Assembly (NCBI GenBank): GCA_947259335.1
Contig: CAMYMQ010000296.1
Coordinates: 1 to 42,017, forward strand
Length of the DNA stretch: 42,017 nucleotides
Direction of reading: 5' to 3'
Origin: an uncultured Alphaproteobacteria bacterium
GTDB taxonomy: Bacteria > Pseudomonadota > Alphaproteobacteria > Bin65
Numbering within the stretch: the first letter of the stretch is position 1; each line of letters starts with the position of its first letter. Below, piece by piece: positions 1 through 42,017 of this stretch. Made by a program: the position numbers and the translations under genes. The notes under the pieces were generated by a model that worked only from the letters and a program-made list of their open reading frames with translations, had not been told where the DNA came from and ran no database searches.

Positions 1-1
1 C

Positions 2-322
2 CACACGGTCGTCCTGCCCCACGCCGCCGCCTACAACGCGCCGGCCGCGCCCGAGGCCATGGCCCGCGTCGCCCGCGCCCTGGAGAGCGTCGACGCGGCC
101 GAGGGGCTCTACGACCTCGCCGTCGCCATCGAGGCGCCGGTGTCGCTGCGCGAGATCGGCATGCGCGAGGAAGACCTCGCCCGCGCCGCGGAGATCGCGG
201 TCCAGAATCCCTACTACAATCCCCGCGAGATAACAGAACGGGGGATCCGGGCCCTGTTGGACGACGCCTTTCACGGGCGCCGTCCATCGGGGCAGAGTTC
301 GCCTGGAGCCGATACAAGCTAA
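2..322 (+). CDS. Maleylacetate reductase, C-terminal fragment (gene starts before the window)
   Basis: Frame 2 is open from the first base and closes at TAA 320-322, giving the last 106 residues. The stretch HTVVLPHAAAYNAPAA, followed by a helical segment ending LYDLA, by APVSLREIGM and by NPYYNPR, matches the C-terminal all-helical domain of maleylacetate reductases, a branch of the iron-containing alcohol dehydrogenase family. Known members reduce maleylacetate to 3-oxoadipate with NADH in the hydroxyquinol, resorcinol and chlorocatechol pathways, in the cytoplasm. The nucleotide-binding N-terminal domain lies outside the window, so intactness cannot be judged. The next gene starts 30 bp downstream on the same strand, so co-transcription is possible. 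Recognition is by residue pattern only. Confidence 0.85.
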   Translation, partial: HTVVLPHAAAYNAPAAPEAMARVARALESVDAAEGLYDLAVAIEAPVSLREIGMREEDLARAAEIAVQNPYYNPREITERGIRALLDDAFHGRRPSGQSSPGADTS

Positions 323-351
323 CTGTATCGGTCGTGGTTAAAGGAAACGCA

Positions 352-2676
352 ATGATGTCAGGTGCGGAAGGACGAGGGACATTGCGCGTTGAGGACGCGC
401 GCCTGCTGCGCGGCAAAGGGCGATTCATCGACGACCAGAAACGCCCGAATCAAGCGATTGCTTACTTTCTGAGGTCGCCCGTCGCGCACGGGACAATTGA
501 CCGAATTGATGTTGTTGAGGCCTTGGCACTCCCTGGCGTTTTAGCCATCTACACTGGGAAGGATATTGCTGCGGACGGGCTTGGTCATCCGCCAATGCAG
601 TCGCCGCTGAGGCGACCTGATGGTCAACCAGCCTTTCACTCGCCGCATCCGGGTCTGGCTCAGGACAAAGTTCGCTATGTCGGCGACCCTGTTGCCATGA
701 TCGTCGCTGAGTCGATTGCGCAGGCGAAGGATGCGGCTGAACGAATCGAAATTGTGTTCGGCGATCTTCCCGCGAACGCGGCTACAGATCGCGCGACTAA
801 CGACGATACGCCGGACGTCTGGGACGAGAACCCAGGAAATGTCGCCGCTGTCTATCAGGTCGGTGACGCGCAAGGCACCGAGTCAGCATTCGCGTCGGCT
901 GCTCACGTTGTCAAGCGCCGCTTTGTGATCTCGCGCGTTCACGCGCAATATATGGAGCCGCGCGGTGTACTGGGCGAGTACGACGAGGCGGACGGGCAGT
1001 ACACGCTAACTGTGGACGCTCAATATCCTCACCGGGTTCGACATGTTCTGTCGGAATTTATCCTCAAGGTTTCCGAGCGGGACGTTCGGGTCGTTTGTGG
1101 CGATATCGGCGGCGGCTTTGGCGCGAAGGGATGGCAATATGTCGAGCACCGGTTGGCTTTGTGGGCTGCCCGCAAACTCGGCAGACCGATCAAGTGGACC
1201 TGCGAGCGGTCCGAAGTCTTGCTCGCCGACGAACACGCTCGCGACGACGTAACCGATGCGGAGCTGGCCCTGGATGCCAATGGCAGCATGCTAGCGCTGC
1301 GTGTTCAAACTCAGGTGAATGTCGGCGCCTACGTATCTTCTGTCCGCAACTTCGGGCCAGCGATCGGTGCCGTCGGCCTTCTGGTGGGAACCTATGCCAT
1401 CCCTAAGGCTCACGTCACGGTCATATGCGTTCAGACCAACACCAACCCGACAGCCCCCTACCGTGGCGCGGGCAGGCCGAATGCAAATTTCGTTATCGAG
1501 CGCATGGTCGACGAAGCCGCGCGCGAGCTCAACATCGACCGAATCGAGCTGCGGCGCCAGAACCTGATCCCACCAACGGCGATGCCGAACAAGACTCCAC
1601 TCACTTTTACTTACGACTGCGGCGCGTTCGAGCTGGGGCTCGACAAGCTCCTCGATCTTGCCGATGTCGCGAATTTTGAGGTCCGGCGTGCCGAGTCCCA
1701 AAAACGCGGCTGCCTTCGCGGGCTTGGTATTGCCAATGCAATCGAGCAGGCAGCTGGGATCGAAATGGAGTTCGCCGAGATCCGGTTCAACCGTTCCGGC
1801 TCGGCACTTATCTTGGTCGGAACTAAGAACCAAGGACAAGGCCACGAGACCATGTATCAGCGGATCGCGGCCGATTGTCTCGGCTTAGATATTTCGCAGT
1901 TTAGGGTCGTGGAAGGCGATACCGACAAGGTCGCCTACGGGGTTGGCACCATGGGATCGCGTTCAGCTGTAATGGGCGGATCGGCGGTGTATCTGGCCGC
2001 GCATAAGGTTATTGCCAAGGCGAAACGGATCGCTGCACATCTAATGGAGGTCTCGGAGGACGATCTCGCATTCGAGAATGGCCGTTTCACCGTTGCTGGC
2101 ACCGACCGCAGCATCGCGCTCAAAGAGTTGGCACGCCGTGCGTTCGAGCCAGCCTGGCTCCCCCACGGCCTTGAGCCAGGCCTATACGAAACCGCAACCT
2201 TTGGTGATACACGCTACACATTCCCAAACGGGTGCCATGCCTGCGAGGTCGAAATCGATCCGGAAACAGGCGAAGTCCAGATCGTTTCCTATGCAGTCGT
2301 CGAAGATGTCGGAACCGTGATTAACCCCATCACACTGGCAGGACAGATGCACGGTGGCATTGCCCAGGGAGCAGGGCAGATCTTAACCGAACAGATCGTC
2401 TATGATGACACTGCCCAACTGCTGTCTGGGTCGCTGATGGACTATGCGTTGCCCCGGGCGATCGACATTCCACCTATCCTTACGGAGAGCAATCCCGTAC
2501 CGACTAAACAGAATCCGTTGGGGGTAAAAGGCGCCGGTGAAGCTGGAACCTGTGGGGCGATGCCGGCCGTAATGAACGCTATAACGGACGCTCTGGCGCA
2601 GGTAGGTGTCACAGCACTCGATATGCCGGCAACGCCAGCGCGGGTGTGGAAAGCGCTGAATAATCGTACCCAGTAA
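352..2676 (+). CDS. Xanthine dehydrogenase-family molybdopterin-binding (CoxL-like) subunit
   Basis: The 774-residue product has the layout of the large subunit of molybdenum hydroxylases: an N-terminal aldehyde oxidase a/b-hammerhead domain (from GKGRFIDD onward) and a C-terminal molybdopterin-binding domain. Recognisable stretches are DIGGGFGAKG, the PYRGAGRP loop, GQGHETMYQ and GVKGAGEAG, whose Glu is the usual catalytic base. The RGAGR loop differs from the CSFR loop of true CO dehydrogenases, so CO oxidation is unlikely and the substrate is unknown. I place the start at ATG 352 because AAGGA (341-345) lies 6 nt upstream; an in-frame GTG at 334 is the alternative. No FAD or 2Fe-2S subunit gene is in view, although the family normally works as a three-subunit enzyme. 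It may be transcribed with the upstream reductase fragment. Confidence 0.9.
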   Translation: MMSGAEGRGTLRVEDARLLRGKGRFIDDQKRPNQAIAYFLRSPVAHGTIDRIDVVEALALPGVLAIYTGKDIAADGLGHPPMQSPLRRPDGQPAFHSPHPGLAQDKVRYVGDPVAMIVAESIAQAKDAAERIEIVFGDLPANAATDRATNDDTPDVWDENPGNVAAVYQVGDAQGTESAFASAAHVVKRRFVISRVHAQYMEPRGVLGEYDEADGQYTLTVDAQYPHRVRHVLSEFILKVSERDVRVVCGDIGGGFGAKGWQYVEHRLALWAARKLGRPIKWTCERSEVLLADEHARDDVTDAELALDANGSMLALRVQTQVNVGAYVSSVRNFGPAIGAVGLLVGTYAIPKAHVTVICVQTNTNPTAPYRGAGRPNANFVIERMVDEAARELNIDRIELRRQNLIPPTAMPNKTPLTFTYDCGAFELGLDKLLDLADVANFEVRRAESQKRGCLRGLGIANAIEQAAGIEMEFAEIRFNRSGSALILVGTKNQGQGHETMYQRIAADCLGLDISQFRVVEGDTDKVAYGVGTMGSRSAVMGGSAVYLAAHKVIAKAKRIAAHLMEVSEDDLAFENGRFTVAGTDRSIALKELARRAFEPAWLPHGLEPGLYETATFGDTRYTFPNGCHACEVEIDPETGEVQIVSYAVVEDVGTVINPITLAGQMHGGIAQGAGQILTEQIVYDDTAQLLSGSLMDYALPRAIDIPPILTESNPVPTKQNPLGVKGAGEAGTCGAMPAVMNAITDALAQVGVTALDMPATPARVWKALNNRTQ

Positions 2677-2845
2677 CTCAACGGGTTTTGCAGGGTATTG
2701 GTCCAATCGAATTCGAACAACCTGGCTTTAAGTGCTGGCTGCGTGTTTCGCTGCTGACCTGAGCTCGCGAAAGAGATGATAGTTTAGATTAGAAAAGCGC
2801 GGCGCAATGAACTCACGCGGGAGCGAGCTCTTCTTAGGAGCGGGG

Positions 2846-2871
2846 GGCGGCCGGAGCGATCCGGCCCCTTT
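2846..2871 (+). terminator. Possible terminator hairpin after the CoxL-like gene
   Basis: GGCCGG (2849-2854) pairs with CCGGCC (2861-2866) around loop AGCGAT, extended by two G-C pairs across a bulged C, and is followed by only three T. It lies about 170 nt after the stop codon. The short T-run makes it a weak candidate. Confidence 0.3.
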
Positions 2872-2887
2872 CGTATGTGCCGATGAC

Positions 2888-2922
2888 CCTATAGTTCCAC
2901 TTCTATTTCCTGGAACTATAGG
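2888..2922. repeat. Perfect 12-bp inverted repeat, 11-nt spacer
   Basis: CCTATAGTTCCA (2888-2899) is the exact reverse complement of TGGAACTATAGG (2911-2922), separated by CTTCTATTTCC. No T-tract follows, so a terminator is unlikely. A protein-binding dyad or a recombination-site half-repeat pair are possible readings. Confidence 0.7.
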
Positions 2923-3454
2923 CAGATATGGGCCTTCAAGATAAAATATGACATCTTTTCAATAATATATACACCTTAGAGGTTCAGCTTTGAGTTCGTG
3001 ACTTCCCACCCACCCTCCTGTTCTGAAGAGGGAGGGAGGTGAAGCGATGGAGAGCTGGGAAGGAGTTGGTTGGTGGATGCAAGGTGCTGGGGAGGAATCG
3101 GTAGCAAGCGTACGTGCACCGGGGCTCGAGAGGACCGACTGAATTTCGCCAACGCCACGGTCATGATCGAGTCGCCTGGGTCAGCGCCCGTCGAAGGTTG
3201 ATCCGATCCGCTCCCGCTGTCGTCTTCGACAGGTTGTCGGCGAAATTTTCTAGCAGCGAAAAATTTCCGAGATCAACAATTCGAAGAACTCGATCTTGGG
3301 ATGGGCGGCCGTGTCATGCCGTGATGTTGAATGAAAATAATTTTCAACTACAGAACAACTTTTGGTCCTAAATTACAACTTAACATGACTAGTAATTGAC
3401 TCTTTCTTCCAAAACGTGTCCACTCACCGGCACCAAAGACGGGGAGAGGGGGCC

Positions 3455-4102
3455 ATGACCGACGCTCAGAGGGCGGTGCAGATCGCCATGTCCTACGCAG
3501 AAGATGCGCAGCAGCACATGCGTGCAGACAACTATGCCGAAGTTCTGGAGAACGTCGGGCTGGCAGCTCGGCAGATGCGGGGCGTCCAGGATAACGGTGA
3601 CAAATATGACATTACGGTTGACGGTGACGAGCGCCTGGTCACTGCTGCGCAATTGCGAGCACACATTTTGCAACTAGAGGGAACGGCTCTTGGCTTAATG
3701 GGTAAACACCAAAAGGGTGTCAAGGCTCTGGACCGTGCCATATCGTATGACCCGACCAACGCGAACCTCCACATGATCCAGGCGCAGCTATATCTAGGCT
3801 GCGGTAACAAGAGGGCGGCCAAGAAGGCTTCGCTACGAGCCGCAGAGCTTGACCCGAACAATATCGAAATCGCGAAGGAAGCCGACCGCGTTGGCAATCA
3901 GTCCGGCGCGGCCCTTCGTATCGGGACCTTCACCGGCAGCGTCAAGACCCTGTTGGGTCTCATTGTCATGGGCGGACTTATGCTCGGCATTTTGTTGTTC
4001 GAGCGGCCTCTTTCCGATGAATCTACCGCGGGACTCGGGTTTTGGGTTGTGGCGTTTTGGGGCGGCGCCTGGTGGTACTGGAGGCGCAGGCGTGGACGAT
4101 GA
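3455..4102 (+). CDS. TPR-repeat membrane protein coupled to the downstream DNA-pump ATPase
   Basis: The 215-residue product has a soluble N-terminal part with tetratricopeptide-like helices, clearest at about residues 88-140 (GVKALDRAISYDPTNANLH, then RAAELDPNN), and two C-terminal hydrophobic segments at about 161-181 and 190-209 ending in an Arg-rich tail. This suggests a cytoplasmic TPR scaffold anchored to the inner membrane. I choose ATG 3455 because a GGAGAGGGGG stretch ends two bases upstream, reaching back to 3442; the frame also offers GTG 3416. The stop at 4100-4102 overlaps the GTG start of the ATPase by 11 bp, so the two are probably translationally coupled and may form one complex. 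No named family is recognised beyond TPR. Confidence 0.75.
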   Translation: MTDAQRAVQIAMSYAEDAQQHMRADNYAEVLENVGLAARQMRGVQDNGDKYDITVDGDERLVTAAQLRAHILQLEGTALGLMGKHQKGVKALDRAISYDPTNANLHMIQAQLYLGCGNKRAAKKASLRAAELDPNNIEIAKEADRVGNQSGAALRIGTFTGSVKTLLGLIVMGGLMLGILLFERPLSDESTAGLGFWVVAFWGGAWWYWRRRRGR

Positions 4103-6065
4103 GGTTTGGGATGCCATTCCCGGTATACTCGGCGGCTTGCTCGACCACCTGAAGGTTCGCCAGAACTACCCTCATCGGATCCTGCCCAAGCCCAATAACC
4201 CGAAGAAGCTGCGGTCGAAGATAGGCACGTTCGATCTAGACGACCTGCCGCCCTTCGAGCATTTCCACGAACTCTTCGTTGAGTTCCGCAGCGAGCTGTT
4301 CGAGCTGTGCGGCCTGACCCGGGCGCCCGAGAAGCTCAAGGACGTTCACCGCATCTACGACCTCTACCAGCGGCACGATGACGTTCTCGCCTATATCGGC
4401 ATCCTGTGCGAGCGGTTTGCCGAGGACCTGGCCGAGCGCATCCCGAGTGAAGAGACAGCACAAATTATCCCCACGACCGTGGGCGACGCCATCGACCTGC
4501 CGGCGTATGTGAAGTTCATCTATGGGATGGTGCTCAGCGGCTATATCTGCGGCGACCCAGTGCTGGATGCCTCGATCGAGCCGCTTAAGGAACAGCTCAT
4601 CGAAGGCGCGTTGGTCGGGTCGCAGATCACCCGAGAGGAGGCGGAGAACCGACCCGACAAGCTCAAGCTGCCGGACGACAAGAGCGACCCGATGCTCTGG
4701 ATCCAGGGGACGCCCTTCGAGACGATCGTCAATCACTATCTGGCGTATCCCATTCCCGACTCGATGCGTTTCGAGCATCAGCACATCGTCGCCGGATCGG
4801 GGTGGGGCAAGACCCAGACCATTCAGAACTTCATTGCGTACGACCTTCCTGCCGTCGCCGAGGGCAAGGCGAGCGTCATCGTCATCGACAGCCAGGGCGA
4901 TCTCATCAACAACATTTCGCGCCTCCGTTGGTTCTACAACGGTGCGCTTGAAGACAAGCTCACCCTCATCGAGCCGAAGGACATCGAGTATCCCGTCGTC
5001 CTCAACCTCTTCGACGTGAACCGAGAGCGCGTCGGCGACTATTCTTCCCTCATCCAGGAGCAAATCCTGAACGGCACGATCGAGCTGTACGATTTCGTGT
5101 TCGGGTCGCTCCTGGGCGCCGAGATGACGTCCAAACAAGGCACGCTGTTCCGCTACATCATGCGGCTCATGCTCCAGATTCCCGACGCCAATATCCACAC
5201 CTTCAGGAAGCTCATGGAGCCGGACGGCTATGAGCGCTACAGGCCGTATATCGAGCGGCTCGACGGCACTGCCCGGGCCTTCTTCGAGACCGAGTTCGAC
5301 AGCCGGGAGTTCAAGCAGACCAAGAGCCAGGTGCTGCGTCGGCTGTGGGGCATCCTGGAGAACCGCACTTTCGAGCGGATGTTCTCCCACCCCAATAACA
5401 AGCTCGACCTGTTCTCCGAGATGAACGAGGGTCGGATGATCCTCATCTCGACGTCGAAGGACCTGCTGAAGCAGAACGGCTCCCAGATTTTCGGCCGCTT
5501 CTTCATCGCGATGATCGTGCAGGCGTGTCTGGAGCGTGCCGCGTTGCCGCCGGATAAACGCACACCTTGCTATGTCTACATCGACGAAGCGCAGGACTAT
5601 CTGGACGAAAACGTGGCGCTCATTCTGGAGCAGGCGCGCAAGTACAACGTCGGCGTCATCATGGCCCATCAGTATCTGGGCCAGCTCAGCCCGAAGCTCC
5701 AGGAGGCATTCGCCGCCAATACGTCAATCAAGATGGCCGGCGGCGTGTCGGCGAGGGACGCGCGCGCAATGGCGGCCGAGATGCGCTGTGGCCCCGAATA
5801 TATCGAGAAGCAGCCCCGCGGCTCCTTCGCTATTTCGCTCAGGGGCAAGGTGCTCAGCTACAAGACCAAGCTCGGTCTGATGGAGGGTCTCGATCACATG
5901 ACCGAGGAGCAGTTCGCCGAAATCCGCGACGAAATGCGCGCGAAGTACGCCGTTCATTATTCACAAATCCGTGAGCAAGACGAGCGCATGGACGAACATC
6001 CAGAATCAAATACCGACATAGTAGAACCCGAAGAAGATCCAACTAAGCCTGCATCTTCCTGGTAG
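4092..6065 (+). CDS. VirD4/TraD/HerA-type DNA-translocating ATPase
   Basis: The 657-residue product carries a P-loop ATPase core: Walker A AGSGWGKTQT at about residues 232-241, the strand VIVIDSQGDLI after it, and Walker B YVYIDEAQDYL at about 493-503, followed by MAHQYLGQL, a sensor-like segment common in TraG/VirD4 and HerA/FtsK-like pumps. Known relatives are hexameric ATPases that move DNA through conjugation pores or during processing. The acidic tail (DIVEPEEDPTKP) is unusual but short. The start is GTG 4092, with GGAGG at 4080-4084 seven bases upstream, inside the end of the TPR gene. Downstream after 19 bp is a replication-relaxation family gene, a partner often seen with such ATPases. 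Longer upstream in-frame starts would run antisense-like through the TPR gene and are unlikely. Confidence 0.88.
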   Translation: MDDEVWDAIPGILGGLLDHLKVRQNYPHRILPKPNNPKKLRSKIGTFDLDDLPPFEHFHELFVEFRSELFELCGLTRAPEKLKDVHRIYDLYQRHDDVLAYIGILCERFAEDLAERIPSEETAQIIPTTVGDAIDLPAYVKFIYGMVLSGYICGDPVLDASIEPLKEQLIEGALVGSQITREEAENRPDKLKLPDDKSDPMLWIQGTPFETIVNHYLAYPIPDSMRFEHQHIVAGSGWGKTQTIQNFIAYDLPAVAEGKASVIVIDSQGDLINNISRLRWFYNGALEDKLTLIEPKDIEYPVVLNLFDVNRERVGDYSSLIQEQILNGTIELYDFVFGSLLGAEMTSKQGTLFRYIMRLMLQIPDANIHTFRKLMEPDGYERYRPYIERLDGTARAFFETEFDSREFKQTKSQVLRRLWGILENRTFERMFSHPNNKLDLFSEMNEGRMILISTSKDLLKQNGSQIFGRFFIAMIVQACLERAALPPDKRTPCYVYIDEAQDYLDENVALILEQARKYNVGVIMAHQYLGQLSPKLQEAFAANTSIKMAGGVSARDARAMAAEMRCGPEYIEKQPRGSFAISLRGKVLSYKTKLGLMEGLDHMTEEQFAEIRDEMRAKYAVHYSQIREQDERMDEHPESNTDIVEPEEDPTKPASSW

Positions 6066-6084
6066 GCGCCGCTAAACTGCACGC

Positions 6085-7050
6085 ATGGAATATGGCGTGC
6101 ACAAACGGCGACCGAAGAAGACGCGCGACCCACGGGGGTTGCCCTTTCCGCGGATTACGGAACGGGATTTACTCGTCTTCGCGCTCCTGCAGGAATACCG
6201 GTTCTTGCGAACCAACTTCCTGCACAAGTTGGTCGAGGTCAGGACCGGTGTGGCGCACAATTACGTCGCCTTCCGCGCGCGCCTAGCACTGCTAAGGCAT
6301 CACGCCTACCTGAAGCTGCCGCGCCAGCAGTTCCAATACGACAACTTCCTCTACACCAACGACATCTACGAGCTGGAGCCGAAAGGAGCGGCCGAGCTCC
6401 GGAAAGCCGGGCTCTATGATCACGAAATCGGCGAGGTTCGGCACGGCGAAGGGCAGCACGGTATCCGGTCGCTCGCGCACGCGCTTCAGATCTGCGACAT
6501 CATCGCGGACCTGGAGATCGGCGCCGCGCAGCACGGCCATGTCCGGTTCATGCCGCCGCACGAGGTCTATCGGAAGATGAACCGGCGGCTGTCGATGAAA
6601 GCGACCGCCCGGCACAACGAGCAGAGCAAGACGCTCGAGGTCACGCCGGATGCGGTCGCTGGACTGGAGTACACGAGCAACGGCACGAAGTCGTACCGGG
6701 CGCTGCTGATCGAGGCGCACCAGAACACTGAGCCGTACTTTCGCGCGACGCTCGACCAGAAGAGCCATCTCCGGGAGCTCCTCGCCTATAAGGATATCGC
6801 CGATCGCGGCACCTACAAGCGGGCGGGACTTCCCAACATGCTTGTGCTCTTCGTCACCGTCTCGAAGCGGGTCCAGGAGGGGCTCATGGCAGCGAGCACG
6901 GACGTCACCAACGGTAAGGGCCTGCCGACGATCCTTTACAAGCACATGCCCAAGCTCGGTACAATCCCGCCGCCGAAGCCGGCTGGCGATCTTCTCAACA
7001 CGCCCTGGGATCGGGTTGGCTACGCGCCGATCGACCTCAGGGCAGCGTAG
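6085..7050 (+). CDS. Replication-relaxation family protein
   Basis: The 321-residue product starts with a basic stretch (HKRRPKKTR), then ITERDLLVFALLQEYRFLRTN, which has the winged-helix signature of the Replic_Relax family (PF13814), whose members were described around mobilisable plasmids. The middle contains RSLAHALQICDI and a segment YRALLIEAHQNTEPYF, resembling the acidic strand region of a degenerate nuclease-like fold. The start ATG 6085 has no strong RBS; it follows the ATPase stop by 19 bp. Together with the preceding two genes it forms a TPR-ATPase-DNA-binding module, probably for DNA handling of the mobile element. Biochemical function is not established for the family. Confidence 0.75.
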   Translation: MEYGVHKRRPKKTRDPRGLPFPRITERDLLVFALLQEYRFLRTNFLHKLVEVRTGVAHNYVAFRARLALLRHHAYLKLPRQQFQYDNFLYTNDIYELEPKGAAELRKAGLYDHEIGEVRHGEGQHGIRSLAHALQICDIIADLEIGAAQHGHVRFMPPHEVYRKMNRRLSMKATARHNEQSKTLEVTPDAVAGLEYTSNGTKSYRALLIEAHQNTEPYFRATLDQKSHLRELLAYKDIADRGTYKRAGLPNMLVLFVTVSKRVQEGLMAASTDVTNGKGLPTILYKHMPKLGTIPPPKPAGDLLNTPWDRVGYAPIDLRAA

Positions 7051-7101
7051 CCGAACGGGTGAAGCGACCTCTCGCCCGCTACATTGCGCGCGATGGAATA
7101 G

Positions 7102-7389
7102 CTACGCTTCTGTCGCCGGCCGCTCGACAATGACGCGACCGCGCCCCCGGCGCAGCAGATAACCGCCGCGCGGAATCGACAGCTTGTTCTTCTCGATCAG
7201 CGGCTGCAGCGCTTCCTGGATGCGATCGGCGTTCTTGTCGGTGCCATTCGCTGCAGAAGTCTTCTTCGAAGCGAGCCATTTTGCAAACGCTTCCTCGGCA
7301 ATGTCGTCGCCGATGGATTTGCGAAGAGCGTTAAGCTTCCGCAACTCGCCCTTGGTCAGTTCCTTGGCGTCGGGAAGTTTCTTGGCCAT
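7102..7389 (-). CDS. Small basic protein of unknown function
   Basis: The 95-residue product starts at an ATG with AGGAG seven bases upstream on the minus strand, which supports it as a real gene. It is Lys/Arg-rich with a helical N-terminal half (KELTKGELRKLNALRKSIGDD cut at about residues 9-29) and a basic C-terminal segment GGYLLRRGRGRVIVERP that could form a DNA-binding beta element. No family is recognised. It lies tail-to-tail with the replication-relaxation gene and upstream of, and on the same strand as, the second VirD4-like ATPase, with 149 bp between them. A nucleic-acid-binding accessory role is inference only. Confidence 0.65.
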   Translation of the reverse strand: MAKKLPDAKELTKGELRKLNALRKSIGDDIAEEAFAKWLASKKTSAANGTDKNADRIQEALQPLIEKNKLSIPRGGYLLRRGRGRVIVERPATEA

Positions 7390-7538
7390 TCGATAGACTC
7401 CTAATCTGCCCCCAAAGTCAGGCGAGCATATAGACTGTCATGCTCGTTAGGAAAGCGTTTCTCCTCAAATACCTCGGGCATTTGATGGGTCAGGATCCCG
7501 CAATGCCGAGATCTAAGGTGCGCAACAATACTCGTTCT

Positions 7539-8714
7539 CTACAGCGGACTTAAGGTTGTCGCGCTGAAGGGCGCCGACGGAGATCCGTCGATCATCAGCT
7601 TGATGTAGATGTCGTGGTTCGGCAGGTTCAGCAGATCGACGCGGTCGAACACCGGCTCGAATTCGCGCGCGATCAAGCCGGCGTCGTGCGCTCCCAAGCG
7701 GAACGAGATCAACGTCCCAGCATTGCCGAGAACGGCATGCCCAATGTCCGGGTCGAGTTGGTGCAGATACTGATGCGCCAGAATTGTACCCACGCCGAAC
7801 TTGCGAAGCTCGGAAAGCATCTCGGCCAGGGCCAGCGTCGTGAAGTTTTGGAACTCGTCGACATAGACGTAGAAGGGCCGCCGCCCGGTTTCCTCGATAT
7901 TGGCGCGGCTGAACGCCGCCAGACCCAGCGACGTGACCAGCAGGCCGCCGAACAGCGCCGAGCTGTCGGCGCCGATCTTTCCCTTGGAGAGGTTGACCAG
8001 CAGGACTTGGCCCTGGTCCAGGACCGTGCGCAGGCGGAGCTGGCCGTCACTGCGCGTCAGGATGTGGCGCAGGGTAGGGTCGGCGAGGAAGGCGCCGGCC
8101 TTGTTCTGGATCGGGGCGATGCCGTCGGCTTGGTAGCGGAAGGAGTATTTGGGAAATTCCGACTTCCAGAAGGTCCGCACCTGCTCGTTCTCGACGTGAT
8201 CGAGGGCCTGCTCCCGGAAGTCCTTGTCGGTCAGCATCAGCAGGATGTCGGGCATGGTCGCCGAGGGCTGGTCGAGCAGCGCGAGCAAAGCATTGCGCAG
8301 AATGTGCTCCATCCGTGCGCCCCAGGCGTCGTCCCACATCTTCTTGAACACGTCGAGGAGACCCGAGGCCACCAGCGGCCGGAGTCCGGGGCTGACGCGG
8401 GCGAGCGGGTTGTAGCCGTAGGGCTGTTTCCGGTCGGGGAGGTCGAGATAGACGGTGTCGGCCGTCCGGTGCGGCGGGATGGTCGCCGCGACCCGTTCCA
8501 CGAAATCCCCGTGCGGGTCGATCAGGGCACAGCCGCGGCCCTCTTCGATGTCCTGGCGGATCAAGGTTTCCAGGAGCGTCGTCTTGCCGGTCCCGGTCTT
8601 GCCGATCACGTACATGTGCGAGAGCCGGTCGCGCTGCTTGATGCCGAAGGTCCGATCGGGCTTCCGGTGGTTGGTGCGCGCGAAATACGAAACTTGGTCC
8701 TGTGAGTTCTCCAT
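7539..8714 (-). CDS. VirD4/TraG-like conjugative-transfer ATPase
   Basis: The 391-residue product has Walker A GKTGTGKTTL at about residues 38-47, LIDPHGDFVERV shortly after, and Walker B FYVYVDEFQNF at about 279-289, followed by ILAHQYLHQL and the TraM-recognition-like end RLGAHDAGLIAREFEP. This is the type IV secretion DNA-binding ATPase fold, shorter than classic VirD4 (about 600 residues) and without N-terminal membrane helices. I place the start at ATG 8714; an upstream in-frame TTG at 8747 has no better signal. It diverges from the DUF3768 gene. A second, different DNA pump lies at 4092-6065, but neither pore nor relaxase genes are visible, so a mobilisable element that borrows a transfer channel is one reading. 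Confidence 0.85.
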   Translation of the reverse strand: MENSQDQVSYFARTNHRKPDRTFGIKQRDRLSHMYVIGKTGTGKTTLLETLIRQDIEEGRGCALIDPHGDFVERVAATIPPHRTADTVYLDLPDRKQPYGYNPLARVSPGLRPLVASGLLDVFKKMWDDAWGARMEHILRNALLALLDQPSATMPDILLMLTDKDFREQALDHVENEQVRTFWKSEFPKYSFRYQADGIAPIQNKAGAFLADPTLRHILTRSDGQLRLRTVLDQGQVLLVNLSKGKIGADSSALFGGLLVTSLGLAAFSRANIEETGRRPFYVYVDEFQNFTTLALAEMLSELRKFGVGTILAHQYLHQLDPDIGHAVLGNAGTLISFRLGAHDAGLIAREFEPVFDRVDLLNLPNHDIYIKLMIDGSPSAPFSATTLSPL

Positions 8715-8896
8715 GCCCACAGCCTGCCAGCAAGGCGCCGAAATCAAAGTCGTCTAACCGTGCCGCCCCGGCGCAAGGGCGGGCCTTCCGCTTCGCCGAC
8801 CGCGTGCTAGGCTGAGGCCAGCTGATCTTTCCTTGTCCTCGGTGGCGTTCGCCAGCGCCGATCGGCGGCGTTGGCACCGCGTCACGGAGGACAATC

Positions 8897-9241
8897 ATGA
8901 ACACCACTGTATCGAGCGAGCGATCACAGAAGATCGCCGCGCTCAACGACGATTTCCGCATGACGTTCGTCGGCGGCCTCGTCCTGGTCACGGCCGGCGT
9001 GCAGATGCTCGGACGCGACAGCGTTTCCGAAGCGCTCGCTGCCGTCCGCGCCTTCGACCGCTTCGGCGAGGACAACGATCCCTATGGCGAGCACGACTTC
9101 GGCTCGTTCACCCTCGAGGGCCTGACGCTGTTCTGGAAGATCGACTACTACGATCTCTTTCTCGAGGGCGGCGCGTCCGATCCCTGCGACCCGCACGCGA
9201 CGCGCCGGGTACTCACGGTGATGCTCGCCGACGAATACTGA
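8897..9241 (+). CDS. DUF3768 domain protein
   Basis: The 114-residue product matches DUF3768 along its length: ALNDDFRMTF near the start, VRAFDRFGEDNDPYGEHDF in the middle, LFWKIDYYD and the C-terminal RRVLTVMLADEY. The family is common on alphaproteobacterial plasmids and integrative elements, beside ParB-like and antirestriction genes; its function is unknown. ATG 8897 has GGAGG a few bases upstream (8886-8890). A textbook terminator follows at 9258-9285. The leader upstream (about 8820-8896) is GC-rich, self-complementary and shares the 11-mer CTGATCTTTCC (8822-8832) with the parB leader, hinting at a shared RNA element or regulator. Confidence 0.88.
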   Translation: MNTTVSSERSQKIAALNDDFRMTFVGGLVLVTAGVQMLGRDSVSEALAAVRAFDRFGEDNDPYGEHDFGSFTLEGLTLFWKIDYYDLFLEGGASDPCDPHATRRVLTVMLADEY

Positions 9242-9257
9242 TCCGAAAGGGTCGACT

Positions 9258-9285
9258 GCCCCGCTGACATGCGGGGCTTTTCTTT
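9258..9285 (+). terminator. Rho-independent terminator of the DUF3768 gene
   Basis: GCCCCGC (9258-9264) pairs with GCGGGGC (9271-9277) around loop TGACAT and is followed by TTTTCTTT. It begins 16 nt after the stop codon. Confidence 0.9.
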
Positions 9286-9299
9286 ATCCAAGACCTGGC

Positions 9300-9445
9300 T
9301 TCGTGCCGCCTCGGCACGAACGCGCGTCTACAGTCCGGTCCGTCTCCGCGGGAGCATGTGGGAAGCATCTGATCTTTCCGGATGTGCCTTCCCATCAATC
9401 GGGGACCGCGTGTCGAGCCGCCTGTGCGGCTCGCGGGCGGCCCCT
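9300..9445 (+). ncRNA. Structured 5' leader of parB (possible radC-type RNA motif)
   Basis: Three nested or adjacent stems lie between the DUF3768 terminator and the parB start. Hairpin 1 is TTCGTGCC (9300-9307) with GGCACGAA (9313-9320). Stem 2 is GGGAAGCATC (9360-9369) with GATG-TGC-CTTCCC (9381-9393), containing a 3-nt bulge. Stem 3 is GAGCCGC (9415-9421) with GCGGCTC (9426-9432), enclosed by GGGG (9401-9404) with CCCC (9441-9444). The leader stops 22 nt before the start codon. From memory, the radC RNA motif occurs in front of DNA-binding, integrase and antirestriction genes in Proteobacteria; assignment to it is a guess, the structure is seen directly. Confidence 0.6.
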
Positions 9446-9467
9446 TGTTCCCAAAAGGAGACTGGAG

Positions 9468-11306
9468 ATGAGCGCAAGGCTCAAGACGATCCCGCTGTCG
9501 AAGCTGCAGCGGGCCCAAGCCAACGTGCGCAAGACGGGGCGGGACGCCGACGTCAAGGCACTCGCCGCAAGCATCGAGGCCCATGGCCTGTTGCAGAACC
9601 TCACGGTCCGGCCGGTCGCCACCAATGGCAAGTCGGACGATCGCTACGAGGTGATCGCCGGCGGCCGGCGCCTGGCGGCGCTGCGCAAGCTCGCCAAGAG
9701 CAAGCGCATCGCCAAGGACTTTCCCGTACCATGTTCGGTCCTCGCCGACAGCGAGCGGCCGGAAGAGCTGTCGTTGGCCGAGAATGTCGAGCGGCTGCCG
9801 TTGCACGCGGCGGACCAGTTCGATGCCTTCTACCGTCTCCACCACGAGGGGCTGGCGGCGGGTGAGATCGCTGCGCGGTTCGGCATCGCCGAACGTCTGG
9901 TCCTCCAGCGGCTCAAGCTTGCCGCGGTGAGCCCGAAGCTGGTCGACGTCTACCGCAACGACGGCATGACGCTCGAGCAGCTGATGGCTTTCACCGTCTC
10001 GGGGGATCCCGAGGCGCAGGAACGGGCCTGGTTCGAGAACCCGTACGGGCATGCGAGCCCGGCCGCGATCCGGCGGGCGCTGACCGCCGCCATGGTCGAG
10101 TTCCATGACCGGCGGGTACGCTTCGTCGGCGTCGCGGCCTACGAGGCCGCCGGCGGCGAGGTCGTCCGCGACCTGTTCAGCGAGGACGGCGACGGCTATC
10201 TGGCCGACAGCACGCTCCTCGACCGGCTGGTCTCGGAGAAGCTGACCAAGGAGGCCAAGGCGATCCTTGCCGAAGGCTGGTCCTGGATCGAGACGCTCCC
10301 GGACGTGGACTACGGCATGCTGGCCCGTTACGGGCGGGTATCGCCGACGGACGGGCTGAGCGATCAGGAGAAGTCGCGGCTGTCCGAGCTGTGCGACCGC
10401 TATGACGGTCTTGTCGAAACCCTCGACGAGGATCCGTCAACGGAGCACAGCGCCACGCTGGACGCGCTCGAGACGGAGATCGAAGCGCTCTCCAAGAAGC
10501 GCGAGCAATGGTCCGACGCCGACAAGGCGACGGCCGGCGCGATCGTCTCGGTCGGCCACGACGGCGGGCTCCACGTGGTCCGCGGGCTGGTCAAGCCCGA
10601 GGCCCGGAACAGCGAAGCGAACGGAGGCGAGCGCGAGAAGTCGGCAAACGGCTCGGCGCGTCCGAAGGACGGCATCTCCGATGCGTTGCGAGAGAACCTC
10701 TCGGCGCACCGGACCGCTGCTCTGAGAGCGGAGCTCGTCGACCGGCCCGAGGCCGCCTTCTCGGTGCTGCTCTACACGCTCGTCGTGCAGCTGTTCTTCG
10801 GCGGAGAGGAGACCTGTCTCAAGGTCACGCTCAACCCGACGGACATCTCGACCTACGAGGGCGTCGGGGACAGCCGCGCGGTGCAGGTCCTGGCTGAGCG
10901 CCAGCGCGCTTGGACCGAACGGCTTCCCGTCAAGGAAGGGCTGTGGCACTGGCTCCTGCGCCTCGAAGACGAGGACGAGTCGAGCCTGCTCGCGGTCTGC
11001 GTCGCGATGGTGCTCGACGCCGTCCGGCGCAAGCATGACCGGGAGGACGCGGCGCGGTTCGCGGACGCCGACCGGGTCGCCACAGCGCTGGGGCTGGATA
11101 TGAGCCAATGGTGGCAGCCGACGCGGGATGGCTACTTCGACCACGTTTCGAAGGAGCAGATACTGGCGGCCGTCGCCGAGGCCAAGTCCAGCAACGCGGC
11201 CGAGAACATCGCCAAGCTGAAGAAGCCGGCGATGGCGGCGAAGGCCGAAGCGCTGGTCAACGCGACGGGCTGGTTGCCCGCGCAATTCCGGGCAGGCCAA
11301 CCGTAG
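9468..11306 (+). CDS. ParB/RepB/Spo0J-family protein (large accessory type)
   Basis: The 612-residue product has the ParB N-terminal nuclease-like domain: KLQRAQANVRK near residue 10, GLLQNLTVRPV, VIAGGRRLAALRKLAKSK (about 61-78, with the CTP-binding GGRR-type box) and LSLAENVERLPLHA (about 101-114). A helix-turn-helix follows at about 128-155 (GEIAARFGIAERLVLQRLKL). The remaining 450 residues are the long C-terminal region typical of plasmid and island ParB-like proteins of alphaproteobacteria, of unknown role. ATG 9468 has AAAGGAG about ten bases upstream. No parA is in view, so it may act as a DNA-binding regulator rather than in partition. It is preceded by a structured leader and followed by a terminator. 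Confidence 0.88.
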   Translation: MSARLKTIPLSKLQRAQANVRKTGRDADVKALAASIEAHGLLQNLTVRPVATNGKSDDRYEVIAGGRRLAALRKLAKSKRIAKDFPVPCSVLADSERPEELSLAENVERLPLHAADQFDAFYRLHHEGLAAGEIAARFGIAERLVLQRLKLAAVSPKLVDVYRNDGMTLEQLMAFTVSGDPEAQERAWFENPYGHASPAAIRRALTAAMVEFHDRRVRFVGVAAYEAAGGEVVRDLFSEDGDGYLADSTLLDRLVSEKLTKEAKAILAEGWSWIETLPDVDYGMLARYGRVSPTDGLSDQEKSRLSELCDRYDGLVETLDEDPSTEHSATLDALETEIEALSKKREQWSDADKATAGAIVSVGHDGGLHVVRGLVKPEARNSEANGGEREKSANGSARPKDGISDALRENLSAHRTAALRAELVDRPEAAFSVLLYTLVVQLFFGGEETCLKVTLNPTDISTYEGVGDSRAVQVLAERQRAWTERLPVKEGLWHWLLRLEDEDESSLLAVCVAMVLDAVRRKHDREDAARFADADRVATALGLDMSQWWQPTRDGYFDHVSKEQILAAVAEAKSSNAAENIAKLKKPAMAAKAEALVNATGWLPAQFRAGQP

Positions 11307-11335
11307 ACGGTAAGCCGCTTATCCCAAGTTCCTCC

Positions 11336-11364
11336 AAGGGTCGCTTTATGCGACCCTTCCCTTT
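11336..11364 (+). terminator. Terminator of parB
   Basis: AAGGGTCGC (11336-11344) pairs with GCGACCCTT (11350-11358) around TTTAT, followed by CCCTTT. It starts 30 nt after the parB stop codon. The T-run is short but the stem is perfect. Confidence 0.75.
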
Positions 11365-11553
11365 ATTGCCACTGCATCACAGCCAGTCGAATTAGCCGAT
11401 TCAGATTAGATGTCTTACCCACCGTCTGGAGGCATGGCGCGAACAGCCCCGACTTTCGTCGGAATGGCAATGGGATAGAGCCGGTAGCCTTTGGTTTGCC
11501 GGAACTTCGACGCCTTCAGCTCAAATTTTCGAGCGTGTGAAGCCCCATAGATA

Positions 11554-11581
11554 TTGACAACATTTTTGGAGACGCTACAAT
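11554..11581 (+). promoter_or_regulatory. Sigma-70-type promoter of the plus-strand small RNA
   Basis: TTGACA (11554-11559) matches the -35 consensus exactly and TACAAT (11576-11581) matches the -10 at five of six positions, with a 16-bp spacer. Expected initiation is near 11587-11589, directly before the conserved RNA stem. No ORF of note follows, so the promoter points to a non-coding transcript. Confidence 0.75.
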
Positions 11582-11586
11582 ATCTA

Positions 11587-11656
11587 GTGTAAAGCCTCCC
11601 CCACCGCATATAGGAGCAATTGCTCTAGCGGTGCTGAAGGGGAGGCTACTTTTTTT
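11587..11656 (+). ncRNA. Small structured RNA, copy 1, convergent with abi (AbiF-associated RNA candidate)
   Basis: A predicted transcript of about 70 nt. Stem 1 is AGCCTCCCC (11593-11601) with GGGGAGGCT (11639-11647), 9 bp. Stem 2 is CACCGC (11602-11607) with GCGGTG (11628-11633), offset by a 3'-side bulge CTGAA (11634-11638). The apical hairpin is GAGC-AATT-GCTC (11614-11625). Seven T follow (11650-11656). It has its own near-consensus promoter. Its 3' end overlaps the abi stop codon (11646-11648), and its T-tract is the complement of the last Lys codons of abi. It is homologous to copy 2 at 12849-12920, with compensatory changes. From memory, Rfam describes an abiF RNA motif beside Abi_2 genes and AbiF is reported as a toxin with an RNA antitoxin; an antitoxin role here is inference. 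Confidence 0.8.
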
Positions 11657-12830
11657 GTCCAAAGCTATTAGCCACGACTAGGTAGGAACGCCTCTTTAGC
11701 ATTCCTACTTCATCGAGTGAGCCTACATGGGAGCTACACCAAAACTCCATTTGCTGCCAATTTTCAGGAAATCCGAAATAATTCATCGGCAACTTGTCAA
11801 ATTCCGCAACAAGTGCCTTCAATCTTTGGTACCATCTTGATTGCTCATTCGAGACCTTTGAAAGTAAAAGGTGAAGAAAGCAACAGTATCCATAGAGACT
11901 ATTTTCGTTGGCTGAGATTTTGACCGCCTGGCCAAGCCTAGCTTCCTTTTCTGTTACGATTCCAGCTATTTCAGTGTACCGATTGGGAAACGTAATATGC
12001 GACCAATTCGGAGGCCAATTTACAATTGGTTCATGATGAGCGCAGTGATTACGTAGATTTCGCAAGCCATACAAATTCCCTTGAAGCACTTTGCATGTGA
12101 CGCCGAACGAATCCGCAATGGGATAGGCGATCTCCCTTCTAAGTTTCGAATAGATGTTTACAAGAGTGCCAAACGATGCGTATTGGAGGATTTCCCAAGG
12201 TGACGCCCGACGAAACGCTTCGTTTGCTTCGGCGGTTAGCACTTTATTTCGTTTTTCTCTTTTAGGGCTAAGAGTCGTGTTATGTTTTTCCGCTAGCGAA
12301 GGCTCAAGCTCTTTTCGAAACTCAATATACCTATTCCGTAGCCTCCAAGATCTTACGTAATCTTTCTTTAGGGAATCAAATATTTGCCCTCTACTATAGA
12401 TAGCCTTCTGAACATTCTCCGGCAAACCCCTCAAGGACACTTCACTAGAAAGTTCTGGAATACGCGCGCCAAAATCATATATATCTTCGTCCTCCAATGT
12501 AAAAGTGCTCGATCCATTTGCCGATTTATAGTCTCCAATTTTCATTACTATTTGTGATCTTAGAGAAATTTCTATCTTTTCTAGAGGGCCAAGCAATAGC
12601 AATCTTAACCTTCTATCAAACCAATACAATTCTATTACGTGTGTAATCTTTACTTCATCCGCATACGTATTATCGGGCTTTAGGAAGAAATTGTGGTATG
12701 GCTTTAATCGCCGATGGCCTACATATCTTAGAAAGAACATCGCATCGGCAGGCGAGTCTATAGTCAGGTTTCGCTCTTCGAGTATCTTTATTATTTCTTC
12801 AGTTGATTTATATTCTCGTTCTACAGCCAT
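11646..12830 (-). CDS. Abi family protein (Abi_2; AbiD/AbiF-like HEPN protein)
   Basis: The 394-residue product has the Abi_2 (PF07751) signature YWFDRRLRLLLLGPLEKIE at about residues 69-87, then LRSQIV, and a HEPN RNase motif in RNLRNHCAHHEP: Arg260-Asn-X3-His265. Relatives block phage growth by abortive infection, and HEPN motifs usually cut RNA. GC content is far below that of neighbouring genes, which suggests recent transfer. The ATG at 12830 has a GGGGA stretch about 8 nt upstream. Homologous structured RNAs lie on both sides: copy 2 (12849-12920) directly upstream on the same strand, ending in a terminator 19 nt before the start codon, and copy 1 (11587-11656) convergent with overlapping 3' ends. 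This fits a toxin held by an RNA antitoxin, with expression dependent on read-through. Family call is firm; the antitoxin model is inference. Confidence 0.93.
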   Translation of the reverse strand: MAVEREYKSTEEIIKILEERNLTIDSPADAMFFLRYVGHRRLKPYHNFFLKPDNTYADEVKITHVIELYWFDRRLRLLLLGPLEKIEISLRSQIVMKIGDYKSANGSSTFTLEDEDIYDFGARIPELSSEVSLRGLPENVQKAIYSRGQIFDSLKKDYVRSWRLRNRYIEFRKELEPSLAEKHNTTLSPKREKRNKVLTAEANEAFRRASPWEILQYASFGTLVNIYSKLRREIAYPIADSFGVTCKVLQGNLYGLRNLRNHCAHHEPIVNWPPNWSHITFPNRYTEIAGIVTEKEARLGQAVKISANENSLYGYCCFLHLLLSKVSNEQSRWYQRLKALVAEFDKLPMNYFGFPENWQQMEFWCSSHVGSLDEVGMLKRRSYLVVANSFGQKK

Positions 12831-12848
12831 AGAGCGAGTCCCCGGGCC

Positions 12849-12920
12849 AAAAAAATAGCCGCCCCTGCAGCACCAAAGAGCGGGCTTACGCCCAATATCC
12901 CGGCGGGGGCGGCTTTAACG
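12849..12920 (-). ncRNA. Small structured RNA, copy 2, in the 5' leader of abi (AbiF-associated RNA candidate)
   Basis: Read on the minus strand the element is TTAAAGCC followed by stem 1 AGCCGCCCC (12906-12914) with GGGGCGGCT (12857-12865), a short stem CGCC/GGTG with a G-U pair, a 3'-side bulge CTGCA, an apical hairpin GGGC-GTAA-GCCC with a GNRA-type loop, and a T7 tract (12849-12855). Against copy 1 the fifth pair of stem 1 changes from T-A to G-C and the apical stem changes A-T to G-C, so structure rather than sequence is kept. The T-tract ends 18 bases before the abi start codon. abi mRNA would have to read through this terminator unless it has its own promoter in the remaining gap, where I see none. 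Role as RNA antitoxin is inferred. Confidence 0.78.
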
Positions 12921-12930
12921 GCTAGCGAGA

Positions 12931-12982
12931 TATTCACTGATCGCCCGGAAAGCAAGGAAAATGCGATCACATTTTCGTGATC
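12931..12982 (-). promoter_or_regulatory. Weak promoter and inverted repeat upstream of RNA copy 2 and abi
   Basis: On the minus strand a -10-like TGAATA (12931-12936) lies 17 bp from a poor -35-like TTCCTT (12954-12959). Just upstream is a perfect dyad GATCAC (12965-12970), ATTTTC, GTGATC (12977-12982), placed where an activator or repressor could act. The remaining 12983-13176 holds no gene; two minus-strand ORFs (12821-13072 and 12915-13121) overlap the RNA or the dyad and show no family signal. Confidence 0.4.
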
Positions 12983-13176
12983 TGCGGTGCATTCGCCGCT
13001 CGAGCCATGGGGCAAGGGTGAAAAGGCCCCTACACCAGACGTCTCCGCGGCAAGTCGCGACGAACGAATCAAGAGGCCGAACTTTTGATCGTGAGCAACG
13101 TTTGTTCCGATTTCGTTCCAATGCCAGTGAATCCTAGCTTGGAGGAAGACTGATCGTCTATCAATGCTTCAATTCG

Positions 13177-14154
13177 CTAGCATGTATCACTTGGCAGCTC
13201 GTGGTCAGGTGTGAATCGCTCTCGCGCAGTCGTCAGAAATTCCTTTCGCAAGTGTGGTAGGGCTCCTCTCGCCTCAACTGCGCCTAGTCCGGCTAGGCGC
13301 TCGATTTGGCTGGTTCTATCCATTGAGAAGGTACCAGCAGGAACTTTCGGGCTATAGCGCCACACCCTTGTTCCGGAGTGGGGGTGCCCGGTAAGGATGT
13401 TGGCGACGCCGAGTGACGCGTTACTTTGGCCTTGAAGAAATAAGTTTATTAGATTTCGACCCATTAAGCCCATTCCGACTAGTCCGGGATCTGCGACAAA
13501 GGTCCAGGTATCATCGGTACAGCCCAGGCTAAGCACACGCAGATCGTGGCCGGGCCATCCCAAGATGCCGACCGCTTCAACGACAGCAAGTCCCGTCGGG
13601 TTGTTGGCCCAGATGCCGCCATCAAGGAGATGGCTTCCAGTCGGTATTCGATGTGAGGGAAAGTATACTGGTGCAGCCGCAGTTGCCATTGCAACATCAA
13701 CCGCGTCTACGTGGCAATCCACTTCCAGTCGGGGATGATGAGCAGTCTTGAATACATATACAGATTGCCGATCACGATGATAGGCAGGAATTACGAGGCG
13801 TGTAAAACTGTGGCCTAGCTTCTTTTCTCTAAATACTTCGAAAAGTTCGGCGCGTAGATTGGATGGGTCATATTTCGGCCGGAGCGGCCAGCGTACATAA
13901 CGGAGAATGCGGTCGAGGCAACCTTCCAATTGCCCGAAAACCTGCGGGCCGCGCTCCCTGTAAAATGTCAATATCTCCTGCGCCGATAGACCGATCCCTA
14001 GACCTAGCGCAATAAGCCCTCCAGTCGAAGTCCCGGCGATCAGGTCAAAGTGGTCGACGATCTTCTCGCCAGTGGCCTCCTCTACAACGGCTAGAAATGA
14101 AGCTGGCGCGACTCCTTTGATGCCGCCGCCATCTATGGCAAGAATGCGCTTCAT
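13177..14154 (-). CDS. Patatin-like phospholipase (CapV-like)
   Basis: The 325-residue product is a single patatin domain: the oxyanion-hole motif DGGGIKGV at about residues 8-15, the nucleophile-elbow GTSTGG at about 41-46, and the catalytic-Asp motif DGGIWANNP at about 176-184. Patatins are Ser-Asp lipid acyl hydrolases; compact bacterial forms of this length include CapV, the membrane-degrading effector of CBASS switched on by cyclic dinucleotides. I use ATG 14154, 10 nt after GGAG, rather than the upstream GTG 14172. No CD-NTase, Cap2 or Cap3 gene is visible on either side, so it is an orphan or part of a broken system. It lies behind and on the same strand as the abi gene, which suggests a small defence island. 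Confidence 0.88.
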   Translation of the reverse strand: MKRILAIDGGGIKGVAPASFLAVVEEATGEKIVDHFDLIAGTSTGGLIALGLGIGLSAQEILTFYRERGPQVFGQLEGCLDRILRYVRWPLRPKYDPSNLRAELFEVFREKKLGHSFTRLVIPAYHRDRQSVYVFKTAHHPRLEVDCHVDAVDVAMATAAAPVYFPSHRIPTGSHLLDGGIWANNPTGLAVVEAVGILGWPGHDLRVLSLGCTDDTWTFVADPGLVGMGLMGRNLINLFLQGQSNASLGVANILTGHPHSGTRVWRYSPKVPAGTFSMDRTSQIERLAGLGAVEARGALPHLRKEFLTTARERFTPDHELPSDTC

Positions 14155-14565
14155 TATTCGCCGCTCCGGCACATTTCAAAGTCACCCGAACACATTCTCT
14201 AGGATTGGACCCGTATATCGACAATACCATAGGGCATCCTCGATGTCGCACAGCGACCTACAGGCCTCGCGCCAAGAGCTCATTGGGCAACCACTCAGGC
14301 ACCTGGATGTAACTCATGTGGTCTCGCCAATGCGAGCGAATGGCTTGGTTCTTGCAACTGGTATTTCGCGCCGCTGCGTGTTCTGCGCATCCTTCCACCT
14401 ACTGACAGGAAAGGTGGTGTCCTGCGGGACATGTCGCTGACGCGCTAGAGTGTCACAGAACTCCATCTTTCTCAGCATAGGCCGGCCGCGATGTACTATC
14501 TCCACGCTGTGATTCTCGGATTCAATGGCTCGTACGATCGTTTTCAGCTAAGAGCATGCTATCCA

Positions 14566-14778
14566 TCAATTGAGTGGGGTCGCCTCGGTCGATAGCGATT
14601 GCACAGTCTCGTAGCGCCGGCCGTCCGCAGAGATGTACCGGCATCGGGCGATGCTCAAGACTTCTGGATCGCCGTCTATGATCTCTAGCCAGCACCCTGC
14701 GGTGCGACCTGATTGATTGGTCTATGGTTGTTCAAAGCTAGGTCGGAACGGCACGTCTCCCAACAGTTGTTCGAACAT
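14566..14778 (-). pseudogene. Possible decayed small gene with an in-frame TAG
   Basis: On the minus strand an ATG at 14778 opens a frame reading MFEQLLGDVPFRPSFEQP, then TAG (14722-14724), then 51 further codons including WLEIIDGDPEVLSIARCRY and ADGRRYETVQSLST before TGA at 14566-14568. The downstream part has a protein-like composition (alternating hydrophobic and charged residues), but no family is recognised and the frame could be open by chance. Confidence 0.25.
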
Positions 14779-14804
14779 TGTCGAGTTGCCGTAGAATTGC
14801 TCGT

Positions 14805-14830
14805 GTGCCGCCTCGGCACAAACACACGTC
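14805..14830 (+). repeat. Partial copy of the parB-leader hairpin
   Basis: These 26 bases match 9303-9328 at 23 positions. The 15-nt hairpin GTGCCGCCTCGGCAC is identical, and the following segment differs by three G-to-A changes (CGCGCGTC becomes CACACGTC in its last part). The rest of the leader is not convincingly kept and no gene follows within 500 bp on the plus strand, so it looks like a remnant. Confidence 0.65.
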
Positions 14831-15360
14831 CTTCGATCTGGCCGTCGCCTACGCTACAGTATGTGCGTTAGGGTCCCGAATTCGGCAGCAGGGTCGATGC
14901 GCGCCTCTGGCAATACGAAGCCACGCGCACATGCGTCTTATTCGGATGCGACTCCAAGTAATAATTGATTAACCACGTCGAGGCCTCAGTAGCACTAAGC
15001 GAATTTCGGATCGGTCGATCAATTCATTGAAGTTGGTCGATGAAACCAGATCAATTCGCCAGATCTCGAATTGGGTGGTTCCATATGGCTCTTATTGGGC
15101 TCCCATTCGGTCGGGGCAATTCTCATGTGCCGTACAGACACAAGGGCACGTCTTTCGTAATCGATCCACGCCGCGGTATCCTATCGCTGCGGGCTCGGGG
15201 GGCAATTCATCCGCTCGACGCGCGCCTCCGGCGTGGAGGCTGATGGTTGGAAAGCCAACACAGAGGTGAATGCTGATCTATCGGATCGGCGCCCTCTATC
15301 GCGTGCGGCGGTGCACTGGCAGCGAGTGGTGATCGACCTCCCGGCGCTGCGACCTGTGCC

Positions 15361-17016
15361 TCACCGGATTTTCAAACCATCGTATTGCTCGGCCGCGGTT
15401 CGAACATAGTCCAGTGCCCGCAGCATGCGAGGATTCGCCATGTACATTTCGCTCAAATAGCGTTGTGTCATGCGGGTTTTCGGAGGTTCGAACCTGCCTT
15501 CAAGGGCCCGTACCTCCTCCGCGACACGTCCCAAGGCGTCGAGCCAAATAGACCGCTCAACCACGAGCTTTTTGTCCTGAATCAGGAGGTTCGAACCTAG
15601 TGCAAGGGTTATCTCCTTTCGGACCTCCGAATCGCCCGCGATGAACTGAGCGTGGGCGTTTTGAGCGAACGAGAGGAGGCGGTCGGCTGCGTCCTCATCG
15701 TCCTCAGAGCCACGATCGAGCTGCTCAAGGCGAAGGCGCATATCTTCAACCTCATTTGTCAGTTTCGCTTTCGTGCTCGCGAATTCAGCCTCTGTCAGCT
15801 CGCCGCTGACGCGCAGATCGATCAGGGCGCCGAGCTTCCGCTCGCATCCTTCGATGGTCTTCTGGATATTGCCTGCCACGAGCTCACGGTCGGCCGCGCT
15901 CTGCCCTGAGCGGCTCGCGATATATTCAAGACCCCAGCGCCGGACATGCTCGGGTATCTCGATCATCGCAAGCAGTTGCGCGATCTGCTCTTCGAGCGCC
16001 TCTTCGCGCAGTGACGGCTGCCGGCACGACGGATCCTTGCGCTTGGTGCAGTGGTAGTAGACGTACTCGTGCACATTACCGTTCTGCTGGCGCTTCGTCT
16101 TTCTCTCGGCCGTGATCATCGCTCTGCACTCTCCACAGCGCAACGGGCCGCGATACGGGAACTCATGGTCGCCCCGGCGCGGTTTCGGGCACGCTGATAT
16201 CTGCATCAGCGATTGGATGTGCCGGTACTCGTCCTTCGAGATCATGGGCTTGTGCGCGCCCGTGTACCAGTTGCCACTGCCGACCGGATACTCGAAGCGG
16301 CCGCAATAGAAGGGGCGGGAGAAGATGTTGTAGATGTTGCTGCGGCTCATCTTGTTCCCGAGCGGCGTGCGGAAGCCCCACTCCTCGTTGGCGATGGCGA
16401 GGATCTGCGGCGGCGTGTAGTCGCCGGTGAGCATGAGGTCGAACATCTTGCGGACCAGGTCGAAGCGGTCGGGGTCCGGCACGATGGTCTTGTTGCCGCG
16501 TTCGGCATACCGGTCGTTGAGGTAGCCGAGTGGCGCCGGCGCCGGGTAGATGCCCTGCTCGGCCTTGGTTTTCAGCCCGCGCTTGACGTCGACGCCCTTA
16601 TTGTCGTTCTCGAGCTTCGCCTGGCCGCAGAACAGCCCAAGGAGGAACTTGTCGTTCGGCGTGTTGTAGTAGGTCTGCGACGGGGTTCGGATTTCGAGCA
16701 GCTTGTCGCGGTCCATCAGGTCGATGATCACCCCGGTGTCGATCGCGTTGCGGGAGATCCGGTTGGGGCTCCAGGTCAGCAGCGCGTTGATGTGTCCTCG
16801 CTCTATCGCCCCGACCAGCTCGTCGAAGATCGGGCGCCCCGGCCGTTTGGCCGAGTGCGATTCCTCAAAGGCTTCCTTCACGGAAAGACCGTCGCGTTGG
16901 ACCAACGCGTCGAGTTCTCGCTTCTGCGAGTCGATGGACGCGACCTGGCGATCCTCCTGTTCGGACGATTTCCGCGCGTAGAGACCATATGCGATTGTCG
17001 GTTGGTTGCGGTTCAT
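15361..17016 (-). CDS. Large serine recombinase / integrase
   Basis: The 551-residue product has an N-terminal resolvase catalytic domain (YARKSSEQEDRQ with probable nucleophile Ser17, later LLTWSPNRISRN), a recombinase domain at about 160-280, a zinc ribbon (CGEC at about 291-294, then HC and C in YYHCTKRKDPSC), a coiled-coil-like Glu/Arg-rich region at about 330-445, and a C-terminal tail. Large serine recombinases integrate and excise phages and islands by recombining short attP and attB sites. It is the likely integrase of the surrounding element. A 46-codon ORF lies 67 bp upstream on the same strand. The start ATG 17016 has only a weak RBS. All expected domains are present, so it seems intact. 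Confidence 0.93.
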   Translation of the reverse strand: MNRNQPTIAYGLYARKSSEQEDRQVASIDSQKRELDALVQRDGLSVKEAFEESHSAKRPGRPIFDELVGAIERGHINALLTWSPNRISRNAIDTGVIIDLMDRDKLLEIRTPSQTYYNTPNDKFLLGLFCGQAKLENDNKGVDVKRGLKTKAEQGIYPAPAPLGYLNDRYAERGNKTIVPDPDRFDLVRKMFDLMLTGDYTPPQILAIANEEWGFRTPLGNKMSRSNIYNIFSRPFYCGRFEYPVGSGNWYTGAHKPMISKDEYRHIQSLMQISACPKPRRGDHEFPYRGPLRCGECRAMITAERKTKRQQNGNVHEYVYYHCTKRKDPSCRQPSLREEALEEQIAQLLAMIEIPEHVRRWGLEYIASRSGQSAADRELVAGNIQKTIEGCERKLGALIDLRVSGELTEAEFASTKAKLTNEVEDMRLRLEQLDRGSEDDEDAADRLLSFAQNAHAQFIAGDSEVRKEITLALGSNLLIQDKKLVVERSIWLDALGRVAEEVRALEGRFEPPKTRMTQRYLSEMYMANPRMLRALDYVRTAAEQYDGLKIR

Positions 17017-17083
17017 AGACCGTGGTCGGATTCTACCCGATGGGCCGGCGACTCGCGAATCGACCGCCTTCGCAAGCGAGCCT

Positions 17084-17224
17084 CTACTGTGGGCCGTAGA
17101 CGATCGCTAGGAGCCGCACGAGCTGGCCAGCATACTCGCGCGCTCGCTTCTTGCTGAGCCGCTCGCCGTAGGTTTTTTCCCACAGGTCGATGAAGTCTTC
17201 GACTGCCTCGTCAGTGATTTCCAT
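17084..17224 (-). CDS. Small acidic protein upstream of the serine recombinase
   Basis: The 46-residue product reads MEITDEAVEDFIDLWEKTYG, then ERLSKKRAREYAGQLVRLL, ending IVYGPQ. I recognise the general pattern (acidic residues, FIxLWEKxYGExLS, then KxxAxExAxxLVxLL) as that of small unnamed proteins often encoded next to recombinases and integrases in Proteobacteria. It is predicted to be all-helical. It sits 67 bp upstream of the recombinase on the same strand, so it may be co-expressed. A role as directionality or regulatory factor is only a guess. The codon pattern and GC match those of neighbouring genes. Confidence 0.65.
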   Translation of the reverse strand: MEITDEAVEDFIDLWEKTYGERLSKKRAREYAGQLVRLLAIVYGPQ

Positions 17225-17362
17225 ACGCTGTTTGCCCGCGACCCTGTCCGGGATGGGTACAGGGTAGCGGCGGCGGGAGGAGATTCGTAGTCGTGCGGTT
17301 TGGGCCGTCAGGCCAAATTTCTACGTCTACTTTGCAGCCACGACGGCACGTACCATGCCGCC

Positions 17363-18418
17363 ATGACCGCGAAGTCGACGCCGAAATCTGGCCGCCGGCG
17401 CGACACGAACCCCGTGCCGGCGGTTTCGGCCGTGCTCACAGGCGGGGCGCTCGTCGAGATGGTGTGCGACCCCGAGCGACGGCAGACTGCATTTGCCGTG
17501 TGGTGGGACGGCGCCTGGCAGCGATCTCAATCGATCGAGGATGATGCTGGCCGGCTTCTGGAGCCGTATGCGTTCGACAACGACTTCGTGCGCAACAAGG
17601 TCGTGCTCTTCGCGGCGAAGCCGGTCGAGTATGGAAGCCAAGAGAAGCTGATCGAAGAGATCCGCTCGTTCATCCATTGTTACGTTGAGCTGGACAGCGA
17701 CTTCGAGCGCTTCGCGAGCTACTACGTGCTGTTCACCTGGCTGCACGACGCCTTCAACGAGGTGCCGTATCTGCGCGTCCGCGGCGACTACGGCACCGGC
17801 AAGACCCGGTTCCTGCAGACCGTCGGTTCGATCTGCTACCGCCCAATGTTCGCGAGCGGCGCTTCGACCATCTCACCGGTCTTCCACATGCTCGACCGGT
17901 TCGGGGGTACGCTGATCATCGACGAGGCTGATTTCCGCTTCTCCGATGAGAAGGCCGAGATGGTGAAGATCCTCAACAACGGGATTATCCATGGGATGCC
18001 GGTCCTTCGGGCGAGCGTTAATCGGCAGCGCGAGTTCGAGCCGCGCGCATTCCAGGTCTTCGGGCCCAAGATCGTCGCGACTCGAGGCGACTACGATGAC
18101 AAGGGTCTGGACAGCCGGTTCATCACGGCGGAGATGCGGTGCCGAAATGTGAGGGCGGACATTCCGCTCAACCTGCCGGCCGAGCATGAGGCGGAGGCGC
18201 GCGAGCTTCGCAACAAGCTCCTTATGTACCGGTTCCGCAATCGCGGGGGGTGTCGGTTGGACCCTGGCCTTGTCGATCCGGACCTCGAGCCACGCCTCAA
18301 TCAAATGCTCATACCGCTCCTGTCGGTAGTTGAGAGTGACCAGGTACGTGACGCGTTGCGGGAAGTGGCGCAGCGGCATTACAAAGCGAAGCGGGCGGAC
18401 GCAAGCAGACCGACCTGA
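17363..18418 (+). CDS. AAA+ ATPase, helicase-like, N-terminal primase part absent
   Basis: The 351-residue product carries Walker A RGDYGTGKTRFL at about residues 141-152 and Walker B GTLIIDEADFR at about 183-193. Further stretches, ISPVFHMLDRFGG, ILNNGIIHGMPVLR and VFGPKIVATR, resemble the superfamily-3-like or DUF927-like helicase parts of primase-helicase proteins on phages and plasmids. Such proteins often exceed 600 residues with an N-terminal primase; here only the ATPase and a short tail are present, so it may be a shortened form or work alone. ATG 17363 is preferred to the TTG at 17300; neither has a good RBS. It is divergent from the recombinase pair and ends the mobile-element block. 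Confidence 0.7.
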   Translation: MTAKSTPKSGRRRDTNPVPAVSAVLTGGALVEMVCDPERRQTAFAVWWDGAWQRSQSIEDDAGRLLEPYAFDNDFVRNKVVLFAAKPVEYGSQEKLIEEIRSFIHCYVELDSDFERFASYYVLFTWLHDAFNEVPYLRVRGDYGTGKTRFLQTVGSICYRPMFASGASTISPVFHMLDRFGGTLIIDEADFRFSDEKAEMVKILNNGIIHGMPVLRASVNRQREFEPRAFQVFGPKIVATRGDYDDKGLDSRFITAEMRCRNVRADIPLNLPAEHEAEARELRNKLLMYRFRNRGGCRLDPGLVDPDLEPRLNQMLIPLLSVVESDQVRDALREVAQRHYKAKRADASRPT

Positions 18419-18659
18419 CACCGCGAGGTCTCAACCCCCACCTCCGGTGCCAGGGCGTTCTTTCAGGTGATCTCTTCAAAATCCACACTGGGCCTTCAGA
18501 AACGAATGCCTGCTCTGGTTCGAGCCCCATCCTCCCCCCAATCCGGTCATCGAAGCCTCTATACCGAAAGACCGGAATCGCTCCGTTTCGGATCAGCCAA
18601 TCAATGCATATCAGCCTAGATGACACGACAGCCGCGGCCAGAGGGCCTATTGTCCGCCC

Positions 18660-20033
18660 ATGCTCGGACCGCTCGCCGACCGAACTTACCGCCACCTGTT
18701 CAGCGCCCAGGTGATCGCGCTCTTCGGCACCGGTCTGACAACAGTGGCGCTGAGCCTGCTGGCTTACGATCTGGCGGGCGGCGACGCGGGGGTCGTGCTC
18801 GGCGCTGCGCTGGCCCTGAAGATGGTCGCCTATGTCACGATCGCGCCGGTCGTCGGCGCCTTCGCGCACGCGCTGCCACGGCGTAGGTTGCTGGTGAGCC
18901 TGGACATCGTGCGCGGGCTCGTCGTGCTGGGACTACCATTCGTCACCGCGGCCTGGCAGGTCTATGCCTTGATCTTCCTGGTAAATGCCTGTTCGGCGGC
19001 CTTCACGCCGGTATTCCAGGCGACGATCCCGGATGTGCTGGAAGACGAGGCGACCTACACGCGCGCCCTCTCGTTGTCCCGGCTGGCCTACGATCTCGAG
19101 AACCTCCTGAGCCCCATCGCCGCTGCGCTGGCGCTGTTGCTGGTGAGCTATGGCGGGCTGTTCGCGGCAAATGCCGCCGCCTTCGCCGTATCCGCGGCGC
19201 TCGTCGTCTCGGTCGCAATCCCGCCGTCGCGGCGGCCGGAGCGCACCGGCGGCATCACCGAGACCCTAAGCTTCGGCCTAAGAATCTACCTACTCACGCC
19301 GCAGCTTCGCGGGCTGCTGGCCCTCTCCATGGCCGTGGCCGCCGCGGGTGCGATGACCATCGTCAACACGGTGGTGATCGTCCGCGACCGCCTGGGCGGC
19401 ACCGAGGCGGACACCGCTGTCGCCTTTGCGGCCGCGGGGGCGGGATCGATGGTCATGGCGCTGTCCCTGCCGCGGCTGCTCGACCGCCTGGCCGATCGAC
19501 CGGTGATGCTGGCGGGCGGGGCACTGCTTGCCGTCGGCCTGGCCTGCGGACTGCTCGGACCAGACCTGCTCTGGCTCCTGCCGATCTGGTTTCTGCTCGG
19601 GGCCGGCTCCTCGATGATCCAAACGCCCGCCGGCCGCCTCCTGCGCCGCTCGTCGCGCGAAGGCGACCGCTCTGCGGTCTACGCCTCGCAGTTTGCGCTG
19701 TCGCATCTCTGCTGGCTGGCCACCTATCCGCTCGCTGGCTGGGCGGGCGCCACCTTCGGCATCGAGGCGACCTTCGCACTGCTCGCCGGCATCTGCGTCG
19801 CCGCGACGCTGGCGGCGGCGCGGCTCTGGCCGGCCGGGGAAGCCACGGTCATCGAGCACCAGCACGAGGCTACGGAGCACGAGCACCTGCACGTTCACGA
19901 CGAGCATCACCAGCATGCGCACGAAGGCTGGGAAGGTCCCGAGCCGCACCGCCATTCACACCGCCACGCACCCAAGCAGCACCGACACCCCTTCGTCGTT
20001 GACCTGCACCATCCGCGGTGGCCACCAAGGTGA
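18660..20033 (+). CDS. MFS exporter with histidine-rich tail (NreB-like metal efflux candidate)
   Basis: The 457-residue product has about twelve hydrophobic segments over residues 1-395 and the MFS layout, including LADRTYRHLFSAQVIALFGTG at the start (cut at residue 20 or so), LPRRRLLVSLDIVRGLVVL and a repeated second half. The C-terminal 60 residues hold about 18 histidines in HxH clusters, a feature of NreB-type nickel exporters and other metal transporters. Known NreB proteins export Ni2+ across the inner membrane. Substrate here is inferred from the tail only; cobalt or zinc are equally possible. No metal regulator gene or clear RBS is visible upstream. It lies between the mobile-element genes and the CapA gene. 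Confidence 0.82.
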   Translation: MLGPLADRTYRHLFSAQVIALFGTGLTTVALSLLAYDLAGGDAGVVLGAALALKMVAYVTIAPVVGAFAHALPRRRLLVSLDIVRGLVVLGLPFVTAAWQVYALIFLVNACSAAFTPVFQATIPDVLEDEATYTRALSLSRLAYDLENLLSPIAAALALLLVSYGGLFAANAAAFAVSAALVVSVAIPPSRRPERTGGITETLSFGLRIYLLTPQLRGLLALSMAVAAAGAMTIVNTVVIVRDRLGGTEADTAVAFAAAGAGSMVMALSLPRLLDRLADRPVMLAGGALLAVGLACGLLGPDLLWLLPIWFLLGAGSSMIQTPAGRLLRRSSREGDRSAVYASQFALSHLCWLATYPLAGWAGATFGIEATFALLAGICVAATLAAARLWPAGEATVIEHQHEATEHEHLHVHDEHHQHAHEGWEGPEPHRHSHRHAPKQHRHPFVVDLHHPRWPPR

Positions 20034-20596
20034 GGAATGCTATAGCAATCCGCTGGTGTCGCGGGTTGGAGATCGTCGCACATTCCGAGTAAGCGGGTTT
20101 CTCGAAATTTTGGCTGGATCCTTAAACGGGCCTGCGCAATTGGTAGGTTCGCTTCAGAGTCAACAATCGTTGTCCACCACATAGATCTTTTGCTCATCGC
20201 CTCGAAGCGGTTGATTGGAACGAGGGTGCTGATGGCGCCACCTAACCCGAGTCGGAGAGGCGCAATGAGGGGGGCCGAGCATCAACGTGGCATTGTCGAA
20301 GGGGCGAGCAGTCGATCCGTATCACTACCGCACCATACGGTTTGATGGAAATCTTGCCGCAGAACTGTCGTACACACGACAATCGATACGTCTACCGCGG
20401 TTAGCGTAGAGCCTCTGTTTCCTCACCGGCGTCAATGCTGTCCGTACTCGTCAAGACGGCCACCGCAAAGAAGGAAGAGTTTTGCGACACGCATTCTGTC
20501 GAAGCGAATGTGCCGCTTCGAGACCGTTCATGCATAAAGAGATGGTATGGAGAGGCCAACAAAGGACAGTATGGGTTCTGCACATAACGGAATGGA
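20034..20596. other. Intergenic region before capA
   Basis: I see no gene in these 563 bases. A perfect dyad TGTCGT-ACAC-ACGACA occurs at 20366-20381, about 215 bp before the capA start, and could be a regulator site. A 26-codon ORF near 20265 is not convincing. Confidence 0.5.
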
Positions 20597-21820
20597 ATGA
20601 TGAAACCTCAACTCGCCGGCTCGTTTCTGCTTGTGGCTCTGCTAAACGTCCCAACGGCCGAAGCCGTCGCACAACCGTTGCGTCCCAGCCCGCGTCCCGA
20701 CAGGGCGGCGGCAGTTCGACCATTGATCAGCCGGACACTGCTGCCGAGCCTGAGGCCCGCGCGCACGGCAAACGCGGCAAAGACGAGGCGCGCCGCCGCT
20801 GTGGTCGGCGCCTATCGGATCGTCGCCGTCGGTGACACCATGATTGGCAGCGACTTCCCGTCGCCGATCCTCAACCCGGTGCTGACCCGCGACGTCCGAC
20901 CGTCCAAGATCCTCGGGCCACGGCTCGCGCGTATCCTCGAGGACGGACCGAACAAGCTCGTGTTCGCCAATATCGAGGGAACGATCCACGCCCTGCAGGG
21001 ACCGTCAAAGCGCTGCGGCAACCCGCGGCTTTGCTTCGTCTTCCGAATGCCGCCTTACTATGCGCGCATACTTCGGCGGGTCGGCTTTACATTGGGTTCG
21101 ATGGCGAACAACCACGGCGGCGACTTCCTCGACGGTGGCAGACTAGCGACCTATCGCGCGCTGACGCGGGCCGGGATCAACGCCGCCGGCGTGGACAGAG
21201 CCGGCATGCGGACCGCGGTGGTCCGGCTCGCCGACGGCACAAGGGTCGGCTTCACCGCCTTCGGCCACAACCCGGGCATTCTGAGCATTACAGACATTCC
21301 ACGCGCAAAGAGGATTCTGCGCGACCTGTCGCGCCGATCGGACATCGTTCTCGTCTCCTTCCACGGCGGCGCCGAAGGGGCCGGCGCCACCCGGGTCCCC
21401 AAGCGGACCGAGGCTTTTGTCGGCGAGAACCGGGGAGACGTCTATCGGTTCGCCCGTGCCGTGGTCGATGCGGGCGCCGACGTCGTGATCGGCCATGGCC
21501 CCCACGTGCCGCGCGCGGTCGAGGTCTACAAGCGCCGCTTCATCGCTTACAGCCTCGGCAACTTCTGGACCTACGGCCGCTTCAACCTTCGGGGGCTGGC
21601 CGGCGTCGCCCCGGTTGCCGACGTCACCGTCAACCGTCGAGGGCAGGTGGTCGCGGTACGGCTCCATCCCACAAGGCAGGTCGGGCGTGGTGTCCCGCGT
21701 TACGATCCTACAGGGTCGGCCATCCGAGCGGTCGCCAAGCTGACCAAGCTCGATTTCCCCAATTCGAAGCTGATGTTCCACAAGGACGGCCGAGTAACCG
21801 GTCCCGGCATCGGCCGATAG
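20597..21820 (+). CDS. CapA-family protein (poly-gamma-glutamate synthesis-like, metallophosphatase fold)
   Basis: The 407-residue product starts with a signal peptide (SFLLVALLNVPTAEAVA) and then a Pro/Arg-rich linker. The CapA (PF09587) domain runs from about residue 74: VAVGDTMIGSDFP, NIEGTI, SMANNHGGDFLDGG, VSFHGGAE, VIGHGPHVPRAVE and SLGNFW, which carry the metal-binding Asp, Asn and His residues of calcineurin-like enzymes. CapA supports poly-gamma-glutamate capsule export in Bacillus; in Proteobacteria the role is unclear, and no capB or capC is nearby. Two adjacent ATGs (20597, 20600) are possible starts. It ends 95 bp from the convergent M23 peptidase gene. Confidence 0.88.
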   Translation: MMKPQLAGSFLLVALLNVPTAEAVAQPLRPSPRPDRAAAVRPLISRTLLPSLRPARTANAAKTRRAAAVVGAYRIVAVGDTMIGSDFPSPILNPVLTRDVRPSKILGPRLARILEDGPNKLVFANIEGTIHALQGPSKRCGNPRLCFVFRMPPYYARILRRVGFTLGSMANNHGGDFLDGGRLATYRALTRAGINAAGVDRAGMRTAVVRLADGTRVGFTAFGHNPGILSITDIPRAKRILRDLSRRSDIVLVSFHGGAEGAGATRVPKRTEAFVGENRGDVYRFARAVVDAGADVVIGHGPHVPRAVEVYKRRFIAYSLGNFWTYGRFNLRGLAGVAPVADVTVNRRGQVVAVRLHPTRQVGRGVPRYDPTGSAIRAVAKLTKLDFPNSKLMFHKDGRVTGPGIGR

Positions 21821-21822
21821 CG

Positions 21823-21844
21823 GCCGGCGCTGCTGTCCGCCGGC
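21823..21844. terminator. Hairpin between convergent capA-like and M23 genes
   Basis: GCCGGCG (21823-21829) pairs with CGCCGGC (21838-21844) around an 8-nt loop, two bases after the capA-like stop codon. There is no T-run, so termination is uncertain. Confidence 0.35.
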
Positions 21845-21914
21845 GGGCTAGTTCGGAACACGCCGGACGAGGCATCTGCGCCATGCTATCGAGCAGGAAC
21901 CGAAGTTCCGCGGA

Positions 21915-23813
21915 CTATTCGCACGGCCGCGTGTCCGTCGGATCGAGCCGTAGTCCGTTTTTGCAGCCGCCATCGGGCTCCGCTTCGACGGTCAGTACAC
22001 GCCCGGTTTTGCCGTTCTTCTCCAGTGCGACATAGATCGCGTCGATCTTGGACTTGTGGGCCCGGAAGCGGTTTATATCGGTTTTATCCAACCGCTTGAA
22101 CGACGGCAGGCTGAGGTTGGCCGAGTTGACGAATTTGCCCTTCTGCAACACTTCGTAATGCAGATGCGGACCGGTCACCCGTCCGGTCGCGCCGACGCGG
22201 CCGATCACCTGGCCCTGCTCGACCCGCTGACCCGCCTTCACGAGCAGCTTGGACATGTGCGAATAGGTGCTGACGTACTCCTTGTTATGCCGGACTCGGA
22301 CATGCTTTCCATATCCGCCATACCAGCCCGCCTTGATGACAGTACCGTCGCCGGCGGCGTAGATCGGCGTGCCGCGCGGCGCGCCAAAGTCCGTGCCCGT
22401 GTGCATCTTCGTGTAACCGAGGATCGGGTGCCGGCGCATGCCGAAGTTCGACGTTAGGCGGGCGCCGTCGATCGGCGTCTTCATCAGGGCCTTGCGGTTG
22501 CCCTCGCCCTTCTCGTTGAGATAGATCACCGGCCCCTTCTTGTCGGACCGGAAGCGGTAGAGCCGATGGGCCGTGCCGCGGACGGTGAGCGAGGCGTAGG
22601 CGACCTCGCCGGTGCGCACAATCTGGCCGTTCTGGTCGCGGTGGACCCGGTACAGGATCTCGAACTCGTCGCCCTCTTGGATGTCGCGCTGGAAGTCGAT
22701 CGCGAAGCTGAACAGGTGGATCATCTGGACGATCGCCTTGGCGGGCGCCTTGGCGTTCAGCGCCGCCTGGAACAGGCTCGACTTGATGACCCCGTTCGAG
22801 CGGGCATAGCCGACGTCCAATTCCTTCTTCAGCTCGGCCGAGGCAAACTCGCCGTCCGGCTGGCGCTGCACCTGCACGGTCTTGTCGAAGCTGGAATCGA
22901 ACTTGACGCCGAGAAAGCGGCTTTGCTCGTCGCCGACCGCGCCGAAGGTCACGGCCACCTTGAGGCCGGGGCGCAGCTTGCGTGGGTCGAAGATCGTTCG
23001 CATCGCGCTGATCGCCGAGTTGGCTTCGTCGATCGGGACGCCGACGCGGTTGAGCACCTCGGAGAAGGTGTCGCCCTTCTGGACCCGCAGATAGCGGACG
23101 TACTGGCCGGGGCCCATCTTGTATTCGAGGTCGCCGAGCGAGAGCAGCACGGAACGGTCGATCTTGGGCAGCGGCACTGTATAGAGCGCCGGCGCCAGCG
23201 GCTTCGCCGGGATGAAGCCGGCCTTTTGCACCTTCGACCCTGCGTCGCGGATCGAAACGGCATTCGGCTTGGTGTCGTGCTCGTTGGTGGCGTACCAACC
23301 AGCGGCGCCGACCGCGGCGATGATGCCGAGCAACGAGACCACGTTGGCGCGCTGGCGGGTATAGAACTGGCGGGGCGACAGCGGCAGTTTGCGCAGCGCC
23401 AGTGCCGAGCGCAGCCGCGCCTCGTCGATGTGGGTCTCGGGGTCGTCGGCGGGCAGGGCCATCACCGGCAGGGCGCTCGCCGATTTGTCTGATCGGGGAC
23501 GCGTGCTACTGCCGTCACTCTCCCAACCGCGGGAGCGTGCGGTCGATGAAGGTGGCTTCGGCGTCGCCCCGGGTATCTGCACCTGGGGATCGTCACCCTG
23601 CTCGGCAGAGATGCGCGCCGCGGCCTCTTCCGTATCCGAATCGTCGCACAGCTCCTCTGGCACCGAGTTTCCCTGTGCCCCTACGACGTGGGCGATGTCG
23701 CCCGATGCGTCGCCCAAATCGCTTACGTCGTCCCGTGTATCACCGCCAATGTCACTCGAGAAATTGCTGACCGCATAAGAGATTACCCTGTCCTTCCTTC
23801 CCCTCCTGCCCAT
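21915..23813 (-). CDS. M23-family zinc endopeptidase (MepM-like), membrane anchored
   Basis: The 632-residue product has an acidic, low-complexity N-terminal region, one membrane segment at about residues 157-175 (VSLLGIIAAVGAAGWYA), a LysM/OapA-like middle part (VQKGDTFSEVLNRVG) and a C-terminal LytM/M23 domain. The zinc ligands are visible in GMRRHPILGYTKMHTGTDFG (about 463-482, HxxxxxxxxHxxxD pattern) and HLHYEV (about 552-557). Such proteins cut peptide crosslinks in peptidoglycan in the periplasm during growth. ATG 23813 has GGGAG five bases upstream; a GTG at 23825 is the alternative. It ends with a Cys-containing tail (GGCKNG, RPCE). No operon partner is obvious. Confidence 0.92.
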   Translation of the reverse strand: MGRRGRKDRVISYAVSNFSSDIGGDTRDDVSDLGDASGDIAHVVGAQGNSVPEELCDDSDTEEAAARISAEQGDDPQVQIPGATPKPPSSTARSRGWESDGSSTRPRSDKSASALPVMALPADDPETHIDEARLRSALALRKLPLSPRQFYTRQRANVVSLLGIIAAVGAAGWYATNEHDTKPNAVSIRDAGSKVQKAGFIPAKPLAPALYTVPLPKIDRSVLLSLGDLEYKMGPGQYVRYLRVQKGDTFSEVLNRVGVPIDEANSAISAMRTIFDPRKLRPGLKVAVTFGAVGDEQSRFLGVKFDSSFDKTVQVQRQPDGEFASAELKKELDVGYARSNGVIKSSLFQAALNAKAPAKAIVQMIHLFSFAIDFQRDIQEGDEFEILYRVHRDQNGQIVRTGEVAYASLTVRGTAHRLYRFRSDKKGPVIYLNEKGEGNRKALMKTPIDGARLTSNFGMRRHPILGYTKMHTGTDFGAPRGTPIYAAGDGTVIKAGWYGGYGKHVRVRHNKEYVSTYSHMSKLLVKAGQRVEQGQVIGRVGATGRVTGPHLHYEVLQKGKFVNSANLSLPSFKRLDKTDINRFRAHKSKIDAIYVALEKNGKTGRVLTVEAEPDGGCKNGLRLDPTDTRPCE

Positions 23814-24193
23814 ATTCACTCCCACAGTTACTGCTAGAACCAGATTGTCTTGAGACCGACGAATTATTTCCTCGCCGCCAGTTGCGTCTGGGTACCATCC
23901 AATTAGAAGGCCGAGCGGGTTCCCGGCAAACTGTTGCGATCAGGAAGATCATGCCCTTATCCGCCCAATGGGCCTCCGCAAATATCCCAAGCAGGTTGCA
24001 TGAAGGTGATCCCCTCGCAGGTAAATAGAAAGTTCAGGGAAGCGGATTGCCTTCGATGCAGTCCCCGCCGATTAACCGGACCAAATCGGCTCATTCGCAT
24101 CGATGGCTGCGGAACACAATATTCTGATCTCCTCACTCTTGAGCCAATGATCAATCGACTTCCATCTACTCGACTCAGTGTGGCGAAGCCTGC
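23814..24193. other. Intergenic region upstream of the M23 gene
   Basis: I find no gene in these 380 bases. It should hold the promoter of the minus-strand M23 gene, but no clear -35/-10 pair stands out. Confidence 0.5.
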
Positions 24194-24547
24194 TCAGATT
24201 CCCATGATCGACACTTTCCACGACCATCCACGCCACATGATTTGACCTCGTTGACCGCCTCCGTTCGATTGCCGCGTGAGATCGACAATAAGCTCCGTAT
24301 CGACAAAGTACCCCCGCCAGACTCCGGACTTGAGTAGCGTTTCATTGTCGGCAAATCGCGTAGGCTGCGATATGCCCTTCGAAGCTGCTCCGGAAGTTAC
24401 GATTACGAAATCGCCGGTCGTACGATGATCGGCGAGTTCCGCATTTCGTGATAGAGACCACCATGCTGTAAGAATAGTGAGTCCGCCACAAACGAATGCT
24501 GCCGCGGCCATCGCAAGACGATAGGAGTACCGATTCCAAAAACTCAT
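24194..24547 (-). CDS. Small single-pass membrane protein, unknown
   Basis: The 117-residue product has a short basic N-terminus (MSFWNRYSYR), one membrane helix at about residues 12-32 (AMAAAAFVCGGLTILTAWW) and an extracytoplasmic part of mixed composition ending WRGWSWKVSIMGI. I use ATG 24547 because it overlaps the stop of the upstream ORF in an ATGA junction and has AGGAGA 10 bases upstream. No family is recognised. It is the last of three tightly spaced small minus-strand genes. Confidence 0.5.
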   Translation of the reverse strand: MSFWNRYSYRLAMAAAAFVCGGLTILTAWWSLSRNAELADHRTTGDFVIVTSGAASKGISQPTRFADNETLLKSGVWRGYFVDTELIVDLTRQSNGGGQRGQIMWRGWSWKVSIMGI

Positions 24548-24735
24548 TGGCAACATGTCTCCTGCCACAAGGTCACGGTTCCGTCTGCTGGCAAATCGAC
24601 AACTCGCTTACAGATGGATCCGCTCACTGCGAAAAGGGTACACTTTATCTCTCCCTCCGAGCCCGAACTCTCATAAGTCCACACCGTGACCTTCGCTCGC
24701 GCGCATAATCGAGCTGAGAAACCGCACTCCCGCAC
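24544..24735 (-). CDS. Small Cys-containing protein, unknown
   Basis: A 63-codon ORF from GTG 24735 whose TGA stop overlaps the next start (ATGA at 24544-24547). The segment KVTVWTYESSGSEGEIKC followed by LFAVSGSICKRVVDLPAD looks like a beta-rich protein with paired cysteines; it ends ETCCQ. It starts 14 bp after the 41-residue CoxF-like ORF. No family is recognised. The overlap and spacing are the main support. Confidence 0.4.
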   Translation of the reverse strand: MRECGFSARLCARAKVTVWTYESSGSEGEIKCTLFAVSGSICKRVVDLPADGTVTLWQETCCQ

Positions 24736-24748
24736 TTTCGCATCTCTG

Positions 24749-24874
24749 CTATATCGCGCCTAGCTTAGCGAGGGTTAGGAGAAAAAACAGCAGGACCAAC
24801 CCTGCCAAACATAGCCCGAGGGCAATATTCAAGGGCCGACGATGCCGAATGAAATCTCTTCTGGAGTAGGTCAT
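24749..24874 (-). CDS. 41-residue single-helix membrane protein, CoxF-like
   Basis: The product reads MTYSRRDFIRHRRPLNIALG, then LCLAGLVLLFFLLTLAKLGA, ending I. A basic N-terminus, a single membrane helix and the ending TLAKLG resemble the tiny CoxF-type proteins encoded beside ctaG/cox11 in alphaproteobacterial cytochrome oxidase operons. Here it lies 5 kb from the Cox11 gene, ahead of two small unknown genes on the same strand. RBS is weak (GAGAGG about ten bases upstream). The assignment is from shape and a short motif, so it is tentative. Confidence 0.45.
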   Translation of the reverse strand: MTYSRRDFIRHRRPLNIALGLCLAGLVLLFFLLTLAKLGAI

Positions 24875-24990
24875 AAGGCAGCCCTCTCCGCGTGTTGCCT
24901 CATCGTAGTTGTGCCGCCAAAGTTGGGAAAGCTAAGCGGAAGCTCGTTGGCCGATTGCGACCTGACCGCCGCGACGATCTGAATTGCACG

Positions 24991-25263
24991 CTATTCAAGG
25001 ATCTCCTCAAGCCAAGTCTTCGTCCTCGATCGTTGACGACCGGCAAAGACGAAGCCCCGGTACCTCCTCAAGCCGGACAGTCGAGGATCGTTTTCCAAGC
25101 TTCGCTTCAGGAGCTTGTCCACCTCGGCGCGATCAAGCCAAATGCCGCGACACTGAGGACATGAGTTGATTTCGACGGACGCTCGCTGAACGAAGAGCAG
25201 GTCGATCTCGCATTTGGGACAAAGGCGACCAGCCGGCTGCGGCTGGACATCCATTTCGGCCAT
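24991..25263 (-). CDS. Zinc-ribbon (zf-TFIIB family) protein, copy A
   Basis: The 90-residue product carries CPKCEIDLL and CPQCRGIWLDRAEVDKLL, the paired CxxC knuckles and GIWLDRxEL signature of the zf-TFIIB family (PF13453). The C-terminal half is Arg-rich and ends TKTWLEEILE. The start ATG 25263 has GAGAG upstream; an in-frame ATG four codons in is possible. A paralogue lies 350 bp upstream on the same strand (25614-25862), sharing the zinc ribbon and a helical end of the type WLxExL. Function of the family is unknown; it is likely a small zinc-binding cytoplasmic protein. Confidence 0.82.
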   Translation of the reverse strand: MAEMDVQPQPAGRLCPKCEIDLLFVQRASVEINSCPQCRGIWLDRAEVDKLLKRSLENDPRLSGLRRYRGFVFAGRQRSRTKTWLEEILE

Positions 25264-25613
25264 GTTGCTCTCATGATTTGACCTACCACATTGGAACCAC
25301 GGTATTCAGTGCGGTTGCCGATGTAAATGCTACAGCCGGTGGAGGTTTTCTGCGCTATTGTGACGCAGACTGCGGTGAACCAGCCACGAGTGCAAGCTAC
25401 GCCAACGTCCCGAAGAATTAGTCGCCTGCTGGCTCTGACCCGCCCCTACGAACGATACCGAAGTTTAAGTTGGTGCTGCGCCGACAGCAGCAAATGGTGG
25501 CCATAGTGCGCCACGTCACCGGGATTTCGCTGCTCGTGGCGCCGAAGGGACTTCGGATCATCCGCCGGGAACAGGCCGCAGTCTGACGGGCAACCGATGG
25601 AACGGGGCGCAGC
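25264..25613. other. Gap between the two zinc-ribbon genes
   Basis: About 350 bases without a recognisable gene. The minus strand has an open stretch ending with TAG near 25458 that includes DDPKSLRRHEQR, but it has no start signal or family match. Confidence 0.4.
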
Positions 25614-25862
25614 CTAGTCGAAGAGCTCGTGAAGCCATGACTTGCGCCGGTGGTTGCGATCGCCGCGATGTCTGCCAGCGTGGCGGTCACCGACTGTTGC
25701 GACTTCGGCACCGCCGGTAACCTCCCGTTCCAGACTGCGGTCGATGATCTTGTCCAACTCGCCACGATCGAGCCAAACGCCGCGGCAACGGGGGCAGTAG
25801 TCGATCTCGATGTTTTGGCGCTCGCTCATCACGAGTTCGACATCACACTTGGGGCACTGCAT
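25614..25862 (-). CDS. Zinc-ribbon (zf-TFIIB family) protein, copy B
   Basis: The 82-residue product starts MQCPKCDVELVMSE and contains YCPRCRGVWLDRGELDKII, the zf-TFIIB signature with four cysteines, then a His/Arg-rich stretch (GDRHAGRHRGDRNHRR) and a helical end SWLHELFD. ATG 25862 has AGGAG seven bases upstream, which decides the start; the frame is open for 93 more codons upstream but without signals. It is a paralogue of 24991-25263. The His-rich spacer may bind extra metal, which would fit the metal-handling surroundings; this is inference. Confidence 0.85.
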   Translation of the reverse strand: MQCPKCDVELVMSERQNIEIDYCPRCRGVWLDRGELDKIIDRSLEREVTGGAEVATVGDRHAGRHRGDRNHRRKSWLHELFD

Positions 25863-26032
25863 CGTGTCACTCCTAATGCCTGGCTTGTCCCTTGCGCTCG
25901 CCAAGCGGCACGTTGCGATCTTGGCACCGTCGCAGCACGGATTCGATATGGGACCTCCAGGTGCTATAGGTTCAATGCCTCGTAGGACCAAATCATGCAG
26001 TGCCGACGATTGCCCACCCGGAGCGACGAGGG

Positions 26033-26545
26033 CTATTTCGGATGCTTGGATTCCGCGCCTGTAGGCTTTCTCAGCCACGCGACTATGAACGCCACAGCAC
26101 CGAGCGAAATCGCGACATCGGCGAGGTTGAACGCCGGCCAATGGAAGCGGCCGTAATGCAGCACAAGAAAATCGGTAACGGCGCCGTCACGGAGTCGATC
26201 GACGAGATTGGCGGCCGCTCCCCCGATCACCATCGCTACTCCGGCCGCTTCCAAGGCGCGTGATGCGCGCCGAAGCCAAACCAACAAAATGACGATAATT
26301 GCGAAAGCGGCGGCGGAGAGAATGACGGGCGCCCATGACCCGAGATTCCCGAACAGGCCGAAGCTGATCCCGCGATTGTAGACCAGGGCAAGCTTGAAAA
26401 AGGATGCGACGGGAATGACGCGAGGCGGATCGAGCACGACGTCAACGATCAGCCACTTCGACGCGAGATCGATCGCGGTTATGACAACCGCGGCCAAGAG
26501 ACCGGCCCCGAAGTACGGAGCAGACCTTAAGTTGCGATCGTTCAT
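26033..26545 (-). CDS. lspA: Signal peptidase II (lipoprotein signal peptidase)
   Basis: The 170-residue product has four membrane segments and the family signatures VYNRGISFGLFG, AANLVDRLRDGAVTDFL and FNLADVAISLG, with the two catalytic Asp residues in the last two. LspA cleaves signal peptides of prolipoproteins at the lipidated Cys in the inner membrane. I set the start at ATG 26545 (MNDRNLRS); the frame extends further upstream without support. It is probably an accessory copy, since it lies 106 bp after the caa3-type CtaG gene in a metal/oxidase-assembly region rather than beside ileS. Confidence 0.93.
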   Translation of the reverse strand: MNDRNLRSAPYFGAGLLAAVVITAIDLASKWLIVDVVLDPPRVIPVASFFKLALVYNRGISFGLFGNLGSWAPVILSAAAFAIIVILLVWLRRASRALEAAGVAMVIGGAAANLVDRLRDGAVTDFLVLHYGRFHWPAFNLADVAISLGAVAFIVAWLRKPTGAESKHPK

Positions 26546-26651
26546 GCCTGATCGAGTGATTGCGTGGCGAGCCTTCCGCGTCGGTGTTGCCACAATTGCG
26601 GGTTTGCGTTTCGGATCGGTTTCGCCTTTTTCTGTCGCGCTGGGGCCTGAC

Positions 26652-27755
26652 CTACAGGCTCGCGAGTACGCCGATCGCCAGAGTGGTGGCGAGCACGGCG
26701 AGCACAAATGCAACAAAGCCCATCGCAAGCACACGGTTCTTTCGTCTTTGCTGCTCGATCAGGAGCGCGCCTGTCGTCGGGTATCGCATGCTTTCGGAGT
26801 TCGATGGTGACCACGTCGCCCGCCGGACCTCTGTCTTCATTTCGTGCCGCCCCCACATGTAAAGGATTACCAGGAAAGCGACCACGCACATCATGCTGCT
26901 CGGGATCCAGATGACAACGCCCCCGACCTGTTCGTCGGCCAATGCCGCGTATCCGAACAGGCGGCCGGGCGCGTCGTATGCCCTGTAAAGGACCGCGCTC
27001 TTGAGCGTCGTGTAGGCGCCGAGAACGATGTTGGAAAGGATGACGAGCCAAAGCATCATTGCCCGCACGCCAAACCGCAAGCCGTTCGGCGGCGGCCTCC
27101 GGTCGAATATGCGCCACCAGAATATCAGGCCGGCGAGAAGCATCGTCAGGTGCATCGAGTAGTGGACCGCCTCGTCGCGCAAGGCGGCGTCGTGGTAGCG
27201 TGGGATTTCCCAAACATAGAGCGCACCGACATACAATGCCGTCACGACGACCGGATGGGTTGCCGTGCCGAAGGCGCGCCTCAGCCAGCGTTGCCTGGCC
27301 ATGGGTCCCACCAGGCCGCGGCGGATCGATGCGGGAAGCCCTGCCACCAAGATGCCCTGGGGCCACGCAAAGGCGACGAGCATCGGGCCCAACATCCGCA
27401 CCACCAGGTGCTGGATCTGGTGCACGAAGAACAGCCGCTCCGCGATAGGGTCGATCGGCGATTGCAGGGCCAGAAACAGCGCCGCCAGACCGGCAAAGAA
27501 CATCAGGTGTCGCCACCAGGGTACAGGGTCGACGATCGCAGCGCGTCGCACCACCCCGACCGCGTATATCAGCGCGATGGCTGCCGTGGGCAGGACGACG
27601 TCGGGCGTCGGCTCCCAGGCCGCAAAAGCCGTCGCGTCGGTCAGGGTCTCGCCGCCATGCGCGACGGCGGGGCCGGACGCTACGCCCAGGACCCCCACCG
27701 CCGCGGGGAGCCCCAGAACCGGCGCCGTCAGCCGGGACGTCTGCGCCTCAGCCAT
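26652..27755 (-). CDS. Cytochrome c oxidase assembly protein, caa3_CtaG family
   Basis: The 367-residue product has a signal-like N-terminus, about seven membrane segments and the caa3_CtaG (PF09678) pattern: FFVHQIQHLVVRMLGPMLVA, FGTATHPVVVTALYVGALY, HYSMHLTMLLAGLIFWWRI and a Met/His-rich membrane region that may hold copper. In Bacillus the family is needed for caa3 oxidase formation; in Proteobacteria it occurs with copper-delivery genes. It is unrelated to Cox11, which shares the name CtaG and is encoded upstream at 29730. Its start overlaps the end of the preceding gene by 28 bp. Confidence 0.92.
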   Translation of the reverse strand: MAEAQTSRLTAPVLGLPAAVGVLGVASGPAVAHGGETLTDATAFAAWEPTPDVVLPTAAIALIYAVGVVRRAAIVDPVPWWRHLMFFAGLAALFLALQSPIDPIAERLFFVHQIQHLVVRMLGPMLVAFAWPQGILVAGLPASIRRGLVGPMARQRWLRRAFGTATHPVVVTALYVGALYVWEIPRYHDAALRDEAVHYSMHLTMLLAGLIFWWRIFDRRPPPNGLRFGVRAMMLWLVILSNIVLGAYTTLKSAVLYRAYDAPGRLFGYAALADEQVGGVVIWIPSSMMCVVAFLVILYMWGRHEMKTEVRRATWSPSNSESMRYPTTGALLIEQQRRKNRVLAMGFVAFVLAVLATTLAIGVLASL

Positions 27756-28063
27756 CGCGAGACCGCCGGGCCGAGGAAGACGCCCGCTTCGGCCCCACCG
27801 ACGATGAACAGCGCCACGGCAATCACCACTGCTGTGGCGGGCTCGATCCCGGCGGTGACGAGGATTTGCTCGATCGTGTCCGCGACCGGAAACGTCAGAT
27901 AGGCCAACGCCCCCGCCAGGCCGCCGACCGCCATCGGTAGACAGCGCGCGAGCCAGGATCGGCGCCGATCGGGAGCGGCTGAAAGCCCGGCAGTGTCGCC
28001 GTCTCCGTCCAGCGGGTCTGGCGCCGATCCGATCGGGGCGCCAATCCCGTGCACCCGCCTCAA
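27728..28063 (-). CDS. Small membrane protein of the oxidase-assembly cluster
   Basis: The 111-residue product has a hydrophilic start and two hydrophobic segments, around residues 43-63 (LPMAVGGLAGALAYLTFPVA) and 74-98 (IEPATAVVIAVALFIVGGAE), then an Arg-rich end. The frame starts at TTG 28063, which overlaps the preceding stop (TTGA); GTG 28054 is an alternative. It overlaps caa3_CtaG downstream. No family is recognised; conserved placement between PCu(A)C-like and caa3_CtaG genes suggests a role in oxidase or copper handling. Confidence 0.6.
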   Translation of the reverse strand: MRRVHGIGAPIGSAPDPLDGDGDTAGLSAAPDRRRSWLARCLPMAVGGLAGALAYLTFPVADTIEQILVTAGIEPATAVVIAVALFIVGGAEAGVFLGPAVSRWLRRRRPG

Positions 28064-28566
28064 CGCCTCTTGGCCTTCTCGACGACGACCTTCACCGTTA
28101 TGCGGCCGGCCGCTCCGAAATCCATCGTAAGGTCGAATGAGTCACCCTCCTTCAAGCGCCTTTTCAGGCCCGAGAGCCAGATATGCTCGCGCCAGGACGC
28201 GAGCGCGCGCGGCTTCCCCGGGGGCAGTTCGACCGACGTCTGCCACGTGTCATGGCCGTCCTTCCGGACCCGTATCCGGGCCTCTGCCGCGATCGGGCTG
28301 GAAACGCCGACGAGGCGAACCGTCGTCTTGCCCCGGTTGAGGATCGGTCCGTATACGGCCACGCCAAAGGCATCCTTCTCGGGCGGCAGCGCCCAGATAT
28401 GACCGATGGCGATGGCGCCCAGCTTGTAGCTGTGCGCGCGGGCCGGACCCGCCCCCGTGGCGACGCTTGCGACCCCCGTCGTCAACGCCAGCCAGAGCGC
28501 AGCCGCGCGCATCCCCGACGATGCGCGCAGCCTGCCGGTCCGGGGGCTTTCGTCGCGGAGCGTCAT
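28060..28566 (-). CDS. Periplasmic PCu(A)C-like protein with altered copper-site residues
   Basis: The 168-residue product has a signal peptide ending about residue 44 (GPARA) and a cupredoxin-like domain similar to its upstream neighbour: HIWALPPEKDAFGVAVY near the start, and HIWLSGLKRRLKEGDSFDL where PCu(A)C proteins carry HIMLMGLKRPLRKG. The usual Met ligands are thus replaced, HxM becoming HIW. Copper binding by the standard site is therefore doubtful. ATG 28564-28566 overlaps the previous stop (ATGA). The frame is open much further upstream, but antisense to nothing supportive, so the shorter product is chosen. Confidence 0.75.
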   Translation of the reverse strand: MTLRDESPRTGRLRASSGMRAAALWLALTTGVASVATGAGPARAHSYKLGAIAIGHIWALPPEKDAFGVAVYGPILNRGKTTVRLVGVSSPIAAEARIRVRKDGHDTWQTSVELPPGKPRALASWREHIWLSGLKRRLKEGDSFDLTMDFGAAGRITVKVVVEKAKRR

Positions 28567-29027
28567 TCGCTCGGCCCTCGCGCACCGGGACCCATGATCG
28601 GCACCCGAACGTCGATCGCTCGGTTGCCGGCGAAGCGCAGGGTGAGCCGGAACACCCCGCCTTTCCTGAGAGGCCGCTTCAGGCCCATCAGCATGATGTG
28701 CAAGCCTCCGGGAGCCAGCGTCACCCGCTCGCCCGGCGGCACCTCGACCGGCCCGGCCGGTGCCATGCTCATGATGTCGCCCCGCTTGACCGTCCGATGG
28801 ACCTCGGCGCGCCGCGCGACGGGGCTCTCGACGCGCGTCAGGCGCGCCGGCTTGGCGCCGAGGTTGACGATCGTCATGTAGGCGGCCGACGGGCGGGCGG
28901 TGCCGATCGACGCGCGCGCCCAGGGACGTTCGATCGCGATGGCGGGTTTGTCCTGGGCAACGGCACCGGCCCAGGGGACGCCAAAAAGGGTCAGCCCGAA
29001 GGCCAAGGCAATGCGGGAGCGCTTCAT
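28563..29027 (-). CDS. Copper chaperone PCu(A)C
   Basis: The 154-residue product has a signal peptide (LAFGLTLFGVPWAGAVA) and the PCu(A)C domain: RPWARASIGTARPSAAYMTI, EVHRTVKRGDIMSM and LHIMLMGLKRPLRKG, which together give the His/Met copper ligands. Known relatives hand Cu(I) to the CuA site of cytochrome oxidase in the periplasm, often together with Sco. It overlaps the Sco gene upstream and the PCu(A)C-like gene downstream by ATGA junctions, so it is translationally coupled in one operon. Confidence 0.92.
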   Translation of the reverse strand: MKRSRIALAFGLTLFGVPWAGAVAQDKPAIAIERPWARASIGTARPSAAYMTIVNLGAKPARLTRVESPVARRAEVHRTVKRGDIMSMAPAGPVEVPPGERVTLAPGGLHIMLMGLKRPLRKGGVFRLTLRFAGNRAIDVRVPIMGPGARGPSE

Positions 29028-29746
29028 TCTTCTCTCCTGGCTGGGTTTCCGTACTTCGCGATGGCCTCGCGGATGACCCGCGCGATCTCCGGCGCCTTCG
29101 TGCCGTACGAGAAATGGGCCAGATACTCACCCTTGGGCGACATCAGGTAGGTGTTGCCCTGATGGCTGATCAGATAGTCGTCGCCGACTGGCTTCGGTTC
29201 CTTCGAGGCCGCTGATTTTCGGCCATAGTAGGACTTGGCGCTGACTTTCTCGTAGAAGACGCGATAGGCCTTCGCGACGGCCGTGATCTGGCGTGGCGTG
29301 CCGGTCAGGCCGACGATCCTTGGATGGAAAGCCTTCACGTACTCGGCGAGTCGCTTTGGTCTATCGCGTTCCGGGTCGAGGCTGACGAAGAGCGGCTGGA
29401 CGGCGTTCGCCTCCGAGCCCAGCAGGTCGAGCGCCCGGGCGATATCGCCGAGCGTGGTCGGGCACACGTCCGGACAGTTTGTGAAGCCGAAGAAGACCAG
29501 GAGATAGCGGCCGCCGAAGCTCTTTTCGGTGACCGTCCGGCCCCTGTGATCCACCAGCGCAAAGGGACCGCCGATCGGCACGGAGCCCGGCTCGGCGAGG
29601 CGGCTTGCCGGCGCGGTGGCCTGCAGCCTGTCGGGCAACGCCAGGTAGACGCTGACCAGCGCCGCCGCAAGGATTACGCCACCGACCGCGAGGATCAGGA
29701 GCGCCCGGCGCGCAAGCCGGCGAGTCCTATCAGCGTCTGGGCGCAT
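29024..29746 (-). CDS. SCO1/SenC-family copper/redox protein, copy 1
   Basis: The 240-residue product has an N-terminal membrane anchor (ALLILAVGGVILAAALVSVYL) and a thioredoxin-like SCO domain with the CxxxC copper motif in FTNCPDVCPTT and the third ligand His in DYLISHQGNTYL. SCO proteins deliver copper to, or reduce, the CuA centre of cytochrome oxidase. I use ATG 29746 (MRPDADRTRR) rather than TTG 29761. It overlaps the Cox11 gene upstream and the PCu(A)C gene downstream. An insertion KSYYGRKSAASKEPK between the motif regions is longer than in many relatives. Confidence 0.93.
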   Translation of the reverse strand: MRPDADRTRRLARRALLILAVGGVILAAALVSVYLALPDRLQATAPASRLAEPGSVPIGGPFALVDHRGRTVTEKSFGGRYLLVFFGFTNCPDVCPTTLGDIARALDLLGSEANAVQPLFVSLDPERDRPKRLAEYVKAFHPRIVGLTGTPRQITAVAKAYRVFYEKVSAKSYYGRKSAASKEPKPVGDDYLISHQGNTYLMSPKGEYLAHFSYGTKAPEIARVIREAIAKYGNPARREE

Positions 29747-30383
29747 CGTTGTCGAAGCCAACTTTCTCGGACCGCTTCAGCTTGGCGTCCGTCTTCGCCG
29801 ATCCGGCCTTGAGGTCGCGGGCACGCTTGATCTTTTCCGCCGACAGGCCGGTCTGCTTGAAGAAAGTATAGGAGAGCGTGATGTTGCGGACGTCCCTCGT
29901 GTTCGCGTCCTTGACGAGTTGCTCGTCGACGTAGAGGACGAGCGGCATCCGAGCGCTCTCGCCCGGACCGAGCTTCTCTTCGGTGAAACAGAAGCATTCG
30001 ATCTTGAAGAAATACGGCGCCGCCTTGTAGGGCGTGACGTTGAACGTCGCGCGCGCGATCACCGACTCGGGCGAGTTGTTCTTCGCGTAGTAATAAACCT
30101 TCGCCGTTTCGCCCGGTCGAATGGTGACCTTGCGCTGTTCGGGCCTGAACGTCCACGGCAGGCCCGGCGCGACGTTGGCATCGAAATAGACGGTGATCGC
30201 ACGGCCCGTTGTGGTGGTCTTCGGCTTCGGCGCTGCCGCCCGCTGGACCGTGCCGCCGAACCCCGTCAGGTTGCAGAACATTCGGTACAGCGTCGGAGCG
30301 TAGACGACCAGGCCGGACGTTGACGCGATAAGCATCCCGGCAAGGATCAGGACCGGCAGGTTCCGTGTTCGCGTGCTGCTCAT
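29730..30383 (-). CDS. ctaG: Cytochrome c oxidase assembly protein CtaG/Cox11
   Basis: The 217-residue product has one N-terminal membrane helix (LPVLILAGMLIASTSGLVVYA), then a periplasmic immunoglobulin-like domain with the Cox11 signature YFFKIECFCFTEEKL, whose CFC cysteines bind Cu(I). Cox11 inserts copper into the CuB site of subunit I. The C-terminal extension after LSYTFFKQ is Lys-rich. It opens the minus-strand cluster Cox11-Sco-PCu(A)C; the oxidase subunits themselves are not in the window. 87 bp separate it from the P-type ATPase stop upstream. Confidence 0.94.
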   Translation of the reverse strand: MSSTRTRNLPVLILAGMLIASTSGLVVYAPTLYRMFCNLTGFGGTVQRAAAPKPKTTTTGRAITVYFDANVAPGLPWTFRPEQRKVTIRPGETAKVYYYAKNNSPESVIARATFNVTPYKAAPYFFKIECFCFTEEKLGPGESARMPLVLYVDEQLVKDANTRDVRNITLSYTFFKQTGLSAEKIKRARDLKAGSAKTDAKLKRSEKVGFDNDAPRR

Positions 30384-30470
30384 CCCACCAAGCCCTTGAC
30401 GTCATTCGAATACGACTTCATGCCACACGGCGTCAGTGCGTTCGATGCGACCATGCCGCGCAGCACAGCA

Positions 30471-32837
30471 TCAATGTCCGTGCGTGAGGCCGCCCGCGGC
30501 CATGGTTTCTCCCGTAGACGCCGTTCTCTGCGGAGCCGCCGTCCTGGAACGCAGCAGGCGCAGCGCGTTCATTACGACGAGCAGCGAAGCGCCGACATCG
30601 GCCGCGATCGCACCCCATAGGGTCGCGAAACCGGCGAAGGTCAGCACGACGAAGATCGCCTTGACGCCGAGCGCGAAGGCGATGTTCTGGCGGATCACGG
30701 CGAGCGTGTGCTTCGAATGGCGGATGAGCCACGGCAGCTTCGCCAGGTCGTCGGTCATCAACGCGATATCGGCCGTCTCGATCGCCGCGTCGCTGCCCGC
30801 GGCGCCCATGGCGATACCGAAGGTCGCGCGCGCCATGGCGGGCGCGTCGTTGACCCCGTCGCCAACCATCGCCACGGCCCCATATTTGTCGACCAGTTGC
30901 TCGACCATCGCGACCTTGTCCTCGGGCAACAGTTCGGCGTGCACCTCGTCGATTCCCACCTCGCGCGCGATGGCGGCCGCCGTCGTGCGATTGTCGCCGG
31001 TCAGCATGACCAGATGCTCGACGCCGATTGCCCGCAATAAGCCCAAGGCATCCGCTGCACCGGGCCTTACCGTGTCGGCGACCGCGAGCAGCCCGCAGAC
31101 GTGCCGGTCGTTGCCGATCGCCACGACGGTCTTGCCCTCGCGCTCGAACGCCTCGGCTTGTTCGGTTGCGCGGTCATCCTCCTGGCCGCGCTCGATGAGG
31201 TAGCGATGGGAGCCGAGCCAAAAGGCCTCGCCCTGAAAAGTCCCGGTGACTCCCTTGCCCTGAAGCATCTGGACGCGATCGGCCGGTCGGGCCGTGATGC
31301 CGCGTTGCGTGGCATAGTCGATAACCGCCCGGGCCAGAGGGTGAGCGCTGCGCGCCTCGAGCGCGGCGGCCCGCTCGAGGAGTTCGGCTTCGGTATGGCC
31401 GTTGAGCGGGACGACTCCGACAACCGCCGGTTCGCCGCGCGTTAGAGTTCCCGTCTTGTCGAAGGCCAGCGCCGTCGCGCGGGACGGCGCCTCGATGAAA
31501 ACGCCGCCCTTGATGAGCACGCCCTGGCGCGCGGCCGCGGCGAGGGCGGCGACGATGCTTACCGGCGTCGAGATCACCAGCGCGCAAGGGCAAGCGATAA
31601 CCAGCAGGACCAGCGCGCTGTAGAACCAGTAGGCCCAGGAAGCGCCGAAGGCCAGCGGCGGCAAGAGGAAGACGGCGATGGCGAGAAGGATCACGGCCGG
31701 CGTGTAGATCCGCGCGAACTTCTCCACCCATTGCTCGGCCTGGGCGCGTCGGCCCTGTGCGTCCTCGACCATGCGGATGATGCGCGCGAGCGTCGTGTCC
31801 TCGGCAGCCCTGGTGCTCTCGATCTCGAGGGCGCCGTCGCCGTTGATCGTGCCAGCGAAGACCTCGCCGCCGACATCCTTCGGCACCGGCACGCTTTCGC
31901 CGGTGATCGGCGCCTGGTTGACGCTGCTGGCCCCGGCGACAACGCGGCCGTCCAGAGGAATGCGCTCGCCGGGCCTGACCACGAAGCGGGTCCCGACGGC
32001 GACTTCTGCCGCCCGGACCTCGACCTCCGAGCCGTCATCGGACGTCACCCGCGCCGTCGGGGGCGCCAGATCCAGGAGCGCCGAGATTGCGCGGCGCGCC
32101 CGGCCGACGCTCCAGCTCTCCAGGGTCAAGGAAAGCGCGAACAGGAACGCCACGCTCGCTGCCTCGAACCACTCGCCGATGCCGATGGCGCCCGCGACGG
32201 CGATCACCATGAGCATGTTGATGTCGGGTCGCAGGCGTCGCGCCGCAAACCAGGCTTTCGGCAGCACGTAGCGAACGCCAAGCGCGATCGCCGCGGCGTA
32301 GGCCGTGGCCTCCGGCCAGGGCAGCGCCTGTCCGTCGTGGCCGCCGAGGAGACGGATCGCCTCCGAGATGCCACCGGCCAGCCAGACATGAGCAACAAAT
32401 CCCGCGAGCAGGCTCGCGCCGCTCAACGACGTCAGCCAGACTTGAAGCCGGCGGTGCCGGTCGGCGTCACGGTCCTCCTGCTGCCCGGGGCGCCATTCGG
32501 CGGCGGTCATGCCGGTGCGCGCAACCGCGGAGCAAACATCGTCTGCGGAGACTTCGTCGGCCGTCGGGAGCACCATCATGCGGCCGTTGAGGACGTCGAA
32601 CGCGAGCTTGTCTTCGCCGCCGACCAGTGGCCCGATCTCGCGTCGCAGCACGCTCACTTCCTCCGCACAGTCGAGTCCGCGCACCCGAAACGTCTGGCGC
32701 GGAGCGCCGCCACGCCGCCGCGCGTCGACCGCCGTCACGGCGATGCCGCCAGAGCGACAGCCGTCAGCCTGAGAACGATCCTGCCCTTGCTCGGATGGAT
32801 CGTGACGTCCGGTATGTTGGTGGTCAGGCATTCGCAT
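30471..32837 (-). CDS. P1B-type heavy-metal ATPase (Zn/Cd/Pb, CadA/ZntA-like)
   Basis: The 788-residue product has a His-containing N-terminus, one heavy-metal-associated domain with RGLDCAEEV in place of GMxCxxC, then the P-type core: TGES, membrane motif ACPCALVISTP, phosphorylation site DKTGTLTRG, SAHPLARAV and GDGVNDAPA. CPC with the C-terminal features NIAFALGVKAIF and AADVGASLLV fits subgroup P1B-2, which exports Zn2+, Cd2+ and Pb2+ with ATP. It is preceded by a MerR-type promoter (32908-32938) and a merR gene lies 0.8 kb upstream. Start ATG 32837, with a second ATG two codons on. The C-terminal tail ends in HGH. Confidence 0.93.
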   Translation of the reverse strand: MRMPDHQHTGRHDPSEQGQDRSQADGCRSGGIAVTAVDARRRGGAPRQTFRVRGLDCAEEVSVLRREIGPLVGGEDKLAFDVLNGRMMVLPTADEVSADDVCSAVARTGMTAAEWRPGQQEDRDADRHRRLQVWLTSLSGASLLAGFVAHVWLAGGISEAIRLLGGHDGQALPWPEATAYAAAIALGVRYVLPKAWFAARRLRPDINMLMVIAVAGAIGIGEWFEAASVAFLFALSLTLESWSVGRARRAISALLDLAPPTARVTSDDGSEVEVRAAEVAVGTRFVVRPGERIPLDGRVVAGASSVNQAPITGESVPVPKDVGGEVFAGTINGDGALEIESTRAAEDTTLARIIRMVEDAQGRRAQAEQWVEKFARIYTPAVILLAIAVFLLPPLAFGASWAYWFYSALVLLVIACPCALVISTPVSIVAALAAAARQGVLIKGGVFIEAPSRATALAFDKTGTLTRGEPAVVGVVPLNGHTEAELLERAAALEARSAHPLARAVIDYATQRGITARPADRVQMLQGKGVTGTFQGEAFWLGSHRYLIERGQEDDRATEQAEAFEREGKTVVAIGNDRHVCGLLAVADTVRPGAADALGLLRAIGVEHLVMLTGDNRTTAAAIAREVGIDEVHAELLPEDKVAMVEQLVDKYGAVAMVGDGVNDAPAMARATFGIAMGAAGSDAAIETADIALMTDDLAKLPWLIRHSKHTLAVIRQNIAFALGVKAIFVVLTFAGFATLWGAIAADVGASLLVVMNALRLLRSRTAAPQRTASTGETMAAGGLTHGH

Positions 32838-32907
32838 GGTCCCGTTTCATGCGGCCGTCCCGGGCCTCGAAGGCCCGAATCGCGCCGCTCCTTCGCCGTC
32901 TGGCACA

Positions 32908-32938
32908 AATATAGGCCCTACAGCGACTATAGGTTCAA
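32908..32938 (-). promoter_or_regulatory. MerR-type promoter/operator of the P-type ATPase
   Basis: On the minus strand TTGAAC (32933-32938) and TATATT (32908-32913) are separated by 19 bp, the over-long spacing typical of MerR-activated promoters. The spacer holds the dyad CCTATAG-TCG-CTGTAGG, close to CadR/PbrR-type operators. It lies about 70 bp before the ATPase start. Confidence 0.85.
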
Positions 32939-32955
32939 GGGGCGATCGGCGGCGA

Positions 32956-33516
32956 TCAAAGCGGTCCGAAAAATCGCGGGACACGCCGCTTGTAGGCCTG
33001 GTAAGCCGCACCGAATCGCTTTTCGAGCCAGCCCTCCTCCGCAAACGGCGCTGCAACGGCGCTTGCGATCGTGACCAAGGAGGGGCAAAGCGCGAGCCAC
33101 GAATTCGCCAGAACGACAAAACCGATGAGGATGACGATATCGCCAAGATATTGCGGGTTACGGGTGAACCGGTACGGACCATCCGTGACCAGATCGCCTG
33201 CCAGGCCCGTTGTCGTCGCGGCGCCGAGGACGGCAACGCCCCACCAGGCGAGCGCGTTGCCGAGCAACACCAAGAGGGCGCCGATTGCCCGCCAGGGCCA
33301 GCCGTCCAGGCCGAGGCTGCCGAAATCGAGCAAAGCAACAAAGATGGCGCTGACGATCAAGAGCCCGATCAGGAGCCAGACCAGCCAGAACCGCCAATCG
33401 GCCTTCCCCCGCGGCGGCGGCCATACCCGTTGGTCAGGCATGGCCAAGGACCAGCACAGAAGGCCGAGCAGAGCCAGACTGGTTGCGATCGCGATGGTGA
33501 AGGCGAAGAACAGCAT
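32956..33516 (-). CDS. Isoprenylcysteine carboxyl methyltransferase (ICMT)-family membrane protein
   Basis: The 186-residue product has about five membrane segments and the family's C-terminal signature: GPYRFTRNPQYLGDIVILIG and EEGWLEKRFGAAYQAYKRRV, which bind S-adenosylmethionine in relatives. ATG 33516 with GAGG seven bases upstream decides the start. In bacteria such proteins are often found with heavy-metal resistance genes, and their substrate is unknown. Its own MerR-type operator (33587-33617) and divergent position to merR suggest metal induction. It ends just before the ATPase promoter. Confidence 0.85.
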   Translation of the reverse strand: MLFFAFTIAIATSLALLGLLCWSLAMPDQRVWPPPRGKADWRFWLVWLLIGLLIVSAIFVALLDFGSLGLDGWPWRAIGALLVLLGNALAWWGVAVLGAATTTGLAGDLVTDGPYRFTRNPQYLGDIVILIGFVVLANSWLALCPSLVTIASAVAAPFAEEGWLEKRFGAAYQAYKRRVPRFFGPL

Positions 33517-33586
33517 CTTGACACCTCGGTGCGATTTGGCGCGGCCGTGTCGGCTTGTCGCCGATGCGGCAATGCCTATGTGAAGG

Positions 33587-33617
33587 AGGCTAACCGCTAC
33601 AGTCGCTAGAGGTTCAA
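33587..33617 (-). promoter_or_regulatory. MerR-type operator between merR and the ICMT-family gene
   Basis: On the minus strand TTGAAC (33612-33617) is followed by 19 bp containing the dyad ACCTCTAG-CGA-CTGTAGCGGT and a poor -10 TAGCCT (33587-33592). It shares TTGAACCT, TAG and CTGTAG with the ATPase operator, so one regulator probably serves both. Confidence 0.75.
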
Positions 33618-33624
33618 GAGAGCA

Positions 33625-34077
33625 ATGGCAGAGACCAACAGGTTCACCATCGGTGCCCTGGCGCGCCAAACCGGATGCAAGGTCCAGACCGTGCGCTACT
33701 ACGAGCAGATAGGCCTGCTTCCCGAGCCGCAACGGTCCGCCGGGAACCAGCGGCTCTATGGCAAGGCCGACGTCGACCGGCTCGCTTTCGTCCGGCATGC
33801 TCGCGAGCTTGGGTTCCCGCTGGATTCGATCCGGGACCTGCTCAGCCTCTCGGACAGGCCCGATCAGCCCTGCGAGGCGGCGGACGGCATCGCGCAGACC
33901 CAGCTCCAGGCGGTCGATGGTCGAATCTCACGGCTCCTGGCGCTCAAGGCCGAACTTGAACGGATGATCGAACAATGCCGGGGCGGCAAGATCGCCGACT
34001 GCAGGGTCATCGAGGTGCTGAGCGACCACCGCCTGTGTCGGACCAAGGATCATCATTCGCCGGATACGGTGCCGTGA
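33625..34077 (+). CDS. MerR-family metal-responsive regulator (CadR/PbrR/ZntR-like)
   Basis: The 150-residue product has the MerR helix-turn-helix [21 protein letters not shown] at residues 7-27 (first part shown up to 20 in the family pattern), the second element [21 protein letters not shown], a dimerisation helix and a C-terminal cysteine-bearing segment. Cysteines occur at about residues 18, 83, 121, 128 and 141; the pair DQPC near 83 and CRGGKIADC near 121-129 match soft or borderline divalent metal sensors. MerR proteins bend the over-long spacer of their target promoters to activate transcription. Two such operators are visible nearby, in front of the ATPase and ICMT-family genes. Zn, Cd or Pb are the likely inducers by context. 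Confidence 0.9.
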
Positions 34078-34082
34078 GCGGG

Positions 34083-34427
34083 ATGCAGTCGCTCGCCCTG
34101 CTCGCCAATGCCGGGTACTATGTCGTCGCCGCTGTTGCCGAGATCGCCGGCTGCTTCGCTTTCTGGGCCTGGTTGCGAAGCGGCAAGTCGGTCTGGTGGC
34201 TGCTGCCCGGAACGTTGAGCCTGATCGTCTTCGCCGTGATGCTGACGCGCATCGACAGCGACTATGCCGGGCGCGCCTACGCAGCCTATGGCGGCGTCTA
34301 TATCGTCAGCGCCCTGCTCTGGCTCTGGATTGTCGAAGGGTACCGCCCGGACCGGTGGGACGTGACCGGCGGCGTGGTATGCTTACTGGGAGCGGGTCTT
34401 ATCTTGTTCGGCCCTCGGGGCAATTAG
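34083..34427 (+). CDS. YnfA/UPF0060-family membrane protein
   Basis: The 114-residue product has four membrane helices and the YnfA signatures [33 protein letters not shown] and [18 protein letters not shown]. It belongs to the small multidrug resistance-like fold; proposed roles include drug or metal export, but none is settled. ATG 34083 lies six bases after the merR stop; a GTG at 34074 would overlap that stop. It is probably in one transcript with merR. Confidence 0.92.
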
Positions 34428-34605
34428 ATGTCGTCTCGAAAGCCGACCCCACCGGGGTGCGAAGCATATGCGCGCGTTTGAGTGCGGCGAGACCGCGTTG
34501 GTGCACCACGGTCGTGGTTGGCCCGGACGCCGCCGTCGCCCCCGACGGGGCGCCGGCATCAAGGCGCCCCGGAGCGGTTTGGAGGTTCGCCCGCATCGGG
34601 CGCGA

Positions 34606-35334
34606 TCAATTCGCGGCCGGCTGCTGAACGATGTGGAACCACCAGAAACGCTCGTTGATGGAATAGACCGGCCGATAGTGCCCGATCTGGGTGTCCGTCG
34701 TGACGGCCGCAAGCTGGTTGTCGAGGATGTATGCCTTGCCGCCGCGGTATACCGCCAGCACGGCGTGGGCCTGGCGCTTTCGACGGTCGATCAGGACCAC
34801 GATCCGCATGCGGTCGACGGACCAGCCGAGCGACTTGAGCGAAATATATTTGGTGATCGCGTAGTCCTCGCAATCGCCGCCCCTCGTGAAGAACTCACGC
34901 GGCGTCGCCCAATAGTCGACGGTGCCGTAGTTGTCCTTGTCGGTGATGTAGGCTATGCGGTTAACGAAAGCATGGACCGAGCGAAGTTGCGCCATCGGCG
35001 GTTGTCTACGCTGTCCGTCGAGGAAACGGCGCCAGCGCTCGATAGCGCAGCCATTGTCGTCCCGGGTGCTACAACGATCCGACCGCCTACGCTGTTCGGC
35101 CGACGATCGCCGCATCACACCTTTCCATTTCAGGAAGATCCCCGTTTTCGGAGATCGCTTCTCGTAGGACTGGAACAGCCCCTGCCGCACGGCCACAGCC
35201 CCCGCGGGCGCCGCAACTGCAACCGCGAACGCGGCCGCGCACAGTGCCGCGAGGATCAGTCGAATTGCCGCACGGCCATCGCCCCCGCCCGGCTTACGAT
35301 TTAAACGTCGATCAAAGCCCCCTCGCACTCGCAT
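34606..35334 (-). CDS. Transglutaminase-like cysteine peptidase (BTLCP family)
   Basis: The 242-residue product has a basic start, a hydrophobic export segment (LILAALCAAAFAVAVAAPAGA) and the PF06035 domain with catalytic Cys in GGDCEDYAITK, His in AHAVLAVY and Asp in AYILDNQ. Members are predicted periplasmic cysteine peptidases; the LapG branch cleaves adhesins under c-di-GMP control, but no LapD-like partner is here. ATG 35334 has AGGAGG seven bases upstream. It follows, on the same strand, the copper/thiol-redox operon after a 90-bp gap with a hairpin. Confidence 0.9.
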   Translation of the reverse strand: MRVRGGFDRRLNRKPGGGDGRAAIRLILAALCAAAFAVAVAAPAGAVAVRQGLFQSYEKRSPKTGIFLKWKGVMRRSSAEQRRRSDRCSTRDDNGCAIERWRRFLDGQRRQPPMAQLRSVHAFVNRIAYITDKDNYGTVDYWATPREFFTRGGDCEDYAITKYISLKSLGWSVDRMRIVVLIDRRKRQAHAVLAVYRGGKAYILDNQLAAVTTDTQIGHYRPVYSINERFWWFHIVQQPAAN

Positions 35335-35390
35335 TCTTCGCCTCCTCGCGACGCACATGATATTGCGCCAGCGTAGGTACAGGCGGTTAG

Positions 35391-35417
35391 TTCCGGCCTA
35401 ACCCCTATGGTTAGGAA
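35391..35417. repeat. Hairpin between the Cys-rich ORF and the BTLCP gene
   Basis: CCTAACC (35397-35403) pairs with GGTTAGG (35409-35415) around CCTAT, flanked by TTCC and GGAA. It begins 8 bases after the minus-strand stop at 35425. There is no T-run, so it may be either a weak terminator or a protein-binding dyad. Confidence 0.45.
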
Positions 35418-35424
35418 GTTGCTT

Positions 35425-35700
35425 TCAGATATGCTGAACGAATCGTTGCCAGCCGAAGTAGTCGGCCTTTGTGCAGTGGGCGGCGCCGCGGTTCCCACAT
35501 TTGGCCGTGCAATGAGTACATACCCTCGAGGCCCACAACCCTCGATGTTCGTAGCCCATAAAATACGGGAAAGAGTCGCACATCGGCCCGTCACGGTTGA
35601 GCCGTTTCGATGGTGCGGTAGGAAGCCCCGCACATATTCCAAGCGGACATGAAGTTATGGGGCCGAGTACCGTCGCTGCTGTCACGACGACGAAGATCAT
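35425..35700 (-). CDS. Small Cys-rich exported protein, coupled to ccdA
   Basis: The 91-residue product starts MIFVVVTAATVLGPITSCPL, a short hydrophobic segment followed by a lipobox-like ITSC, and has further cysteines in MCDSF, VCTHCTAKCGN and HCTKADY. ATG 35698-35700 overlaps the ccdA stop (ATGA), the same junction type used elsewhere in this operon, which supports it as real. No family is recognised. A secreted or lipid-anchored thiol or metal-binding protein fits the context, but this is inference. Confidence 0.5.
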   Translation of the reverse strand: MIFVVVTAATVLGPITSCPLGICAGLPTAPSKRLNRDGPMCDSFPYFMGYEHRGLWASRVCTHCTAKCGNRGAAHCTKADYFGWQRFVQHI

Positions 35701-36437
35701 CCGATGCTTCCAAGCACTGGAAACATCTCGAGCAACCAGTAGGAGAAAGCAGACAGATAGCCGGTGATCATTGCTATACCCATCACGATCAGCAGCGCAC
35801 CGGCCAGTACCTGCAGTACGCGCCCGGCCCGGGCCATCCCCCTCAGACGTACCGCTAGACTGTCGGTGAACACGGCGGCGATTAGGAACGGCAGCCCTAG
35901 TCCCAGCGAGTATATCGCCAGCAGCGCGATGCCGCCCTTGACCGTTGCCTGGGCGGCGCTGACCGTCAGGATGGCGCCCAGGATAGGACCGATGCATGGC
36001 GTCCAGCCGAAGGCGAAGGCCAAGCCTAAGACATAAGCAGACGCGGGCTTGCCGCCGGGCATATCGAGCCGAAAACGGATGTCGCGATAGAGCCAGGGCA
36101 GCTTGAACAGGCCCATCAGGAACAGCCCGAACACGATCACGACCGCGCCGGCAACGATGTTGAGCTCCCACCGGTAGGACAGGAGCAATTGGCCAAGCGT
36201 GGTCGCGCTGGCACCCAGCAAGACGAACACGGTCGAGAAGCCAAGCACGAAACAGAGGCCGAGGCCGACAGCCGGCAGGCGCACGGCCAGCGTACCGCCC
36301 ACAGTCGGGTCGCCCACGGACCGACCTGCGATATAGGAGAGGTAGCCGGGCACGATCGGCAGCACGCAGGGCGATAGGAACGAGATCGTCCCGGCCACGA
36401 AGGCGGTGATCAGCCCGACGTTCGAGATTTCGAGCAT
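35697..36437 (-). CDS. ccdA: CcdA-type thiol-disulfide transmembrane carrier
   Basis: The 246-residue product has six membrane helices and the two conserved membrane cysteines in SFLSPCVLPIVPGYLSY and GWTPCIGPILGAIL. CcdA carries reducing power from cytoplasmic thioredoxin to periplasmic thiol proteins, for cytochrome c maturation or for TlpA/Sco partners. It lies 18 bp after the DsbA-like gene and near three TlpA-like and one Sco gene, which are its probable clients. The start ATG 36437 fits the family N-terminus. Confidence 0.94.
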   Translation of the reverse strand: MLEISNVGLITAFVAGTISFLSPCVLPIVPGYLSYIAGRSVGDPTVGGTLAVRLPAVGLGLCFVLGFSTVFVLLGASATTLGQLLLSYRWELNIVAGAVVIVFGLFLMGLFKLPWLYRDIRFRLDMPGGKPASAYVLGLAFAFGWTPCIGPILGAILTVSAAQATVKGGIALLAIYSLGLGLPFLIAAVFTDSLAVRLRGMARAGRVLQVLAGALLIVMGIAMITGYLSAFSYWLLEMFPVLGSIG

Positions 36438-36455
36438 GGCGTGCCGCGACTGTCG

Positions 36456-37265
36456 CTACTTCGTCGCGGGCTTGACGCGCGCCTTTTGGATATATCCCTT
36501 CAGCGTCTCCAGGTCGGTTGCGCCCCGGATGATCTCCCCGCCGACCACGAAGCCGGGCGTGCCGTTAATCCGCAGCGCACCCGCGAGGACAAGATTGCGC
36601 TGGATCGCCTTCTCGATCGCCGGGTCCTTCATGTCGGCCTTGAGGCGCTCGACGTCCAGGCCGACCTCCTTGGCGACGTCGAGGACCGCGCTCGGCGTCG
36701 CGCCGCCCTTGGCCTTCATCATCGCTTTATGAAAGGCGATATACTTGCCCTGCTTGTGCGCGGCAAGCGCTGCCCGGGCCGCGAATTTTGAGTTCTCGCC
36801 GAGGATCGGGAATTCCTTGTAGACGATTCGCAGCTTGGGATCGGCGGCTCCCGCTTCCTCCATCACCGGCGCGACTTGGCGGCAATAGGGACAGTTGTAG
36901 TCGAAGAACTCGACGACGGTGACGTCGCCGTCGGGGTTACCGCCGACCGGCGCATCGGGGTCGCGGAAGATCTCGTCGGCGCGCGCCCGTATCACCGATA
37001 CAACTGCCGCCTGTTGCGCCGCCAACTGGCGCTCGCGCAATTTCCGGACAGTTTCGGCGATTACCTCGGGATTATCGAGCAGATAGGCGCGCACGCGGCG
37101 CTCGAACTCGTCCTTGGGCATGTCGGCGGCGACGCTCTGCCTGTCCGGCGCGCTCCGCAGGCCCGGATCGAGCAGGAACCAAGCGGCGACTGCGCCGACC
37201 GCGAGCACCGCCGCGACTCCCCAGCCCAGCCAGCGGGTTCGGTTCGGGTTTCCTTTGTCAGGCAT
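36456..37265 (-). CDS. DsbA-family thiol oxidoreductase, membrane anchored
   Basis: The 269-residue product has one N-terminal membrane segment (WGVAAVLAVGAVAAWFLL), a linker helix rich in charged residues and a DsbA fold with active site CPYC in FFDYNCPYCRQVAPV and the cis-Pro loop GTPGFVVGG. It resembles BdbD/ScsC-type proteins that form or shuffle disulfides, often with copper-tolerance genes. It is directly upstream of ccdA and 48 bp after the Sco gene. Residues from VRAYLLDNPEVIAETVRKL form the N-terminal helix typical of this branch. Confidence 0.93.
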   Translation of the reverse strand: MPDKGNPNRTRWLGWGVAAVLAVGAVAAWFLLDPGLRSAPDRQSVAADMPKDEFERRVRAYLLDNPEVIAETVRKLRERQLAAQQAAVVSVIRARADEIFRDPDAPVGGNPDGDVTVVEFFDYNCPYCRQVAPVMEEAGAADPKLRIVYKEFPILGENSKFAARAALAAHKQGKYIAFHKAMMKAKGGATPSAVLDVAKEVGLDVERLKADMKDPAIEKAIQRNLVLAGALRINGTPGFVVGGEIIRGATDLETLKGYIQKARVKPATK

Positions 37266-37313
37266 CGTTCCGTCTCCTGTTGATGTCGTGGCGTTTCGAG
37301 GCCGCCGAAAGGG

Positions 37314-38030
37314 TCACAGCCCGAAGGCGTCGAGCAGGCGCGTCCAATAGCCCCGCTCAGTCCTTCGCGGTGCATTACCGTGATGGTTTGTCAACTGGTT
37401 GACGAAGAGCACGAGGTTGACCGGGTCGAACTTCAGGCCGTGTAAGTTGGCGACCCAGTGTCCGTCGCGGTCGATCACATGGGTGACGACTCCGTGGACC
37501 TGGGCTCCGTCGTCAACCGGCATGAACTTGTGACCGAAGCGAGCGGCGAGCTGGCGCGTCGCGTCCTCGGGCTGTCCGGGCCGCGTGGTCAGAAAGCTCC
37601 AGTTGACCTGATCGAGCCCCTGGTCCTTGCCGTATTTGCGCAGCACGGACAACGTATCTTTCTTGGGGTCGGTCGTGATCGTGACGAACCGGACCAGCGC
37701 CTTCATCGGCGTACGGTTGATCATCGCCTGGATCTCAGCGATGCGCGCCGCGTGAAGCGGGCAGACGTTGGTGCAGCTCGCGAAGATGAAGTGGAGCACG
37801 ACGACTTTGCCGCGCATGTCCGCGAACCGGACGGTCTTGCCGTCCACGTCGCGCAGGGTGAAGCCGGGCGCCGTCTTGTCGACAGGCTGGAAATACTTCT
37901 CTCGGCTGCCCATCAGCTTGTCGAGCTGGGCCTTGTTCTTGATGTCGTGCGCGGCGGCGCGCGCGCCGGGTGCCGCAATGGTAAGGCCGGTCAATGCCGC
38001 AACCGTGATAGTACGGGCAGATCGAATCAT
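37314..38030 (-). CDS. SCO-family protein, copy 2
   Basis: The 238-residue product has a signal peptide (TVAALTGLTIAAPGARA) and a SCO domain with CxxxC in FASCTNVCPLHAARI and the ligand His likely in VHGVVTHVIDRDG. Unlike copy 1 at 29024 it is soluble in the periplasm rather than anchored, and the sequence is clearly different, so it is not a recent duplicate. Its place between a Met-rich protein and a DsbA-like gene suggests a role in copper or thiol balance rather than oxidase assembly alone. Confidence 0.92.
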   Translation of the reverse strand: MIRSARTITVAALTGLTIAAPGARAAAHDIKNKAQLDKLMGSREKYFQPVDKTAPGFTLRDVDGKTVRFADMRGKVVVLHFIFASCTNVCPLHAARIAEIQAMINRTPMKALVRFVTITTDPKKDTLSVLRKYGKDQGLDQVNWSFLTTRPGQPEDATRQLAARFGHKFMPVDDGAQVHGVVTHVIDRDGHWVANLHGLKFDPVNLVLFVNQLTNHHGNAPRRTERGYWTRLLDAFGL

Positions 38031-38094
38031 GTCGCTATCCGAGAGGTTGCGGTACCGCAGCCGCGAAAGCAGGCAACCGCGGTACCGCTGGGCC

Positions 38095-38361
38095 TTAGCC
38101 CTTCTTCTCGGGCGTGGTTGACGGCGAATTCGGCCGATGCTGGTCCTGATGCTGCATCATGCCCTGCATCATCCCGTTGCACTTGGCCATCATCTGGTTC
38201 ATCTGGCCCATCATTCCCATCATGTCCGGCTGGTTCATCATGGTGCCGGGCTGTCGGGGCGTGTCCTGAGCATTGAGCGTGCCGGCCGCTGCGAGGCCGC
38301 CGACAATTACGGCCGCTGCCGCGAGGGCCCCGATGGTCGGTCGTTTGATCGAGGTACGCAT
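38095..38361 (-). CDS. Small Met-rich exported protein
   Basis: The 88-residue product has a signal peptide (IGALAAAAVIVGGLAAAGTL) and then a stretch with 13 Met over about 30 residues (MMNQPDMMGMMGQMNQMMAK, one Cys, NGMMQGMM) and a His/Gln-rich run HQDQH. Such Met clusters bind Cu(I) in periplasmic copper proteins. ATG 38361 with GAGGAG eight bases upstream decides the start over a GTG three codons earlier. No named family is recognised; the copper link comes from composition and neighbours. Confidence 0.75.
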   Translation of the reverse strand: MRTSIKRPTIGALAAAAVIVGGLAAAGTLNAQDTPRQPGTMMNQPDMMGMMGQMNQMMAKCNGMMQGMMQHQDQHRPNSPSTTPEKKG

Positions 38362-38448
38362 CTGCTTCACTCCTCTTGCGGGTTGGTGGAACTAGCGCGG
38401 CAGGTCGGCCGTCGAGGACCGAGATTCCGGCCGCGCCACGACAGGCGG

Positions 38449-38802
38449 TCACCCCGGCTGACCGGGCGCTGACTGCCCCTTGACCGACGCCTGCCGCTTG
38501 TCGCCGCGGCAGCTCGAGCCGGTCTCCCTCCCAGAATGGTTCATGCACAGCCCCAGCGCGCACATCGCGAAACAGGGCAGAATTGCGAGCAGGACCGGCG
38601 CGACTCCGGCCGCGACCAGCCAGTTCCAGTTTAAGGCCGCGCTGACCGCCGCAGCGATCAGCAACGACCCCCGGCGGCCGCGCAGGAGGCGCACGGCGCC
38701 CCCCGCGTGCCTGCCCATGGACGATGACGGGTCCGTGGGAGATGACGGGCTGCCCTGCGCCCGATACACCGTCACCGTGGGCGGTAATGCTTGGATGGTC
38801 AT
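38449..38802 (-). CDS. Small membrane protein of copper islands
   Basis: The 117-residue product has a Pro/Ser-rich start, then LLIAAAVSAALNWNWLVAAG and VAPVLLAILPCFAMCALGLC, two hydrophobic segments ending in a Cys-bearing LPCFAMCALGLCMN, and a polar tail with another Cys. I recognise this pattern from unnamed small proteins found with copper genes in alphaproteobacteria; the function is unknown. GGAGGAG lies right before ATG 38811, too close, so I prefer ATG 38802 nine bases after it. A CueR-type dyad sits 36 bp upstream. Confidence 0.65.
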   Translation of the reverse strand: MTIQALPPTVTVYRAQGSPSSPTDPSSSMGRHAGGAVRLLRGRRGSLLIAAAVSAALNWNWLVAAGVAPVLLAILPCFAMCALGLCMNHSGRETGSSCRGDKRQASVKGQSAPGQPG

Positions 38803-38837
38803 AAGCGACATCTCCTCCGGTTCCCCTCAGGTGGTTA

Positions 38838-38858
38838 TTCCAGTTACTGGAAGCTCAA
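38838..38858 (-). promoter_or_regulatory. CueR-type dyad upstream of the small membrane protein
   Basis: TTCCAGT-T-ACTGGAA (38838-38852) is a perfect 15-bp palindrome with the TTCC-N7-GGAA core of CueR operators. On the minus strand it is directly preceded by TTGAGC (38853-38858), as in copper-controlled copA promoters. A -10 at the expected 19-bp distance is not evident, which weakens the call. Confidence 0.5.
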
Positions 38859-38896
38859 GGAGTTTGACGGGTGGGTGGCGTGTCATGGTGCCGCAC

Positions 38897-39484
38897 CTAC
38901 CGTTTCTTGCCGGGGTCGGGCGCAGCACCCTTCGGCAGCCGGCTCTCGATGAAAGTGACGAACGCCGGTGCGTCCCATTCGGCCGGACCTGCAAGCCGGC
39001 CGATCTCGCGGCCTTCGGCATCGATCAGCAGGGTGGTCGGGATGCCGATCACGGCGAGTTGGCGGGTGACCTTGGCCGACCGGTCGACATAGATCGCGAG
39101 CCTTTGGAGTTTCAGCTCCTCGTAGAATGGCTTCACCGCGTCGATACCGGCGCGGTCGATCGACAGTGCAATAACCTCGAAAACAGGGCCGCCCAGCTTG
39201 GCCTGGAGCCGGTCAAGGGTCGGCATCTCGCGCCGACATGGACCGCACCAGGTCGCCCAGATGTTGAGCAGCACGACCTTGCCGCGAAACTCCGCGAGCC
39301 TCAGCATCCGGCCCTCGGCATTGACGAAGCGAACCTCGGGCAGTGATCTGGGCTTTTCGTGAACCGCAAAATTTTTCGGTGGCTGGGCGGCTCGTGACGG
39401 CGCGATGCCCCCTAGAGCGACCGTAGCCGTCAGGCCAGCCAAGGCCGGCGCGAGCATGCCAATGTGAAACGGGGTCGATCTCAT
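38897..39484 (-). CDS. TlpA-family thiol-disulfide protein (WCGPC)
   Basis: The 195-residue product has a signal peptide and a thioredoxin-like domain with active site NIWATWCGPCRREMPTL and cis-Pro region VIGIPTTLLIDAEG. TlpA-like proteins keep Sco and CuA cysteines reduced, or other periplasmic thiols, fed by CcdA. Its ATG overlaps the stop of the next gene upstream (ATGA). It is the third of three tandem TlpA-like genes and the only one with the classic CGPC motif. Confidence 0.92.
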   Translation of the reverse strand: MRSTPFHIGMLAPALAGLTATVALGGIAPSRAAQPPKNFAVHEKPRSLPEVRFVNAEGRMLRLAEFRGKVVLLNIWATWCGPCRREMPTLDRLQAKLGGPVFEVIALSIDRAGIDAVKPFYEELKLQRLAIYVDRSAKVTRQLAVIGIPTTLLIDAEGREIGRLAGPAEWDAPAFVTFIESRLPKGAAPDPGKKR

Positions 39485-40083
39485 TGCTCACGCAGCCTCC
39501 GGATCAGGGGAAGGATCTTCTTCTCGAGCACCTCTGGCGTGACCGCGCCGACATGCTTGAAGGCGATGCGGCCGTGCCGGTCGATCACGAAAGTTTCGGG
39601 CACGCCGTATACACCGAAGTCGATCGCCACCCGCCCGTCGCGGTCGGAGCCGGTGCGCGTATAGGGGTCGCCCAGGGTGTCGAGCCAGTTGGCGGCGTCC
39701 CGTGGCCGGTCCTTGTAGTTGAGGCCGTGGATCGGCACGACGCCGCTGGCCTTGAGGCGCATAAATACCGGGTGCTCGTCGCGGCAGGCGGTGCACCAGG
39801 AGGCGAACACGTTGACCAGCGAGACCTGTCCTGTCAGATCGGCGCTCGACAGGCCGAGCGTGCGCCCCTGGACCGGAGGTAGGACGAACTCGGGCGCTGG
39901 TTTGCCAATTAGCGCCGAGGGCACGATTTGCGGATTTCCTCCGAGCGCCGCCGCTAGGGAGCCGGCGATCGCAACAAAAGCGAGCGGGATGAGGAAGGCG
40001 AGCACCCGTCGTCGAGACCGCGAGGTTGGCGGCGTGCGGTCGCTTGCGGGCACGGGCGCTTGAGTTTCGCCGGGTAGGCTCAT
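39481..40083 (-). CDS. CcmG/DsbE-like thiol-disulfide protein (WCTAC)
   Basis: The 200-residue product has an N-terminal membrane anchor (VLAFLIPLAFVAIAGSLAAAL), the DsbE/CcmG-type segment IGKPAPEFVLPPVQG and active site NVFASWCTACRDEHPV, with cis-Pro region VYGVPETFVIDRHG. CcmG proteins reduce apocytochrome c or heme-handling proteins; here no ccm genes are near, so a role with the copper proteins is likely. ATG 40083 overlaps the previous stop (ATGA) and has GGGGGA upstream; the upstream extension of the frame is not used. Confidence 0.92.
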   Translation of the reverse strand: MSLPGETQAPVPASDRTPPTSRSRRRVLAFLIPLAFVAIAGSLAAALGGNPQIVPSALIGKPAPEFVLPPVQGRTLGLSSADLTGQVSLVNVFASWCTACRDEHPVFMRLKASGVVPIHGLNYKDRPRDAANWLDTLGDPYTRTGSDRDGRVAIDFGVYGVPETFVIDRHGRIAFKHVGAVTPEVLEKKILPLIRRLREQ

Positions 40084-40667
40084 TGCGGGTCCCCCTTCAA
40101 TTGCGGCGTATCCGTTGCCCGGATCACCCGCTGGAGGGCCCGAACCAGCGGTGGCGCGGTCCACGCGTTGGGACCGGATGATCGCGCGATCTCGCGGCCT
40201 TTACGGTCGATTAGGATCGATTCGGGGATGCCGAAGACCCTTAGCCGATGCATCGCGAAGCGGGTGCGATCGAGATAGACGCGCAAGTAGCGCAGCCCGA
40301 GCCCGCTATAGAACGGTTCGACTGCGCGCTTCCCGTCCCGATCAATCGCGATGGCGATCACCTCGAACGACTTGCCGCCGAGCATGCCCTGGAGCCGGTC
40401 GAGATAAGGCATCTCTTCGCGACAAGCGGAGCACCAGGTCGCCCATATGTTGATCAGCACGACTTTTCCGCGGAAGTCGCGCAGACGCACGTATTTGCCG
40501 GTCTCCGTCTCGAATAGAAGTCCGGGGACCGGCCGCGGCGTGGCATGCCAAGCCAGCGGCCGGAACACGGTATCCGCCGAGGCCGGAACGGCGGCGGCCA
40601 GGAGCGCTGTCAACAAGATCAGTGCAGCCGGCACGCCGCCGACCCGCCGGGAGGGACGGCGGGTCAT
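40080..40667 (-). CDS. TlpA-family thiol-disulfide protein (WCSAC)
   Basis: The 195-residue product has a signal peptide (ALILLTALLAAAVPASA) and a thioredoxin-like domain with NIWATWCSACREEMPYLD and cis-Pro region VFGIPESILIDRKG. It is similar in layout and length to the 38897 gene, so the two are probably old paralogues, yet with a changed active-site dipeptide (SA for GP), which should alter redox potential. Its ATG shares a base with the stop of the DUF411 gene (TGATG). Role in keeping copper-protein thiols reduced is inferred from context. Confidence 0.92.
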   Translation of the reverse strand: MTRRPSRRVGGVPAALILLTALLAAAVPASADTVFRPLAWHATPRPVPGLLFETETGKYVRLRDFRGKVVLINIWATWCSACREEMPYLDRLQGMLGGKSFEVIAIAIDRDGKRAVEPFYSGLGLRYLRVYLDRTRFAMHRLRVFGIPESILIDRKGREIARSSGPNAWTAPPLVRALQRVIRATDTPQLKGDPQ

Positions 40668-41104
40668 CAGTCGACCGCGAATGTTTTCGGCTGGCCCGGC
40701 GCGATCTCATAGATCGTGAACGGGCCGCGCTTGGGGCCACCCATGCCCGGCGAGCCCTCGGGCATGCCCGGCAGCGAGATGCCTTTGATGGCCGGCTTCT
40801 CGGTCAGAAGCCGCTCGATATGCTTGATCGGCACGTGGCCCTCGACGACGTATTTGCCGATTACCAGCGTGTGGCAGCCTTCGAGCTTCTCGGGGACGCC
40901 GTAGCGCTTCTTGATCCCGACAAGGTCATGCGTCTCGACCACCTTCACCTTGTAGCCGTGGCGCCGGAGATACTCGGCGTGTCCCGTGCAACAGCCGCAT
41001 TGCGGATTTTTGTACATGGTTGCCGCCTTGGTCATCTCGGCCGCGTGAGCGGGCACGTTCAGGCCGAGGGCGACGGGAAGCAGAATCAACAGGGCACGGA
41101 TCAT
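40667..41104 (-). CDS. DUF411 protein, periplasmic metal-binding
   Basis: The 145-residue product has a signal peptide (LLILLPVALGLNVPAHA) and the DUF411 domain with YKNPQCGCCTGHAEYLRRHG, then IKKRYGVPEKLEGCHTLVIG and YVVEGHVP. Families of this type (some called CopG) are widespread in copper-resistance operons and probably bind copper in the periplasm. ATG 41104 has AGGAG eight bases upstream. The C-terminal part is Gly/Pro/Met-rich (LPGMPEGSPGMGGPKRGP). It follows the multicopper oxidase by about 104 bp. Confidence 0.93.
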   Translation of the reverse strand: MIRALLILLPVALGLNVPAHAAEMTKAATMYKNPQCGCCTGHAEYLRRHGYKVKVVETHDLVGIKKRYGVPEKLEGCHTLVIGKYVVEGHVPIKHIERLLTEKPAIKGISLPGMPEGSPGMGGPKRGPFTIYEIAPGQPKTFAVD

Positions 41105-41208
41105 GGCTCGAACTCCTTTTGCGAGCGGTGGTTGGAAGGTGCAGGCCGCGAGGACGCGCATCAGTCGAAGCCGCGCACCGGCCCGCCGGGACATGGCGGA
41201 AGTCATCA

Positions 41209-42017
41209 TCATTTCCCTCCTACTCTGATCACGCCCATCATCCCCGCGGCCTGGTGTTCGAGGATGTGGCAGTGGAACATCCAGTCGCCGGGATTGTCGG
41301 CGACGAAGGCGATCTCGACCCGCTCGCGCGGGTTCATCAGCACCGTGTCCTGCCACTCGCGCCGCGGCGTCGGCTTGCCGTCGCGCGCCAGCACGCGGAA
41401 GCTGTGACCGTGCAGGTGCATCGGATGGTGCCAGGCCGTGTCGTTGCGCATGTCCAGAATGCATGAGACGCCGCGCGGCAGGGTCAGGAAGGGCGCCATC
41501 TTGTGGCCGTCGGCGACCACGCCGTTGATCGCCCAGGCCATGCGCCGGCGCATCATCAGCATCATCGTGTTGGTCGACTGGCCGCGATACTCGACCGGCC
41601 GCCTCCCGCCCATCATGCCGCCGACGAAGGTGACGGTGTGCCGCTGCGCCTTGCCGAGATCGGGCTCGGTCAACGGATTCGGCGGCAGACGCACCGGCTC
41701 GGACGGCGGCTTGTCGCGCAGCGGCTTCTGGTCGTAGACGACCTCGGTCAGGCGATAGGCGAGGCGCGGATAGAAGTCGTCATCGATCGCAAAGCGTTCG
41801 CCCGGCTTGGCGGTGGCGTCGAGGATCAGGTCGGCGCGCATCGCCGGGCCCAGGACGACGCGGCCGCCCTCAGGTGAATGGGGTTCGACCGGCTGGCCGT
41901 CGAGCGCGATCACCTGGGGCGCATGGCCGCCGAAGCGGAGCGCGAAGATGCGCGCGTTGGCGGCGTTGATCAGCCGCAGCCGGACCCGCTCGCCGGCGCG
42001 CAGGCGCAGCGGGCCGG
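41209..42017 (-). CDS. Multicopper oxidase, C-terminal part (start lies beyond the window)
   Basis: On the minus strand the frame is open from the window edge to TGA or TAA-type stop at 41209-41211, giving about 268 C-terminal residues. The last domain carries the copper motifs HPMHLHGHSFRVL and FHCHILEHQAAGMMG, which provide type 1, 2 and 3 copper ligands. A Met-rich insertion (MMGGRRP, TNTMMLMMRRRMAW) resembles Cu(I)-oxidising CopA/CueO/McoP enzymes. Such enzymes oxidise Cu(I) to the less toxic Cu(II) in the periplasm. It heads the copper/thiol-redox operon in this window. The N-terminal domains and any Tat signal are outside. Confidence 0.92.
   Translation of the reverse strand, partial: GPLRLRAGERVRLRLINAANARIFALRFGGHAPQVIALDGQPVEPHSPEGGRVVLGPAMRADLILDATAKPGERFAIDDDFYPRLAYRLTEVVYDQKPLRDKPPSEPVRLPPNPLTEPDLGKAQRHTVTFVGGMMGGRRPVEYRGQSTNTMMLMMRRRMAWAINGVVADGHKMAPFLTLPRGVSCILDMRNDTAWHHPMHLHGHSFRVLARDGKPTPRREWQDTVLMNPRERVEIAFVADNPGDWMFHCHILEHQAAGMMGVIRVGGK

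Follow-up and report, generated by a model that had tools for sequence, protein, structure and literature searches.

Two abiF-type RNA genes around a divergent AbiF-type gene: a candidate toxin locus with cis- and trans-acting antitoxin RNAs

A single abi gene was found between two copies of one structured RNA in a stretch of 42,017 nucleotides (42 kb; here called the window) from an uncultured alphaproteobacterium (Table 1). The locus probably encodes a divergent AbiF toxin and two abiF-type RNA antitoxins, of which copy 2 would serve as attenuator and antitoxin in cis, and copy 1 would be a trans-only copy. AbiF, a phage-defence protein related to the Cas13 ancestor, has been reported as a toxin that is neutralised by RNA, and its link to Cas13 is likewise published (PMC12373285; PMC12737573); both points had been made in the original prediction. 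AbiF toxins with their RNAs have been proposed as the ancestors of Cas13. The abiF RNA is normally single and lies in front of the AbiF gene, where it restrains the toxin. AbiF with an RNA antitoxin is thus already known, and what is new here is the second, convergent RNA with its own predicted promoter. The interest of the locus lies in this RNA with its separate predicted promoter and in the failure of the Rfam model to detect it.

Table 1. Features of the abi locus and its surroundings (positions in the window)
Feature	Positions	Strand	Evidence
Promoter-like site for copy 1: TTGACA, 16 nt, TACAAT	11554-11581	+	11/12 sigma-70 match
Copy 1, abiF-type structured RNA	11587-11657	+	Fold; best R2 match in window; topology scan
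abi, 394 aa, divergent AbiF/Abi_2 (AbiD-like) HEPN toxin homologue	11646-12830	-	PF07751; PADLOC AbiD; phmmer; Foldseek
HEPN motif R260-N-H-C-A-H265, then H266	12036-12053	-	Invariant residues across AbiF proteins
Copy 2, abiF-type structured RNA upstream of abi	12847-12920	-	Fold; R1 self match; second-best R2 match; spacing
AATATCT, possible -10 region, before copy 2	12926-12932	-	Alignment of upstream flanks of both copies
Patatin-like phospholipase gene, upstream of copy 2	13177-14172	-	PF01734 7.5e-28; PADLOC phospholipase effector 3.5e-92
Large serine recombinase of putative mobile element carrying locus	15361-17016	-	PF00239, PF07508, PF13408

Arrangement and fold of the two RNAs

The original prediction described abi as flanked by the two copies. 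Both copies are present, but copy 1 runs into the gene, with a stem that ends at 11647 inside the stop codon (11646-11648), and the copies differ in their orientation to abi. Copy 2 precedes abi and shares its strand, and copy 1 is downstream and convergent. The T7 tract of copy 1 overlaps the stop codon and encodes, on the opposite strand, the last Abi codons. The stem and T7 of copy 2 form a predicted intrinsic terminator 17 nt before the abi ATG.

The predicted places and fold of the copies were confirmed by their coordinates and by folding. They have a common architecture of a 9-bp basal stem, a 5-nt 3' bulge (CUGAA in copy 1 and CUGCA in copy 2), a 4-bp inner stem, a 4-bp apical hairpin and a T7 tract, and all 17 pairs (9 basal, 4 inner and 4 apical) are formed in both copies, with none broken. 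The folding energy was -33.9 kcal/mol for copy 1 (z -4.7; 0/200 shuffles as good) and -35.2 kcal/mol for copy 2 (z -2.2; 6/200 shuffles as good). A strict topology descriptor (at least 8 bp, a 5-nt 3' bulge, at least 4 bp and T5) was run on both strands of the 42 kb and found exactly two sites, which were copy 1 and copy 2. With the same descriptor, Markov-simulated windows held a mean of 0.13 sites, and two sites were seen in none of 60.

It had also been claimed that the structure is under selection. Between the copies, one basal pair (U-A/G-C) and one apical pair (A-U/G-C) have changed on both sides and a third pair on a single side (A-U/G-U), and the copies differ at 5 of 34 paired positions compared to 20 of 36 unpaired positions (Fisher p 0.0004). 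The covariation count on a MAFFT alignment of only these two sequences was not significant alone and, therefore, the evidence for selection consists of the contrast between stems and loops together with the family data given below. Since the differences are mainly in the loops, both copies seem to have been retained since the duplication.

The promoter-like site of copy 1 was the only one of such strength in 1.9 kb, and its predicted start is at about 11588, just before the RNA. No sigma-70 match of 9/12 or better was found for copy 2. Alignment of the flanks showed AATATCT ahead of each copy, at a distance of 6-11 nt from the first stem, and in copy 2 a weak TTGCTT is located upstream of this motif.

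Relation to the abiF RNA family

The RNAs had been assigned to the abiF motif, and this assignment held for topology, for the position of copy 2 and for the ranking by a broader model, but not for the Rfam model itself. A match to Rfam abiF (RF03085), the first test named in the original prediction, failed outright: no match was found in the window, even at an E-value of 10, or over the whole draft genome, and neither copy reaches the gathering cut-off of 37 bits. RF03085 also scored the true upstream RNAs of five other AbiF loci (L003, L005, L008, L012 and L022) at only 27.7-36.3 bits, below its cut-off. Because true upstream abiF RNAs are underscored in this way, a broader covariance model, R2, was built. 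For this, 80 AbiF loci were collected from genomes, their upstream RNAs were extracted and 33 canonical RNAs were aligned, without the window sequence. This alignment showed double changes at 11/11 pairs and 58 cells compared to 12.7 when shuffled, and the covariation signal was lost when the pairing partner was slid. R2 detects far more abiF RNAs than RF03085.

When R2 was run over the 42 kb with filters off, copy 1 ranked first (21.6 bits, E 0.0015) and copy 2 second (13.8 bits, E 0.26, not significant alone), followed by a plain hairpin with 9.2 bits. A second model, R1, was built from copy 1 and copy 2; when 508 kb of AbiF loci were scanned with it, nine matches with E-values up to 10 were obtained. 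Three of the nine (L062, L109 and L053) were on the correct strand directly before an abi ATG, a position expected for about 1% per match (binomial p 1.3e-4). Two other R1 matches, at a contig end (L015, 27.9 bits) and inside a sulfite-reductase-like frame (L199, 30.7 bits), were set aside as matches that were due to chance or could not be proven. In whole genomes, both models also score plain terminators or chance sites at about 30 bits; a bare R1 or R2 score is, therefore, weak evidence, and position matters. Viral contigs were searched with a DNA pattern for the RNA and plasmids by DNA similarity, and neither search found anything.

In topology the copies agree both with the consensus of Rfam abiF, which has a stem, then a short 5' side and a 5-6-nt 3' bulge, then a second stem and a loop, and with the 33 canonical upstream RNAs. 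They show the wider abiF topology of a basal stem, a 5-6-nt 3' bulge, a second stem and a T tract. Copy 2, and not copy 1, has the position directly upstream of abi on the same strand, and its 17-nt gap to the ATG is within the family range of -5 to 43 (median 12.5; 44 loci). We conclude that copy 2, as judged from sequence and position, is a divergent abiF-type RNA in the normal place and beyond the reach of RF03085. The copies have in common a CTGNA bulge, an extra apical hairpin and AAAGCC/GGCTA flanks. Copy 1 appears to be a paralogue of copy 2, since canonical RNAs do not carry these features as a set.

The two-copy arrangement had been thought unusual, and the survey supported this. R2 identified about 106 loci with a same-strand upstream RNA (77 + 8 + 21; some viral contigs are near-identical), and none of them had a second, downstream copy. 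The flanking arrangement was not found among about 170 other such genes examined. No homologous locus was found that is near enough to show whether the arrangement is conserved; the best relatives were about 30% identical. Only one genome is known to carry the two-copy locus. Because R2 is weak for window-like variants, this survey could have overlooked a very divergent second copy elsewhere. A topology scan at the 3' ends of the 170 genes gave 17 antisense and 19 sense sites, which is background except for one locus.

The exception was L092, from a Bacteroidales MAG. Its gene (2980-3975, +) has only one abiF RNA (3975-4033, -), which is convergent at the 3' end, has a canonical sequence, scores 45.2 bits with R2 and has a T tract that ends at the stop codon. 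This RNA is preceded by TATCTTTG, which we take to resemble the Bacteroidetes -7 element. L092 is an example that a convergent 3' copy can be the sole abiF RNA of a locus. It shares with the window a convergent abiF RNA whose T tract is at the toxin stop codon, and it differs in its canonical RNA sequence and in that no upstream copy was found there. L092 would be a good second test case for a trans-only antitoxin RNA.

Two further variants were observed. A Thiomicrorhabdus locus (L063) has two different abiF RNAs in tandem upstream (2828-2893 and 2926-2979, +), each with its own stem and T tract, and was the only tandem case in the R2 survey. In L197 an extra abiF RNA (2508-2568, +) has no abi gene next to it; another abiF RNA (3496-3557, +) and a degraded abi gene follow about 1 kb further on. 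From L197, orphan antitoxin RNAs may exist.

The Abi protein and its genomic setting

The identification of the gene as a HEPN Abi_2 protein was upheld. Abi matched PF07751 (Abi_2) with an E-value of 2.9e-27 and 96.6 bits, exceeding the curated Pfam cut-off of 25.6, and it matched PADLOC AbiD (1.8e-41) and, with phmmer, PbAbiF of 8vz6 (5.8e-20). An AlphaFold2 model with a mean pLDDT of 77.8 was made from an input alignment in which four plasmid-record rows were left out and replaced by other AbiF-locus rows. Foldseek against the PDB matched this model to 8vz6_A, PbAbiF bound to its ncRNA (E 7.1e-12, TM 0.77 by target), and 8vz6 was the sole match with an E-value below 1. Abi fits the HEPN R-x4-6-H active-site pattern with RNHCAH, in which R260 and H265 are intact, and it has all six residues (R260, N261, C263, A264, H265 and H266) that are invariant across 26-28 AbiF proteins. 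PbAbiF activity is reported to need R210/H215, the counterpart of R260/H265 in Abi (PMC12373285).

Searches within the order and the class, and in viral contigs, phages, plasmids and 84,980 genomes, found no relatives above about 31% identity, and in a tree of 152 AbiF proteins Abi was among the longest branches, without a supported placement. Abi is a very divergent AbiF-type HEPN protein, and its toxicity would be expected from the family.

The locus is probably carried by an integrative mobilizable element, judging from the gene content around it. The putative element, at about 2700-17200, contains genes for TrwB-like proteins, a replication-relaxation-like protein (Replic_Relax), a ParB-like protein and the large serine recombinase, and it adjoins a xanthine-dehydrogenase-type gene. 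The patatin-like phospholipase matches CBASS-type effectors, a type used in defence; no cyclase-sized reading frame is present between its gene and the recombinase at 15361. A mobile element and a neighbouring phospholipase of an effector type make a setting that fits a role as defence or addiction cargo.

Candidate mechanism, alternatives and meaning

We infer toxicity, RNA neutralisation, cis attenuation and trans action from AbiF/RCd22 of Clostridioides difficile and from PbAbiF. In C. difficile, RCd22 acts in cis, where transcription is terminated before the toxin gene and deletion raised abiF 17-fold, and in trans, where it binds the AbiF protein (PMC12373285). This system resembles the window locus in its Abi_2/AbiF HEPN toxin (PMC12373285), in a structured RNA that carries an intrinsic terminator and immediately precedes the toxin gene in line, and in its two abiF motifs per system. 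In contrast, both of its motifs are in tandem in one upstream RNA, whereas here two RNA genes flank the toxin and the second is convergent with its own predicted promoter; the bulge and loop sequences also differ, and RF03085 has no match here. PbAbiF is reported to bind two RNA molecules as a dimer and to be inhibited by nucleotides of a single-stranded RNA bulge (PMC12737573; PMC12373285). PbAbiF/AbiFr (8vz6; Zilberzwige-Tal et al. 2025, via PMC12373285, PMC12737573) is similar in fold, in the active-site R and H and in the single-stranded-bulge RNA, but according to those two accounts it has one RNA gene, compared to two here. PbAbiF has 300 aa compared to the 394 aa of Abi, which has insertions near residues 100-205 and 290-310.

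By analogy with these systems, copy 2 would be transcribed from a promoter before 12920, and most transcripts would end at its own terminator. Rare read-through past this terminator would produce the toxin mRNA, and so copy 2 would limit the toxin in cis; its RNA would also bind and silence the HEPN ribonuclease. Copy 1 would be a duplicate with its own stronger promoter in the opposite direction. It could act only in trans, or on the mRNA 3' end, because no gene lies in line behind it, and it would provide a steady supply of neutralising RNA, independent of the level of the toxin operon. An invader that halts host transcription or degrades the RNAs would free the toxin, and the RNA cutting that follows would abort the infection. 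The expected mode would be like that of the type III systems ToxIN, CptIN and TenpIN, in which a structured RNA binds and neutralises a ribonuclease and a terminator lies between RNA and toxin. Unlike in those systems, the toxin here has a HEPN fold and not the ToxN fold, and no type III-style tandem repeat array was found upstream in 11300-13250, where there is a single unit only.

The alternative that survives best, though unlikely, is that only copy 2 is a working antitoxin and copy 1 is a functionless relic of the duplication or of a second abi unit that has since been lost. Such a history would fit the extra or orphan abiF RNAs seen in L197, with its second RNA and degraded abi, and in the tandem of L063. 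However, copy 1 has retained all its pairs, its T7 and its 11/12 promoter despite the loop divergence, and it outscored copy 2 with R2, an independent model.

Next in rank, and rather doubtful, is the possibility that copy 1 serves mainly as antisense to the 3' end of the abi transcript or as a shared bidirectional terminator. Copy 1 overlaps the coding sequence by only about 12 nt, it has kept a bulge and an inner stem for which neither antisense pairing nor termination has any need, and the published RCd22 targets the protein and generally not mRNAs. The geometry itself would suit this reading: copy 1 converges on abi and extends over the stop codon, the abi transcript would end in the exact complement of copy 1, which is itself a strong hairpin, and L092 repeats the arrangement, down to the T tract ending at the stop codon. 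In type I pairs such as TxpA/RatA, the antitoxin RNA gene also converges on the toxin 3' end. The window locus differs from such pairs in that its RNA has a protein-binding-type fold common to the upstream copy and its toxin is a large HEPN protein.

It is quite improbable that both copies are ordinary intrinsic terminators that are alike by chance, copy 2 serving the patatin gene and copy 1 the ParB-like gene or abi. Both do have GC-rich stems followed by T7, and R2 also matches plain genomic terminators, but the ParB-like gene already has its own terminator at 11336-11358, and a terminator does not require the 5-nt bulge, the inner stem or the shared AAAGCC and CTGNA. The bulge descriptor is, moreover, expected only 0.13 times per window, and copy 2 is at the canonical place of an abiF RNA. 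A further reading takes the copies for the terminal inverted repeats that bound a small mobile element, with abi as its cargo. It is suggested by the inverted orientation around one gene and by AATATCT just outside each copy, but it is highly improbable and was rejected, since no target-site duplication or longer end similarity was detected, each copy is itself a hairpin that shows compensatory changes and has a T tract, and no further copy was found in the 4.15 Mb draft genome.

The preferred reading, a toxin with one cis-acting and one trans-only antitoxin RNA, has a bolder and, in our view, improbable form. The two RNAs would be separately controlled antitoxins of different sequence, one for each dimer site or condition, and copy 1 would also pair with the mRNA 3' end. 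If true, the toxin would be under type III-like and type I-like control through one RNA family, and the locus would represent an intermediate between systems with one antitoxin RNA and Cas13 with its multi-RNA guide supply.

As RF03085 misses divergent members, many AbiF genes probably have antitoxin RNAs that have escaped annotation. Two diverged copies beside one toxin provide a natural test of whether the RNAs are interchangeable, whether one of each is bound per dimer and what a trans-only RNA is worth. The locus bears on the question of how one antitoxin RNA became the many guide RNAs of Cas13.
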